A DNA stretch of 64,000 nucleotides from Thermoplasmatota archaeon (GTDB taxonomy: Archaea > Thermoplasmatota > Penumbrarchaeia > JASLWR01): contig JASLWR010000007.1 of assembly GCA_030740765.1 (NCBI GenBank), forward strand, positions 20,638-84,637. Direction: 5' to 3'. The position numbers and the translations under genes were made by a program. A model generated the notes under the pieces. That model made no database searches and was not told where the DNA came from. It worked only from the letters and a program-made list of their open reading frames with translations. Every line of letters begins with the position of its first letter. Positions within the stretch are counted from its first letter, which is position 1. Positions 1-64,000 of the stretch are shown piece by piece.

Positions 1-2086
1 CACCCCGCCTAGCAGCGTCCAACAGGGAATCGAGATACTTGTTTGAGATATATTTAGAACCCTCTTTCCAGTAATCGTTCACGCTATGCTGCTGAACCCA
101 TATGGTTTTTTTTGCTCCCTCTATCAGGGGAATTATCGCCTGGAAATCGCCAGTGTGATCTGGGCAGAGTACCGGGCTTACGGAGATATCCCCGGTGAAT
201 TCCTGGTTTTTGAAAACTTTTTCGTATTTCCCATCTGTTGGTTTCTGGCTTTTGGGATCGAAAGCGGCAGAGGGGCCACCGTAGGTGTCATGCCCGGGGG
301 TGAATGGGAACGAATCCGGGCTTGTGGGTGAAAAATCGTATGAAAAGACCTTCCCGAAGTATTCCCCCACCTCTGCCGAATCCACAACGACGCACCATCC
401 CCTGTTCCCCTTGGTACCGTAATAGGGTATGGCGATCTCCCGGAAGTTCTCTGAAGTGATGAACGTTTTATTGCCGTCTACCACCATGAACTTTGAGTGA
501 ACATTGGTGAACCTCTCCGATATCCCGGCGTCGGAGTCCGTGATGATATATCGTACCTCACCACCTTTTTCGGTAATAAGTTCCATGATGTATTTTTCCA
601 TATCGGGAACGCCACCAACAGGAGCACCCTCCAGAAGAATCTTGATCTCAACATTTCTTTCCAGCGCCGCCATTAGTTTCTCAGCTATCTTGAAATTATC
701 AAGAATATATACCTCTATTTGGATTCTCTCAGTTGCGTTTTCTATCAGCCCGGCCAACAGCCAAAAGCTGGAATCCGGCGAAACACCGCAAGTGACGGAA
801 TCGATGTTCTGGAAAGTTTCATAGTCGAATTCCTTAAGATCGATATCAGTGTTTATCTCCCCGCTTATGGTCCAGTCCGCCTTTGAATCCGTGTCATTAA
901 ACTCAGATCGAACAAGCTCGTTATTAGTGCCCATAACCGAGACATTCACGCAATCCTCGCTGGTATTTCCGTTCCAGACTTTTCTGGAAATTAAAAACTC
1001 GAGGTCGGATATTTCACCGGAACTGAGCTTTCCGTCAGTGCACCAAGCTACAGCGTCCAGAACGGCGAGTCCATTGAACAGCACTGCTGCATCCGTGGTA
1101 CCCGTAGGGGAATTCTTCTGATCGGTAAATAGTTCCCTGACACCGTTCTGGTTGAAATCACCGGTGGCGTCCGTCTCATTGGTCCCAGTTCCGAAAATTA
1201 GCTTGAGTTCATCATCCTGGGCGAGGGTAACGGGCTCCGTGGCGAGAAAGACTGGCGCGCGATCAAGATCGGAGATGGATAGACAAGAAACATCGCCACC
1301 TCCCCTGACCACCTTTATTGTGAATGCTTTGGGGGATCCGGAAATGTATGCCCCGATCAGGATTACCTCTCCGGTGAAATTGAAAAACTTATTTGAGGCC
1401 CCTGGAGAACTATTTGTCTCCACGTACCAATCGCTGGCATTATCGGAGTCGTCCTTGCCCTCCTTTCTCGCTAAGCTTATCCCCTTGTCGATATCAGCCG
1501 AGTAAACCATGTCGGATGCAGAGTTCGAAGGCCACATACCAAGGTCCACCAGATTCTGGGCGTCAGTAGCTTCGCTTGCGGTGATATCCCCCTTGCTCCA
1601 GCATACTGCGTCCACCATCACTGAATAATCGAGAGCAGTATAGAGGGCCGCCTGTTCGTGGGTTCTCGAGAGCTCAGATCCGCCAATGTACATGTCGACA
1701 TATCCATTACCATTGCTATCTCCCGTTATATCGGTTTCGTCAGCTACGCTGCCGTTGTAATGGACAACCAGGCGTTCTCCGGCGTTCACCGTAACGGTGG
1801 AATTCGCAAAGCTCTCATCATCGTCGAGGCTGTCGAAGCTTGAGAGCACGTAGGGCGAGATATCCCCGCTGCCCTCCACAACAAGAAGTTCGATCCAATC
1901 CTCCCCCTGGAAACCGCTCCCATGCGGGGCAAGTTCGCTGATAACTACTTCCAAACCCGATCTTGTTTCAATATTGTCCGAATATCCAGTCAGTGGTAGC
2001 GATATTATTCCAGGGATGATCAACGATACGACGATGGCCAAAGCTGTGAAACCCTTTGCATTAATATAATTCCCTTTAGTGACCAT
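1..2086 (-). CDS. Secreted lamin-tail-domain (LTD)-like + phospholipase D-family protein, 3' end truncated by window edge
   Basis: Manual minus-strand translation from ATG at 2086 stays open to base 1 (not in the ORF track because there is no in-window stop). N-term signal-like MVTKGNYINAKGFTALAIVVSLIIPGIISLPLTGYS; LTD-like ISELAPHGSGFQGEDWIELLV; HKD motif VHSKFMVVDGNKTFITSENFRE (HxKx4D). Confidence 0.8.
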   Translation of the reverse strand, partial: MVTKGNYINAKGFTALAIVVSLIIPGIISLPLTGYSDNIETRSGLEVVISELAPHGSGFQGEDWIELLVVEGSGDISPYVLSSFDSLDDDESFANSTVTVNAGERLVVHYNGSVADETDITGDSNGNGYVDMYIGGSELSRTHEQAALYTALDYSVMVDAVCWSKGDITASEATDAQNLVDLGMWPSNSASDMVYSADIDKGISLARKEGKDDSDNASDWYVETNSSPGASNKFFNFTGEVILIGAYISGSPKAFTIKVVRGGGDVSCLSISDLDRAPVFLATEPVTLAQDDELKLIFGTGTNETDATGDFNQNGVRELFTDQKNSPTGTTDAAVLFNGLAVLDAVAWCTDGKLSSGEISDLEFLISRKVWNGNTSEDCVNVSVMGTNNELVRSEFNDTDSKADWTISGEINTDIDLKEFDYETFQNIDSVTCGVSPDSSFWLLAGLIENATERIQIEVYILDNFKIAEKLMAALERNVEIKILLEGAPVGGVPDMEKYIMELITEKGGEVRYIITDSDAGISERFTNVHSKFMVVDGNKTFITSENFREIAIPYYGTKGNRGWCVVVDSAEVGEYFGKVFSYDFSPTSPDSFPFTPGHDTYGGPSAAFDPKSQKPTDGKYEKVFKNQEFTGDISVSPVLCPDHTGDFQAIIPLIEGAKKTIWVQQHSVNDYWKEGSKYISNKYLDSLLDAARRG

Positions 2087-2089
2087 TTA

Positions 2090-3178
2090 CTACCCCCTTA
2101 CCACATCGCTTATCTCCGCCAGTGATTCTAGGGCCTCCTTTTCCTCATCCGATAGTCTATCTTCCTTTACCGTCCTCGTGATGAATTTCTTCTTGTAAAA
2201 CTTTATTCCCAGTTTCAGAAGAACCATGGGTATCACCACGATGAGCATGAAATATTCGCCGAATCCTATGAAGTAATTGATCCCGTTGTAGTTGTCAATC
2301 CCCCACATCATGAAGGTATGGGTGTAGTTGAACGCGTTGAAATTGAATATTATTATGGCAATCGCGCCCCATACGAAGGAAATGTTGGAGAAGGGGTCCG
2401 CAGCGCTCGTCATCTTCAAACCTCTTGATCTCTTCTTGGTGAAGGGGTACAGGAGATTCGAGCCGAGATTGCCCATCTGGTCCGCGAGAACGTGCGACCA
2501 GAATGCCACGATTATTATGATGCACGCGAGAATTCCTTCGTAATCCAGGCCGTAGAACAGGAGTCCCAGAGGTGCAAAGAGGAACGCGGCGGTCAGCGAA
2601 TGCCATATCTTCCTGTGCCAGGGTATGAAATCTACTCTGACCTTGTCCCCCTCGGGGACGAATTCGTAATCGTTCCCGTGCCAAATATCGATATTCGTCG
2701 CAAGGTGGTATGTGTGGTTGATGTCGCTCTTGTATTTCGCTACCGCCATGGCCTTGTCACCTTTTGGGGCGGTATCCGGTTGTTCCGCCTGACCTGTTGT
2801 AACCAGCGGTCCGATCCTTGCAATAACTTCCTTACGATCAGTATCGAACTGCACAGAATACTGCCTCCAGAGATCCTGGGTCACTTTCATGGAATGAAGC
2901 TTTATTTTTACGGATTTCCCGGTCTGGGCCGCTTCGTCGATGGCTTTCACTATGGTATCGGCAACCACCCGGGGATTCAGCTCCTTGTGGCCTGGTGTAA
3001 CCTCGTAATCGTGTACAATCAGGTATCTTGCAAAACGGAAATCCATGAAATCCGGGAGTATACCGAAGATACCGCCCAGCAGAATTATCCAGGACTTGTC
3101 TATAAGGGTCATTTGAACTGCGTCAATGAAGAATGTCGCCACGGCCACGCCAACTATGTAATGTGTCAAACCTTTCAC
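2090..3178 (-). CDS. DUF457/YdjM-like membrane-bound metal-dependent hydrolase family protein
   Basis: Multi-TM protein with GGIFGILPDFMDF, WHRKIWHSLTAAF and WSHVLADQ motifs. The likely start is GTG at 3178, overlapping the upstream TAG stop (MKGLTHYIVGVAV...), not the 3340 start in the ORF track. Confidence 0.6.
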   Translation of the reverse strand: MKGLTHYIVGVAVATFFIDAVQMTLIDKSWIILLGGIFGILPDFMDFRFARYLIVHDYEVTPGHKELNPRVVADTIVKAIDEAAQTGKSVKIKLHSMKVTQDLWRQYSVQFDTDRKEVIARIGPLVTTGQAEQPDTAPKGDKAMAVAKYKSDINHTYHLATNIDIWHGNDYEFVPEGDKVRVDFIPWHRKIWHSLTAAFLFAPLGLLFYGLDYEGILACIIIIVAFWSHVLADQMGNLGSNLLYPFTKKRSRGLKMTSAADPFSNISFVWGAIAIIIFNFNAFNYTHTFMMWGIDNYNGINYFIGFGEYFMLIVVIPMVLLKLGIKFYKKKFITRTVKEDRLSDEEKEALESLAEISDVVRG

Positions 3179-4521
3179 TATATCAACCCCAGGAATTTTG
3201 CAACGGTGCCGCCTGCTCCCGACATATTCAGGAACATGGGGGTCAGGAGGACTGCGAGAAGGTTCATTCTCCGTGTTTGGAACAGTACGGGTAAGAGGCC
3301 CAATCCGGAAGCTACGGTAAGGACTATCAGACCCTGCCATGATGTGAACAGGGCCACGATTGCAATAAGCACAACGATACTGATCATTGATATTATCCTG
3401 AAATCGAGTTTTCTCAAGAATTTGCCTGCCAATCTTGACAAACCCAATATTAGTAAGAATGAGAAGAATGCAGCGAAACAGAGGGCGGAAACGACCATAT
3501 AGTAATCCGCCGAACTCTTGGGCGTGTAACCGAACAGGTCTATGAACATGGATACGCCGCCTCTCCTCAGATGTACGTCGGGGTGCAGCAGAAGCGTGGC
3601 CGCGCCAACGTAATAAACTATCCTGTTGACGTTCATTGACATGAGGAAATTCGTTTCACCCCCTTGGGCGGTGGCATGACCCGCCATATAACCGGCTGGG
3701 CCGGGGGTTACTCCCGGTGTAACAGCGCCGTACATGCCCCCTGCCGCACCTGATACGCCGCTCTGGATTATGTGGTGCGCCCTTATATGGACGCTTTTGG
3801 ACACGAACTGCGGAGGAATGTTTGTCTTTGATATAACATTGGTTATCATGGAGGGGATTGCAAAGAGACCAATGAAGATAGGCGCAAGACTCTGGAAAGC
3901 GTTGGATGCCGGGATGAGCGGTTTATTGAAGTTGATTATACCAAGGATGGAGGCCAGAAAGAACACAAGATAACCCCACGTCAGCGTGGACCACCCGTCC
4001 CTCATCCGCTGCCATTTGGTCTGCCCTTGACCGAAGTCCTTCGGCCATTCGGACATGAGGATGAAGCAGATAACTATGCCGGTAAGGAAGAACATGGCGT
4101 CCTTGAACACATCATAGAATATTTTAATGATGAATCCTCCCAGCGGGAGACCCACTACAACTATGAGAACCCCAACAAGCGAGCCCACAGCCCCCAGCAC
4201 GGCGGCGGCATGGCCCTTTCCTTTCATCATGTACTTCTGGGAAGGCATCATAAAGAACATGGTGGAGTCGTCGGGCGCCTGAAAATACAGAGTACTGATG
4301 GATGAAAAGGTCATAATATAGCCTAACATCAATCCCACAATGATTGAAGCTAGAAAGATCGGGTTGATGGCCTCCACTGTAGCCATGGAAAATATCATCA
4401 TGAATCCGAGAAGGTTGTAAACGTGCATGCCCGGAAATATCATTGTGATAAGACCTCCTGCAACGGCAGCGATAGTGGTTATAGCGATTGTGATAAGCAT
4501 AAGGTCAATAGATATCTGCAC
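3178..4521 (-). CDS. TctA/DUF112-like permease (tripartite tricarboxylate transporter permease family)
   Basis: 447-aa multi-TM protein; PGMHVYNLLG..., FQAPDDSTMFFMMP, GAVTPGVTPGPAGYMAGHATA. Confidence 0.65.
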   Translation of the reverse strand: MQISIDLMLITIAITTIAAVAGGLITMIFPGMHVYNLLGFMMIFSMATVEAINPIFLASIIVGLMLGYIMTFSSISTLYFQAPDDSTMFFMMPSQKYMMKGKGHAAAVLGAVGSLVGVLIVVVGLPLGGFIIKIFYDVFKDAMFFLTGIVICFILMSEWPKDFGQGQTKWQRMRDGWSTLTWGYLVFFLASILGIINFNKPLIPASNAFQSLAPIFIGLFAIPSMITNVISKTNIPPQFVSKSVHIRAHHIIQSGVSGAAGGMYGAVTPGVTPGPAGYMAGHATAQGGETNFLMSMNVNRIVYYVGAATLLLHPDVHLRRGGVSMFIDLFGYTPKSSADYYMVVSALCFAAFFSFLLILGLSRLAGKFLRKLDFRIISMISIVVLIAIVALFTSWQGLIVLTVASGLGLLPVLFQTRRMNLLAVLLTPMFLNMSGAGGTVAKFLGLI

Positions 4522-5847
4522 TTAAACCACCTCCCTGATGTAATGGTAATCCTTTGAAATCTTTATTTCCCAAGTTGTTCCGAAAACTATGAACTGACCT
4601 TCCACTTCCACGGAGGTCCCCAAAGCAAAATCATCCAGCTTATCATAACTATATACTAATAATTCATCCTGGCCGCCCGGGTCCTTTATTTTTAAATCCG
4701 ATCCGTTCTTCGATATCCTGACGTTTTCCAGGTGAATTGAGGCTCCTTCGAACATGTTCTTGTTCGCCAGGAGCATGTCTACACCGAAATTCTCTCCTTC
4801 TTTGATAATTTCCAGACACTTTTTATCACCGCTGGTGGTCTTCACCTTGTACTTGTCTCCGAGATAGGTAGGGATAAGCTCCCATTTATCATATTCCGGG
4901 CCGTAAGAACTGGTATAATAAATCAATGCTCCCCTGATGGTCACCTCCGATAGAGGTTTGAGATTGATGATCGGATCCTCCTCGGAATAAAGTTCGATCC
5001 CGGAAAGCTCTACTAAGCTCTTGGGTATGTAGACCAGCAATTTGTCGTTAGTATCGGGATCCTTCAGATTGAATTGGTAGGCTGTGGAGTAATTTGTCAA
5101 TCCCGAGGCAACGATACCCGTTACCCGTACTTTCTTTCCGAGCTCAAAGGCGTCTTGCTTTTGTCCGTCCACCTGGGAAACGGATAACTTATCGTGGTTG
5201 GGTCGCTCAATCTGGAGGTTATCCTCGTACATCACTTCAACCCGTTTGAACGCATCTTCCTTCCCCATAATTTCCGTATCCCTTTCCAGATATAGTTTCA
5301 GACCTTCTTCTGATATTGTAATATTCTCCCAATCTCCAGAGGATACAGACTCGATGAAGAGAACCCGCCCAGTGACCTCGATGGTATCGCCAACAGATGG
5401 TATTTTTCCATTTTCTATCAGTTCTTCGGTTACCCTGCTGTTGCAGAGAACCTGGATTATTCCAGTGGTGTCGTTAATGTCGAATTTCATTTCACCGTAT
5501 TCTTGGTAAGGATAAACGTCATAATCGGGGGCCTCCACCACCTTTCCCTTAAAGGTCAGGATGGAGAAATTGTCATTTGTATCCATATCCTCCACATTCG
5601 TGATTCCGCTTGGCCCGTATGCGGCTATCAGGAAGAATACAACGCCTATTACGACAAATATTAGCGAGCCCTTTACAAGAGTAGATTCTTTAACACGGTA
5701 GCTGAACTGGGCAGTACACTCGGGACAGACACGGCGTTCTTTATCCACGTGTTTGCCGCACGCGGGACACTGTTTCTTGCCTGCTACCAGCATTTCACCC
5801 TCCGAGCGGAACTTTTTTTCAAGTTCTCTAGCCTTCTCCTCCATCAA
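4522..5847 (-). CDS. Zn-ribbon / single-TM / multiple OB-fold membrane protein
   Basis: CPACGKHVDKERRVCPEC, then a TM helix, then about three OB-like units (GKVVEAPDY...FDINDTTGIIQVLC...GDTIEVTGRV; GKKVRVTGIVAS; GTSVEVEGQFIVF). Confidence 0.6.
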   Translation of the reverse strand: MMEEKARELEKKFRSEGEMLVAGKKQCPACGKHVDKERRVCPECTAQFSYRVKESTLVKGSLIFVVIGVVFFLIAAYGPSGITNVEDMDTNDNFSILTFKGKVVEAPDYDVYPYQEYGEMKFDINDTTGIIQVLCNSRVTEELIENGKIPSVGDTIEVTGRVLFIESVSSGDWENITISEEGLKLYLERDTEIMGKEDAFKRVEVMYEDNLQIERPNHDKLSVSQVDGQKQDAFELGKKVRVTGIVASGLTNYSTAYQFNLKDPDTNDKLLVYIPKSLVELSGIELYSEEDPIINLKPLSEVTIRGALIYYTSSYGPEYDKWELIPTYLGDKYKVKTTSGDKKCLEIIKEGENFGVDMLLANKNMFEGASIHLENVRISKNGSDLKIKDPGGQDELLVYSYDKLDDFALGTSVEVEGQFIVFGTTWEIKISKDYHYIREVV

Positions 5848-6797
5848 TCCACCTCCAGATGTACATCATCCAGTCTCTGTGGCACGATAACCCAGTTACC
5901 CTTCTCTCCCGTTGAAAAGTTAGGGGTATACTTGTCCCAGATGAGATGTCCGGTAACTGTAACCAGTTTTGGCTCAGGTCTGCCGTACATTATTGAATAT
6001 TCTCCATCCTCTACTTCTTCGTCATACCTGTAATAGGGGGAAAAGATCGATTGAGGAACGTGTATGATGGCATAGTTGTCGTTCTCGTCCTTGATCACGA
6101 GTTTCATATTGCCGACCTTGTCTTCGAAATCGATATTCAGGCTTTCTACTTGAATTCCACTTCCAACGTAGAGACCCGATACCTTTACCATCTTTCCGAA
6201 AGAATAAGCATTTTCATCAGGCTCCTCGTAAATGTCCGCGATGGTCACGGTAATATCAGGATCCGGTCTCTCGATTTCGAGAGCGGTCCAATCCTGTAGC
6301 ATAAGAGACATATCATAACCACGGAAATTGACAGGCCCCGAAATGGTTATTTTGTCACCTTTAACAGGTATCATCTTTTCCTTCACGAGATTTTTAGCCA
6401 CCTCCTGGTATGCCTTCACCTCCATTATACCAGTTCCATCATCGAAGCGGAAACTCAAGGTTCCGGGAAGTGTTTCTCCCTCGGCTCCGAATGAAATGTA
6501 GTAATGGGAATCTTCCACTACAGTACCATTGAACTCGAGGTAGGCATAATTCTGGCGCTTGGTAAGATCCTCTATATCCCACTTTTCCCGATCTTTCATG
6601 TTGGCCCATACAAGTAGGAAGGCGATACCCACAACGGCCACAACAACGCTGATGGCCTTGAAGGTCCTGATATCCAGGCGGTTCTTTACTTTCGTCCTGC
6701 AGTAAGGGCATACTTTGAACGGGCCCATGAACTGGCCGCAGTTCGGGCAGTTCAGGCCAGATTCGGTCTTGCTATAGACCTTTTTATTATCTTTCAT
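5844..6797 (-). CDS. Zn-ribbon / single-TM / OB-fold membrane protein (paralog of 4522-5847)
   Basis: CPNCGQFMGPFKVCPYC, TM helix, OB-like FNGTVVEDSHY...FRFDDGTGIMEVKAYQ...GDKITISGPV; overlaps the downstream gene by 4 nt. Confidence 0.6.
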   Translation of the reverse strand: MKDNKKVYSKTESGLNCPNCGQFMGPFKVCPYCRTKVKNRLDIRTFKAISVVVAVVGIAFLLVWANMKDREKWDIEDLTKRQNYAYLEFNGTVVEDSHYYISFGAEGETLPGTLSFRFDDGTGIMEVKAYQEVAKNLVKEKMIPVKGDKITISGPVNFRGYDMSLMLQDWTALEIERPDPDITVTIADIYEEPDENAYSFGKMVKVSGLYVGSGIQVESLNIDFEDKVGNMKLVIKDENDNYAIIHVPQSIFSPYYRYDEEVEDGEYSIMYGRPEPKLVTVTGHLIWDKYTPNFSTGEKGNWVIVPQRLDDVHLEVD

Positions 6798-6861
6798 ATG
6801 TTTCCCCCAATTGACAATAAAAAAATATATCTATCATTTGATTCTATAGGAGTTGGAATTA

Positions 6862-9800
6862 TTATCGCTGCGCAGTCTGCAACTGCTGGAGCTGTTGGGT
6901 CAGTGGACCAAGCTGCTGTTGTACGGTTTGATACTGCTGCATTAGGGCCTGCTGCTGCCCCGGATCCCTGGCCTGCTGAAGCTGCTGCTGAATGGCGGCT
7001 CCCTGTTGCTGTAGGGTTTGGTATTGCTGGGCCACAGCGGCATATTGTGCCTGTGTATTGGCTGCGGGAGCTTGCGGGGGCTGCTGCTGGGCCGGCACTG
7101 GTGGTTGAGCTTGTGGTTGGGCTGGAGATGCCGGTGTTCCCGCTGCCTGTTGTTGTGCCGCCTCCGCTTGCTGCTTTAAAGCCATGGCCTGCTGATGAAG
7201 TGTCTGATACTGTGAACTGAGGACCTGCTGTTGGCCGGGGTCCTGTGTCTGTGAAAGTTGATTCTGGATTGCTGCCTGTTGTGCCTGTATTGCCTGCAGC
7301 TGCTGGAGTATCTGCCTCATTTTGGCCTCTGTCTCGGGGGATGGTGCCGCTACAGGGGTAGGAGGGGGTGTTTCATCAGGGGGAGGCGCAGTGGGTTGGG
7401 CCTGTGCCCCCTGATGCAAAGCAGCTGCCTGTACTTTCAGGGCTTCCATCTGTGTCTGTACCGATTGAAGCTGCTGTGTCAACGCCTGCTGCTGCGCAGG
7501 GTCCGCAGTCTGCCGCATCTGGTTCTGAATCGCCATCTGTTGTTGAGCCAGTACTTGGAGCTGCTGGAGTATCTGCCTTGCCTTTTCCTCAACGTTGGAA
7601 GGCGCCGCCGGTTCGGGCGTTGGAACCGCAGCCGCCTCTATGGGAGCCGCACCCTGTTGCTGGAGTAGTTGGGCCTGCTGCTGCAATGTTTGCTGCTGCT
7701 GCGATACGGTTTGGTACTGCTGGTTCAAGGTTTGCTGCATTTGGGGGTCCGCAGTCTGCCGCATCTGGTTCTGAATTGCCATTTTCTGTTGACCCAGGAC
7801 TTGAAGTTGTTGGAGGATCTGTGCCAGTTTTGCTTCCACCTCTGGAGAAACTGCTGATTTTGCCTCCGGGAGAGCTTTTTGCTGTGACTGTTGTTGAAGC
7901 CTTTGAGCTTCCTGCTGCAGAGCCTGTTGCTGTTGGGCAAGTACCTGGGCCTGTTGGTTCAATATCCTCTGCTGTCCGGGATCGGGATTTTGCCTGATCT
8001 GGTTCTGCACCGCAACTTGCTGTTGTTGGAGTACTCGGAGCTGTTGTAATATCTGCTGCAATCTCGCCTGCACTTCCGGTGACATCTGTGGTTGTTCCGG
8101 AGTTTTCTCTTCGGTATCCGCTTCTTCCTTGTCGAGAAACCCAAGACCGCCTACGCGTTTCTTATCTCGTTTCATGCCTTCTTTTAGCTGGTCCTTGATA
8201 TCGCTGGGTACGTCCATTACCTCTATCTTTTCGGCTTCTTCCGGTGGCGGGGCCGCTTCTTCCTCTTCATCCTCATCGGGAAGATGTTTTCTCAATCCTA
8301 TGATCAACTGCTGAATATCATCAAGCTGCTGTTCAAGTGCCTTCTGTCTGCGGCTGTCTGTAGTTGACCTCAATGAATCCAGAATGTCCATACGACGATT
8401 TTTCAGCAGCTCTATCTGTTCCCTGGCTTTCTTTGCCTCTTCTTTGAAGAGTGTTTTTTCTTCTTCCTTGTCGGGGTAAGCGCTTTTTATTCCCTCTGGT
8501 TCCTTTTTTTCATCCATATCCTCGATATTCTTCATGAAATCATCCAGCGATGGAGGGCCCCCGTACCTCTGAGGTTCCAGCGAGAAATCGTCTTCCAGTG
8601 ATTTCATGGAATACGGCCCGGTAAGCTCTTTTTCCTCTTCTTTTTCTTCTTCTTTCTGAACACCGTAACGGCTTGTTCCCATGGTGAAATCGTCCTCAGT
8701 TGAGAGGTCGGTATAGCGGCCTTGGGCCTTTCTCTCAAACTTCTCCTCGTCTTCATCCGCTTCCTCCTCCACTTCCTCCTTTTCTTCCTTTATATCAACA
8801 CCCATTTCCTTTTTCCGTTTTCTACGGATCTGTTCCAGGACGTCTAGATCATCGTCTTCCTCCTCATCCTCCTCGTAATAGTCATCATCATAATAATCCC
8901 CTCCACCCATGTTCTTTATAACAAAGATCACCACAATCAACACAATAACCAACACCACGACAAGTACAATATAGAAAACATCCACGCCTCCCTTTCCCCT
9001 GGGATCGGCTCCGATCTTCCCCCAACCTAAGGCCCCTTTATCTATATCAAAAGCCTTTTCTTCGAGGGTGATAGTATCCAAGACCATTGGGCTCTTCAAA
9101 CCGTTATCGTCACGGTACCATACATGAACGCTTTTCTCACCCAGTCCTTTTTCCAAGGTCCAGTTCTTCATTGTAACGTATTTTTCCCATATCGCCCCGG
9201 CCTTGGGACCCGTGGGATCATTGCTGATGATCATCTCGTGAACATCAGGGTAAGTGCCGCCAGCAGAAAGGATTAATTCTACATTTGGATCATCCGTGGT
9301 AAGGTTGTTGTTGTTTATGGCAATGGTCCCCCATGGAGCGTCCGAATTGACATTGACAAGGAACGGCTCGGAAAACTCGCTCCATTGTTCATGTTCGTCC
9401 TTTGTACGAACCCGCCAGTAATACGCTCCGTCATTAATGTTTTCCGCGAAGGTATGTGATTTCTTGACACTCGTAACGGTCTCCTCCCGTTCAATGGTTT
9501 CGAATGTATTGCTTTTGGCTATCTCTACCTCGAATGCCGTCTGTCCGTCACTATCATTTGGGTCATTGAATGTCCATTTAAAATTCACTTTTGGGTCATT
9601 GGTCCAGACGTTATTTGTAGGTGAACCAGGAAGGGGGCTCTCAACGACGTTCTTCAGTACTTTCAAATTGGACAGGGTGGGTGTTTGTGCCTGATTTTGA
9701 GTACTCAATGATATCTTGTATGAGAGTTCATTCACCGGTTCCTCGAAATCGATCCACTCGTTCAGATTAGCTTCCTTCCAGTTCGCTCCGTTCTCAGTAG

Positions 9801-10995
9801 AATAAAAATATTCGATACTGGTTGATGACGACGATGTTGAAGTGGCTTCGAACTTTACTGCATTTACTGTTTCCGGCGCGAAATCATATCTATTCGAATA
9901 TATCGTATCTTTCAGTGTGTACCGGCTTGTCATTTTAATCTTTAACAACTGGCTGTTATCGGGGCCCCCTCTCTCCTTGTACAGAAGGACATACAGGCAA
10001 TCCTCTTCATCCCCAGTGCCTCCGACGTAAGCAAGACCGCATGGCTTGAGTCCGGACCTCGGAGTGTAAAAGTCCTTGAACTCCCCGATTCGGTTTCCAT
10101 CCGTATCGAATTGGTATAAGGAAACTTTATTGGAACTGTTTACAAGCACCCAGATATATGTGCCATCATATGCAAGATCGCTCATCCCCGTAAAATTCAG
10201 CGGATAGGTGCTCAATACCTTATCCGGTTCCGCCATAGACACCTTTTCCAGCTTGTTTATCTTGCCCCAATCTTCACTCCCATCATCATAGCTCTTTCCA
10301 CGGTAAATATAATTTCCAACAACAGTGAGAGGATATCCGTCTTTATTGGATTTGCTGGAAATATATTCAGTGGTCTTCTCCTGTTTCTTGTCATATTTGT
10401 AAACGTCAGATTTACTGGCATCGGTGTCAGCACCCACCGAGTAATAATAATAATCCCCGTTGAAGGCAATCCCGCTGTTATTATTGCTGATTGTTGGGAT
10501 CTCATCGAGCTTATTTCCATCATCCATACTGACCCTGTACAGGGCCTTAGGGCCCTGGAGAGAAAGAACAAGGCATGGGATCAATGGATCATAGGTCATG
10601 GCGTTGGGATGGAAGGGATAGGTGTGGACCGGCTCCGAAAGCCAGGCCAAATTGATGGTTGAAATGGTTTTGCTGTCCGGTGCCGGTGTTCTTGAGAGCG
10701 TTGCCTTGCCATCGGAAATAAGAGCAGTGGTGCTGGCGTTGTCCAGATTATCGAAGTTTTCGAAGACTTCCTCGAAAAGTGTGCTTCTGGTTTTACCAAG
10801 GCTGCCACCCGATTCTATATCCAAAAAGTTAAAGGGATTTTTTTCGGGTTCTTTTTCTTTCGAGATGTGCGACCTTCCCTCGTAAAACGGATTTCCAAGG
10901 TCAATTATTACTGGTAACAGAAATAGCAGAGTTACGGTAAATCCCAGCGCGACCTTTTTTAGAGAGCAGTTGGTAGACCCTATCATCGAGGACAC
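6862..10995 (-). CDS. Large secreted/membrane protein: extracellular repeat and FN3-like region, TM helix, cytoplasmic acidic region and Gln-rich tandem repeats
   Basis: 1377-aa ORF; signal-like N-term, TM VFYIVLVVVLVIVLIVVIFVIK, then acidic/coiled-coil segment and five IQNQxxQxxDPxQQQ-type repeats. Confidence 0.75.
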   Translation of the reverse strand: MSSMIGSTNCSLKKVALGFTVTLLFLLPVIIDLGNPFYEGRSHISKEKEPEKNPFNFLDIESGGSLGKTRSTLFEEVFENFDNLDNASTTALISDGKATLSRTPAPDSKTISTINLAWLSEPVHTYPFHPNAMTYDPLIPCLVLSLQGPKALYRVSMDDGNKLDEIPTISNNNSGIAFNGDYYYYSVGADTDASKSDVYKYDKKQEKTTEYISSKSNKDGYPLTVVGNYIYRGKSYDDGSEDWGKINKLEKVSMAEPDKVLSTYPLNFTGMSDLAYDGTYIWVLVNSSNKVSLYQFDTDGNRIGEFKDFYTPRSGLKPCGLAYVGGTGDEEDCLYVLLYKERGGPDNSQLLKIKMTSRYTLKDTIYSNRYDFAPETVNAVKFEATSTSSSSTSIEYFYSTENGANWKEANLNEWIDFEEPVNELSYKISLSTQNQAQTPTLSNLKVLKNVVESPLPGSPTNNVWTNDPKVNFKWTFNDPNDSDGQTAFEVEIAKSNTFETIEREETVTSVKKSHTFAENINDGAYYWRVRTKDEHEQWSEFSEPFLVNVNSDAPWGTIAINNNNLTTDDPNVELILSAGGTYPDVHEMIISNDPTGPKAGAIWEKYVTMKNWTLEKGLGEKSVHVWYRDDNGLKSPMVLDTITLEEKAFDIDKGALGWGKIGADPRGKGGVDVFYIVLVVVLVIVLIVVIFVIKNMGGGDYYDDDYYEEDEEEDDDLDVLEQIRRKRKKEMGVDIKEEKEEVEEEADEDEEKFERKAQGRYTDLSTEDDFTMGTSRYGVQKEEEKEEEKELTGPYSMKSLEDDFSLEPQRYGGPPSLDDFMKNIEDMDEKKEPEGIKSAYPDKEEEKTLFKEEAKKAREQIELLKNRRMDILDSLRSTTDSRRQKALEQQLDDIQQLIIGLRKHLPDEDEEEEAAPPPEEAEKIEVMDVPSDIKDQLKEGMKRDKKRVGGLGFLDKEEADTEEKTPEQPQMSPEVQARLQQILQQLRVLQQQQVAVQNQIRQNPDPGQQRILNQQAQVLAQQQQALQQEAQRLQQQSQQKALPEAKSAVSPEVEAKLAQILQQLQVLGQQKMAIQNQMRQTADPQMQQTLNQQYQTVSQQQQTLQQQAQLLQQQGAAPIEAAAVPTPEPAAPSNVEEKARQILQQLQVLAQQQMAIQNQMRQTADPAQQQALTQQLQSVQTQMEALKVQAAALHQGAQAQPTAPPPDETPPPTPVAAPSPETEAKMRQILQQLQAIQAQQAAIQNQLSQTQDPGQQQVLSSQYQTLHQQAMALKQQAEAAQQQAAGTPASPAQPQAQPPVPAQQQPPQAPAANTQAQYAAVAQQYQTLQQQGAAIQQQLQQARDPGQQQALMQQYQTVQQQLGPLTQQLQQLQTAQR

Positions 10996-11079
10996 CTTTG
11001 ATAAACCTTAGGAACTGAAATTTAACTAAGTATCTATATTTTTCTTTTAGATACGCTCATACCGATAATCTTAGAACAT

Positions 11080-12039
11080 TCATTTGCCCACACTGTGGCC
11101 ATATCGATTAATGAGACTTTTTTTTCCTTCCTTTCTTCTGTTTCGAGTTCTTTTTTTCAAATCCTGATACTTGAGTCCGGATGCGGTAACCTCAATGGAG
11201 ACATTTTCATCCTGGTACAGACTGACCGGACGTACCTCCAAGTGATAACCCGTTCCTTTGATAAATAAATTCTGGCTAGCGGTATTGGGAATCACATGTT
11301 CCGTTATAGGAGCTTCGATCTTTTTGAACTCGTTTACCGGTCTTTTCCGGACCGGTTCATCATCCCAAAAAGGAATATGGTCGTCTAAGACCGATTGTCC
11401 ATCCTCATTCCCCGTCGTCTCCTTTTCCATTTCGTTAGGATCATTTTGTCCGTCATCTAGCGAGCCAGGGTAAGTCGAATCTCTATTATCGTTACGCAGA
11501 TCGAAAGATTCATCTTCGGACTGTTCTTCGATTATATCAATCACTTCGGCAGCAATATCGGGGTTTGCTATAATTTCGGTTTCTTCTCTGTAGAACTCAA
11601 CCACCTCGGCTGCGATCTCGTAATCTATATTCATATCATCAGGAGGCAATTCTTCATCGGAGTCCATATAGTTCCGGTTGGCATAGGTTGAAGCTATTGA
11701 CCTATCTAACCCTTCTCCAATACTCGACTCACCATACAAGGGTTCTACTTCCTCGATCTCCTCTTCGAACACTTCCACGGTATCGGTGTAATCGAGCTTG
11801 TAATTGTAAAAAGAACGACTGGTTGGATTCAGAACCACATCCTTCGCCATGTTGATCAGTTTCATCTCCTTTTCGAATTTTTTCCGTATATGTTCAGGTC
11901 GCTCCCTTGTCCTGTCCGGATGGTACTTCTCCGCTAATCTCCTGTATGCTTTTTTAATCTCCATCATGGGAGCACTGGGTTGGACGCCAAGTATCTGGTA
12001 ATGGGTTCTTGCTTCTCTTCTATGGGAGGGCCGATCCAT
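11080..12039 (-). CDS. DnaJ (J-domain) protein
   Basis: N-term THYQILGVQPSAPMMEIKKAYRRLAEKYHPDRTRERPEHIRKKFEKEMKLINMAKDVVLN contains the HPD signature; long acidic middle region. Confidence 0.8.
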   Translation of the reverse strand: MDRPSHRREARTHYQILGVQPSAPMMEIKKAYRRLAEKYHPDRTRERPEHIRKKFEKEMKLINMAKDVVLNPTSRSFYNYKLDYTDTVEVFEEEIEEVEPLYGESSIGEGLDRSIASTYANRNYMDSDEELPPDDMNIDYEIAAEVVEFYREETEIIANPDIAAEVIDIIEEQSEDESFDLRNDNRDSTYPGSLDDGQNDPNEMEKETTGNEDGQSVLDDHIPFWDDEPVRKRPVNEFKKIEAPITEHVIPNTASQNLFIKGTGYHLEVRPVSLYQDENVSIEVTASGLKYQDLKKRTRNRRKEGKKSLINRYGHSVGK

Positions 12040-12087
12040 TTTATGTCTCCTTTTTCCATAATGTCATTTGTAAAAATGATACATTGT

Positions 12088-12567
12088 CTACCGATTGATA
12101 GCCGACCATGAATAATCGATCTTTCGTGTGTCGTAAGGTAACCGATGTTCATCCGGATTCTCCCTGTTGTAAGGTTCCGAGGGTAAGTTAAGGATAACCG
12201 CTGAATCGCCTCCGAGTGGGGTGAATCCGTGAAATACTCCCGGTGGAACCTTGATCAGAAGGGGGGTTTTTTCGCCTATAAAGAATTCGTTGATCTCGTT
12301 AAAGGTTGGAGATTTCTCTCTTAGGTCTGCAAGGACCAATTTTACGTTCCCATTAACAGCGCAGATGTTATCTTCCTGTTTTTCATGCATGTGCCAGGCT
12401 TTGACTATCCCCGGAAAGCACGTTGTGATGTAACATTGACCAAAGCCCGTGAAAAAGGCTTCGTCATTACGAATGATCTCCATCAAATATCCTCTGTCGT
12501 CGAGATTGATATTCAAAGATTTTACCTTCACACCATTGATCATACCGTGGGACCCCTTTATCTTCAT
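12088..12567 (-). CDS. dTDP-4-dehydrorhamnose 3,5-epimerase-like cupin
   Basis: LNINLDDRGYLMEIIRNDEAFF...KAWHMHEKQEDNICAVNGNVKLVLADLR...PPGVFHGFTPL is RmlC-like. Confidence 0.75.
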   Translation of the reverse strand: MKIKGSHGMINGVKVKSLNINLDDRGYLMEIIRNDEAFFTGFGQCYITTCFPGIVKAWHMHEKQEDNICAVNGNVKLVLADLREKSPTFNEINEFFIGEKTPLLIKVPPGVFHGFTPLGGDSAVILNLPSEPYNRENPDEHRLPYDTRKIDYSWSAINR

Positions 12568-12671
12568 TTCGTTCTAATTACGTATCTGTTAATTATTGAT
12601 ATATGTTGTGGATTTATTTTTAGATTTTTGAGGATTTGGGATAAATTAATTTAATCAGATAGGGATAAGGT

Positions 12672-13493
12672 ATGAAATCCATAGGTGGTACAATGAAACG
12701 AGAGGATGTTCAGAATATTCTGGTCATGGGGAAGAGTGGTGCCGGTAAACAATCCCGGATCGACGTACTACTGGAAGAATTCGGTCTGGAGCAGCTATCC
12801 ACAGGTGAAATCTTCAGGTACTACATGAGGATATTCAATGAATGCGGTTTCAAGGGTGATCTCGCTCAGTTCTGGGATAGTGACCTTGATTGGTTCAGGG
12901 ACGTCGTAGATATTGTAGAAATGCTAGGGGAGAATTGCAAAGGCCGTATGAAAGAAGTGCTCATGGGTTTGAAGGCCAAATATTTTGTGGACAGTGGAAA
13001 ATACGTTCCGGATCGAATTACAAACTCTTTGTTCAAAGCCTATTTTTCACGGTCGAATTACCGGTGCAAGGTTATGGACGGATTTCCCCGGACCCCTGGG
13101 CAGGCTAAATTCCTCATGGAGCTTGCCTCCCGGAAGAAATTCAACATTGACTTTGCCATCCTTGTGTACAACAGTGATGAATCCATCAAAGAGAGGCTAC
13201 TGGGCCGAAGGATATGCCCCAAATGCAAAAAGGTTTATCATTTGGAGTTCGAACCACCGACGGATGGCAGATACTGCATCGCGTGCGGGAGCGAGGTGAT
13301 AATCCGATCGGATGACACTGAAGAAAAGATTCGTTCGAGATTGAACGAGTTCACCGAGAAGACGGAACCTGCCATAGAATATCTTAAAAACAATAATTTG
13401 AAGATATTGTCGGTCCCGGGTCATCTGGATTTATTTACTCCCGAGAATGTTAGGCGGAGCGTCATGGAGCAGGTGGAGAAAATTCTTGATTGA
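12672..13493 (+). CDS. Adenylate kinase-family nucleoside monophosphate kinase with Zn-type LID
   Basis: P-loop GKSGAGKQSR, LSTGEIFR, MDGFPRTPGQA, LLGRRICPKCKKVYHLEFEPPTDGRYCIACGSE. An alternative ATG is at 12693. Confidence 0.8.
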   Translation: MKSIGGTMKREDVQNILVMGKSGAGKQSRIDVLLEEFGLEQLSTGEIFRYYMRIFNECGFKGDLAQFWDSDLDWFRDVVDIVEMLGENCKGRMKEVLMGLKAKYFVDSGKYVPDRITNSLFKAYFSRSNYRCKVMDGFPRTPGQAKFLMELASRKKFNIDFAILVYNSDESIKERLLGRRICPKCKKVYHLEFEPPTDGRYCIACGSEVIIRSDDTEEKIRSRLNEFTEKTEPAIEYLKNNNLKILSVPGHLDLFTPENVRRSVMEQVEKILD

Positions 13494-13504
13494 GGAATGG
13501 GATT

Positions 13505-13954
13505 CTATATCTTCAGTGTCGTTCCGAACATCTGCCTGACGGATTCCACCTCGATTTTTCTACGTCGAAAATATTTTGCCAGCAGGAAGATACACCTTGC
13601 AACTATTTGCAGAGCACCGTGGCCGAATATAGGGGCCGGGATCACCGCCTCCACTTTTATGAGCACGCTTCTGTCGTCCTTTTTTTTTACTCCAGCAAAA
13701 AAATGTACCTTATTGTATTTTTTGATGAGGGCGCCAGGTCCCTTGACCTTGAACGTGCCCCAAAAATCCTTGGGTAATCTGTCGAACTTGATTACTTTAT
13801 CCGTATAGGGCAGCCCCGCCCAAAGCTTCCGCAGCGCTTCCGAGGCGGCTTCCTCGTCGCAGCGTACCTTCAACCTCCTCGAGGTACCGGATGTCATGGC
13901 CGGGTTATTGTCATTTTTTATTATAAAAGTAATGACCTTCATTTTTTCATCCAT
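13505..13954 (-). CDS. Hypothetical protein
   Basis: 149-aa ORF filling the gap between two plus-strand genes; Met at codon 5 (MKVITF...) may be the start. Family not recognised. Confidence 0.5.
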   Translation of the reverse strand: MDEKMKVITFIIKNDNNPAMTSGTSRRLKVRCDEEAASEALRKLWAGLPYTDKVIKFDRLPKDFWGTFKVKGPGALIKKYNKVHFFAGVKKKDDRSVLIKVEAVIPAPIFGHGALQIVARCIFLLAKYFRRRKIEVESVRQMFGTTLKI

Positions 13955-14004
13955 AACCTAAATTTAAAATATAAGCTGATTATTAATTCCTCCGGTCGAT
14001 TGAC

Positions 14005-14940
14005 ATGATACCCTGTGCCTTCCACCCCGACGAGCCCTCCATAACCTCTTGTGAAAAATGTGATAAACCCATCTGCGTGGTGTGCAAAAGGGAAGTTGAA
14101 GTGGGCGGGGGAAGTACGTCTCAGGGGCAACACGTTCCCACAGCCATAAAAACCTATTGCAGGGTGTGTGCACCTGGTGCCGAGAGGTCCAAGGCGATTG
14201 TTGTAACGATAGTGGGTGCAATTTTCTCAATTATCAGCCTGGGAATGACCTCACTGGTATTCAAAAATAAGACCCCTCTCCTTTTCAAGATAATCCCACT
14301 CTTATTCGTTGGTGTTGGCGTCCTCATCTTCTTTACGGGATTGAAGAACTACAAAAGGAATTACCGAAAAGAAGAGGAAGTGATGAAGAGACTTGAGGAA
14401 CTGAAATCCCACCCTTCAAAAGTAAAGGCGACCCCGTTGGCTCGCCACACTTTCAAGCCGAGCCAGAATGACTCGACTTTTCAAGACACGCACAAGCAGG
14501 AGGAAAAACCCACTGTTGTTTTCCAGGTCGAAAAATATTATGCCGGAGGTAGCATCGATGTCAAGGACAGCGTTATTCAACGCTCCAGCCTTGACGTTGG
14601 TGCTCTGGAGGTCCCTTCGGCGAAATTCAACGATCCCAAGAACCGGGAAGCGTACAAAGATGCATTACGTGGTGCGTTATCTGATGGTATTATTAGTGAT
14701 AGCGAGGAAAAAATACTTCAGGCGTTGAGAGACCATTTCAACATTGGCGAGGATGGCGCGGAAGAGATATACAAGGAAGTGGAAAGGGAAATGAACAAGG
14801 TTTCTTTCAAAAAGAAGGTAAGCCAAAAGCTATTTGAGGTGGAATGTCCCGGATGCTCGGTGAGTTTCAAGGTTGAGGATTCGGGTGAAGACCCATTACC
14901 GGTGAAGTGCCCGGAGTGCGGAATAGAAGGTGAACTTTGA
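14005..14940 (+). CDS. B-box-like zinc-binding / TM / TerB-like / C-terminal Zn-ribbon protein
   Basis: N-term CAFHPDEPSITSCEKCDKPICVVC...YCRVC, two hydrophobic segments, ALRGALSDGIISDSEEKILQALRDHFNI (TerB-like), C-term CPGCSVSFKV...VKCPECG. Confidence 0.65.
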   Translation: MIPCAFHPDEPSITSCEKCDKPICVVCKREVEVGGGSTSQGQHVPTAIKTYCRVCAPGAERSKAIVVTIVGAIFSIISLGMTSLVFKNKTPLLFKIIPLLFVGVGVLIFFTGLKNYKRNYRKEEEVMKRLEELKSHPSKVKATPLARHTFKPSQNDSTFQDTHKQEEKPTVVFQVEKYYAGGSIDVKDSVIQRSSLDVGALEVPSAKFNDPKNREAYKDALRGALSDGIISDSEEKILQALRDHFNIGEDGAEEIYKEVEREMNKVSFKKKVSQKLFEVECPGCSVSFKVEDSGEDPLPVKCPECGIEGEL

Positions 14941-14963
14941 TCCAAAAAAATGATTCCCGCCGT

Positions 14964-15125
14964 TCATTCGATCTTAAGCACGGCAGCACCCTTTATCTCG
15001 CTTCTCTTCAGTCGCAGCAATGCCTCGTTTGCCTTTTCAAGAGGAAATATCTCAACGTCTGTGGCGATGGGTATCTCCGCGGCAAGCTTCAGTAGCCCTG
15101 TCGCATCTTCTCTCGTGCTGTTTCC
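14964..15125 (-). pseudogene. C-terminal remnant of a zinc-type (MDR) alcohol dehydrogenase
   Basis: Manual minus translation GNSTREDATGLLKLAAEIPIATDVEIFPLEKANEALLRLKRSEIKGAAVLKIE* matches the MDR-ADH C-terminal pattern; in-frame stop (TAA 15128-15126) directly upstream, no catalytic domain present. Confidence 0.6.
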
Positions 15126-15326
15126 TTACGCAATATCAAAGATTTTGCTATGATCCAGAAGAACTTTCTTCAGTCACCCGACATAGATTTAGGGATTCAA
15201 TTAAGGTTAATAGAAAACTTTCTATGTTACCTGCGGATAAACCAGAGAAACTTTAATAAAGAATCTGCCTATTCTGTTGTGGATTTGATTTCATTTTGGA
15301 TAATATTATGATAGCTGGTGTGACCA

Positions 15327-18164
15327 ATGAAAGGAAAATTCTGGTTATTTATTTTCGTCCTTTTCACCCTGATCATGACGATTGCCCCAAGCTCAATGGC
15401 AATCTCGGAAAACGACCTTTCCATATCTGTTGTCAACCTCTCCCAGAACGGAAACAAGTTGGTGATCAGTGAGGGGAAGGTGAAGGATACTATCGATCCC
15501 CGCTATGAGCTTAACATCACCATAAATGTCCAGAATCCCTTGGTTCAGAATTATTCCTTGATATCGCTTCACATTGACATGGGAAATCAGGTTGAAGCGG
15601 AACTCTGGGAAGAGTTCTATCTCGAAAACCATTCCCTTACACTAAGCAAGCAGGCGGTCTTTGCAGATATCACCCTGAACGATACCAGCATCAAACGTAT
15701 CAGGATTCGAATTTCACAAAATGTCCGCGAGAATGAAACCGTAAGTGATCCCGACCTGTTGAACAATGTGATGATACTGGAGCTCTCGAAAATATCTATT
15801 GAAGAGGACGAGAGGGATTTCGCCTGGTATCTCGCACTTATTGCACTTATCCCTCTGGTAGTGGTTTTCACGGGAATCTTGGTGTTCAAGCTATCCTCCA
15901 GATACGTGGCGCCGGCAGCCATGATAATCACCATGATCCTGGCGCTTATCTTCTTCAAAGAGGAGCTCGGATTTGGGGCTGCGCTTGAAAAAATGGGGGG
16001 AACCATCGGTTACAGCGCTCTCTGGGGTGGATTGGATTATGTATATGCCATATTCGGTGCTTTCTTTTTCTTAAAGATGCTTGAGAAAGTGGGTGCCATC
16101 GATCAATTGAAGAACGATTTCAAAGCGATTTCGACGGATAAACAGCATCAGGTTCTTTTAATTGGATTCTGCTTTGCATTGATCTTAGCCGCTGTGGCCC
16201 CGGGCGGTTCAAATTTCGTGATAGCTGCAATCATGCTCGTCTCTCTGGGTTTCAACCGCATCGGCGTGGGAGTGCTCTGCCTGTTTGGGAACTCCATTTC
16301 CTCGGTCTTCGGCTTACTGGGTGTGAGTATTATTGCATTGAAGGAGGTTACCGGACTTGCTCTTTTACCAATATCCGGGTGGATCGGCATCTATATGATC
16401 GTCCTGTGTATCTTCGCACCGCTGGTCATGAATATAGTGTATACCGAACAGGGACCTCTCGCTGATTTCCGTGATCCCGATCTCAAAGAAGATATCATAC
16501 TTCTAATGGGGATGGGTGCGGTTTATGGAACCTTGCAGGCGCTGGTAGCATATTTTGCTGGCCCGGAACTTCCCACTATCATCGCCGGTGGTGCCACATT
16601 GGTATTTGTCATCCTTTATGAGAGATATGTTGTGGAACGAAATATCCTTAAAAAGACAGAAAAACATGCATCAACCAAGCGAAAGATGGCCAGTGGCGAC
16701 TCGTCCTCGAAGTCTAGTTCCGGTTTACTATCGAGACCATATTTCTATGCTATGGGGCTAATGGTATTTCTTCTGTTGGTGACCCGCCTGGTGCCATGGG
16801 TAAAGGATTTTCTTACGATGGATATTATTACCTTGAAATTGGCTTTCAATTCCATCTCCGCAGACAAGGTTATGGAATTCTCACCCTTCTACTCCCCTGG
16901 GACCATTCTGTTTGTAACAACTCTGACGGTCCCTTTATTTGTAAAGGTCGCAGCGAAATATTTCCCCGGGAGCGAGATGGAGAGCGCCTTTATTGATGAC
17001 CTGACACCTGCTGAGATCACATCTATCGAAGATGCGGAAGTTGAAATTGGGATCATGAAAAGGAATGCAGGGTCGGGTGAAGGAAAGGGTGCCACGGAAA
17101 GAAGGATAATAAAAGAAAAACCTCGCCCAAAAAAGATATCTACCAGTTTGACCGAGGAAATGAAGAAGACAGCGGAGAAGATTAAGAGTTCTAAGGTCAA
17201 GGACGGGAAAAAGGAATCATTGAAAAAGAAAAGTGGGATGGCGGAGCCGGAAAAGGCATTGAAAAAGAAAAAGAAGAAGAAAAAGAAGAAAGCAAAAATC
17301 GATACATCGGAAACCGACACGGATGAGAATGGGAGCGATGACGGTGCCAACCCCATTGATGAGGACGACGAAGATGAGAACCGGACCTTGAGAGGAGGGA
17401 GGATTAATAGAGAAAAGAGAAGGCAATCACTTGAGGCCAAGAGGAAGAAAGGACGGAAGCTTGTGAACGACGGCGGGGATTATGAGGTGGAATTCGATGA
17501 CGATGACTATGATGACCTAGATTGGGATGAGGCGGATGATGACGACGATATGGAATTTGAATTTGATGAAGATGACTATAATGATGAATCGGACGAAGAT
17601 TTCTTTCATGACTCTCATAGGGATTCCGGGGAGGAAATCGAAGAGAATGTAAAAAAAGTAAGGATTGACGTTCTTGCCCATGCCATACATCCGCGGAAAA
17701 TGATAAACAGGGCTTTATTGAATACAGCAAAGGATGTGGCCCCTATCCTTCTGGCAATAGTTACTTTCATTGCTATGGCCAATATTATGAGATATTTTAA
17801 CATGACATCTTCAATTGCGATTAATATTGTGAAACTGGTCGGTGATGCTTACGTCTTCTTTATTCCGATTATCGGAATGAGTGGATCCGCCCTAACTGGT
17901 TCCACAACGACCTCCAACGTTTTATTTGGGGGATTGCATATAGAGGCAGCTACCCGATTGGGACTTCCCACAGTTAAGGTTGCAGCAGCACAGGTTCTGG
18001 GTTCCAGTGCCGGTGAGATGATCTCTCCAATGAACGCAGTTGTAATCGCAACAGCAATCGGCCTGAAAAATAAGGAGTCCATTCTCATCAAGAGACTGCT
18101 ACCAACCTTTGCTTTTTGGTTGCTCCTGTGTACGATTATATCTGTAGTATTTGTTTCGATATAG
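15327..18164 (+). CDS. LctP-like (lactate permease family) transporter with extracytoplasmic N-terminal domain and large charged insert
   Basis: 945 aa; signal-like N-term, TMs, AAVAPGGSNFVIAAIMLVSLGF, GMSGSALTGSTTTSNVLFGGLHIEAATRLGLPTVKVAAAQVLGSSAGEMISPMNAVVIATAIGL. Insert contains K10 and D/E-rich runs. Confidence 0.65.
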   Translation: MKGKFWLFIFVLFTLIMTIAPSSMAISENDLSISVVNLSQNGNKLVISEGKVKDTIDPRYELNITINVQNPLVQNYSLISLHIDMGNQVEAELWEEFYLENHSLTLSKQAVFADITLNDTSIKRIRIRISQNVRENETVSDPDLLNNVMILELSKISIEEDERDFAWYLALIALIPLVVVFTGILVFKLSSRYVAPAAMIITMILALIFFKEELGFGAALEKMGGTIGYSALWGGLDYVYAIFGAFFFLKMLEKVGAIDQLKNDFKAISTDKQHQVLLIGFCFALILAAVAPGGSNFVIAAIMLVSLGFNRIGVGVLCLFGNSISSVFGLLGVSIIALKEVTGLALLPISGWIGIYMIVLCIFAPLVMNIVYTEQGPLADFRDPDLKEDIILLMGMGAVYGTLQALVAYFAGPELPTIIAGGATLVFVILYERYVVERNILKKTEKHASTKRKMASGDSSSKSSSGLLSRPYFYAMGLMVFLLLVTRLVPWVKDFLTMDIITLKLAFNSISADKVMEFSPFYSPGTILFVTTLTVPLFVKVAAKYFPGSEMESAFIDDLTPAEITSIEDAEVEIGIMKRNAGSGEGKGATERRIIKEKPRPKKISTSLTEEMKKTAEKIKSSKVKDGKKESLKKKSGMAEPEKALKKKKKKKKKKAKIDTSETDTDENGSDDGANPIDEDDEDENRTLRGGRINREKRRQSLEAKRKKGRKLVNDGGDYEVEFDDDDYDDLDWDEADDDDDMEFEFDEDDYNDESDEDFFHDSHRDSGEEIEENVKKVRIDVLAHAIHPRKMINRALLNTAKDVAPILLAIVTFIAMANIMRYFNMTSSIAINIVKLVGDAYVFFIPIIGMSGSALTGSTTTSNVLFGGLHIEAATRLGLPTVKVAAAQVLGSSAGEMISPMNAVVIATAIGLKNKESILIKRLLPTFAFWLLLCTIISVVFVSI

Positions 18165-18374
18165 TCCCTTCCGATTTTAGGACGAAGAGCAGTCTATTGC
18201 TCCCTTTGATATCTTTATAGAAATGCCCATATACAAAGAAATAAATAAAAAATAGATAATGGGTGTATATGAGAAGGGATGCGGACCTCCCAGACCAAGG
18301 GGAGAAAATTAATATTAATAGATCTCATCCGGACCAACAAAGGATCCTATCGGATTCAAGGAGGGATAATCGTT

Positions 18375-21300
18375 ATGGGAGTTGGAACCAATCGGACCAA
18401 TGAGAGCAGTACAGGGATAACTGTAGCTGAGGAACTCCTTTCGCTAGGTGAAGAGCTATACCGGGAACTAAAGGATCTCTCCATTGAAGCTCCTGAGGTG
18501 GACGGTCTGTTAAAAGATGCCAAAATCGCCATGGAAAAGGGAAATATTGCCCTCGCCACGGCCAAGGCAACCGAAGCGTGTACCCTGGGAGAACACAGAA
18601 AAAGCGAAGGGATAATTCAAATAGTTGGGAGCAAGGTGGCCGAAATAAAGGATTTCATAAGATCGGTTTCCTTCGAAACTGATGTGGCCGGAGTACGCGA
18701 ATATCTCGCAAGAGGCGAGGATGAGTTAATATTGGGTCATTACGACGAAGCGAATAAATTTCTCGATATTGGTGTGAATAGTATCCAAAAGGTACGGCGG
18801 CAGATAGATAAGAAAAAGATATTGGGTTTGATCACGAGAGCGGAGACTGCCAGCCACAAGAAATTTATTAACGATCCTGATGGCAGGATCCAGGGAATGC
18901 TTGAGAAAAGCAAGGAATTGCTGGAAAATGGCGAACCGGAAAAAGCTTCCGAAATGGCCTATGAAGTCCTGAACCGATGCTCCGAGGAAAGTAAATACGG
19001 TGAGATGCAATCTCTTCTTGAGGAACTCGGTTCCATCGAAAGTGAGATTGAAGAACTTGAAAAATTAGGTGCCGAAGTTAAAGCGGTCAATATAAGGTTA
19101 TTGAACGGTAAGCAAGCTCTGGATAAAGCCGATATAGAGAGTACCAGGGACATTATTTCGAGTTGCTATATCATTATTTCCCGACTGAAGGGCAGGGTGA
19201 AGATAAAGGCAGCCCAGGAGAGGCTCGCCAGGGCAAAATACGTTGTTGATCAAATGGGAGAGACCGCCCAGGTATCCACGGAACCGTTGGAAAAGCTCGG
19301 GCGGGCTAAGAATCTCTTTCATGATAAGAAATATGATGAGTCAATAGAATGTTCCGATGATGCCATCAATACGGCCATGGAAGTGAAGCATAAATTCTAT
19401 AAGGGTAAGATTTTTTCAAAGATCGAAGAGTATAACCTGAAGATAGAACAACTTGAGAAATCCGGTTTGTCACTTGATGAGTTGAAATCAAAGCTATCTG
19501 GTGTAGCGCAGAATGCCGCCATGAAAAAGTACCTCGAATGCGAGAATATGCTGGAGAATATCTCTCTCGAACTTCTCAAGGAAAAAAATAACCTGAGAAT
19601 CAAGAAGGGAAGTAGTGACATCTCATCTATTCAGGTCGATTTACGAAAATTGAAGATACTCGGGCTTCCCATGGAAGAATTAACGGATATGCTCACTGAA
19701 GCGCAGAAGGCTTTCAAAGAATACGATTACCGCCGTATAGAGGAGCTTGCTGAAAAGGTAAAGAACAATAGCGAAAAAATGATACGGGATCACAAGATAA
19801 GCGAGTCGATAAAGAAATTTGAAGAGACCGAAAAACGTCTAGAGGAAATTGCTAGGCAGGATGTAGATGTTTCGAAAGCATGGATGTCTTTCAATAAGGG
19901 GAGAAGTATTTTACAAAACGGCGATTACACGAAGGCACTAGAATCTTTAAGGGCAGCGGAAGAGCAGATGAGCGAAACCTGGGGCGCCCATATGCTGAGG
20001 AAGATAGATGAGATCAAGGGAGATACCGATTCCATCATTTCCGAATTGAGGGAAAGAGGATTGAAGGTAATTAAAGCCGAGAAACTTTTGCAGTTGGCCG
20101 AGCTGAAGGTCCGGGGAAAGGATATGGAAGCGGGGTATCAGATAGTAAAGGACGCCCTCGATTCAGCAAAAAGCACGAAGTCGGAGCTCTTTCGTAGGAT
20201 GTACCTCGACACACTACTCGATTATCATACCCATATAAAGGCACTCCAACGGGGAGGGGTAGACACAAGCTCCATGGAGGAGCGATTGAACGAAGCCAAG
20301 ACTAAGGTCGAAAATGAGGATTTTGGGGACTTGACCTCTTTAATGAATGGGATATTGGAATCCATTAATTCGAAAAAACAGGAATATCTAGGGGGCCAGT
20401 CTTCTCAAAAATTAAAAGACATGCAAGATAGGTATAAAGAGCTTGAAAAGGAAGGGATCGAGCTTGATGAAGTGAGTGGGCTTATGGAGGATGCTGCTAG
20501 TGCCCACGAGAAAGGGAATTATGAAACGGCAAAGACCCTGCTTTCGGAAGCCCGGCAGAAGGCTGAGAACAATTATATACTTACGAAGAGTTCAGCATTT
20601 AAGGATACCTATGATAGTATCCTAAAGGACATTGGGAAGTGGAAAGAAGCTTCCATCGATACTGCTGAACTGGAAAGGATAATTGAAGATGCTAGAAATA
20701 AAATTGAATTGAAAGAGATGGAGATGGCCTCGAAGGATCTTGATCAGGCCATGGAGATATCTTCCCGACTGCGGGAATATTATTACCAGGAAAGATCTTT
20801 GGATATCATATCTGAAGCAAAGATCACCTTTCGCGATCTGATAGAGGTTGGCCAGGATATTTCCTCGCTTCGAGGACAACTGGACCGTGTAAAGGAATAT
20901 TTCAGTGATCAGCAATACAAAGAGGCATATGAGCTCGGTGAAGAATTGACCAGCACGATAAAGGCAAGAAGGAGACTTGGTACACTGCAGAAGAAAAACC
21001 AATTGCTTGTGAAACGCCACGCTGAACTGGAGAATGAAGGCCTGGAACTTGATGAAGAGAAGGATGTTCTATCGCAGGTGGCAGTAATGCTGGACGCGGC
21101 CGAGTTTGATACTGCCAAGGAAACCATAGAAAAAATCGATCGAGTGATGGAAGAAAAATTCCATTCCTACCGGGACGATTTCTACCGAAAAGAGATCGAT
21201 GAATTCAAGTCTCTACTTGACAAGTTCTCCAAAAAGGATGTGGATGTTTCTTCCCTGTACTCCATCATTGACAATTGTACCCGTCACCTTGAGATGAAGG

Positions 21301-24300
21301 AATATAATACCACAGCGGAACTGTTGAAAAAGGGATGGATGGAAGCAGAATCCGCCAGAGATTTCTTTGTAACCAATCAATTATTGACCCAATTATATGA
21401 ACTTGAGGACGCCCTTTTCGAACTTGCTAACAGGGGTGCTGACGTAACTGGTATGGACAGTAAGTTATTGAAGATAAAGAGAATGATATCGAAGGGATCC
21501 TTCTCCGAAGCCAGGTCCGCGATATTGAAGAGACAGAAGGACATTCGTGAGATCGAAATCGATTTCCACAGGGGCAAGGTCCGTATCTTTCTGGATGAAC
21601 TGGAAACTCAAAGGCAGAGTCTGAGCGAAGAAGGTGTGGACACCATGGAGATGGAAACCCTGCTGGTGGCTGCTGAATCCAACGTTTCAAAGGGAATATT
21701 CGATGAGGCTTACAAGGTAATCGATAAGGTGAAGAAGATCAGGGATTCACTAGAGCTCGATCATAAGCTTGGGAATTCCGAGTCATCTCTGGATACTGTC
21801 AAAGAGGAATTGGACCGCCTTTCGACCAAGGGTGTGGACACCGATCTCATGGGCGACCTCTACCGCGATGCAGGGGAATTATTGAAGAAAAACAATTTCA
21901 GCGAAGTTAATGCATATTGTAAGCTCGCATTAAAGGAAGGTGCGAAAAGGGAGAGGGAGTTTGACCTGGAAATAGCTTTGGACCGCTTAAGCCGAAGCAG
22001 AGGTGTGGTTGAATTTATAGAAAAGGACTCCGGGGGTGGTTTCGACCTTTCAGATTATTTCGATCGATTGGACGAACTAAACGATGAGGTTAGGGAAGAA
22101 GTTTCCACAGAGATATTGGCCCGTATCGTCCAGTTCGAGGATGATGTAAGGGGTCGAAGTCGGGAATACATGAAACAGAAAGCCATCTCCACAAAGAGGC
22201 TACTTGAAGATATCATATCCGAAATTGAAGAAATTGGCGGCGCAAGCTCTCCTCTCATGGTATACATCCAGAAAGGCGAAAAATTACTTGACAAGGAACA
22301 CTTCGGGCCAAGTATAGAATGGTTTCAAAAGGGTATCGAGAAAGCGGCCTTCGAGAAAAGGCGCCAGGAAATATGCTTATCAATTGACAATATCAGAACC
22401 CTTGAGGAAGATGCCCGCAAAATCGGAGTGGACGTATCCGAAGGCTCCTCATTGTTCAATAAAGGGAAGAGAGAATTCAAAAGAGAGGATTATGATAAAT
22501 CAGTCATTCTGCTGGAAAGAGCAAAGAAGGCCATCACCTCCGCCAAATTCAATTACCTGAAGACGAAGATCAACGGCGTGATCATAACCAACAAGCTCAT
22601 CTATGATAATCTTACGGAGATGGGGGTATCTAAGATAGAAATGAAGGAGGAAAAATCCTTCATGGATATGAGCCAACTTCTCTTGGACAAGGGGGTTTTG
22701 GATGAAGCAGAGGTGTATGTCAATAAGGGGAAGGAAGCTCTGGTTGACCTGAAGAACCGACATAATCTGAGAATAGTATCAGAGGAAATGGAAAAAACCT
22801 CCGATATCTGCAGCGGCATTGAAGAACAGGGCGTGGAGATATCATCATCTCTTCAATTACTGGGTGAGATCCGGGAGACCTTAGGTGATAGAAAGGAACT
22901 CCCCGATGACGAGCAACGATCCATACTGGATGATATCCGGCATGCTCTTCATAGCGCCAGGGAGCAGGAGACCACGTTCAAGCTCCATCTTCTCGACAGC
23001 AACCTAGAACGTAATGCGGCCCTTTTAAATAAATACAGTATGGAAGGTGTCGACATGACCGAACCATTGGCAATCTTGGCCGAGGCCAGAGAGATGTACG
23101 ATGGAGGGAACACGGAGAAAGGATTGGCCAAAGGGATTGAGTGTATAGCACTGGCCAAGGAGAAACGAGCTCTGTTCTTCAAGGATAGTGCCAATGGACT
23201 TCTCTATACTGCAGAATTATTGATGAAAGATATCAGAAAGCTCCCTTTCGACATCAGTCATCTTGAATCCATGATGAAGACTGCAAGGGATAATTACGCG
23301 GAAGAAAAACACAGAAAGTGCGCGCATCAGTTGAAACCATTTATTAGTGCTTGCGACGAGATGAGAATAATGGGTGAACTCCAGGCCAAGATCGACGCTT
23401 TGCGGGAATCGGTCATCGATCTACCTATCGAAAAGGAACATTTCGAAGAAGAGTTGAAGGAGATCGAGGAACTAATAGTCAATCGAAAGTTCGACGCGGC
23501 GAAGAACGCATACGAGGATATTTTTAAGGTTTTCAAGTTAAAACGAGGCGAGTATGAAAAGAAACTGGCAGAAGAGGAGTACGAGCGGATAAAACTACAG
23601 GTAGACGAACTTACTGCAGATGGTATCGACCAGAGTGAACCAATAAATATGATAGAGCAGGGGCGAAAATTTATCAAGAACGGGGAATTGAATAAAGGAC
23701 ACGATATTATAATGGAAGCGGCTCAACTGGCAAAGAAGATCCGCAAGGAGAAAACAGCGGAAATATCCGAGGCGATCCTATCTCTTGAAGATGCCCTGAT
23801 CCTTGCAGGAGAAGGACGAGCGTATGAAGCAGAGCTCATGAAAAAGCTCAGAAAGTTACGTGACGATTCAGCCATTCCCATAACCGAGGAACTGACTCAA
23901 ACGATACTATCTCTAAGCAAGATCTTCAAAATGATGGAAGATTATGAGATAAAAACACTATTCCTCGGCAATGTCCAGAGTGTGAGGAAGCTATTGAGCG
24001 AGGTTTCGGAATATCTGCCTGAAGAAATATCTCGGGAATTGAATGTGAAACTGGACGGAATGCCGAGTCTCGGTCCAGGGGTTCCAAGATCCGTTGAGGA
24101 TGAGGCTTTCGGGGAGTTAGAAAAGATAAGGAATCTAATAATCGCTTCAACCGAAAAGGAGATCCATAAAAGCCTCGCAGATCCGGTAGCCCGGATCGAA
24201 CAGCTGGGTGGTGTAGACAAGCTGCTGGCCCAAGGTATCGTGGGCGTGGATATTTATAACTCTTATCTAAACAAGATAAATGATACATCCGGGGAGGAAC

Positions 24301-25721
24301 TTGTTGATAAACTAAGATTCGTTCGTCTCCTTAGTGAACAGGTCGAGAAAATAGAACTACGGGTGCAAAGAAAGAACCTTCTGGACCATTACAATGATCT
24401 TTCTCAAAGGGTAAACGCCATGAAATCGAATCAGTTCACTCCGTCCAGCGCATTGCACTGGCTGGGAGAGGGAAAAGCGGCTCTCGATAGTGACGAATTC
24501 AAGGAAGCGGAAAAATGCTTCGTACGGGCTGAGGACGGGGCGAACATGGCCCTCAAGAGGCGGGAGCAGGATATGGCGAGCCGTTCCATTACGTCGGCCA
24601 TAGAGAAGATGAGGGGCATGGGGCTAAAATTCTCAGAGGCGAAAGAGGTACAGGTGATTCTAATAAAAGCCCAGGAGGCGGAGAGGCAGAGGCGTTATTC
24701 GGAGATACAGGGGCTATGCAAAGAGGCTATCGGTCTGGCCACCAAAGAAATAGATCGAAAACGGAAAGAGAAGTTTGAAAAAGAGACGTCCAGGATAAAG
24801 AATATCATAAAATCAAAGGATCGGGATATGGATGGAAGCATCCATTTGAATAGATTGGTCATGGCCGAAAACCTGTTTAATTCCGGAATGTACGATTTAG
24901 CAATGGATGTAGCAAAGAGGGCGGAAAAAGACGTTCGTAACAGTTACTGGTTGACCATGACCGAGAAATATCTCATCAGTCACCAAGAGGCCGAGAAAGC
25001 AATGGAGAACGCAGAAACAATTGAAGTAGACATTTCCCAGGGCGCTCTTCTGATGGAAGAGAGCAGGAAGTTGTTCCTCAAGGAAGCCATGGCGTTGGCC
25101 TATGAGAATATTAGCGAAGCGACATCAGTAATAAACGAGCTTATTCATCGGAACATGGTACGGACAAAGCAGGATGAGGCTACTTCGCTGAGAAAGGAAC
25201 TGGACATATTAGAGGAAAAGGGTGCCGAGGTTCTGAACGCCCGAAGAGACCTGGAAAAGATGCGGGTTTTACTGAAACAGGGGGAATTGGATAAAGCTGA
25301 AGAGGTGAAAAACATCATCGTCAATGCCCTGGGGGGTCTTGAAAAAGATGTTTTCAGAGAAGAACTGAAAAGGATACTTGATAACTGCCATGCGATAATG
25401 GAGGAAGTTGCTAGGATGAAGGGGGATACATCCGAGTTTCAGAAGAATATCAAAAGAGCCACGGATTTCCTTACGGGTGGTCTCCTGGAAAGTGCTAACG
25501 AGCTATCCCAGGCTTGTTTGAAGGAACTCATGGGGGAAAGGAACAGTCTTCTCGAAGAAAGGGCAAAGACGGTGCTCTATGCCACTGGAGAGATCGTGAA
25601 TGGCACTGAGAATGAGCGGGCCCTGGATTATTTCAAGAAAGCGAGAACGGCATTTGAACTGGAACGTTACAAGGAAGCCCTGAGAATGGCCCAGGAAAGC
25701 ATCAAACACATCGAGGGATAA
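18375..25721 (+). CDS. Giant (~2448 aa) helical-repeat / coiled-coil protein
   Basis: ORF 18279-25721. Best start is ATG 18375 (MGVGTNRTNESS...), preceded by an AAGGAGGG-like RBS. Over 20 degenerate repeats of type GVDVSxxExxLxxAxxxLxxGxYxxAxxxxxxA. Confidence 0.85.
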   Translation: MGVGTNRTNESSTGITVAEELLSLGEELYRELKDLSIEAPEVDGLLKDAKIAMEKGNIALATAKATEACTLGEHRKSEGIIQIVGSKVAEIKDFIRSVSFETDVAGVREYLARGEDELILGHYDEANKFLDIGVNSIQKVRRQIDKKKILGLITRAETASHKKFINDPDGRIQGMLEKSKELLENGEPEKASEMAYEVLNRCSEESKYGEMQSLLEELGSIESEIEELEKLGAEVKAVNIRLLNGKQALDKADIESTRDIISSCYIIISRLKGRVKIKAAQERLARAKYVVDQMGETAQVSTEPLEKLGRAKNLFHDKKYDESIECSDDAINTAMEVKHKFYKGKIFSKIEEYNLKIEQLEKSGLSLDELKSKLSGVAQNAAMKKYLECENMLENISLELLKEKNNLRIKKGSSDISSIQVDLRKLKILGLPMEELTDMLTEAQKAFKEYDYRRIEELAEKVKNNSEKMIRDHKISESIKKFEETEKRLEEIARQDVDVSKAWMSFNKGRSILQNGDYTKALESLRAAEEQMSETWGAHMLRKIDEIKGDTDSIISELRERGLKVIKAEKLLQLAELKVRGKDMEAGYQIVKDALDSAKSTKSELFRRMYLDTLLDYHTHIKALQRGGVDTSSMEERLNEAKTKVENEDFGDLTSLMNGILESINSKKQEYLGGQSSQKLKDMQDRYKELEKEGIELDEVSGLMEDAASAHEKGNYETAKTLLSEARQKAENNYILTKSSAFKDTYDSILKDIGKWKEASIDTAELERIIEDARNKIELKEMEMASKDLDQAMEISSRLREYYYQERSLDIISEAKITFRDLIEVGQDISSLRGQLDRVKEYFSDQQYKEAYELGEELTSTIKARRRLGTLQKKNQLLVKRHAELENEGLELDEEKDVLSQVAVMLDAAEFDTAKETIEKIDRVMEEKFHSYRDDFYRKEIDEFKSLLDKFSKKDVDVSSLYSIIDNCTRHLEMKEYNTTAELLKKGWMEAESARDFFVTNQLLTQLYELEDALFELANRGADVTGMDSKLLKIKRMISKGSFSEARSAILKRQKDIREIEIDFHRGKVRIFLDELETQRQSLSEEGVDTMEMETLLVAAESNVSKGIFDEAYKVIDKVKKIRDSLELDHKLGNSESSLDTVKEELDRLSTKGVDTDLMGDLYRDAGELLKKNNFSEVNAYCKLALKEGAKREREFDLEIALDRLSRSRGVVEFIEKDSGGGFDLSDYFDRLDELNDEVREEVSTEILARIVQFEDDVRGRSREYMKQKAISTKRLLEDIISEIEEIGGASSPLMVYIQKGEKLLDKEHFGPSIEWFQKGIEKAAFEKRRQEICLSIDNIRTLEEDARKIGVDVSEGSSLFNKGKREFKREDYDKSVILLERAKKAITSAKFNYLKTKINGVIITNKLIYDNLTEMGVSKIEMKEEKSFMDMSQLLLDKGVLDEAEVYVNKGKEALVDLKNRHNLRIVSEEMEKTSDICSGIEEQGVEISSSLQLLGEIRETLGDRKELPDDEQRSILDDIRHALHSAREQETTFKLHLLDSNLERNAALLNKYSMEGVDMTEPLAILAEAREMYDGGNTEKGLAKGIECIALAKEKRALFFKDSANGLLYTAELLMKDIRKLPFDISHLESMMKTARDNYAEEKHRKCAHQLKPFISACDEMRIMGELQAKIDALRESVIDLPIEKEHFEEELKEIEELIVNRKFDAAKNAYEDIFKVFKLKRGEYEKKLAEEEYERIKLQVDELTADGIDQSEPINMIEQGRKFIKNGELNKGHDIIMEAAQLAKKIRKEKTAEISEAILSLEDALILAGEGRAYEAELMKKLRKLRDDSAIPITEELTQTILSLSKIFKMMEDYEIKTLFLGNVQSVRKLLSEVSEYLPEEISRELNVKLDGMPSLGPGVPRSVEDEAFGELEKIRNLIIASTEKEIHKSLADPVARIEQLGGVDKLLAQGIVGVDIYNSYLNKINDTSGEELVDKLRFVRLLSEQVEKIELRVQRKNLLDHYNDLSQRVNAMKSNQFTPSSALHWLGEGKAALDSDEFKEAEKCFVRAEDGANMALKRREQDMASRSITSAIEKMRGMGLKFSEAKEVQVILIKAQEAERQRRYSEIQGLCKEAIGLATKEIDRKRKEKFEKETSRIKNIIKSKDRDMDGSIHLNRLVMAENLFNSGMYDLAMDVAKRAEKDVRNSYWLTMTEKYLISHQEAEKAMENAETIEVDISQGALLMEESRKLFLKEAMALAYENISEATSVINELIHRNMVRTKQDEATSLRKELDILEEKGAEVLNARRDLEKMRVLLKQGELDKAEEVKNIIVNALGGLEKDVFREELKRILDNCHAIMEEVARMKGDTSEFQKNIKRATDFLTGGLLESANELSQACLKELMGERNSLLEERAKTVLYATGEIVNGTENERALDYFKKARTAFELERYKEALRMAQESIKHIEG

Positions 25722-25809
25722 AAAATTTCTTCCCATTTCGTTAGTACGATTTTTCTGTGATTGATAAGGCTTGAAGTTTTTAATAGTGGGCTCATCAGGA
25801 GATTGAGAT

Positions 25810-27105
25810 ATGATAAGTAGACCTAGAGGAACGAGGGATTTTACACCGGAGGAAATGGACCGGCGGGATCATCTTCTAGCCGTACTGAAAGGAACCGTTG
25901 AAAGTTTCGGTTATGGTGAGATCGGCCTGCCCGCCTTCGAGCATCTGGACCTCTTTACCCTGCGTTCAGGCCCGGGAATAATCGGGCAGATGTATAACTT
26001 TACCGACAAGAACGGGCGAAATTTGGCGCTTCGACCTGAACTGACGGCCTCCACCATGAGATTCTATGTCAATAATCTTCAGAACCGGCCAAAACCTCAA
26101 AAACTCTACTATTTCGGGAACTGCTTCAGGTATGAAAGACCTCAGAAGGGGAGGTTCCGCGAGTTCTGGCAGTTCGGCGTTGAATTCATCGGTAGTTCGA
26201 CGTCCCTTGCGCTGGCCGAACTGATCGCTATGGCGGTGAAGCTGATGGATAGATCCGGTCTGAGAGATTTTCAGCTCAATATCGGTTACCTGGATATATT
26301 GAGGACGGTTATGGCGAAGATAGGACTCCCCACAAGTGCACTTGCATCGGCATTGGTACTTATCGACAAGAAGAACATCGAAGGGCTCGAAGACCTATTG
26401 TATGAGAACGGGACTTCGGCAAAGCTGGTATCCGACATCCTCAGCTTGTTGGATGTCACCGGTGGGATTGAGCTGCTGGAGGAAATGGAAGGGATGGAAA
26501 GGGATTACCCTGAGCTTGCTGTGCCGCTGGAGCGTTTCCGGAAGATCTGTCACTGGCTTGTGATCATGGGTATAGATAAGTTCAACATTGACCTTGGAGT
26601 GGTCAGGGGCCTGGATTATTACACCGGAATGGTCTTCGAGATCGAGGCTCCTATGTTGGGTGCCGAGAAACAGATATGCGGCGGTGGAGAGTACTCGCTT
26701 GTACCTTTGTTCGGAGGGAGGGAGGTGGCCACAAGCGGCTTTGCTCTGGGATTCGACAGGCTGCTTTTGGCGCTTGAGAACCAGGGATATGTATTTCGGG
26801 CTAAAAGACTGGACCTATTCCTGGTCCCGGTCTCCCCCGACGATATACAATATACCGTGGGGGTCGCCAACAGCTTGAGAACAGCCGGCTTGAGAGTTGA
26901 CCTTGAACTGAGGGGCAGAAATGTGAAGAAAGCAATGAAATACGGCAATTCCTTAGGTGCCGCTTATGTGGGAATAATTGGCGAGAATGAAAGGAATAGG
27001 TCCCTCGTAGCGGTGAAGGACATGAATTCAGGAGAACAGAAGAGCGTGCCTGAAGCCGATCTCGTTAGCTATCTCTGGGAAGGCCGTAACTCATTGCAAA
27101 CTTAG
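25810..27105 (+). CDS. hisS: Histidyl-tRNA synthetase
   Basis: RPRGTRDFTPEEMDRRD, LRPELTASTMRFY, FRYERPQKGRFREFWQFGVEFIG, GVVRGLDYYTGMVFE. Confidence 0.95.
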   Translation: MISRPRGTRDFTPEEMDRRDHLLAVLKGTVESFGYGEIGLPAFEHLDLFTLRSGPGIIGQMYNFTDKNGRNLALRPELTASTMRFYVNNLQNRPKPQKLYYFGNCFRYERPQKGRFREFWQFGVEFIGSSTSLALAELIAMAVKLMDRSGLRDFQLNIGYLDILRTVMAKIGLPTSALASALVLIDKKNIEGLEDLLYENGTSAKLVSDILSLLDVTGGIELLEEMEGMERDYPELAVPLERFRKICHWLVIMGIDKFNIDLGVVRGLDYYTGMVFEIEAPMLGAEKQICGGGEYSLVPLFGGREVATSGFALGFDRLLLALENQGYVFRAKRLDLFLVPVSPDDIQYTVGVANSLRTAGLRVDLELRGRNVKKAMKYGNSLGAAYVGIIGENERNRSLVAVKDMNSGEQKSVPEADLVSYLWEGRNSLQT

Positions 27106-27235
27106 TGGACCCACCCTTCTCGTAATGGATAATGTCGGCAACTTTCTAAAAACGGTAAAAACATTTATATGATACTTTTGTAATCCAACATGATCTGAAC
27201 ATAATGGATCGTGGAAAATTACCAGGGGAATAAAA

Positions 27236-27658
27236 ATGGCTGAACACGCCTTCGAAAAGATAAAAACGGGCGGTCTATTTTCGCCTAGGATCAAGGTTAT
27301 TTACGAGACCAAGGTGGTACGGATGATGACAGGTGGGGAAGTGAACTCCACTGTATTGTACACCGAGGATGCATCAAAGAGGATCGGGATGTGCGAATTT
27401 GCCTATCAGGGCAGGGAGGGAACGATCAATTCCTTCAACATCGACGACTGGTCCGTGGAGAGTTATGCGCTTGGACTCTTGAAACATGTGGTATCGATAC
27501 TGAAAAAGAAGGGTATAAAAACGGTGGGCGCGGAACTCTATGCCAGTGACAATACCATAAACAAGAAGAGAGAGATCTTCAAAAAAGGGAAGTTCAAAGT
27601 GGCATCGGGCGGCTCGGCCACAGGTTACAGTAGATACCTTTTCAAGAGGAACATATAG
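27236..27658 (+). CDS. Hypothetical protein (possibly GNAT-like)
   Basis: 140-aa ORF in an operon-like position before nac; ends SVESYALGLLKHVVSILKKKGIKTVGAELYASDNTINKKREIFKKGKF. GNAT assignment is tentative. Confidence 0.6.
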   Translation: MAEHAFEKIKTGGLFSPRIKVIYETKVVRMMTGGEVNSTVLYTEDASKRIGMCEFAYQGREGTINSFNIDDWSVESYALGLLKHVVSILKKKGIKTVGAELYASDNTINKKREIFKKGKFKVASGGSATGYSRYLFKRNI

Positions 27659-27669
27659 GAAGCGATATT

Positions 27670-28023
27670 TTGATACCCGGTCTAGGTAGAGGGATGAATC
27701 CCCGAAAGATGAAGATGATGATGAAGAGAATGGGGATCGAGGTGGAGGAATTGGATAATGTCGAAAAGATATTGATCCGTACAGCTGACCGGGAGTACGT
27801 GTTCGACGACGCTTCAGTTTCCATGATGGTGACCCAGGGCCAAACGACGTTCAATATCGTTGGGGAGCCCCGGATAATCGAGAAGGAAGGTGCCATAAAG
27901 ATCCCTGAAGAGGACATACAGATCGTTATGGGACAGGCGGGGGTAAGCTACGAGGCGGCCAAGAAGGCTCTCCAGGAGAACGAAGGGAACCCTGCGGAAG
28001 CCATCATTTCCTTAATGGGATGA
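27670..28023 (+). CDS. nac: Nascent polypeptide-associated complex protein (archaeal NAC, C-terminal UBA)
   Basis: TTG start; MIPGLGRGMNPRKMKMMMKRMGIEVEEL...; C-term EEDIQIVMGQAGVSYEAAKKALQENEGNPAEAIISLM (UBA). Confidence 0.93.
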   Translation: MIPGLGRGMNPRKMKMMMKRMGIEVEELDNVEKILIRTADREYVFDDASVSMMVTQGQTTFNIVGEPRIIEKEGAIKIPEEDIQIVMGQAGVSYEAAKKALQENEGNPAEAIISLMG

Positions 28024-28117
28024 TCTTTTCATATCAACTAAAGATTCACGGATCTATTAGTTATCCGGGGCGGTATCCACGCCTCTTGTGAGACACGACC
28101 ATAAAGGAGTGTTATTT

Positions 28118-29383
28118 ATGGACTCTTCCCTCCAACAAAGCTTAAAGATATCCTCAGAGGTCGTCGACGAACTCAACCTTTTTCTCCTGGACCCTGGAAA
28201 CCCAATGATCACTTCGTTTCTATCGGTCATCGAGAAGTACGGCGGTGTCCGAGAGATCAACAATAAGGCGATGGAGAACGGAAAACCGGAAAATCTTATC
28301 CGGCGATTGGCAGAATTGAATTCGCCCTATGTGCAAGACCTGCAATGGCTCCGTGAACAGAAAGATAACAGAGCCTTCATCAGCGAAGAGGAATATCGAG
28401 AGAAAGTGCTGGGAGAAGTTAATAAAAAAATGTCGTTCAAGGATGATTATGCCGTTACTCTGGAACTGTCTGCTGCCCAGTATTTTCCCTGGCTCATGGT
28501 CTCCGCGAGACAGGCTGTGGAACGGCGCGAGCTGATGCCAGGCAGGTATATAAGGGTCCGGAACATGGCAGAGCAGGTGAAAGACAATGACATACTGGCG
28601 TTTGCCGCGGCAATGAAGATCATAGGCTCCAGCTGGTGCGAGACGCTGGACACCAAGGGAACCGATGGGTCCAACGTCCATCTTGGGGGCCCGGAGACAA
28701 TAACCGGTTATTTCGGCGGAGTGGGCCAGCCCAATGAACATGCAATACAATGGCTCGATGAGTTTTTGCATTACTACACGGAGTACGGCGTGAGACAGGT
28801 TTTAAATATCAATCCCGGTACGGTGCTGCTGGGATATCTACTGCACAAGATAGGGGTGGACATCGAGTTCAAGATATCTGTTTTCATGGGTAACGATAAT
28901 CCCTATTCCGTGTTATGGACGTTAATGACCGCCAAATTGTTCTCAAGACCCGACGGTACCAGTTCCCTGATCGGTTTCAATTTTTCCAATTCCGTGGATA
29001 ACGTGACCATCGAGCTGTCTTCCGGTATCCGGAAGGCATTGGGTTTCGAGGACGTGGTCAGGTTCGAACATCATATTCTGGAGACTTACAGGGCCATAGT
29101 CCGCCAGCCCTATGACCGCCGTACCGAATTAATTGAGATCACGCCGCGTGTAAAAAATATAAGCGCCAAGCACGAGGGGGGCGAGGTGAAGGTGGAAGAG
29201 ACGAGAGAGCGACCTTCCAGCATTCTCGATTATTTCCTCACGAAAGAGGATATCGAGGAGCAGGGTATTGCGACACATCTTGAGAGGAACTTCCTCGACA
29301 AGCACGACGCCGTGAACAACACTGCAAGGGCATTGACGGAGAACGGATTGTCTTTCATCGCCGCCCGGGAACTTCACCACTAG
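28118..29383 (+). CDS. Conserved-looking protein of unknown function
   Basis: RBS AAAGGAG upstream of ATG 28118 (the track start at 28088 is probably too early). ~421-aa soluble protein with motif-like SSWCETLDTKGTDGSNVHLGGPETITGYFGG; family not recognised. Confidence 0.7.
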   Translation: MDSSLQQSLKISSEVVDELNLFLLDPGNPMITSFLSVIEKYGGVREINNKAMENGKPENLIRRLAELNSPYVQDLQWLREQKDNRAFISEEEYREKVLGEVNKKMSFKDDYAVTLELSAAQYFPWLMVSARQAVERRELMPGRYIRVRNMAEQVKDNDILAFAAAMKIIGSSWCETLDTKGTDGSNVHLGGPETITGYFGGVGQPNEHAIQWLDEFLHYYTEYGVRQVLNINPGTVLLGYLLHKIGVDIEFKISVFMGNDNPYSVLWTLMTAKLFSRPDGTSSLIGFNFSNSVDNVTIELSSGIRKALGFEDVVRFEHHILETYRAIVRQPYDRRTELIEITPRVKNISAKHEGGEVKVEETRERPSSILDYFLTKEDIEEQGIATHLERNFLDKHDAVNNTARALTENGLSFIAARELHH

Positions 29384-29464
29384 GAGCTCCCCTAAATTTG
29401 GATAATGATGTTTACGTTTTGTCTTGCATCTTAATTTTTTTTTATTGCAATCAAGGTCACTTGG

Positions 29465-29710
29465 TCGATAACGTCATAAATATATAATATTTAAGGTCGG
29501 CCTAATGCCGACCAAGGAGGCAGATTTGCCTATTGTAAGTTTCTCCGAACCCTAATATAATCTCCGATTATATGTCGGGCTCAGGTGTGACGAAGTTACA
29601 CCCGTAGGTGCATCCACCGAGGGTGCAGCAACGCCTGCAGGGTGTTGCGGAACGATATGGGCACCGGAGTGAAACGGGAGCTGGCCTTCGAATAATAAAT
29701 ATCAGGGGAA
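29465..29710 (+). ncRNA. Candidate structured non-coding RNA
   Basis: Strong TATA-like AAATATATAATATTTAA followed by hairpins GGTCGGCctaatGCCGACC (29495-29513), ATATAATctccGATTATAT, GGTGTgacgaagttACACC, GGTGcatCCACC. No long ORF. Confidence 0.4.
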
Positions 29711-29764
29711 AATATCCTGGATTGTTTAAATCGTGACTGACAAGCTAAATATGGATAGCATTCC

Positions 29765-29838
29765 TGCTCGCCAAAATTAAAAATAAAAAAAAAGGGAAAA
29801 TAAAAAAAAGAAAAAATTGAGGACCTTTAAAGGTCCTC
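29765..29838 (-). terminator. Hairpin + T-tract terminator overlapping the stop codon of the 29827-33018 gene
   Basis: Perfect palindrome GAGGACCTTTAAAGGTCCTC (29819-29838); on the minus strand it is followed by AATTTTTTCTTTTTTTTATTTTCCC. The TAA stop lies inside the loop/stem. Confidence 0.7.
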
Positions 29839-32800
29839 GAGTTCGTCGAGTTCGTCGTCGTCCATGTCCAGGCTTTCCTCTTCGAGTTCGTCTTCCATAT
29901 CCTCGACGCCCTCAAGCTCGTCATCCTCGTCCTCTACATCGAACTCATCGATGGCTTCGGGGACATCTTCCTCGGGGGGTTCCAGCTCGTCTCCTTCTTC
30001 CCCTTCCTCGATCTCCTCCTCGACCTTCTCGGGCATCTCGAATTCAGAACCACAAGAATCACAGATGGTGGCATCCTTCTCAACCATCTCGCTGCACTCG
30101 GGGCACCTGAACTCTTCTTCCTCGAAGCTCTCTCCGCACTCGGGACAGGTGTCCATGTCGGACGTGACTATTGCGCCACAGCTCGGGCACTCGTATTCCC
30201 GTATCTCATCGTCGTAGAGGTCTTCCTCGCTTCCCTTGGATTTCATGGCCAGTACCACCAAAATGATGATGATGAATACTATCACCACAATGGCGACGAT
30301 GAGAAGTACGCTGTTACCATCGGGATCGGATTTAATCGTCTCTCCTTCAAATTCATCATAGTCCCAATCGGTACCTGTTTCCTTGTGATCACCATATTCT
30401 CGGGTTACTGTTATACCGGCGGGCATATCCCTTAGAGGGAACTCCTTGAACTCTGCAATTCCATTAGATCCTGTTACAGCGCTCCATAATTCACCATCGT
30501 AAGTGAAGGAGACCTTGATGCCAGGCTTTCCATCGTCCTTGTTCTCCATCCATGGTCCGAGTGTCATGGTGAATGTGGGTGGTTCCACGTCAGGATTATT
30601 CCATACGAGAATTACGGTTCCAAGGTCCCAGTCAGCATCGGTTATGATGACGGTCTCATTGGTGGTGTTATAATTCGTGGCGCTGAAAGTTAGCTCGTAG
30701 GTATCTGCAATGAGGCCCGTAATGGTGAAACTACCGTTGACAACGGTCACCACAGTCGTTCCGATCATCACTTTTGCATCAATTGGATCGACCTTACCGG
30801 TAATATTGTATTTGTTCGTTATATCAAGGGGCAGGGTGACATTCCACGTTGTGTTTTTGCCCTCCTTGAACTCCAAGGATATCTTTTCGGTTAGATAATC
30901 GGTCTTTGAGTAGGTTACCAACCACCAGCCCCGAGAGGCCCCATCGGGTTTTTCCACGTCATGGCGGTATACTCTTGTGCCGGTGACATCGGCCGCGTCT
31001 ATGGCGAAGAGACCGTGTGGGACTCCCTTGATGGCATACGAGCCGTTGACTCCGCTTGTGGCCGTGAGGTTCATCCAGGTCCTGGTGGTGGTGTTGACGG
31101 TTGCGTTCACGCTGTCAACGACGACGCTCATGTTGCCAATCACGTCGTTGAATATCTCCACGGTGACCGTGACGCCGGTAAGATTGTCTGCGCCTGCAAG
31201 TGCGGTACCCACCAGATATGTATCGGGAGGTGGAGGTGTTGCATTTACAAGGGTATAATTTACCCAGGCCTTAGGCTTCAGGGCGTTGATCTCGAAGAGC
31301 TGCTTGTTCACTGCGGGTACATCGTAACCATTGTCAGCCAGCCAGGTCTCATCAAGCATTATGACGTACTTGGTATCGCTGAAGGGCAGGAATTCCGAAA
31401 AAGACCCGTTCGAGTCCGCGGTGTTGTTGTAGTATTTATCGATGTAAGTGACGTTCGTTGCATTCATCGCCGTTATGTAGATGATTACCGAGGCGTTGGA
31501 AACATTTCCGTCCGCATCAGTGACCTTCCCATACAACCACCCGTCTGTTGGCTCGTGTATTGTGAAGTTGTAATCAACGTGTTCCTTGAGGACACTGGCT
31601 GCATTGGCATCCGTACCGACGAAATGGTACGAATGGTTTGCTGCTGTTGCGGTCCAGTTGTACGTGAAGGTTACGCCGCTTCCCCAGCTTGTGCTTCCGT
31701 TGCTGACCATGTCGTGGGAAACGTTGTCTATGTAAACCTTTAAGGTTCCAACGTCGGCGTCGAAATCTTTGTAGACAGCCGAGAACACGATCACCTCATC
31801 AACGAGAACATTGGCTGCTGTGGGATCTGGAGTAAGCGAAACGTTAAGCAATTCCGGTGGAAGATTGGGAGTAACTCCTATGACCAGATCCTTTATCAAA
31901 ACTTCCGCTGTGCCCACGAGGCTTGCCTTAACCTTGTAAGATCCTTCGTCCTGAATCGAAAGACCCTGGAATATCACACTGGCTTCTTCTCTGGTGGAAG
32001 TAGTTCCCTCTTCCGGAGTAATGTTGCCTGACGTATTCGTAAGATCGATCAATATATTTGCTGGGTCTGCAGCCGGATATATCTCCAGGTGAACAGTACC
32101 CGTTCCCACTGCATTACCGGTGTTGTTCAAAAGAACAGTCACATCGAAGAATGTACTCGGTACACCCCCGGTGTCACCGAATCCTGTCAAGTTGACCAGA
32201 TGGATATCGGGGATGTTCTTTATCTGCACCTGTAAGGTGGTACCGTTGGTTACGCCGGTGTTGCTTGCATTGATAGTAATGTTGAAGGCACCTTGGGCGG
32301 AAGGCTCCCAGAAGAATTCTACAGGGTCTGACACCATGTTGGCTGCCAGGACCGCGATTTCCTCAAAGCTCTCCGTGAACTGCTCAGCGATCTGGCTGGA
32401 GACGTTTAAGACCTCAATGGAGACATTGGTATCCACTAAATTGGAATTCCCCATGTTTGTAACGGTGGCCAGTATCCCTATGGTTCTCTGTCCGTAAAAA
32501 CCGTCCTTTTCGGGGGCATCGATACTGATGTTTACCATGAAATCGATTATCGTCGTGAAGTTCACACCAGTCATATTCGCTGATCCATTCACCATTCCGG
32601 TACCGTTCAACCACCCCTCGATGGAGGCAGTTATGTTGTAAAGTCCGGGATCGGTAAAGTTGAATTGGTCATTCATCAGGACAACATGATCTCCTGGCGA
32701 TAGGTTTCCCTTTTCTGATGTGTTGGCTTCAGAACCACCGTCGTGAGTGACATTAATGGTCACGTTCACGTTCATCATCTGATGTGCTAGAGTAAAATTT

Positions 32801-33018
32801 ACTCCTATCGAATATTCTCCGTTTCCGTTCGTACCGTTCTCTTCGAATGGTATTTGTGTGTTTACGGCTATTTCGTTTACTGTTATCTCACCTGCGCGAC
32901 CTGGTGCGGGAGCATCTTCCTCTGCGGCATTTACCATCAAAGGAAAAGCACTCAACATCATAATCGCTACCATGGTGGCTACAATTATTCTTTTCATTTT
33001 TCCATACATGTTTTTCAC
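29827..33018 (-). CDS. Secreted/membrane protein with CARDB-like and carboxypeptidase-regulatory-like repeats, TM, cytoplasmic Zn-ribbons and acidic tail
   Basis: 1063 aa; signal peptide, repeated NVTINVTHDG-type modules, TM VLLIVAIVVIVFIIIILVVLAM, CPSCGAIVTSDMDTCPECG and CPECSEMVEKDATICDSCG, D/E-rich C-term. Confidence 0.75.
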   Translation of the reverse strand: MKNMYGKMKRIIVATMVAIMMLSAFPLMVNAAEEDAPAPGRAGEITVNEIAVNTQIPFEENGTNGNGEYSIGVNFTLAHQMMNVNVTINVTHDGGSEANTSEKGNLSPGDHVVLMNDQFNFTDPGLYNITASIEGWLNGTGMVNGSANMTGVNFTTIIDFMVNISIDAPEKDGFYGQRTIGILATVTNMGNSNLVDTNVSIEVLNVSSQIAEQFTESFEEIAVLAANMVSDPVEFFWEPSAQGAFNITINASNTGVTNGTTLQVQIKNIPDIHLVNLTGFGDTGGVPSTFFDVTVLLNNTGNAVGTGTVHLEIYPAADPANILIDLTNTSGNITPEEGTTSTREEASVIFQGLSIQDEGSYKVKASLVGTAEVLIKDLVIGVTPNLPPELLNVSLTPDPTAANVLVDEVIVFSAVYKDFDADVGTLKVYIDNVSHDMVSNGSTSWGSGVTFTYNWTATAANHSYHFVGTDANAASVLKEHVDYNFTIHEPTDGWLYGKVTDADGNVSNASVIIYITAMNATNVTYIDKYYNNTADSNGSFSEFLPFSDTKYVIMLDETWLADNGYDVPAVNKQLFEINALKPKAWVNYTLVNATPPPPDTYLVGTALAGADNLTGVTVTVEIFNDVIGNMSVVVDSVNATVNTTTRTWMNLTATSGVNGSYAIKGVPHGLFAIDAADVTGTRVYRHDVEKPDGASRGWWLVTYSKTDYLTEKISLEFKEGKNTTWNVTLPLDITNKYNITGKVDPIDAKVMIGTTVVTVVNGSFTITGLIADTYELTFSATNYNTTNETVIITDADWDLGTVILVWNNPDVEPPTFTMTLGPWMENKDDGKPGIKVSFTYDGELWSAVTGSNGIAEFKEFPLRDMPAGITVTREYGDHKETGTDWDYDEFEGETIKSDPDGNSVLLIVAIVVIVFIIIILVVLAMKSKGSEEDLYDDEIREYECPSCGAIVTSDMDTCPECGESFEEEEFRCPECSEMVEKDATICDSCGSEFEMPEKVEEEIEEGEEGDELEPPEEDVPEAIDEFDVEDEDDELEGVEDMEDELEEESLDMDDDELDELEDL

Positions 33019-33330
33019 CTCTATTAGTTTGCTTAAACTCTTTATGAATTATAATAAATTATATATATAGTTTATTACCCAGTCCTATTTTGAGTATATT
33101 TTGATGGTTTTCTTACCGCTTTTTCTCTGATTTCGATCGATTCCGTTTCAACATATATCCGGAGTTCCGGATGACTGGCATCATAGAAATGGCTATGAAT
33201 TGTAAATGATATTTTTAACTATGTATTTTTGCCAAAACCGAGCAATCTCAGTCTTATTTGCTATAAATCCGGGAAATATTCCCCTACTTTTCATCCGTTT
33301 CGGTGTTATTATTTTGTGCAACCCAAAAAC

Positions 33331-33976
33331 ATGTGTCACCCCTTTGCTATTAGGGTTAGTACCAACAAACCAAAACAAAGGAGTGACACACCATGAAGCT
33401 GCTTCAGAAAGAATGGCGAAGTTTTGAATGGGGCCATCCAAATCGGTTGATTCAAGCAGATCTAACTAAACTAAATGGGATTAATATTCTGACCATGGAG
33501 GACGATCATTCCAGGAAAGGATGGGCAATGGCGATCCCGGATGCTACCACTACTACAGTCATAGATGCCATGAAGACCCTGATCCGGAGAAAGTATGATA
33601 ATCTACTGACCGATAATGGCGCTCAGTTTAGTAGAGCGAATGCTGAGATGAGGAAGTACTGCGATGAGTGGCTTGATGAGAAGCATATCTGGAGTTCGAT
33701 TCACCATCCACAGACTCTTAGAAAACTGAGTGTATTCCAAAAGGGATTGAAGCGCTTTCTTCGACATCGTATCGGTAAGAAACGTAATATTTCTGAGATC
33801 AACCATTGGATTGATGTGTATGATCATTGGTACAATAACGGAAGTTATCACTCATCGATCGGGACATATCCGGAGAGCAGATACAGTGGAAAGAGACAAG
33901 AGAATTGGTATGAAAAGCTAATCACAGCAATTAAATTGGATAATGTGCTTACGCTCAAATCGTAGAGGGGTGACAT
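33331..33976. mobile_element. Short IS481-like insertion element (approximate ends)
   Basis: Left end ..GTGTCACCCCTTTG.. and right end ..AGAGGGGTGACATAT.. are inverted (core GTCACCCCT) around an integrase-core ORF. Confidence 0.5.
33393..33965 (+). CDS. Integrase-core (rve/IS481-like) transposase, N-terminal HTH missing
   Basis: QADLTKLNGINILTMEDDHSRKGWAMAIPDATTTT...LLTDNGAQF...HPQTLRKLSVFQKGLKRFL; two Asp of DDE evident, third acidic residue not obvious. Confidence 0.7.
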   Translation: MKLLQKEWRSFEWGHPNRLIQADLTKLNGINILTMEDDHSRKGWAMAIPDATTTTVIDAMKTLIRRKYDNLLTDNGAQFSRANAEMRKYCDEWLDEKHIWSSIHHPQTLRKLSVFQKGLKRFLRHRIGKKRNISEINHWIDVYDHWYNNGSYHSSIGTYPESRYSGKRQENWYEKLITAIKLDNVLTLKS

Positions 33977-34000
33977 ATCTCTCTGGTTTTCACATAAAAG

Positions 34001-34462
34001 GTGAGGAAAATGAATAAAAAATCCTATAAGGTTGCTTGTAAGTTTTTTAAAGAAAGTGCAACAAATTTCATTGAGAAAGGCAAAAAAGAATTTGGAGAGA
34101 AAGAGTTGGAGGGAGGTTGGTTTGTTTCCAGAGTGCAGACCCTACCCGCATCAAATATGCAAGAATTGATTAGCTCTATATCGAAAACTGTTTTTAAAAA
34201 AATAGGGACTGCTTACAATTATGATAATCTATACTTTTTCCCACTATTTGAAGAAATGGAGATAGTATTTCAGACTTTACAGAAGTTGGATCATGTACTT
34301 ATTGAAGCTATCGGGATTGGATGGTTGGAAAAGATTGAGAAAGAATACATGATTTGTAATTTTACGATGATAGGAGAAAATCGTCAAGCAACCACCGGTC
34401 TTGTGCGGATAAATGGTTCAGAATTAAAGTGGTTGTCGGAGCCTATTTTCACAATCGGGTAA
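34001..34462 (+). CDS. Hypothetical protein
   Basis: 153-aa ORF with coding-like composition, AT-rich; no recognised family. Confidence 0.5.
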   Translation: MRKMNKKSYKVACKFFKESATNFIEKGKKEFGEKELEGGWFVSRVQTLPASNMQELISSISKTVFKKIGTAYNYDNLYFFPLFEEMEIVFQTLQKLDHVLIEAIGIGWLEKIEKEYMICNFTMIGENRQATTGLVRINGSELKWLSEPIFTIG

Positions 34463-34556
34463 AGTGAGGTGGCGTTCTGAAATTGGAAGCATTGGGCCAA
34501 TTTACCATAAGATTTTTTAACAATATGATATTATTAGCGACTAAGGAGTTATAAGG

Positions 34557-34640
34557 ATGAAAAAGAACCATAATTGTAATTGTAAGTCAGGATGTAGGAA
34601 TAAAAGATGTGCTTGTCTAAAAAGTAAAGCGAAGCCCTAA
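34557..34640 (+). CDS. 27-aa Cys-rich microORF resembling part of a CXC (tesmin/TSO1-type) motif
   Basis: Below ORF-track size; AAGG upstream of ATG; MKKNHNCNCKSGCRNKRCACLKSKAKP* has CxC-x3-C-x4-C-x-C spacing. Confidence 0.4.
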   Translation: MKKNHNCNCKSGCRNKRCACLKSKAKP

Positions 34641-34790
34641 AAATTCCTATCCCATCGTTCGCTTCGCTCACTTCGGAGCAGCTCCGGGGCATTACGGAAT
34701 TTATTCCCTTCGGGACCGGACTATCGCAAAGAATTGAATCTCGGAACAAGCTCCGGGGTATTAGACCCATGAAGGAATAAATTCAGTGGA
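34641..34790. repeat. Palindromic/direct-repeat element
   Basis: Direct repeats AGCTCCGGGGCATTA (34680-34694) and AGCTCCGGGGTATTA (34749-34763); GGAATTTATTCC / GGAATAAATTC inverted pair. Confidence 0.45.
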
Positions 34791-34830
34791 TTCGGCGGGT
34801 AAATTTTTTATATTTCAAAAACATATATGT

Positions 34831-34860
34831 AATATTAATACAATATTAATATAATATTAA
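34831..34860. promoter_or_regulatory. Three AATATTAA(T) repeats at 11-bp spacing upstream of antitoxin gene
   Basis: aatattaata-caatattaat-ataatattaa immediately before the antitoxin start. Confidence 0.45.
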
Positions 34861-34870
34861 GGTGATGTAA

Positions 34871-35107
34871 ATGGTTCAGGCTTTAGTAAATATAGAAAAT
34901 CATACCAATCATATACTGAACATTGTCAAGGCGAAGTACAATTTAAGGAACAAATCAGAAGCGATAGATATGATGGCGGTTCAATATGAGGAAAATATTC
35001 TGGAACCCGAACTCAGACCTGAATACATCGAAAAGGCCCGAAGAATAATGGAAGAAAAGCCTATCAAGATTGGCACCTTAGAGGATCTTCGAAAGAGGTA
35101 TGAGTAA
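34871..35107 (+). CDS. DUF2683-family antitoxin
   Basis: MVQALVNIENHTNHILNIVKAKYNLRNKSEAIDMMAVQYEENILEPELRPEYIEKARRI. Confidence 0.75.
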   Translation: MVQALVNIENHTNHILNIVKAKYNLRNKSEAIDMMAVQYEENILEPELRPEYIEKARRIMEEKPIKIGTLEDLRKRYE

Positions 35108-35218
35108 ATGAATCACCCTCAGATGAATCTGCGGGTTTCATCCTCGGAAACGCAGGAATCTGCTTCCCCTCCGCCTCCGCCACCAAGCAGTGGCGGTCAC
35201 CGAAAGGGATTCCTACGG

Positions 35219-35485
35219 ATGTATTCCATCTATATCACCACTCATCTCGATAGAATACTTCAAAAACTAGTAAAGAAAAATCGAAAACAGTATGAATTGA
35301 TTTTGAATAAAATACCGCATATTTTAAAGAACCCTCACCGTTTTAAGAATTTACGTTCTCCATTGCAGCATTTGAAAAGAGTACATATCGACCAGCACTT
35401 TGTTTTGATTTTTTCGGTTGATGAAAAAAGTAAAACAGTTACATTTGAGGATTTTGACCATCATGACAACATATATAGGCACTAG
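35219..35485 (+). CDS. RelE/ParE-type toxin
   Basis: MYSIYITTHLDRILQKLVKKNRKQYELILNKIPHILKNPHRFKNLRSPLQHLKRVHIDQHFVLIFSVDEKSKTVTFEDFDHHDNIY. The track ORF starts at 35108 with a Pro/Ser-rich extension. Confidence 0.75.
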   Translation: MYSIYITTHLDRILQKLVKKNRKQYELILNKIPHILKNPHRFKNLRSPLQHLKRVHIDQHFVLIFSVDEKSKTVTFEDFDHHDNIYRH

Positions 35486-35622
35486 AGTTGGTGTGGATAT
35501 CGATTCTTTTTTGGTGTTTACTAAAAGTTTGATTTATTTCCACCCCTACTAATTCATACCATCACTTTCCATTACTAGTTAATCCCAGGATCCAACTTCA
35601 TGAACCACTGAATAGTGGATGG

Positions 35623-35832
35623 ATGTTCATGGATGAGAAGAAAAAAAATATGATGGAATTAAAGTATATCATCATCGGTATAGTTATCTCATCATTACTG
35701 GCTGCATTCTTGTATTTCACCGATTTTGTTGATATCGCATTTTATATTCCATATGCAGTTTTACTCATTATAGTCGGATCTTATTATTTGGTCGATGCAA
35801 TCAAAGAAATGATACGGATCAAAAATGAATGA
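35623..35832 (+). CDS. Small membrane protein, hypothetical
   Basis: 69 aa with two hydrophobic helices. Confidence 0.5.
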   Translation: MFMDEKKKNMMELKYIIIGIVISSLLAAFLYFTDFVDIAFYIPYAVLLIIVGSYYLVDAIKEMIRIKNE

Positions 35833-35985
35833 ATTTTTCGATTTGTTTTTTACGTTTTCGTAATGTGTCTGCACTTTTATCTCGATGGTTTTGTCTTGGC
35901 CAGGGGGACTTGTTTTGCGATTTATTTATAATAAAAGTGTTTTTTGTTCACTCACTAAAGTTAACTAAAAGTACGCTGAAAGTCA

Positions 35986-37134
35986 TCACATGTGTTGCTT
36001 ATTCTGGATCCAGGACAACAGTCCGGGAACCATATTCATAATACGGTTCATAGGTGCGATCAACGGGTAAAAATGCTTTGAAGAAGTTTCGGAATGCCAC
36101 ATCAGTTCCTTAATAAAATAATTCATTCTCAACCTTGGATACAGCTTCTTTCGCCATGCTTTTTCATATTTCTCAAGATAGGACATCGGCTTGGACTCTT
36201 GAACATACTCTCCCGCGATCCTTCCTGCGATCCTTCCGGCTACCATGGCATTGCGGATACCGGCCCCCCCCACCGAATTTACCATGGAGGCCGCATCTCC
36301 CACCAGCATCACGTTTTTCCAAACCGTTCTCGTGGGAGGAAGTGTGACAGGTAGACATCCCGCGGTGAAACTCTCTTTATGGGCTCCCGGAATCCTTTTT
36401 TCGATAAACCTGTCTAGAGCCGGCCTTAAAAACGTTCTCGTACCACCCAAGGTTCCTATACCGACATTGGCAGTATCGTTCCCTTTTGGAAGTATCCACG
36501 CGTACCCTTGGGTTCCTTCCTCACCGGCAAAGAATTGGCCCATGCTCTGGTCGATGTTTTTCGATCGAACTATGTATTTCATTGCTCGGCCGAGATCGCG
36601 TATAGCAGGTGCCCGGACCATCCCCATGGATTTTCCGATTGTGCTCTTGACACCGTCGGCGGCAATAATCACCTTTGCCCGGACCTGTTCACCGTTCTTC
36701 AGTACTACGCCTCCAAACGACAAGTCGTTATTTGTCTCGTGCGTTGAGGTAGAAGTTTCACCAGGGTCGGTTACCCCCCGGACAGTTGTATTCATCCGGA
36801 TCTCAGCTCCCTCATCCATGGCCATTTCCACGAGATGTTTCTCGAAAATGTCCCTGTGCAGCGTGACAAGCTTAATACCGTGAAAATCCAAAATCTTTCC
36901 TTCGGGAAATACTATTCTCGTGATACCCATCTGATGTGCGACCCATGGACCGTCGGAATCAAGAGAGAACTCAGGAAAGGTGCTACCGGAAGTAAGCTCA
37001 CCGCATACCACGGGTACTCCAACCTCCCTGCGTCTGTCCAATAAAAGCGTCGAAGCTCCCGACATGGCCGCATACCTCGCTGCGGTAGCCCCTCCTGGCC
37101 CCGCTCCGACCACTACGACATCAAACGTTTTCAT
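35986..37134 (-). CDS. Geranylgeranyl reductase family FAD-dependent oxidoreductase
   Basis: MKTFDVVVVGAGPGGATAARYAAMSGASTLLLDRRREVGVPVVCGE; VMLVGDAASMVNSVGGAGIRNAMVAGRIAG. Confidence 0.85.
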   Translation of the reverse strand: MKTFDVVVVGAGPGGATAARYAAMSGASTLLLDRRREVGVPVVCGELTSGSTFPEFSLDSDGPWVAHQMGITRIVFPEGKILDFHGIKLVTLHRDIFEKHLVEMAMDEGAEIRMNTTVRGVTDPGETSTSTHETNNDLSFGGVVLKNGEQVRAKVIIAADGVKSTIGKSMGMVRAPAIRDLGRAMKYIVRSKNIDQSMGQFFAGEEGTQGYAWILPKGNDTANVGIGTLGGTRTFLRPALDRFIEKRIPGAHKESFTAGCLPVTLPPTRTVWKNVMLVGDAASMVNSVGGAGIRNAMVAGRIAGRIAGEYVQESKPMSYLEKYEKAWRKKLYPRLRMNYFIKELMWHSETSSKHFYPLIAPMNRIMNMVPGLLSWIQNKQHM

Positions 37135-37163
37135 ATACAGGCATCTCCAGAACTTTTCTTTAT

Positions 37164-40100
37164 TTATATATCAATTCTGAATTCGTCCGTTTCTCCGGAT
37201 TTCCCATCTTCAACCTTTTGGGTTAGTGCCAACGTATCTTTCTGCATAATATCCCCCTGAGGCGCTAGGCTCCTATCTGCAGTGGGCACTAATTCCGGCG
37301 ATAGCGAATCAACTCTGAAAAGGTTCTTAACCGACATGCAATCTGCCCCGCACTCGGGGCAATTCCCGAGCCTTACCGCACATGCCTCGTGATACTGGAC
37401 ACCGCATTTGCAGTTCAATACCGGGAGGCTGGGCTTTATAACACCCAGGCATATTTTGCATAGTATTGCCTCAGTCGTACCGGTGATCATCGCTCCATCA
37501 CCGGTGGGTACATCCTCCTTATGAGAATCAGGAGGCGAAAGAAAAATTGTACCCTGGCATTTGGGGCATTCCCCTATTCGTTCGGCACAGGACGGATGAA
37601 ATATCTTACCGCAGTTGCATGTTATTATATCCAGGCCCGGCTTAACAACTCCCATGCATATTCCACACATTATCGCCTCGGTTGCAGTGGATCGCCTGGG
37701 GCCTGTCGATTTTTCCTCCTTTTCCTCCGGCACAACGTCCGCAACGAGAGATACCCCGCATTTGGGACAAGTCTCCACCCTTTCACCGCAGGACCGGTGC
37801 AACTTGCTACCACAGGAGCAGGTCATTATTTCAAGTCCGGGTTTCACAACACCCATGCAAATAGCGCACATTATCGCCTCGGTGGCAGTTGAGATGGCTG
37901 GAAGACCTGCAGGTGATTCCAAAGGAGGCTCCTCTGGGGGTTCTTCAGGCTCTTCTTCGGGTATACGGTCAGCCATGATGGATTCCAGCATTGTATCCAA
38001 ACCTTCGAGACCGTCTTCGCTGCCGTCCCATACCTTCAATCTATACTTGTACTTCTCCCATAATCGTATGAGGAGAAATCTTATCTTTTCCCGAAGTTCA
38101 GGTGGAGCAGTGCCATGGAAAACGACAGCCAGATACATACCCACACCACGTTCGAGGAAAATGGTCATCTTACCGTATTGAAGGGTCTTGAGCGCACCGG
38201 AATCCTCTTTAAACGAATCCTTTATGAAATCCGTTATTGCGGTCAGCATCCCGCTCATGATATCCTCATCCATATTCTCCCGCAGCTGTGTTTCGAAGGA
38301 TACCGATTTGATTAGACGGCCATCAACATACACCAAAAAGAGATCGCTTATGCCAAATCCCGTATCGACGCCTATTATCTGGGGACCATGGGCTCCTTGT
38401 TGAGGGGCCGGCGGTGACGAAGTTTTGGTCATGGATACCTGATTCTCAGCACTCCTTTGGTGGTTCGTTGCAGTATCGGAGGCCGTGGGTACCGGCACGG
38501 TCGTAGTGGTGGCTCCCGTTGAGGACATCATGGTTTGAGATGGCTGTATATCAGAAGGAATGGCGGATTGTGTCGGGTGTGAAGAGGATTCCGGCTTAGA
38601 CGATAAGGGAGGAATCCCAACCCCTGCATGAGACCGTGTTTCACTTCTGCGCGCGTAGGAGTGTTTGACGCTTGGTGCGAATTTCGCCGTATTATCGAAG
38701 CTGCTTGGTGCTTGACCTTTTATCGGCTCCATTTGGATATTATTGAGCACTGGTTCAACTTGTTTAGCATTTGCTGTTCCACCCGGAATCGCCCTCTTTT
38801 CTTTCGATCGTTTCTGTTTTTTCATCAATACGATTATTATGATTATGACTCCGACAATAAGTGCCAGGGAACCTAGAATAATATATATAAAAATACTATC
38901 TGAAGTTTCTTTGACAGTGTTAGCATTGCCTTGGTCCGTATCGTCATCTGAATCCTGCGGTTTTGGAAGAATGTCCACCCGAAATGTAATTTTATTTACG
39001 CCCCCAGCGTGATGGGCTTCTATGCTAAGATTGTATTCCCCAGGATTGAGAGAGGAAGTATTGTAAATACTGACCTGAACCCTCTTGCTTTCTCCGGGGG
39101 AAAGTACGACACTATTGGTAATATCCGCGAATCCCTTTATGATACCTTCTATGAACAAATTTGCCTTGACGGGAAGATTGCCGTTATTTACAAGAGTAAT
39201 ATTGAAATCCGATCCGGCACCATAAGGAACCTTCACCAACGAAAAGTTCGATTCGATGGAGACTTTATATACCGGTTGAAAACCCGTGTCGATGGTAAAA
39301 GAATTTATACCGCTTGAACACCGCCCCTCGTTTTTACCCGATATGGGAATGACCGTCCAGTGGTAAATCAATCCAACCGAAAGGTCTGTCAATAGATGGG
39401 ATGTTTCAGTTATAGTGGCGATCTCGATCATATTATCTTTTGATGGACCCAGGAGGATGCGGTACCGAAGGGTATCTCGGGCCGACTCGGTACTTTCCCA
39501 AGTCAGTGTCACCTCCGTTTTATTATATACCATGCCGCTCAAAGGAGAAAGAAGATTTACTTTTGGGAACTCTAATTCCTCGTCCACGGTAAAACTATAG
39601 ATACCGTTGCTGCACTCTCCAGATAGCTTCCCGTCGTGAGGCAGAACGTACCAGTAATAGGTTAAACCGGATCCCAGTCCTCTTATTGTTATACCTCTTG
39701 GAATATTGGTCCTGAAAATACCGGGATCCTTGTTCTGATCCATGTAAAGATCGTAACGTAACTCCTCCAGGCCATTGTCCGGATCATATGCTTCGAATGA
39801 AAATGTAACATCCACATCTCCCGATACTGCCTCGTCTGCGGGGGATATTAAACTGACAAGTGGGGCATCATTCACCGCAATAACCGTAACGGGTATGGAC
39901 ATATTTTGCGCGGACCTGGAAGGGGTTGAAATGTTACGAATATATACTTCGAGGCTTGTTTCGCCAAAAAAATCATTACTCGGAATTATTGTTATGCGAA
40001 GATCCTTCTCAAGGCGAATCGAAATGAGATTCGTGGACGGGCTCACGAACGGGTCGATAGGATTCCCGTCGCCATCGAAAATGTATTCTATTAGTGACCA

Positions 40101-43100
40101 ATCCGTCGTATAATTTGCGTCCTCCTGAAGCACGATGGGCGGGGGTGTCGAGATCCACACAGGCGGATCATCTTCATTAATCACTCTTATAAAAAATTGA
40201 TTAGACCGGGTTTCCAATCCGTAGATGTTTTTAGAAATTACTGACAGGGATATATTCCCAGAGTAGTTCTCGGAAAGTTCTGCGATGTGGAGTTCATCTT
40301 CGATAAGTTCAAGAATCAGGTTCGTGTTGTCCGAAATATTCTCCAAAGTGTACTGAGATGGCTCGATTTTATGATACCTGTCATAAAAATGTTTTGACAA
40401 ATTCAATAATCGGCTTTCTGTGGTTTCCTCGGGGATAACAATGTCATTTATATCTACCAGATATCGAGGAGATTCCGCTAGTGACCAGTTCAAGGCCCAA
40501 TCAAAGAGGACTGGAGACAGTTGTCGGTTTGATATAAAATTTGCTTTCAGGTAAATTATCCCATGTTCGCGGGCGTTTATGGATCCCGCAAGATCCAATT
40601 CAGCGGTGTCTAGATCGGTTATTTCACTCAACAATATCTCTTCGGTGACCGCATCGTGTATGGATATGTTCAAGAAGGTGTTCTCCGGGACCGAGCGATG
40701 GATTCGCAAGGTAGACCATGTAAAGGTGGAGGGTAAATATACGAGATTTGAAAGTAGGCTGACATTCGAATATTCATTTGGTGGCATAGCCCTTCCACCA
40801 GAAATTGAAATCCCCACAAGATAATCATTCATAATCTCCTCTTGAGTACGGGCAACATTGCTTAAACGGACCTCGTCGATCTCACCACCAAAATAGTACC
40901 TCGACTCAGATCCGGTCATTCTCCCGATGGAAAAATGTGACTGGCTCACCGTGGTGGGTCTGTCTCGAACATCCTTTTTTGCACGCATCACACCGTCCAC
41001 CCAAAGGCTCATTTCCACGCCGGCATATCTCGCAGCAACGTGATGCCATGTCCCGATTAAAAACGGGGATTGCCATTCCACCGTATCACCATTCGCAGCG
41101 CTGTCAAGGAAATGAATATTGAATATATACCTAATATAATTTGAGGAATTGACACTTGTCTGGAGATTATAGGATCCAATTTGGACGTCTCTTCCCTTGC
41201 TTGCTATTGTTCCTATATTGCGCCAATCCTCCTCAAGGTAAGGAGCCATACGCCTTGTCCAAGCGCCTATTGTGAAATTACCCACATTCCGCAAACTAGG
41301 CTTGTTGAGTATTTCCACGTAGTTGGTACTCCCGTTGAATTTCAGTCCTCCTGCGAACCTTCCAATAACTCGATTCCCGGGATTCATATTCTTCATCGTA
41401 CCGTTATTCCCCAGACCGCTTTCATCGATTATCGCATTTCCGTTCACCTCGTTGAAATGCCACAGCCCCACGGTGTTCATATCAGTACTACCTTCCACGC
41501 CCCCGCTGCACATACCCTTACCGGTAAAGCTATCCCTCCATGTTAATGAATCCACCCACTGTACTCCCCACGATTCCATGAAAGGTGCTACCCGTGGAGT
41601 GCTGAAAAAAAACGCTCTCACGCTTATGGAACCTACATTCATCTCGTTCAAATGACTAAGGTTGATATTGGAATCCGTGAGATTCTCGAATTTATTAATT
41701 ACTGAACCTGTATCGGTGTCATAAAGGGTTAATTTAACGTTTGTGCCAATTGGTTCCGACTTAATCACGGAAAGAACATCCCAGTACATATTGTCGGGAA
41801 GTATGACTGGAATCGATGTGATAGATGCTAAAAGCCCTTGTACCTCCACGCCGTAATTTATTGAAGTAGATACTGAATATTTTCGAATGAACCAGTAATC
41901 GAACTGCCACTCGCAGCCTCCGTTACCTGGGTGATTTCCCCATTTAAGATGGGTTGGCGGCAGCCAGGAAAAGTTACCCCCGGCACTGTCCACCTGTTGT
42001 AGGAAATAATATCGCGAGACCGCAGGCGACGATACGTTAGCTAACCCGTTTATCTCATCAGCGGCAAGGAGGCTTCCGTTTGTGAGATCCCTCCATTCAT
42101 ACGCAACTCTTTCGGAGCGATAATATATCTTCAAAGATAGATCGTGGTCTGGGTTCGGCTTTGGGACGTACTTGAACGGCGTTACAGATGAGTTCGGCCC
42201 ATTATTGATACTCAGACGTATTGGTATCAATGAATCGTTTGCGCCGTCACTCTCTTTCATGCTCCACTGCACCAGACAGTGGTCCACCTCGTCCCAAAGA
42301 CTGCTGCGATTGGAGGACCAGCCCATGACGGCCCAATCCCATGCTCCTTTGTTCCAGCTCTTAATACTGAATTGCGTGTTAAGGATCCGATCATCGGATT
42401 GAGAAGTCGTGTTCTCCCAGTATGTGTGATGATTGTTGTCTATGTCGGGAGTCCCGTAGATCCAGTTTCCCGTGTTGTCAGTGACCCAGTGATCGAAATA
42501 AGAAAAGACCTTAGTACCGTTGGAAGCGGGATTGGCGTGAGGATTCCCGTAGATCAGCCATATCTGAGAAATTCCGAGAGACATACTTGTTATGTTCACC
42601 CATATCTTGCTAACGCCGCTGGAGTTCCACTCCTCGATCCAGTAATTCAAATTATTTTCGTCACTATCCTTGAAACGGATATCGTCCCCCCGAGGATTCG
42701 CCTTCGAATAATCGAAATTGGCCGGCTCCAGTGTTAGGTTAAGTGGGTAATTACTGAAAGGCCCACCATTGCTGGTGATCGTTAACGGTTTTTTAAACAT
42801 CCATAAATCATTATTCACTTTACCGCCGCTTACATTCACATTTTGCTGTTGAGAGATCCCGCTCGTATCATCGAAATCGTCGAACCACGAGCCACCCATT
42901 TCGTCATTTTCAATCTGAACAAGGGATCTTGAAGTTTTGTCGGTAGAACGGGTATCGTTCCCTTGATCAAGAGTGACCGTCTCCATGGTCTCGAACGGAA
43001 CGAGGGATAAGGACGGTATTGTCGAGATGTCGGATTGTCGGATATTTCCTTTGGAATAGAGGTGGAACCCTCCCATTACCTGCAAGTAAAGTAGAAAGAT

Positions 43101-43127
43101 AATCCATACCGATAATATCCTTTTCAT
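37164..43127 (-). CDS. Giant membrane protein: DUF2341, LamG-like, FN3-like ectodomain, TM, longin/roadblock-like segment, three RING-like fingers
   Basis: 1987 aa; FKKPLTITSNGGPFSNYPLNLTL..IWLIYGNPHA (DUF2341), GLWHFNEVNGNAIIDESGLGNNGTMKN..FNGSTNYVEI (LamG), FN3-like repeats, TM IFIYIILGSLALIVGVIIIIIVLM, LFLVYVDGRLIKSVSFE..DIMSGMLTAITDFIKDSF, three C4HC3 fingers. Confidence 0.8.
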   Translation of the reverse strand: MKRILSVWIIFLLYLQVMGGFHLYSKGNIRQSDISTIPSLSLVPFETMETVTLDQGNDTRSTDKTSRSLVQIENDEMGGSWFDDFDDTSGISQQQNVNVSGGKVNNDLWMFKKPLTITSNGGPFSNYPLNLTLEPANFDYSKANPRGDDIRFKDSDENNLNYWIEEWNSSGVSKIWVNITSMSLGISQIWLIYGNPHANPASNGTKVFSYFDHWVTDNTGNWIYGTPDIDNNHHTYWENTTSQSDDRILNTQFSIKSWNKGAWDWAVMGWSSNRSSLWDEVDHCLVQWSMKESDGANDSLIPIRLSINNGPNSSVTPFKYVPKPNPDHDLSLKIYYRSERVAYEWRDLTNGSLLAADEINGLANVSSPAVSRYYFLQQVDSAGGNFSWLPPTHLKWGNHPGNGGCEWQFDYWFIRKYSVSTSINYGVEVQGLLASITSIPVILPDNMYWDVLSVIKSEPIGTNVKLTLYDTDTGSVINKFENLTDSNINLSHLNEMNVGSISVRAFFFSTPRVAPFMESWGVQWVDSLTWRDSFTGKGMCSGGVEGSTDMNTVGLWHFNEVNGNAIIDESGLGNNGTMKNMNPGNRVIGRFAGGLKFNGSTNYVEILNKPSLRNVGNFTIGAWTRRMAPYLEEDWRNIGTIASKGRDVQIGSYNLQTSVNSSNYIRYIFNIHFLDSAANGDTVEWQSPFLIGTWHHVAARYAGVEMSLWVDGVMRAKKDVRDRPTTVSQSHFSIGRMTGSESRYYFGGEIDEVRLSNVARTQEEIMNDYLVGISISGGRAMPPNEYSNVSLLSNLVYLPSTFTWSTLRIHRSVPENTFLNISIHDAVTEEILLSEITDLDTAELDLAGSINAREHGIIYLKANFISNRQLSPVLFDWALNWSLAESPRYLVDINDIVIPEETTESRLLNLSKHFYDRYHKIEPSQYTLENISDNTNLILELIEDELHIAELSENYSGNISLSVISKNIYGLETRSNQFFIRVINEDDPPVWISTPPPIVLQEDANYTTDWSLIEYIFDGDGNPIDPFVSPSTNLISIRLEKDLRITIIPSNDFFGETSLEVYIRNISTPSRSAQNMSIPVTVIAVNDAPLVSLISPADEAVSGDVDVTFSFEAYDPDNGLEELRYDLYMDQNKDPGIFRTNIPRGITIRGLGSGLTYYWYVLPHDGKLSGECSNGIYSFTVDEELEFPKVNLLSPLSGMVYNKTEVTLTWESTESARDTLRYRILLGPSKDNMIEIATITETSHLLTDLSVGLIYHWTVIPISGKNEGRCSSGINSFTIDTGFQPVYKVSIESNFSLVKVPYGAGSDFNITLVNNGNLPVKANLFIEGIIKGFADITNSVVLSPGESKRVQVSIYNTSSLNPGEYNLSIEAHHAGGVNKITFRVDILPKPQDSDDDTDQGNANTVKETSDSIFIYIILGSLALIVGVIIIIIVLMKKQKRSKEKRAIPGGTANAKQVEPVLNNIQMEPIKGQAPSSFDNTAKFAPSVKHSYARRSETRSHAGVGIPPLSSKPESSSHPTQSAIPSDIQPSQTMMSSTGATTTTVPVPTASDTATNHQRSAENQVSMTKTSSPPAPQQGAHGPQIIGVDTGFGISDLFLVYVDGRLIKSVSFETQLRENMDEDIMSGMLTAITDFIKDSFKEDSGALKTLQYGKMTIFLERGVGMYLAVVFHGTAPPELREKIRFLLIRLWEKYKYRLKVWDGSEDGLEGLDTMLESIMADRIPEEEPEEPPEEPPLESPAGLPAISTATEAIMCAICMGVVKPGLEIMTCSCGSKLHRSCGERVETCPKCGVSLVADVVPEEKEEKSTGPRRSTATEAIMCGICMGVVKPGLDIITCNCGKIFHPSCAERIGECPKCQGTIFLSPPDSHKEDVPTGDGAMITGTTEAILCKICLGVIKPSLPVLNCKCGVQYHEACAVRLGNCPECGADCMSVKNLFRVDSLSPELVPTADRSLAPQGDIMQKDTLALTQKVEDGKSGETDEFRIDI

Positions 43128-43293
43128 CTATTCCACCGTTCCAGGGTTGAGTTCTTTATTATATACCGTTTATCCTTTATAAACTCTTCTTCCATCCCTT
43201 GTCGTGCGATTCGGTTCAAATATTATAAGAATCATTTTATTCCAAAATACTAAAATAATTTCGAGTGGTTTAACTGTTACAGGTTGTCAGACA

Positions 43294-43896
43294 ATGAGAA
43301 TTGCACTCACTACATTTGTTTTCCTGATAATGGGAATGATGGTAACTAGCTCAGGCTGTCTAGACGATGAGAAAAAAGAAAAAGAATATTTCAGTGAAAC
43401 ATATAACAAAATTTTTCTAAATTTCAAAATAGAATCGAATGAAATGAACAATACGTCTTACATAATCATTCCTGCTCCGATACAAAATGGAAAGACGCTT
43501 GAATTGTCGGCCTATCAGAATATGACCGAATTCCATAATTACAGTTATGATTACATTGACACCGAATACGGCCAGGGTATCAAGATCAGTCCGATACCAT
43601 CAGGTCAATTCTGGATATGGTTCTCCTGTGAACCTTATACTGTTACCGGGCCCTTCGATATCAAACAAAATGTCCAATTCTATAAAACCGGTTATCCAGG
43701 ATTATCTACTTGGGAAACCGATGGTGTATCAGGATATTACTGGTTCTTTGCCAGTGTAAACGTGACGGGGCTAAGCTTCAAATTCGAGTACTCGGATTGT
43801 TACTTCTTCTTCGATATGGGTATGATGAAAAATATTGACCTTTCTGGCTGGATAAAAGTAAAATTTGAAAAGATCCAGGAAGACATGGAAATGTGA
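43294..43896 (+). CDS. Putative lipoprotein, hypothetical
   Basis: Likely start ATG 43294: MRIALTTFVFLIMGMMVTSSGCLDD (lipobox-like TSSGC). Confidence 0.6.
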   Translation: MRIALTTFVFLIMGMMVTSSGCLDDEKKEKEYFSETYNKIFLNFKIESNEMNNTSYIIIPAPIQNGKTLELSAYQNMTEFHNYSYDYIDTEYGQGIKISPIPSGQFWIWFSCEPYTVTGPFDIKQNVQFYKTGYPGLSTWETDGVSGYYWFFASVNVTGLSFKFEYSDCYFFFDMGMMKNIDLSGWIKVKFEKIQEDMEM

Positions 43897-43924
43897 AATA
43901 AAAAAATTTCCTTGATCGAGTCTT

Positions 43925-44524
43925 CTACTCCCTTTCCCCGATGATCTTTGCGGGATTTCCAGCTACTACCTTGTAAGGCTGTACCGATTTCGTTACCACC
44001 GCACCGGCACCCACCACTGCCCCTTTACCTACGGTTACTCCTGGCATGATAATGCTTCTGATACCTATCCAACAGTCATCCCCGATTATGATAGGTTTTC
44101 CCTCCACCGGGCCCTGTTTCGTGAACCTGACATCCTTTCTGCGGTACTGGTGAAATCGGGTCATAAGAACTGTGAAGGCCCCGAGACCGGTGCCATTTCC
44201 CACCTTAATGTAATTCTCACCACCGCCGATGGCCCATAGAATGGAATGATGACCCACCACCACATCGTCCCCTAAAGTTACAGAGCCAGCAAAGGCGATG
44301 TTTGCCCTCAATCTTGCATTATATCCCAGCTCAACATCAGGGGGCCAACAGAAATCATACTCGGGGTAGATGAATGTAACTCCCCTCTCGATCAGAGCAG
44401 GGGGATTTCCCCGGATAGGCGCGTATCTTTTCCGCAGTCCGTGGGCGAGATCCCCCGGGAGGTTCTTGAAAAAGTTATACCACCGTATCTTTCTTGCCAG
44501 GGTGATGTCGAAATCTCTCTTCAT
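43925..44524 (-). CDS. Hexapeptide-repeat (LbH) acyltransferase
   Basis: IIGDDCWIGIRSIIMPGVTVGKGAVVGAGAVVTKSVQPYKVVAGNPAKIIGER. Confidence 0.88.
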   Translation of the reverse strand: MKRDFDITLARKIRWYNFFKNLPGDLAHGLRKRYAPIRGNPPALIERGVTFIYPEYDFCWPPDVELGYNARLRANIAFAGSVTLGDDVVVGHHSILWAIGGGENYIKVGNGTGLGAFTVLMTRFHQYRRKDVRFTKQGPVEGKPIIIGDDCWIGIRSIIMPGVTVGKGAVVGAGAVVTKSVQPYKVVAGNPAKIIGERE

Positions 44525-45765
44525 TTCATGCCTCCTGCGAGATCGCCGTATAATCTCTTCAATGCATCCAAATTCCCTTTCACCAATCCCTTTTTCTTCA
44601 GATGCTCACGATACAGAAGCAGTGCCTTCCTCTCCATACGTAGCAGACCCAATAGGGTCACCTTGTCCTGCATAATAACCTGATTTTCAGGAGAACCGTG
44701 TATCAGGTTGCAAGATTTACATCTTTGCCTGAATTCGCCCTTGATCAATTCAAGACGCAGTCGTTTGATCTCGTCGGAGTTCCACATCTCCTCTGGACAA
44801 TGGTCATTGAGTGACTTCGTAAGAGTAATACCCGCGCAGCAGACCTGAATCCTTCCATCGGCGAGGATGGTTATGGAGTTGAAAGGCTCAAGGCAATTAT
44901 ATTTTTTCAGATATTGGTTGAATTCCTTATCGTCACCATATCTCTCATCATTCAGAAACGAAAGCCTCCGCACAATGAGTTTCACATCCAAGGATTCTGC
45001 TTTCTCCTTTGCTTTCTTGAGATATCTTATAGTTCTTTCACGGTCATGGTAAATATTCTGGTCAATTAACTCTGTAAAACAGATCTGCAACGGCTGTACT
45101 CGTATCTCCCTTGCTCCGATCTCCGCACCAAATTTAACAATGTCGTCAAGTTCCACCAAAGTGTCCCGCATGGCCGTGTATGATAGGTCAATAATAGGTG
45201 TTCTTTTTTTGTTCTTTTTTTTGTATCCGGCCAACCTTTTTAAATTATTTTCGAGCTTTTCAAAAGGGACACCTCTTATTTTTTCGAACGAGCTGGTTCC
45301 GTCCACGGAAATCTCGATATAGGTTAGACCTGCATCCACTACCTCCTTTATACGGTCAGCATTCAATAGTATTCCATTTGTCGTTATAGCCGTGGAAACA
45401 CCTATATCGGTAATTTTTCGAACCATTTTGGGGAGTCGAAAATTCAGGAGTGGCTCACCTCCCCCGCACAACGGAACCAGTTCCGCCTTCTCAATGAAAG
45501 GAATCGCCCTCCTGAAAAGCTCCTTCGATATATGTTGTCCCGGTTGCGGGTCCTTTTTGTGGATAGAGTGGAAACCGCACATTATGCAGTGGAGATTGCA
45601 CTTGGAGCTTATCTCTAGCGAGACTATCTGAGGATCGGAAAAAGCGTGGCCGCTGGCTTCATCGATCATGACAGGGTATTTCTTCTCCCGCAGACCAGTT
45701 ATGGGATTTGTTACTGTTCGAATCTTCGGGGAATCTGCGGATCGTCCAATTGCTGCATTCGTCAC
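44521..45765 (-). CDS. Radical SAM/SPASM-like protein
   Basis: LEISSKCNLHCIMCGFHSI (CxxxCxxC), GGGEPLLN, IQVCCAGI..CKSCNL C-term; 4-nt overlap with the acyltransferase. Confidence 0.88.
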   Translation of the reverse strand: MTNAAIGRSADSPKIRTVTNPITGLREKKYPVMIDEASGHAFSDPQIVSLEISSKCNLHCIMCGFHSIHKKDPQPGQHISKELFRRAIPFIEKAELVPLCGGGEPLLNFRLPKMVRKITDIGVSTAITTNGILLNADRIKEVVDAGLTYIEISVDGTSSFEKIRGVPFEKLENNLKRLAGYKKKNKKRTPIIDLSYTAMRDTLVELDDIVKFGAEIGAREIRVQPLQICFTELIDQNIYHDRERTIRYLKKAKEKAESLDVKLIVRRLSFLNDERYGDDKEFNQYLKKYNCLEPFNSITILADGRIQVCCAGITLTKSLNDHCPEEMWNSDEIKRLRLELIKGEFRQRCKSCNLIHGSPENQVIMQDKVTLLGLLRMERKALLLYREHLKKKGLVKGNLDALKRLYGDLAGGMK

Positions 45766-46074
45766 GCTGGAACTCCTGTATTTTTCATATTTAGCTGTAA
45801 AATTTCAGACATCGATCCTGAAGTCGTCACCCTCTCTTTCCGAATACTCTGCCAAACACCATTTATAAGTGGTCCGAACCACCGATCCGCAAGTATAATA
45901 CTTCATAATAATGATTATCAATCTGCCCTTTAATAGTTAATATTTTTGGCCAGGTTGTTTCCAGCCAATAATACCAAGGACATCTTCGCAAGATTATCGC
46001 ACGTAATCGGCGACAAAAGGCTTATAGCAAAAGAGGAGATTATCAAGTACTATTAGTAAAAAGGTGGTATTAAA

Positions 46075-47481
46075 ATGGGATCTATCGAATACTTTTTCAA
46101 ACCCCGATCGGTAGCCGTTATAGGTGCATCGCAGGCGGAAGGTAAAATCGGGAATATTGTTCTCAAGAATATAATATTCGGCTCAAAAGATAACGCTCAG
46201 ATGGGTGTGCAAAATGGGTTCAAGGGGAATATATTTCCCATAAATCCCCAGGCTGAAGAAGTGTGTGGATTGAAGGCCTACGGATCCATTCTGGACGTTC
46301 CTACGGATGTTGACATGGCAGTGATATGCATCCCTGCGAAGGCTGTTAAGAGGTCAATCGAGGAATGCGGCACCAAGGGAGTTCTCTCAGTGGTAATAAT
46401 AACCGCAGGATTTTCAGAGGGCGGCGAGGATTCAAAGAATCTCGAAAATGAGATATTGGATATTGCTTCCCAATATTCCATACGCATAATCGGTCCCAAT
46501 TGCCTGGGAGTCATTAGTACCTACAGTGCCTTGAATGCCAGTTTCGGAGATGCAATGCCAAACAAGGGTCCGATATCTTTCGTTTCCCAGAGCGGCGCTC
46601 TTTGCACTTCAGTTATCAATTATTCTTTCGAGGAACACTTAGGTTTTTCAAATTTCGTAAGTATAGGAAACAAATCCGATGTGGATGATGCCGATCTGCT
46701 GGATTATTTTTCCGGTGACGAAAGTACAAAGTGTATAATGTTCTACATAGAATCTCTCAAGGACGCAAGGAAGTTCTTCGATACCTCCCGGCGGGTTGTA
46801 AGAGATAAACCGGTGGTTGCCTTTAAGTCGGGATATACTGAAGAAGGGGCCAAGGCCACGTCGTCACACACAGGAAGCATTGCCGGATCCGACGTTGCCT
46901 ATGTCGCGGCTTTCAAGCAGTCCGGTGTTTTCCGTGCAAAGACTCTAAGCCAGTTGTTCGATTCTTCAAGGGCCCTTGCTTACCAACCGGTTCCCCATGG
47001 CGAGAATATCGCTATTCTTACCAACGCCGGAGGTCCAGGAGTACTGGCCTCGGATACCGCCTATAGTCTGGGAATGGCTCTTGCCGAACTTAGCGAGGAT
47101 ACGGTCGAAAAACTGAATCAAGTATGCCCGCCGACCTGGAGTCATCGGAATCCGGTTGATATTATCGGAGACGCCACTGCGGAGAGATACGAGGAATCGC
47201 TGAAAATATTGATGAGTGCTAGAGAGATTGATGGTGTCATTCTTCTCCTTTCCCCCACGGCAAGGGCGGAGCCCATGGACATTGCGATCCGGACGGTGGA
47301 TGTACAGAAAGAGTCGGGGAAACCTGTGACCGCTTCCTTCGTGGGAATGGTCTCACAGGAATCCGAAAATTATCTCGACAGCAATGGCATACCTGAGATC
47401 GAATACCCTGAAAGGGCGGTATTTGCCATGTACGCGCTGATACATCGTATGCGTTTCCTCAAAAAGGAGGGTTTGATGTGA
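46075..47481 (+). CDS. ADP-forming acetate/acyl-CoA ligase, alpha subunit
   Basis: FFKPRSVAVIGASQAEGKIGNIVLKN; VIITAGFSEGG; GPNCLGVIS; SHTGSIAGSD. Confidence 0.9.
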   Translation: MGSIEYFFKPRSVAVIGASQAEGKIGNIVLKNIIFGSKDNAQMGVQNGFKGNIFPINPQAEEVCGLKAYGSILDVPTDVDMAVICIPAKAVKRSIEECGTKGVLSVVIITAGFSEGGEDSKNLENEILDIASQYSIRIIGPNCLGVISTYSALNASFGDAMPNKGPISFVSQSGALCTSVINYSFEEHLGFSNFVSIGNKSDVDDADLLDYFSGDESTKCIMFYIESLKDARKFFDTSRRVVRDKPVVAFKSGYTEEGAKATSSHTGSIAGSDVAYVAAFKQSGVFRAKTLSQLFDSSRALAYQPVPHGENIAILTNAGGPGVLASDTAYSLGMALAELSEDTVEKLNQVCPPTWSHRNPVDIIGDATAERYEESLKILMSAREIDGVILLLSPTARAEPMDIAIRTVDVQKESGKPVTASFVGMVSQESENYLDSNGIPEIEYPERAVFAMYALIHRMRFLKKEGLM

Positions 47482-48197
47482 GCGTTGAAACGGAGAAAAA
47501 TGAAAAGATATCACGGGCGATCGCTGAAGCTCTTGGCAGGGGACAAAAGGTATTCAATCTGGAGGAGTCGCGCGCGATCATGGAGCTGGCGGGGATTCCT
47601 TTCAATAAATGCGGCCTTGCGACAAGCGCGGGGGATGCGGCGGATATCGCTGATGACATGGGTTATCCTGTGGTGATGAAGATAGTGTCACCTCAGGTCA
47701 TACACAAAACGGAGGTAGGGGGGGTAAGGGTGAACATTGCAACAGGCGCAGAGGTGAAAAGCACCTACGAGGATATCGTAAAAGGAGTTCTGGAGCAGGT
47801 CCCCCATGCAGAGATAAATGGAATTCTCATCGAGGAAATGGTCAGCGGGACCGAACTCATAGTGGGAACCACCACAGACCCGCAGTTTGGACCCATGATA
47901 ATGTTTGGGATAGGCGGCATCTTCGTTGAAGTATACAAAGACGTTAGCTTCAGGCTAATTCCCATCTCCGCCAATGACGCAAGGGATATGATGGGGGAGA
48001 TCAAGGGCAAGGCATTGCTTGAAGGAATTCGTGGATTACCACGGGCCGATCCGGATAAAATCGTTGAGATATTGGAAAATGTCTCGAAACTCGTTCAGTC
48101 CCACCCGGAAATCGACGAAATGGACATTAACCCGCTTCTAATTACTGAAAATGGCATCATTGCTGTTGACGCAAGGATACTACTGGGGGACGGGTAG
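47478..48197 (+). CDS. ADP-forming acetate/acyl-CoA ligase, beta subunit (ATP-grasp)
   Basis: GYPVVMKIVSPQVIHKTEVGGVRVNI; DPQFGPMIMFGIGGIFVEVYKDVSFRLIP; EMDINPLLI. Confidence 0.9.
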   Translation: MSVETEKNEKISRAIAEALGRGQKVFNLEESRAIMELAGIPFNKCGLATSAGDAADIADDMGYPVVMKIVSPQVIHKTEVGGVRVNIATGAEVKSTYEDIVKGVLEQVPHAEINGILIEEMVSGTELIVGTTTDPQFGPMIMFGIGGIFVEVYKDVSFRLIPISANDARDMMGEIKGKALLEGIRGLPRADPDKIVEILENVSKLVQSHPEIDEMDINPLLITENGIIAVDARILLGDG

Positions 48198-48213
48198 ATT
48201 CAATCAACAAGAT

Positions 48214-49689
48214 ATGGAGTTCGAACATATGATGAGTAAAAGATCAATAACCAAATCCAAGATAATCTGCACCATCGGTCCTGCAACAGACAAGGAGGAG
48301 CAGATTAAGAAATTGTCCGATATCGGTATGGATTGTGCAAGGATCAACTTTTCCCACGGGACTGACGAATACAAATCGGACCTCTTCAATAGGATCAGGA
48401 CCACGGATGGGAAACTGGCGATTTTGTGCGATATCCAAGGCCCCAAGATACGCATAGGTACGATCAAGGAAGGAGGCATCACACTTAATCCCGGAAATAA
48501 AGTTACATTAACCACACAGGACATTGTCGGTGACGAGAACCGGATCACAATTAACTACAAGAAGCTCGCAGCAGAGATAAAACCTGGAGAGATGATATTC
48601 ATTAACGATGGTATCGTCTGCCTCAAGGTGGAAAAAATAGAGGGAACGGAGATCGGATGCCATATTCGTTGTGGTGGGTTCCTCACCAGCAGAAAAGGCG
48701 TTAACCTGCCTTCCACGAAGATATCTCTAACGGTACCCACGGAAAAGGACGTAAAAGACCTGGAATTGATCGCGGGGCTGGACCCGGAGTTCGTGGCGAT
48801 GTCCTTTATAGGCACTGCGGCCGATGTGCTAAAGATCAGAAAGATGCTGGCAGATTTCGGTAACGACCGTATCAAACTGATTTCGAAGATAGAAAGGCCT
48901 GTAGCTCTAGATAATTTCGACGCCATATTGAAGGTATCGGACGGCATCATGGTAGCACGTGGTGACCTCGGCGTGGAGATACCCCCGGAGCAGGTCATAC
49001 CATTCCAGAAGGACATGATATGGAAATGCAATATCGCGGGAAAACCCATAATCGTGGCCACGCAGATGCTGGAATCCATGGTCAAATCCCCCGTTCCCAC
49101 GAGAGCTGAAGTTTCAGATGTGTTCAACGCCATAGAGGACGGGGCGGATGCAGTAATGCTGAGTGCGGAAACGGCCTCGGGTAATTTTCCAGCGGAGGCA
49201 GTTCTCATGATGGAACGTGTTATTAGGACATCTGAAGCATTGTTCGAGGTACGGAACCCGGATGAGTACGATTCGGAGAACGAGAACACATCGGAGATTA
49301 TCGGCCATCTGGTATACGTGGCAGGAAAGGAATTCAGTGATATCAAGTACAAAAAAGGGAAGATAATCTGTCTCACTGCAAGCAGTCACACCGCCAAGAT
49401 GATCTCAAAATACAGACCGTTCCTCCCTATTATCGGGATCACTTCCAATGTCAGGACCGCACGAGAAATGAGATTGATCTGGGGTGTAGAACCCCTTCAT
49501 ATCCCGGGACTGGAAAAGATACCGGATACTGTCAGAAAGCTTGCGAAAGTCTCCCAAAGTTGCTTGAAAGAAAACTACATTGAAGAAAAAGAAAAGCTCA
49601 TCATTGCTGGAAATCTGCTTCCTCTTGGCGCCGGCACGAACATGATAACCATTACATCGGCGGCAAATATATTAAAAAACCACTCATAA
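48214..49689 (+). CDS. pyk: Pyruvate kinase
   Basis: KIICTIGPATDKEEQIKKLSDIGMDCARINFSHG; MVARGDLGVEIPPEQV; MLSAETASGNFPAEAV. Start 48214-48232 (track ORF 48151 overlaps acs-beta). Confidence 0.93.
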   Translation: MEFEHMMSKRSITKSKIICTIGPATDKEEQIKKLSDIGMDCARINFSHGTDEYKSDLFNRIRTTDGKLAILCDIQGPKIRIGTIKEGGITLNPGNKVTLTTQDIVGDENRITINYKKLAAEIKPGEMIFINDGIVCLKVEKIEGTEIGCHIRCGGFLTSRKGVNLPSTKISLTVPTEKDVKDLELIAGLDPEFVAMSFIGTAADVLKIRKMLADFGNDRIKLISKIERPVALDNFDAILKVSDGIMVARGDLGVEIPPEQVIPFQKDMIWKCNIAGKPIIVATQMLESMVKSPVPTRAEVSDVFNAIEDGADAVMLSAETASGNFPAEAVLMMERVIRTSEALFEVRNPDEYDSENENTSEIIGHLVYVAGKEFSDIKYKKGKIICLTASSHTAKMISKYRPFLPIIGITSNVRTAREMRLIWGVEPLHIPGLEKIPDTVRKLAKVSQSCLKENYIEEKEKLIIAGNLLPLGAGTNMITITSAANILKNHS

Positions 49690-49697
49690 TGAAAAAA

Positions 49698-50138
49698 TCA
49701 CTCCCTTGGTGGGAAAAGACTTGCAGATATCCTCCTCTGCCTTTCCCGGTCCTCTGTTGCGATAGCCTTTGCGAGAGTTTCTTCTTGCCCGGCTTGGATC
49801 CGGAACATGTCACGATTAGGGCAGAAATCATCCATTATTGCGCAGTATTGTTCCTCGTCAAATATCACCGGGTAGAGCTGGCAGCCAAGGGGACGGTATT
49901 CGTATATTGAGCAGAGCCCATTATGAAGGAATATACATGCACCGTCAACATTTTCGAGACACTGGTATCCGTCCACGAGTCTGGAAAATTCCATATGTCC
50001 TTTTTCCAGTATAATACGTATGTCCTCTTCAGAAAGGGTCATTTCCGTTTCATAACAACATTTCGAGCACGTGAATTTTTTACAGGGAGATTGGAATTTA
50101 ACATTTCCCTCGTCTCCGGAAACGTTTGAGCGGGTCAT
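49698..50138 (-). CDS. YkgJ-like cysteine-cluster protein
   Basis: FTCSKCCYETEMTLSEEDI...CIFLHNGLCSIYEYRPLGCQLYPVIFD. Confidence 0.85.
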   Translation of the reverse strand: MTRSNVSGDEGNVKFQSPCKKFTCSKCCYETEMTLSEEDIRIILEKGHMEFSRLVDGYQCLENVDGACIFLHNGLCSIYEYRPLGCQLYPVIFDEEQYCAIMDDFCPNRDMFRIQAGQEETLAKAIATEDRERQRRISASLFPPRE

Positions 50139-50142
50139 GAGA

Positions 50143-50658
50143 TCAGAATCCCCGCGAATTTTTTGATAGGGTTACACCTTCCTGCCCCTGATAATTGCCA
50201 CTTCTTTCATCGTAGAGTGACGTCGGTGTCGAACTTAGGCGCTGGACCACCAGTTGCGCGATTCTAACACCTATCTCAAGGACCCTGTCGGTTTTACTGC
50301 TGTTGAAAAAATTGAATGTGAGCGTTCCCTCGAAACCAGCATCGATCATTCCGAAGGACGGGATCAATCCCTGCCGGGCAAATGTGGTGCGTATCCAGCA
50401 GTTTCCAACTAGCCGTGGGCCGAATTTCAATCGTTCCCGGGTGGCCGCTGCGAACCACATTCTGGCCGGGATCACTACTTCCCCCGAATCTACCGTCTTT
50501 ACTAGTTCAGGAATCATTATTTCCCGTATGGAAAGGTCGTACCCATTTGGTGTAAGGTTGTTTTGAGAAAAAGGATCGATTTTGAGATTCTTTTTCTCGA
50601 TTTCTTTTATTATATCCACATCGCTCAATACGGTCATTCGTTCACCTATTACCTCCAT
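50143..50658 (-). CDS. dcd: dCTP deaminase / dUTPase family
   Basis: NGYDLSIREI, WIRTTFARQGLIPSFGMIDAGFEGTLTFNFFNS, GVRIAQLVVQRL. Confidence 0.88.
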   Translation of the reverse strand: MEVIGERMTVLSDVDIIKEIEKKNLKIDPFSQNNLTPNGYDLSIREIMIPELVKTVDSGEVVIPARMWFAAATRERLKFGPRLVGNCWIRTTFARQGLIPSFGMIDAGFEGTLTFNFFNSSKTDRVLEIGVRIAQLVVQRLSSTPTSLYDERSGNYQGQEGVTLSKNSRGF

Positions 50659-50744
50659 TCAAAATTAACATCCTATTTATTTCTTACATTCCTGGTTTTA
50701 CTACAAAAATAATTTAAAATCAGATTTCAATCACGCTTTGCGAA

Positions 50745-50829
50745 GCTGAGGTAGCTTAGCCAGGTACGGCGCCGGCCTTGAGAGCCGGTGGTGCTCGACA
50801 CCACGGGGGTTCGAATCCCTCCCTCAGCG
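50745..50829 (+). tRNA. tRNA-Ser(TGA)
   Basis: GCTGAGG/CCTCAGC acceptor, anticodon stem-loop CCGGC-CTTGAGA-GCCGG (anticodon TGA), long variable arm TGGTGCTCGACACCA, T-arm GGGGGTTCGAATCCCTC; no encoded CCA; T-rich tract after. Confidence 0.95.
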
Positions 50830-50963
50830 CTTTTTTTATTTTGTAAAGTAACATTTTTCTGAGAATGTTAATATCGGGGAGGTCACAGGGACCAAAATAT
50901 ATATTACCATACATCGTTAATGTTCAAGTAATAATACAAAATCAGGAAATAAGATGATCGGAT

Positions 50964-51911
50964 ATGACACAAACCCCCACGTTCATAGTCAGTGCAGGAA
51001 GATCTGGCTCCACCTGGCTAGCAAAGATGATCAATAGCCACCCGGAGATCCTTTGTGTGTCAGATATCCTCGAACCAGTTGGGACCATACCGTACTTTGA
51101 TGCTTCCCTAAAGGTAAGCGGTAAAGAATTCTTCAGGGTTCTGAGCCAGGAATCCCTCGCCCAGAGGATAAAGCACTGGCGCAAGAGAAGAAATGAAGAG
51201 CTTTTGTTCTTGCCTGAAAAGGATGAAATGGTATCATTGTTATTGTGCTACACGTTGCCATTCCTTACTGGGGGGAAAAACCCCATGGTATTATATGAAA
51301 AGGTCCGGGATGAAATAGAAAGCTGGCAAGAAGATATTATGCCAGAACATTTTATTCGTTTTTGCGAATTCTTGAGAGATGATTTTCAGAAAAAAGTATG
51401 GGTGGAAAGGACAGGAGGTGGGCTTGCCCACATAAATAAAATATTGCAAAATTGGCCGGAGGCAAAGGTCATTCACAATTACAGGGATGGCAGAGAGACT
51501 GCAATATCGATGATGGGAGGTTCATTTTTCAGGCTGTATTATGAATTATTGCAGGACCCTGATCTGAGCCCTGAATGGGATATGGATTCTTTTGACCGGG
51601 GAGTTTCAGTTATGGGCAGATTATGGAACAGATGGGTGGTTGACGCTGAGGAATGTCTATCAAAAATACCATCCTTTCAAAAAATGCACGTAGGCTTTGA
51701 GAATCTGAATTCAGACCTTAGATCAAACCTTCTAAATATCGCCTCCTTCATCCTTGGTAGGGAGAATAACGATATTGATGAAGAATGGGTCCAAAATAAT
51801 AAATTCCCTTCAAGGAAGCCGGACCTGAAATTTGAAAAATTAAATGACGAAGATCAGAATAAATTATTTTTTTCATGTAAAGAAGGATTGAAAAGACTGA
51901 GGTATATCTAA
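50964..51911 (+). CDS. Sulfotransferase-family protein
   Basis: FIVSAGRSGSTWLAKMINSHPEI (5'-PSB-like), VIHNYRDGRETAISMM, VWVERTGG. Confidence 0.75.
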   Translation: MTQTPTFIVSAGRSGSTWLAKMINSHPEILCVSDILEPVGTIPYFDASLKVSGKEFFRVLSQESLAQRIKHWRKRRNEELLFLPEKDEMVSLLLCYTLPFLTGGKNPMVLYEKVRDEIESWQEDIMPEHFIRFCEFLRDDFQKKVWVERTGGGLAHINKILQNWPEAKVIHNYRDGRETAISMMGGSFFRLYYELLQDPDLSPEWDMDSFDRGVSVMGRLWNRWVVDAEECLSKIPSFQKMHVGFENLNSDLRSNLLNIASFILGRENNDIDEEWVQNNKFPSRKPDLKFEKLNDEDQNKLFFSCKEGLKRLRYI

Positions 51912-51922
51912 GAGGGAAGACG

Positions 51923-52573
51923 ATGTCCAATAAATTATTTGCCCGCAAGTCCAATGACGATCTGCCGGAACCGAATGAATCACAGGATGAGGAGAGTCCA
52001 AAACCAATTGAGCCAAAGGTTTGGGAAGAAAAGAAAAAGGAAAAACTCGTCAGTGGTAAGGAAAGCAGAAAGAGGACCAAGGCGAAATTAAAGAAGATAA
52101 AAAAGAAAAGGAAGGCCAAACGAAAAAAGAAAACGGAAAAGACCGAACCGGAAAAATCGGGAGAAGAAGAAAAAACTGCCCTTGGGGTACAGAAATATCA
52201 CAGAGGTTTTTTCTCCACGATCATTTGGTGGTTGGTACTGCTCCCTCTGCTACTTATACCTGTAGTTGGTCCGTTATTCACGTTTACACTGGTCCCATTC
52301 ATAGCCGGGCGAAGGGGGAGCCGATGGGTGGAAAAGAGATATGCCGTTGAAATAGGATTCTTGGCGTCAGTCGTGGTATCGGCATTCCAGATATTATTAT
52401 TATATTCGATCCTGGACGCTTTTACTACGGGAACCGTGAACGAGGTGAGTACACAGGGACGTGAATACCTAATCCTAGCACTGGGCGTGGGATTAAATCT
52501 CGGCTTCTGTCTCCTGGGAACAGCTACAGGTACAATAAAAAATTTCGGTGATCCCATATCAAAAAACACCTAG
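51923..52573 (+). CDS. Hypothetical membrane protein with Lys-rich N-terminus
   Basis: 216 aa; N-term KKIKKKRKAKRKKKTEK, then about four hydrophobic helices. Confidence 0.6.
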   Translation: MSNKLFARKSNDDLPEPNESQDEESPKPIEPKVWEEKKKEKLVSGKESRKRTKAKLKKIKKKRKAKRKKKTEKTEPEKSGEEEKTALGVQKYHRGFFSTIIWWLVLLPLLLIPVVGPLFTFTLVPFIAGRRGSRWVEKRYAVEIGFLASVVVSAFQILLLYSILDAFTTGTVNEVSTQGREYLILALGVGLNLGFCLLGTATGTIKNFGDPISKNT

Positions 52574-52624
52574 TTTAGTGAAACCGGAGATTATTACCCA
52601 AAAATTTTTAAGATATTGTCAATG

Positions 52625-52790
52625 GTGCAGAGCTCGACAAGAAGGCGAGGTTGCAGCTTGATAATGTTCGCAGAATCGCAGCCTGTAGATTTCCGGAGGG
52701 AATCGAAGGCTCAGCAGAGCCAAGGGGTCTGCGTAGTGTAACAGGAGCCTGAAAGGACCGATTCTGCTGAATAACATTATTTGTCAAACT
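52625..52790 (+). ncRNA. Candidate structured RNA upstream of pheS
   Basis: ATAATGTT-c-GCAGAATCG (52661-52678) pairs with CGATTCTGC-tgaat-AACATTAT (52759-52780); inner CCTGT/ACAGG and hairpin GGCTCagcaGAGCC; TATA-like element near 52605. Confidence 0.45.
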
Positions 52791-52829
52791 AACTCGCGAG
52801 ATTCATCAATTGGACGCTTACGTGATACT

Positions 52830-54356
52830 ATGACCGGCGAAAAGGAGAAACTGAGCTATAACGAAAAGAAGGTAATGTTGGCCCTATCTACCCTTGGTAA
52901 GGCGACACCGGAAAGGATCGTGGACGAGGGAAAGTTCACCCGTATCGTGGAGGTGATGAATGCATCGTCCTGGCTCCAGATGAAGGGGATGGTGGAGATG
53001 GAGGAAAAGATAGAGGAGACGGTAACTTTATCACGCAAGAGCTCGGGCGGAAAAGATCTTCCCGAAAGGACCGGTATAAAATTTTTAAAGAAGTGCAGGG
53101 TACCGGTATCCATGGCGGATTTCAACAGCAAATCCGGATTACCCAAGGGTATGCCGTCAATTGCAATAGGGTGGATGAGACGAAAAGGCTGGGTAGTTAT
53201 TTCGAAAGATGGGAAGGAAACTTACCTCCAGCTCAGCGAAAAGGGTAGGAATTCACTCGGTAAAAAGGGCGGGGACGAACTGTTGATTAAACGTCTATTT
53301 GAGAAAGGCGAGATCAATGTTGATGATGTGGATGCAAATGCCCTCTCATTGCTCTCTCGTAGAAAAGACGTGATAGTTAAGAAGGAAAAGATCCGAAGAT
53401 TCATTTCATTGACTGATAAAGGGCGGGAGATCGTCCGTGAGGGTTTGGTACTGAAAAAACAAGTGGGACAGCTCACTCCTGAACTGCTGCAAAGCGGTGA
53501 ATGGGGACAGGTGGAGCTTCGACCATACGATATCGGTTCCTTCGCACCTACGGTCTACGGCGGAAGAGAGAACCCACTTGGACGGCTAATTAGACAGATA
53601 AGAAAGATATTCCTTGACATGGGTTTCAACGAGATTTGGGGTAATTATGTCGAGCCTGCTTTCTGGAACATGGACGCACTCTTTATACCCCAGGACCATC
53701 CCGCCCGGGACATGCAGGACACCTTCTATCTCAAACAACCTTCGAAGACTGAAATGCCCGGTGATGAACTGATAACAGCTGTGAAGGGTATACAGGAAAA
53801 TGGCGGCACCACAGGTTCGGATGGTTGGGGTGGCCAGTGGTCAATGGATATGGCAAGGAAACCGCTTCTTCGTACACATACCACTGTGAATACGATAAGG
53901 TACCTCTCAAAGCACAACAAAACACCCATCAAGGTATTTTCAATAGAACCGGTCTTTAGAAAGGAATCCATCGACAGGACGCATTTGCCGGAGTTTTACC
54001 AGGTTGAAGGTATCGTTGTTGAAGAAGGTTCTTCCTTCAGGATGTTACTGGGAATCCTGAAAGAGTTCTACCGGCGGATGGGATTTTCGGAGATTCGCAT
54101 GAGACCTGCATATTTCCCATATACCGAACCTTCCATGGAAGTTGAGGTGAAGTTCAAAGGGGAATGGCTCGAACTTGGTGGGAGCGGGATATTCAGGCCG
54201 GAAGTTGTTGCGCCTTTCGACGTGGACGAACCCGTCCTTGCATGGGGCCTAGGATTGGAAAGGCTGGCAATGCTCAAATTCGGGCTCGATGATATCCGAC
54301 AGCTCTACATAAGTGATCTGGACTGGTTAAAAAAATCACCTATCGTAACAAGATAA
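52830..54356 (+). CDS. pheS: Phenylalanyl-tRNA synthetase alpha subunit
   Basis: N-term HTH-like domains, MDALFIPQDHPARDMQDTFYL, LRTHTTVNTIRYL, FRKESIDRTHLPEFYQVEGIV, GSGIFRPEVVAPF. Confidence 0.95.
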   Translation: MTGEKEKLSYNEKKVMLALSTLGKATPERIVDEGKFTRIVEVMNASSWLQMKGMVEMEEKIEETVTLSRKSSGGKDLPERTGIKFLKKCRVPVSMADFNSKSGLPKGMPSIAIGWMRRKGWVVISKDGKETYLQLSEKGRNSLGKKGGDELLIKRLFEKGEINVDDVDANALSLLSRRKDVIVKKEKIRRFISLTDKGREIVREGLVLKKQVGQLTPELLQSGEWGQVELRPYDIGSFAPTVYGGRENPLGRLIRQIRKIFLDMGFNEIWGNYVEPAFWNMDALFIPQDHPARDMQDTFYLKQPSKTEMPGDELITAVKGIQENGGTTGSDGWGGQWSMDMARKPLLRTHTTVNTIRYLSKHNKTPIKVFSIEPVFRKESIDRTHLPEFYQVEGIVVEEGSSFRMLLGILKEFYRRMGFSEIRMRPAYFPYTEPSMEVEVKFKGEWLELGGSGIFRPEVVAPFDVDEPVLAWGLGLERLAMLKFGLDDIRQLYISDLDWLKKSPIVTR

Positions 54357-54371
54357 TTTCAGCGGTAAGGA

Positions 54372-55169
54372 TCATATTATACCCGAGTTGAATATTATTA
54401 TGAACGTACCGGTGACCATTATTATTATTGATACCACTGTCTTGAATATGTTCAGTCCTTTATGAGTATCGATCCTTGACGACAAGTAGCTGGCCCCCAT
54501 GGCGACTATTACGAGCGGGACCGTCAGACCAAGAGAGAATATCAGCATTCCCAGAAAACCGTTGAGAATAGTTCCAAATAGTGCTGAATCCATAAATACG
54601 GCTCCGGTCGTAAGAAGGGTACCCTCCACGAGAGTGATCTCACCCAGACATCCGATGCCCAGAGTGAACCCCAGTATCATCATTGCACCATTCTCCTTCC
54701 AGAGCGATGTTGTATAATTGCCATCCAATATGCGGGATAAGATGTTTTTCCGTTTGATCTTATTGTAGCTCCTGCATGGCTTTTGTCGTTTTTTCGTGGG
54801 ACTTAGAACCCCTTCCTTGAAATCGCTTCTCTCGTCTATGGATTTGGCAAGGAGATAAAAACCAATTAAAATAAGTATGACCCCGAATATGAGATATACT
54901 GCACTATGCAAGTTAGTTGAGAGTTCCGTTAGGCCTGTTATGGAAGATATCTTGTACGTCAAAAATCCCACTACCCCGCCCAGAAGCGCAAGGAGCAGTA
55001 ATCGGGGAATACTAAAGAAGAACGTAAGTCGTAGAGCGTCACGAGGAGTTTTCTTGTTGATTACTATGTATGATATCAGGCCGGGTCCGCAAACGGTTGT
55101 GCAAATGACGGCTCCCCTTGAAAGCCCCAGAACGAATAGAGATAAGAAAAAAAGTGCCACCGAGCCCAT
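54372..55169 (-). CDS. DsbD/CcdA/SafE-like multi-TM protein
   Basis: About six TMs; GLSRGAVICTTVCGPGLISYIV, LGFTLGIGCLGEITLVEGTLLTTGA. Confidence 0.55.
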   Translation of the reverse strand: MGSVALFFLSLFVLGLSRGAVICTTVCGPGLISYIVINKKTPRDALRLTFFFSIPRLLLLALLGGVVGFLTYKISSITGLTELSTNLHSAVYLIFGVILILIGFYLLAKSIDERSDFKEGVLSPTKKRQKPCRSYNKIKRKNILSRILDGNYTTSLWKENGAMMILGFTLGIGCLGEITLVEGTLLTTGAVFMDSALFGTILNGFLGMLIFSLGLTVPLVIVAMGASYLSSRIDTHKGLNIFKTVVSIIIMVTGTFIIIFNSGII

Positions 55170-55408
55170 GGTTCATGATAGAGACCCTGGATTAATAAGG
55201 ATTTGCCATTCATTTCCCGGGGATTGTACTTGAAGAAGGTGAAATTATATATACATCGCTTACTTACTTATTTACGGTTCTCATTAGCAAATGTCACAAA
55301 TTTTGTGAAATTGAGCAAAAACCAGTCAAATGAATTATTTTCATTCGAACACATCTAAACAATTATTAAATAATAGAAGCGAATGAGAAATAGTGATCAG
55401 GTTATCAA

Positions 55409-55960
55409 ATGCGTAAGAGCCGATTGAAAAATGCCGTATATCAATTTTTGACCGATCGTGGTCAGCCCGCAAGCATCCATATGATATGCGATGAGTTCGC
55501 AAGGCGCAAGGGTTGCATGTCCGCAACCGGGATGGGTCGTTTGTTGAAGAGCGACAGGCGTTTCGAGAAAATGGGGGACGGCTGGTATCTATCTTCCGAT
55601 CAGGTAAAATTTGGTGTGAATGTACGTCCGATCTGGGTCATTTCGCTGCTGATAAACCTTTTCGCAGTATGGGAAAACATAAGATTCGATATAACGAGCA
55701 AATACGTTCTGGTTCTGAACATCGCATTGATAGTACTCTGCTTTGGTATGCTGTTTAAAAATCAGATAGGAGATCTCATCGCGAGATTCCAAGATACCCA
55801 AAGCGACGATAATGAAAAGCAGCCTGGCAAAGTTTATTTAAAAACAAAAATAACGAACAAACGCCAGCTAGACCTACCCGGGGCGCCGCGAATGGAAAAT
55901 CAACATCCGATCCGAATAGAAAAAGTTATATCTCACCAATCCTCTTTTGGCAGTCGATGA
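55409..55960 (+). CDS. Membrane-associated winged-helix-like protein
   Basis: N-term SRLKNAVYQFLTDRGQPASIHMICDEFARRKGCMSATGMGRLLKSDRRFEKMGDGWYLS (wHTH-like), then two hydrophobic helices; overlaps the GH35 gene by 4 nt. Confidence 0.65.
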   Translation: MRKSRLKNAVYQFLTDRGQPASIHMICDEFARRKGCMSATGMGRLLKSDRRFEKMGDGWYLSSDQVKFGVNVRPIWVISLLINLFAVWENIRFDITSKYVLVLNIALIVLCFGMLFKNQIGDLIARFQDTQSDDNEKQPGKVYLKTKITNKRQLDLPGAPRMENQHPIRIEKVISHQSSFGSR

Positions 55961-58900
55961 TTTTTATTCGTAGTAAACGATGGCATGTCGTCATTTGTTG
56001 CATCTTAATCACAGGGGCATTCCCGCTCCCCTTGATATATTCGGGAAATACAAGCACGGAGGTTCGGACATCTGCAAATACTTCCGAGTTGAACATTTAT
56101 CCACGTACGCCCGTGTATCTAACCCCCCCTTTCACCACCAACTTCCCCACTCCCGTTAACGATACGGTCCGGATAATTGACGGAAATCTCCTTATCAACG
56201 GAAAGGAGACCTATCTTTATGGCGGTGAGCTTCAGTATTTCCGTATCCGGGACGAGAACCATGATGCGGATCGGACATGGAAAATGTGGGAAGAAACTCT
56301 CGACCTGATGGTCGATGCAGGAATGAATTTCGTCAGTTTCTATATACCGTGGGATTATCACGAACTGTCCGAAGGTAATTTCGATTTTTCCGGGTCGCGG
56401 GACATTGATCATCTTCTTGATCTATGTTATGAAAGAGATTTTCATGTAATGGTGCGTCCGGGGCCGTATATAATAGCGGAATGGCCCAACGGGCCCAACA
56501 GCTTTGGAGCGGTCCCACAATGGTTCAAAGATAGTTTTCCGGAAACCATGCAGATCAAATCTGATGGAAGTTCCCACGACCAACCTACCTATCTGCATCC
56601 GACCTTTCTCAATTACACAAAAAAATGGTTCGCCCGTATCACACCTATTCTCAGAAAATACATCCATGATCAAACCTGCATAGTGATGGTTCAGCTAGAC
56701 AACGAACCAAATTTCCTCTGGGTGGACCATTACACGGTGGACTATTCCGGGTCCATGATCGTCTACTATAGAAATTACCTGGAGCGGAAATACGGTAATA
56801 TTCAGGTTCTTAACGCTGATTACGGCTCGGATTACAGATCCTTTATAGATATCGAGCCTCCCCCCACCCCTCCAGAAAAAATAATGGATAACCCAATATC
56901 ATGGGACTGGTTCGATTCATCCCAGTGCTACATCATCGAGTATCTGCTTATTCTGAGGAACATCTGGGAAGAGCTGGGTATACAAAAAAATGATATTCTC
57001 TTCATGACCAATGACGGTATTTCCGATATCCCCACGAGAAACATACTGATGTGGGACGGATTCAAGAAGAATATTCCGGGACTATCAACGCTGGACATAT
57101 ATGCAAAGATGTGGCCCACCAACGGCCACCTGATGGATATTCCATATTCGGCTGGTTTTTTTACAAAGTTATTCGAATATTCGGCCGAAAAGGTACGAGG
57201 GACCGGAGGATATTCCATGGGCCCTGAGATCCAGGGTGGCTGGTGGATCAAACCTCCCGATATATCCGCAAAGGAAACCGAAATTCTTCTTGCAAAATTG
57301 ATAGGGCACGGTTTGGATGGCATCGGAATGTACGTAATGAGGGGGGGATTCAACATGGATAATTCCGTTTACGATTTCCAGGCCCCAATTGATACTGTGG
57401 GTTACACGAGAGAACGATATGACGTACTTGAGAAATTCGGAAAAAATCTCATCGAACCCTACGGAAATTCTTTGATGGCCTCAGAAGACGTTGAAAACTC
57501 CATTGCAGTAGCTTCTTACTGGCCCTATATGAATCCCCAGAACGGGGTTTCAGAAGACATGGATTATTTCTATGCATATGAAAGCGCGGGTTTGTTCGGT
57601 TGTCTGATGAGCGCAGGGTACAATCCAGATGTGATCGACCTTCATGAAGTGGAGGTGAAAAATCTCTCGAAATACAATGCTATCTTCTTTATGAATCCCG
57701 GATATCTCGGCTCGGAAGACGCTCTGAAGCTACGTGATTACGTGAATGAAGGCGGAAATCTAGTAAATTTTCTATGGCCGGGAGAAAAGGATCTTGCCTG
57801 GAAGGATAATCCGGACAATGCCGCAATGGTTAACGAGCTGTTCCCGGCGGAATTCATCGAACATTGGGACTGGTGGTATCCTCCCTTCGGTGATTATTTG
57901 GATTTCAATATTTACGGGCAGAGCGGGAAGGTTTGGGCTTATGATTATCAAACCTCGTGGGATATTTCTGGGCAACCTGATTGCATTTCTTTTGTTACTG
58001 ACCGTTCGGATAACGTAGTGGGGTACTACAAGAAATCCGGCAAGGGAAATGCGTACTTTCTGGGATCGTACCTGTCGGCCAATTACAACAACGACAAGTA
58101 TTACGAGATGGATGAGGAGGATATATCATCCAAATCAAGGTTAATGCAGTTGATACTGGCAAATTGCGGTGTGGAAAGAAACATATACGCCGATACACCT
58201 TTTGCTGAAGTCTGGGCCCGGAAACCAAGGACCAGTGAGAACGAGCTTTTTATATTTGCGGTGAATAACAAAGACGAGACACAAAATGTTAAGATCCAAA
58301 TGCAGAACCTGTCACGGTTGGGATTGTTATCTAATGTTAGATACAGGTTATTTGATGTGCTGGAGAACGAGGAACTTGGGATAATTACAGGTCAAGAACT
58401 TTTGGATCAGGGCCTCAACATCAGCTTTGACGCCTATTCGGCTAAGATTATTCATTTTATCGCCACGTATGAGCTGCCGCTCTATTATGGTTGGAACCTC
58501 ATTTCCATTCCGTTTATTCGGGAGGAAGAGGGATTGAAGGACATGCTTACGAAAATAGACGGTAAATATGACATAGTTCAGAGCTACGACCCATGGGACC
58601 TGGAAAATCCCTGGCAGCTTAACTATACTTATCGGGAACCCCACTTTAACGATGATATCAGAATTAATGACACAATGGGTTTCTGGATACATATCCCCGA
58701 TGACAGCGAGGTAACGCTTTATCTTGAAGGTTCAACCCCGGTATTAAGTCAGGTGAGATTCAAACGGGGTTGGAATATTGTCGGTTATCCGTCTCTCTCG
58801 CCAAGACCGGTTGACGAAGTTTTGGCTGGGATAAATTGGGAAAAATTGCAGTTTTTCGGGGGTGGTAATCCGGAAAACCTTGAAGAGATGACCGGGGACG

Positions 58901-58986
58901 ATATGATGATGCCGGGTGAGGCTTACTGGTTACGTGTTTCTGATGATTGCGTCCTTGAGATAGAAAATGGTGGAGGGCGAATGTAG
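55957..58986 (+). CDS. Secreted GH35-family beta-galactosidase-like glycoside hydrolase
   Basis: LLINGKETYLYGGELQYFRI...MVDAGMNFVSFYIPWDYHELSEGNFDFSGSRDIDHLLDLCYERDFHVMVRPGPYIIAEWPNG...VMVQLDNEPN; C-term tandem GWNLISIPF / GWNIVGYP modules. Confidence 0.85.
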   Translation: MIFIRSKRWHVVICCILITGAFPLPLIYSGNTSTEVRTSANTSELNIYPRTPVYLTPPFTTNFPTPVNDTVRIIDGNLLINGKETYLYGGELQYFRIRDENHDADRTWKMWEETLDLMVDAGMNFVSFYIPWDYHELSEGNFDFSGSRDIDHLLDLCYERDFHVMVRPGPYIIAEWPNGPNSFGAVPQWFKDSFPETMQIKSDGSSHDQPTYLHPTFLNYTKKWFARITPILRKYIHDQTCIVMVQLDNEPNFLWVDHYTVDYSGSMIVYYRNYLERKYGNIQVLNADYGSDYRSFIDIEPPPTPPEKIMDNPISWDWFDSSQCYIIEYLLILRNIWEELGIQKNDILFMTNDGISDIPTRNILMWDGFKKNIPGLSTLDIYAKMWPTNGHLMDIPYSAGFFTKLFEYSAEKVRGTGGYSMGPEIQGGWWIKPPDISAKETEILLAKLIGHGLDGIGMYVMRGGFNMDNSVYDFQAPIDTVGYTRERYDVLEKFGKNLIEPYGNSLMASEDVENSIAVASYWPYMNPQNGVSEDMDYFYAYESAGLFGCLMSAGYNPDVIDLHEVEVKNLSKYNAIFFMNPGYLGSEDALKLRDYVNEGGNLVNFLWPGEKDLAWKDNPDNAAMVNELFPAEFIEHWDWWYPPFGDYLDFNIYGQSGKVWAYDYQTSWDISGQPDCISFVTDRSDNVVGYYKKSGKGNAYFLGSYLSANYNNDKYYEMDEEDISSKSRLMQLILANCGVERNIYADTPFAEVWARKPRTSENELFIFAVNNKDETQNVKIQMQNLSRLGLLSNVRYRLFDVLENEELGIITGQELLDQGLNISFDAYSAKIIHFIATYELPLYYGWNLISIPFIREEEGLKDMLTKIDGKYDIVQSYDPWDLENPWQLNYTYREPHFNDDIRINDTMGFWIHIPDDSEVTLYLEGSTPVLSQVRFKRGWNIVGYPSLSPRPVDEVLAGINWEKLQFFGGGNPENLEEMTGDDMMMPGEAYWLRVSDDCVLEIENGGGRM

Positions 58987-59774
58987 TGAAGAAAATTGCC
59001 TATACTGCAATAATTTTCATTCTTCTGCAGGTTCTTTTCATTCGAGTCCCCATGGATTCTATCGCTGCCCCCACTCAACCCTTTACTCGGTGGGGAACAG
59101 CAAATCTCGACGGTATTACTCTCCACGACGATTATAATATCCGTGCTTTTATCGACGGCACTGCTTATGTGAAAAACCGAACTTATCACGGGGACGGATC
59201 ATTCAACATAATTTGTCCGGGGCAGGATACCGACAATGATATATGCAAGAACGGAGGAGAGTCCGGCGACGAGATTTTCTACTTACTGGAGAAAGAAAAC
59301 TGCAGCTATATCGCGATGGAAACAGATATTTTTTCTTCTCAGGCGGGATTGGCGGATACACCCGATCTCAATTTCTATTCCGGGGAACAACCGGAAGCTC
59401 TCAAGATAAACGAGATAATTTTCTCACCCACTGACGAGAATAACGATTTTCTGTATATCTTCAATCCCTCGCATCTATTGGTGGACCTTGAGAACTGGAG
59501 ACTCGAGGATTCGTCCGGATGGCAACAGCCCCTTGAAGGTTATGCGGTGGCTGAAGGCTGCACTTACGTGGAACTTAACGATAAGGAATTGGTAGGTGAT
59601 GAGGGTGAGCTGAAACTGGCGTGGCATTCTGATTCGACGTTTGTTGCAGGTGGAGATAAATGGATCGTTATGGAGCGAGTGGAATGGGGTAATACGGATG
59701 AAGCGGGTCGGAACACAACTATGGGGATTTTTTGGATTCGTCCGGATCGGCAGCCAGCATTATCCGGAAAGTGA
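58986..59774 (+). CDS. Secreted lamin-tail-domain (LTD)-like protein, apparently 5' part of a frameshifted gene
   Basis: GTG start overlapping GH35 stop; LKINEIIFSPTDENNDFLYIFNPSHLLVDLENWRLEDSSG. The LTD end continues in another frame (see findings). Confidence 0.7.
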   Translation: MKKIAYTAIIFILLQVLFIRVPMDSIAAPTQPFTRWGTANLDGITLHDDYNIRAFIDGTAYVKNRTYHGDGSFNIICPGQDTDNDICKNGGESGDEIFYLLEKENCSYIAMETDIFSSQAGLADTPDLNFYSGEQPEALKINEIIFSPTDENNDFLYIFNPSHLLVDLENWRLEDSSGWQQPLEGYAVAEGCTYVELNDKELVGDEGELKLAWHSDSTFVAGGDKWIVMERVEWGNTDEAGRNTTMGIFWIRPDRQPALSGK

Positions 59775-59861
59775 ACGGCACTGACACAGATGATTGCTCG
59801 GTTGATTTTATCGGTTTGAAAAAAAAATAATCCAAGACCGCTTGGTCGGATCAATGGAAAG

Positions 59862-61040
59862 GTGACTGATATTCATGATATTCCTATGGAAAACGTTCTA
59901 ATCAAGATATTGTGGAAAGGCGAGCTTATCGTTACGAGTAATACTGACACAGTAGGTATGTTTCATTTCGCTCTATCCACCGGAATATACGATATTACTG
60001 CTGAAAAGGAAGGATATTACCCGAAAACGGATAAGAAAATACAACTGGAAGCCGGTGTGGAAAGATTCTTAAGATTCAGAATCGCACCGGTTTCCCGTCA
60101 TATGGGAATTTTATCTGGAAATGTTAGTGGGGTTGAAGGACCAATACCTGATGTAAGTATAAGTGTAATGCACATTTCTTCCGCTCAGGAATTCACCAAT
60201 GTCACCGGAAACTTCGGCAATTATCGTTTTGATCTCCCGGCTGGAATATATGTCGTAACGGCAAGCATGGAAAACTATCATAACAATGAGTTCACGGGTA
60301 TACAAATAGAGGCAGGAATAGAAATAAGATTGGATATTTTTATGGTGAGATATGAAAGGAATATAAATAATGAAACCAGCACGGGGAACAGCACAATATC
60401 CGGTAATGTGGTGGACACCAGCGGGAAAGCCCTCGGTGGCTCATGGATCCGGATTAAGAACCTCACTTCTGGCGATTTCACGGAAATAATTTGCGAAGAG
60501 CGGGGTCATTATACTGCCGAAATAATCCCTGGTTCGTACATTTTTTACGTGAGTCATGAGAATTACAGCGAGAATATCAAATATGTGGAACTGGAAGCTA
60601 ATTCTAAAAAAATAATAAATTTCGTACTTTCTCACTTTCCTGAGAAGGCCAATATCATCTGTCAGGTCGTAGATACGGATGACAGACCTGTACCTTACGC
60701 TGAGATAAACATCTATCGAGAGGGTATTCATTCTTCACAGGGGTGGACAAACGTGCAGGGATTGGTCTTCTTCGAAAGGTTGTCCCCTGGAAGCATAACC
60801 ATTACAGCGGAGAGGACGGGGTACCTGAAATTCATTATGGGTGAAATCGTCATCAAAGCGGGGGATACTTCCGCATTGACTTTGGAGATGATCGGTGATG
60901 AAGAGGCTATCCAGGAGGATGAGAATGAAAAAGTGAGTGGAAATCGGTGGGATTTATATGTTGTAGTATTTATTGTGATCTTGTTTATTTTAGGATTGTT
61001 CGGATATTTATGGCTGAAGAAGCGGGGTAAGAATGATTGA
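59862..61040 (+). CDS. Carboxypeptidase-regulatory-like repeats + C-terminal TM, apparently 3' part of the same frameshifted gene
   Basis: Repeats VTDIHDIPMENVLIKIL...FHFALSTGIYDITAEKEGY, ISGNVVDTSGKALGGSWIRI; C-term TM VVVFIVILFILGLFGYLWL. In-frame upstream PRPLGRINGK lacks a start. Confidence 0.7.
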   Translation: MTDIHDIPMENVLIKILWKGELIVTSNTDTVGMFHFALSTGIYDITAEKEGYYPKTDKKIQLEAGVERFLRFRIAPVSRHMGILSGNVSGVEGPIPDVSISVMHISSAQEFTNVTGNFGNYRFDLPAGIYVVTASMENYHNNEFTGIQIEAGIEIRLDIFMVRYERNINNETSTGNSTISGNVVDTSGKALGGSWIRIKNLTSGDFTEIICEERGHYTAEIIPGSYIFYVSHENYSENIKYVELEANSKKIINFVLSHFPEKANIICQVVDTDDRPVPYAEINIYREGIHSSQGWTNVQGLVFFERLSPGSITITAERTGYLKFIMGEIVIKAGDTSALTLEMIGDEEAIQEDENEKVSGNRWDLYVVVFIVILFILGLFGYLWLKKRGKND

Positions 61041-61184
61041 TAAAAAGATGATATTTGTTGGGTTTTTTGGATTTAAGTCAGACAGAAGAGGCCCTCTTAT
61101 TCGATAGGGGGAGTAAGTCGAGGAAGAAAAACGGCCTAATATTTTTTATTATGAATTTTACTTATAACTTCTTGCGAGTTCTCA

Positions 61185-61365
61185 AAATTCAAACCTAACG
61201 TCCAGCGTGTTCGCGAAGTTCCGAGCGTAGTGAGGAATTTAGGTGGAGCACGAATGAAAATATCGTGAGGAACCGAAAACATGCGTGTTTGGCGAGGGCG
61301 TTAGCCCCGAGCATTGGAGTGGGGTGATAGCCACACACCAAGCGCAGTTTTGTGGATGGTTACAT
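61185..61365. other. Structured intergenic element (candidate RNA or repeat)
   Basis: CCTAA...TTCCgagcgtagtgaGGAA...TTAGG, CACGAatgaaaataTCGTG, GGGcgttaGCCC hairpins; no long ORF. Confidence 0.35.
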
Positions 61366-61498
61366 TTTCATATTATAAGACGATACTTGGACTTAATATC
61401 TTAAGCCTTATATCTAATAGATTACCTGCTCATCAATGATTCTGAAGATTTCTAAAAGAGAGAAATGAGTTAAACCGACATATTTATATCACTTCAGG

Positions 61499-62251
61499 TT
61501 GTTAGATTATGTTGTGTATTCATTAGTGAGTACTTATGATAAAATGAGGAATTACATCATGCCCAGAAAAGTTATGATGAGCTCTCTTATTGTTATACTC
61601 ATATTAAGTATAATCATATGTAATCCTTTCGAATATGTAATATTTCATGATTTTGAAGGAAATATCTCATTACAAAAAATAAACAATCCTTCTAGATATT
61701 TCTTGAATAGAAATCAACGTGCTAATGTAGATGTAATCGCGGTTCTACCAACGGAATTTACATGGGAATCTGAAAACATTTTAATTTCTGGTGAGGGGAT
61801 TGTATATTGTAATATTACTAGCCTACTTGCGGAATGCGAAGTAGAGTTATATTTTCAAGCATATTCTAAAGAAGATCAGATTACTCCAACCATTTCTAAG
61901 TCAATATTTGTATTTTTAGGTAATGAGAACCACCAAGAGAATTTTAATCTGACATTATGGCATGATGGATTTCCTTCTAATAACTCACAAATAACATGGA
62001 CTTTATGGGGAAGTTACAATTTGGGACCTGGTCAATATGAGAGTATCGAAGAAATAAAAGGCACAATTTTAATACTGAATCATTATTGGGAGCCAACAGA
62101 TACAAATAATCTAACCGCTGAAGAAGAGGGAAATAAATCTTATGAGGATGATAATTATTCCTATCTGATAATTATATGTATTTTTGGTTCTTTAGCACTT
62201 GTGTTAACCACATTTGTATTGATTATACGCTTAAAAAAAAGACCGAACTGA
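61499..62251 (+). CDS. Hypothetical membrane protein (N- and C-terminal TM)
   Basis: AT-rich 250-aa ORF; TM at both ends (SSLIVILILSIIICN; YLIIICIFGSLALVLTTFVLIIRLKKR). Confidence 0.6.
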   Translation: MLDYVVYSLVSTYDKMRNYIMPRKVMMSSLIVILILSIIICNPFEYVIFHDFEGNISLQKINNPSRYFLNRNQRANVDVIAVLPTEFTWESENILISGEGIVYCNITSLLAECEVELYFQAYSKEDQITPTISKSIFVFLGNENHQENFNLTLWHDGFPSNNSQITWTLWGSYNLGPGQYESIEEIKGTILILNHYWEPTDTNNLTAEEEGNKSYEDDNYSYLIIICIFGSLALVLTTFVLIIRLKKRPN

Positions 62252-62402
62252 CCTTTTTGTACAGAAGAAAAGTCCAAGTATATCTTAAATTATCTTAATG
62301 TAATAAGTAATATCTCATTTTTTATCCATTCACAATCGGTGAATTTTTATTAAATAAAAAACAACTTGAATCATAGTTTATCGAAGCTTTGAAAATGTTT
62401 TT

Positions 62403-62813
62403 TTAACCCAATGCTTCCCTGTTAATCTCTTCAATACCATCAAAATCATTATCGTCAGAAACCATTGTAAAGACTCCAGCATTCATACAAACTGCGCTGT
62501 GAATAGCGTCACGCGGCTTTAAATGAGCATATCGTTCCATAAGATCAATGGAGACGAGAATGTCCTTCGCTGTAACATCCAATATTTTCAAATTGGGTAA
62601 TTCCAATATATCTTTTCCGATCTCCAATGCTTTCTTCCGAGATATTTTTTTTGAAACGATCCAGATTACTTCATCAAGTGTAAGTGAAGCTGTAATGCAA
62701 TGAATATCTCCTTCTACCATTTCCATTAATATAGCCTGGGCATTGTCTGTTTTTTTTCCTTCATACAGTATCGGATACAGGAAAACATTGCTATCAAGAT
62801 ATTTCATATTCAC
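62403..62813 (-). CDS. VapC-like PIN-domain toxin
   Basis: MKYLDSNVFLYPILYEG...SLTLDEVIWIVSK...LKPRDAIHSAVCMNAGVFTMVSDDNDFD (PIN acidic residues). Confidence 0.85.
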   Translation of the reverse strand: MNMKYLDSNVFLYPILYEGKKTDNAQAILMEMVEGDIHCITASLTLDEVIWIVSKKISRKKALEIGKDILELPNLKILDVTAKDILVSIDLMERYAHLKPRDAIHSAVCMNAGVFTMVSDDNDFDGIEEINREALG

Positions 62814-62853
62814 ACTTCCATTGATAAAATAGTATTGCGGAGATTTCTAAAAA

Positions 62854-63099
62854 CTAATCTTCAAATTGGGAATAATACTCCATATCCCAATCAATTTCTT
62901 TTGGTTCGGGTGTCTTTTTCTCGATCCGATCTAACAAACGGTTCAATATTTTCATACCGGGTCCCTTTCGCACCAATATATCACCATTCGATACTCTGAA
63001 AAATACATCTTCGCCCGCATGGATTTGAAATAATTCCCGAATTGGTTTGGGAATAACTACCTGGCCTCGTGTTCCTATTTTAGCCTTTAGCTCCAACAT
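62854..63099 (-). CDS. AbrB/VapB-like antitoxin
   Basis: MLELKAKIGTRGQVVIPKPIRELFQIHAGEDVFFRVSNGDILVRKG (AbrB/MazE swapped-hairpin). Confidence 0.85.
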   Translation of the reverse strand: MLELKAKIGTRGQVVIPKPIRELFQIHAGEDVFFRVSNGDILVRKGPGMKILNRLLDRIEKKTPEPKEIDWDMEYYSQFED

Positions 63100-63192
63100 T
63101 CATACCACTAAGTATGATATTATCATGCAAACCATATATATCTTTTGGTGAAAAACATTTTTCGTGGTGATGTTGTCGGATTGTTCGGATAT

Positions 63193-63804
63193 TTAGGAGT
63201 CATCCACGATCCCCGCAACTCTGCAAGGCGCGCCGTCCCCATCTTTTATATTCAAAGGCAGGATAAAGCACCGGAATCTCTTCCCCGCCAGCTTTTCGAG
63301 ATTAACAAGATTCTCGACGATTAGGATGTCCGCTCGCAAGAACATCTTGTGGATAAGATACGGTTCGTTATCGGGAGTGAAGGAATCGAGACCGACGATA
63401 TTTATCTCCTTTTCTATCAAATCCCTTGCGGTCCGCTCAGTTATAACCGGGTTGTTCTCGAAATAATCTTTTTCGTACACCTTACTACTGTGCCCCGTGA
63501 GAAAAAAAACTATATCACCTTTTTGAACCTCGGATAGATCCACCTGTATTTCGTTTTGCCCTGTGACATCGAGAACTATGGCCTCGCCGATAAATTTCCT
63601 CAGGGGATAATCAGAAAGGGATCTGCCTCCTTCGATCATATGAACAGGTACGTCGATATGTGTCGAAAAGTGGGAAGTAATAGAAATACGTTTCAAGTTC
63701 CAACCCTCATTTTCGATGGTTGCGATCTGTTCTATTATGTGTGGCGCTTCCCCAGGAAAAGTGGGAGTCTTTTCGTCTATCGGCATTGTGAGATCGATGA
63801 TCAT
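63193..63804 (-). CDS. Kynurenine formamidase/cyclase-family protein
   Basis: MIIDLTMPIDEKTPTFPGE...SITSHFSTHIDVPVHMIEGGRSL (HxxTHxDxPxH-like, here HFSTHIDVPVH); start at ATG 63804 rather than 63882. Confidence 0.85.
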   Translation of the reverse strand: MIIDLTMPIDEKTPTFPGEAPHIIEQIATIENEGWNLKRISITSHFSTHIDVPVHMIEGGRSLSDYPLRKFIGEAIVLDVTGQNEIQVDLSEVQKGDIVFFLTGHSSKVYEKDYFENNPVITERTARDLIEKEINIVGLDSFTPDNEPYLIHKMFLRADILIVENLVNLEKLAGKRFRCFILPLNIKDGDGAPCRVAGIVDDS

Positions 63805-64000
63805 GATGCTTGAATTGAATTTTATATATATTAATTTAATCCGAATTGTCCAGACCTTTTGATCCGGTACTAAAGATATCAACTAGATCAATTAAAAACC
63901 ACTTTTTAGACCCTCCCACCCCAAATCTCCCCCAAAAAGCGGCCCAAAACTACTTTTTTGGAAAAAGCAGCCCAAAAAAAGAAGAGAAATGTGGTTTCAA

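Follow-up and report, generated by a model that had tools for sequence, protein, structure and literature searches.

What kind of protein is encoded by a gene for 2448 residues in a Thermoplasmatota archaeon, and would its apparent repeats give it a defined shape and role? To our knowledge, giant cytoplasmic scaffolds are hardly known in archaea. The gene, whose product is referred to as P0001, lies in a window of 64,000 nucleotides (the whole stretch of DNA analysed) from a draft genome of 3.59 Mb that is 94% complete.

The gene and its surroundings

The coordinates, strand and length of the reading frame in the original prediction are correct, and the immediate features are as follows.

18375 to 25721, plus strand: coding sequence of P0001, a giant repeat protein of 2448 residues with about 37 units of 66 residues
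18360 to 18365, plus strand: ribosome-binding site GGAGGG, from the sequence, 9 nt before the ATG at 18375
25810 to 27105, plus strand: histidyl-tRNA synthetase, 88 nt downstream of P0001 and on its strand, for which no link in function is proposed

The GC content at the three codon positions of the P0001 gene (0.53, 0.31 and 0.52) is typical of coding DNA. A second in-frame ATG at 18279 would lengthen the reading frame, though a start there is unlikely because GGAGGG precedes the ATG at 18375. The upstream neighbour is a lactate-permease-like transporter, and neither this gene nor the histidyl-tRNA synthetase provides a functional hint. No KaiC, FtsZ or ubiquitin-system gene adjoins P0001.

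P0001 is rich in Glu and Lys. The protein contains no transmembrane segment (the maximum hydropathy over 19 residues is 1.0) and no recognised secretion or export signal, and searches of Pfam, NCBIfam and PDB sequences gave no known domain above cut-off, in agreement with the original prediction, which had recognised no transmembrane, enzyme or secretion signal. Cys pair motifs, Cys clusters and zinc fingers are absent from the whole protein, and it has no RING, zinc or longin-like part. The best match to the whole of P0001 shares 22% identity, so that there is no close orthologue, and a scan of genome contigs with the whole protein as query recovered no relative.

A repeat with a period of 66 residues

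The internal repeat of P0001 and its period of 66 residues are real. When the protein is aligned with itself, 142 windows reach a score of 45 or more and the two best score 76 and 71, whereas 10 shuffles of the sequence give no more than 15 such windows and nothing above 54. With a hidden Markov model (HMM) of the unit, 24 copies are detected in P0001 (915 bits); six shuffles in which the hydrophobic/polar pattern was retained yield 0-4 copies and no more than about 8 bits. When iterated on giants of other genomes, the unit HMM finds 16 copies (187 bits) in P0001, a count that is not fully independent because the seed was taken from the first half of P0001. A unit model trained on the first half and tested on the second half detects only two units and scores 29 bits, whereas no shuffle exceeds 16; this is weak support, as the repeat is more degenerate in the second half.

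The spacing of the units is strict. Of the 19 successive unit distances in P0001, 15 deviate from a multiple of 66 by no more than 2 residues, and the phase coherence of the units is R=0.98. The detected units span 35.97 periods of 66, and therefore about 37 units fill the 2448 residues. Two stretches mark the extremes of regularity.

20037 to 22007, plus strand: ten tandem units of 66, 66, 66, 66, 65, 64, 66, 66, 66 and 66 residues (residues 555-1211, from the alignment)
23763 to 25202, plus strand: the most degenerate stretch (residues 1797-2276), with one detected unit, at residue 2151

Even this single unit keeps the register, as it lies 527 residues, or 8 x 65.9, from the unit at 1624. 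The original prediction of more than 20 units is borne out by internal homology far above that of the shuffles; the spacing of 70-110 residues it had read by eye is replaced by a period that is shorter and more regular.

The same spacing is seen outside P0001. In 14 related giants, a model of the 33-residue core, with the consensus LLEEAKELLEEGDYEEAEEL, is spaced by exactly 66 residues in 122 of 174 neighbouring pairs. The commonest longer exceptions, 70 and 74 residues, approximate steps of one helical turn, as if a packed helix could change in length by whole turns. With its GVDVS-capped hairpin unit and strict period, P0001 belongs to the Thermoplasmatota family of giants with repeats of 62-66 residues.

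Predicted structure of the unit

Two overlapping fragments of P0001 were modelled with AlphaFold2, a check that the original prediction had proposed.

20019 to 22016, plus strand: model 1, residues 549-1214, ten consecutive units, 8-row alignment, pLDDT 88.1, pTM 0.37
20907 to 21827, plus strand: model 2, residues 845-1151, 11 rows, pLDDT 92.7, pTM 0.63

The pTM values are modest (0.37 and 0.63), and the reading of both models rests on the predicted helix boundaries rather than on coordinates. A matching helical unit is predicted in both fragments, in which a five-residue GVDVS cap loop is followed by a helix of 15 residues, a turn of three residues and a helix of 43 residues that runs up to the next cap. 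In the numbering of the fragment, the helices of model 2 are at 2-43, 49-63, 67-109, 115-129, 133-175, 183-196, 199-241, 247-262 and 265-306. The recurrent GVDVS cap noticed originally is thus placed in the loop that caps the 15-residue helix. The position-wise hydrophobicity of 122 units fits this predicted unit, with hydrophobic positions in steps of three and four along both helices. An alignment of 39 rows of shifted P0001 windows was poor and was discarded.

The predicted 15/43 helical unit can be held with good confidence. As each 15-residue helix is placed between two 43-residue helices, the units would form three-helix bundles chained by shared helices, as in the spectrin topology, and on these models P0001 is predicted with moderate confidence to be a rod. 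Helix-helix covariation showed no excess over shuffled controls on the diagonals relevant to neighbouring long helices, and Foldseek searches of both models against the PDB returned nothing below an E-value of 0.1.

Relatives in the host genome and the class

P0001 has numerous paralogues in its own genome. Two of the proteins discussed below are located as follows.

Contig C92 of the host genome, L044:9323-20000 plus L045:2-11656: 7277-residue repeat protein with a C-terminal zinc ribbon
37164 to 43127, minus strand: 1987-residue surface protein with DUF2341 and Laminin_G_3, about 11 kb from P0001

The 7277-residue relative has 52 detected units, and its length of 110.3 periods corresponds to about 110 units. 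Repeat proteins of 3840 and 1329 residues on contig C86 form one apparent operon, as do those of 1709, 644 and 1480 residues on contig C71, and contigs C75, C65, C125 and C103 carry repeat proteins of about 900-1300 residues. Some of the repeat proteins of the host end in a zinc ribbon, at least one single-TM surface protein (L088:4694-9556) has repeat units in its cytoplasmic tail, and a protein of 346 residues combines three repeat units with a RING-like finger. The genome also encodes two E2 genes, one of them beside a JAB gene. The 1987-residue surface protein has an N-terminal signal-like stretch, one strong TM segment and a cytoplasmic tail. Its residues 1591-1718 share 37% identity with a domain of the 2720-residue giant of another family (f3) and appear longin/roadblock-like by eye, while residues 1754-1926 hold three RING-like fingers similar to the ends of the relatives' giants.

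In one group of genomes of the class (f2), each genome encodes one giant of about 1760 residues, and these giants are 36-95% identical to one another. The gene order is a single-domain KaiC ATPase, a variable gene and then the giant, with the KaiC proteins 72-84% identical in most pairs. The f3 family has the same order, with KaiC, a proline-rich gene and the giant of 2720 residues. Across these operons (L051-L058, L059), conservation is far higher in KaiC than in the gene that follows it. The f2 and f3 giants share a conserved C-terminal module of 270 residues with the motif QFLFVFR. P0001 was considered as an orthologue of these giants and rejected, as it lacks this module and has no KaiC gene nearby; it is therefore a paralogue-like member of the family. 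The host genome does encode a KaiC gene of the f2/f3 type, which does not adjoin a giant. Ras/Rab-like small GTPases are encoded near repeat proteins at L047:2478-4255 and L059:16193-16750, and one of them adjoins a V4R-DUF835 gene.

Relatives across the phylum

Unit models trained partly on P0001 matched 25 of 147 genomes, with reading frames called mechanically throughout the genomes compared. Other families have a repeat length of 62 or 64 residues, which accounts for 70 of 76 spacings and, in a second set, for 86 of 101. Profile-profile comparison aligns these units with those of P0001 (97.3% probability, E 2e-11), which supports homology between the units of P0001 and those of the giants with the shorter period. 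The survey of relatives proposed in the original prediction thus yields both paralogues in the host and a family across Thermoplasmatota.

Many of the giants with a period of 62 or 64 (about 1450-3200 residues) have a CARDB-like domain and a RING-like finger at the C-terminus, both named by resemblance and both under the Pfam cut-offs. This module occurs in 96 of 392 genomes, though many of the matches are limited to the finger, and short proteins are among them. The gene contexts of the RING-ended giants include two recurrent arrangements.

L130:6789-19069 and L131:4402-17204: ubiquitin-type operon of two f9 genomes with a RING-ended repeat protein of 3155/3183 residues
L127:3094-8948, L128:5627-12975, L184:4322-11664 and L185:4167-11532: f26 loci with FtsZ, a RING-ended repeat protein of about 1600 residues and a TGT/PUA gene

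In the two f9 genomes, an E1-like ThiF gene is followed by the giant with its RING-like end, a ubiquitin-like protein, an E2 (match E 6e-13) and a JAB/JAMM gene. The ubiquitin-like protein ends in GGG or GGA and matches polyubiquitin chains in the PDB (E 4e-7), while scoring under the Pfam ubiquitin cut-off. In two f27 genomes an E2 gene directly follows the giant, and in the one with long enough sequence a JAB-like gene, recognised by eye, follows too. An E2-like gene adjoins a giant in one further genome, and a KaiC-like gene does so in another. In the Candidatus Caldiarchaeum operon for archaeal ubiquitylation, a small RING protein serves as E3 (PMC5654768). Similarly, some relatives of P0001 have a RING-like finger and are encoded alongside ubiquitin-like, E1-like, E2 and JAMM genes; in their case, however, the RING ends a repeat protein of 2780-3183 residues, and P0001 itself has no RING.

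These KaiC, FtsZ and ubiquitin contexts all come from relatives, not from the P0001 locus. One reading would make P0001 part of an archaeal ubiquitin-like pathway in which, as a paralogue of the giant RING proteins that itself lacks the RING, it holds substrates or partners. Its repeat is homologous to that of the f9 giant, and the host has its two E2 genes, the 346-residue RING-like repeat protein and the surface protein with three fingers about 11 kb away. However, no pathway gene adjoins P0001, the absence of any zinc finger or Cys pair motif places it outside the RING-ended group, and a dozen other repeat proteins of the host are unlinked to the pathway. Such a role is unlikely.

The original prediction had also considered P0001 possibly cytoskeletal, and P0001 could be a filament protein of the cytoskeleton or membrane skeleton, working together with either FtsZ or the cytoplasmic tails of surface proteins. 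The tail units of the single-TM surface protein favour this, and the only cytoskeletal link is FtsZ adjoining related giants in four other genomes: in the four f26 genomes, of which two are single-contig, FtsZ lies on one side of the giant and the TGT/PUA-domain gene on the other. Given that FtsZ does not adjoin P0001 and that the neighbours of the giants vary among lineages, a filament role appears distinctly unlikely.

Likeness to known repeat families

The TPR is a 34-residue repeat of two short helices of about 14 residues each. The original suggestion of a TPR-like or spectrin-like repeat holds in both of its parts, the hairpin being TPR-like by profile and the chaining spectrin-like by inference. 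The unit profile matches TPR2A of Hop among the PDB TPRs (E 2e-6), and the likeness extends to the short helix, the G-D-Y turn, the start of the second helix and the small residues at the helix crossing. These matches, together with weak Pfam TPR matches under cut-off, might suggest an ordinary long superhelix of divergent TPRs serving as a chaperone or adaptor. In contrast to a TPR, the family unit is 66 (or 62/64) residues long rather than 34, with one TPR-like hairpin per unit, and its predicted helices are of 15 and about 43 residues. P0001 also falls below every Pfam TPR cut-off, with a best score of 23.6 bits against 30.1, and an ordinary TPR superhelix is quite improbable.

Spectrin repeats are about 106 residues long and consist of three helices, with a continuous helix joining neighbouring bundles. 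P0001 would resemble spectrin as a giant cytoplasmic rod of tandem helical bundles with continuous shared helices. It differs in its unit of 66 residues, in a middle helix of only 15 residues and in being archaeal. No Pfam spectrin model matches P0001 at E<=1, nor did the Foldseek searches return a spectrin match. An SMC/Rad50-like or simple coiled-coil protein, as its high Glu/Lys content and long helices might suggest, can be set aside as extremely improbable, since conserved caps break the helices every 66 residues in a register that contradicts it, P0001 has no Pfam or PDB relative, and the sequence searches find neither the ATPase head nor the hinge of such proteins, the match that the original prediction had named as refuting.

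A survey of huge archaeal proteins found at most seven of more than 5000 residues per proteome, mostly Laminin_G_3 proteins (PMC11573180). The P0001 family shares giant size in archaea with these proteins, and differs in being helical and without export signals, with a member of 7277 residues in the host genome. No description of a giant family with repeats of 62-66 residues was found in the open-access literature.

A probable rod-like scaffold in the cytoplasm

On the data, P0001 is best read as an elongated helical scaffold of the cytoplasm, and probably as a rod-like one. The original prediction of a cytoplasmic elongated scaffold is upheld, at the level of prediction, by the all-helical models, the lack of a signal or TM segment, and the strict repeat with long shared helices. 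In each unit, the GVDVS-type cap would start the 15-residue helix, and a G-D/N-Y/F corner would turn this helix into the 43-residue helix. The first part of the long helix may pair with its own short helix in the manner of a TPR hairpin, while its far end would reach the following unit and pack on the short helix there, giving neighbours a continuous helix in common, in the manner of spectrin. The expected rise is 3-4 nm per unit, which would make the rod about 110-150 nm long. Many similar but non-identical docking sites would be displayed along such a rod, by which P0001 may space or tether partners, for example signalling or modification factors. The KaiC, FtsZ and ubiquitin-system genes found beside other giants of the family are in line with such a role. 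How the helices of P0001 pack, how long the rod is, its part as a scaffold in the cytoplasm and its partners are inferred, and any specific pathway can be assigned only with low confidence.

With regard to the wider family, it is tentatively proposed that P0001 belongs to a hitherto undescribed, ancient family of giant rods built of stretched TPR hairpins, in which RING-ended members would act as E3-like scaffolds of ubiquitin operons and as partners of FtsZ, and P0001 would represent a RING-less branch. If so, individual giant proteins of Thermoplasmatota would unite a spectrin-like scaffold with signalling of the ubiquitin type. The strictly periodic rod of 66-residue units, in proteins of up to 7277 residues, has a geometry matched by no Pfam model or solved structure in these searches. 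The family supplies genes for probing the organisation of the archaeal cytoplasm, KaiC signalling, FtsZ division and ubiquitin-like conjugation. Furthermore, the relatives' operon of E1, giant RING protein, ubiquitin-like protein, E2 and JAMM provides a candidate giant archaeal E3 that is open to in vitro testing. As a separate observation, 52 of the 246 Thermoplasmatota genomes searched encode E2-like genes (PF00179, above the Pfam cut-off), against 0 of 14 control genomes.
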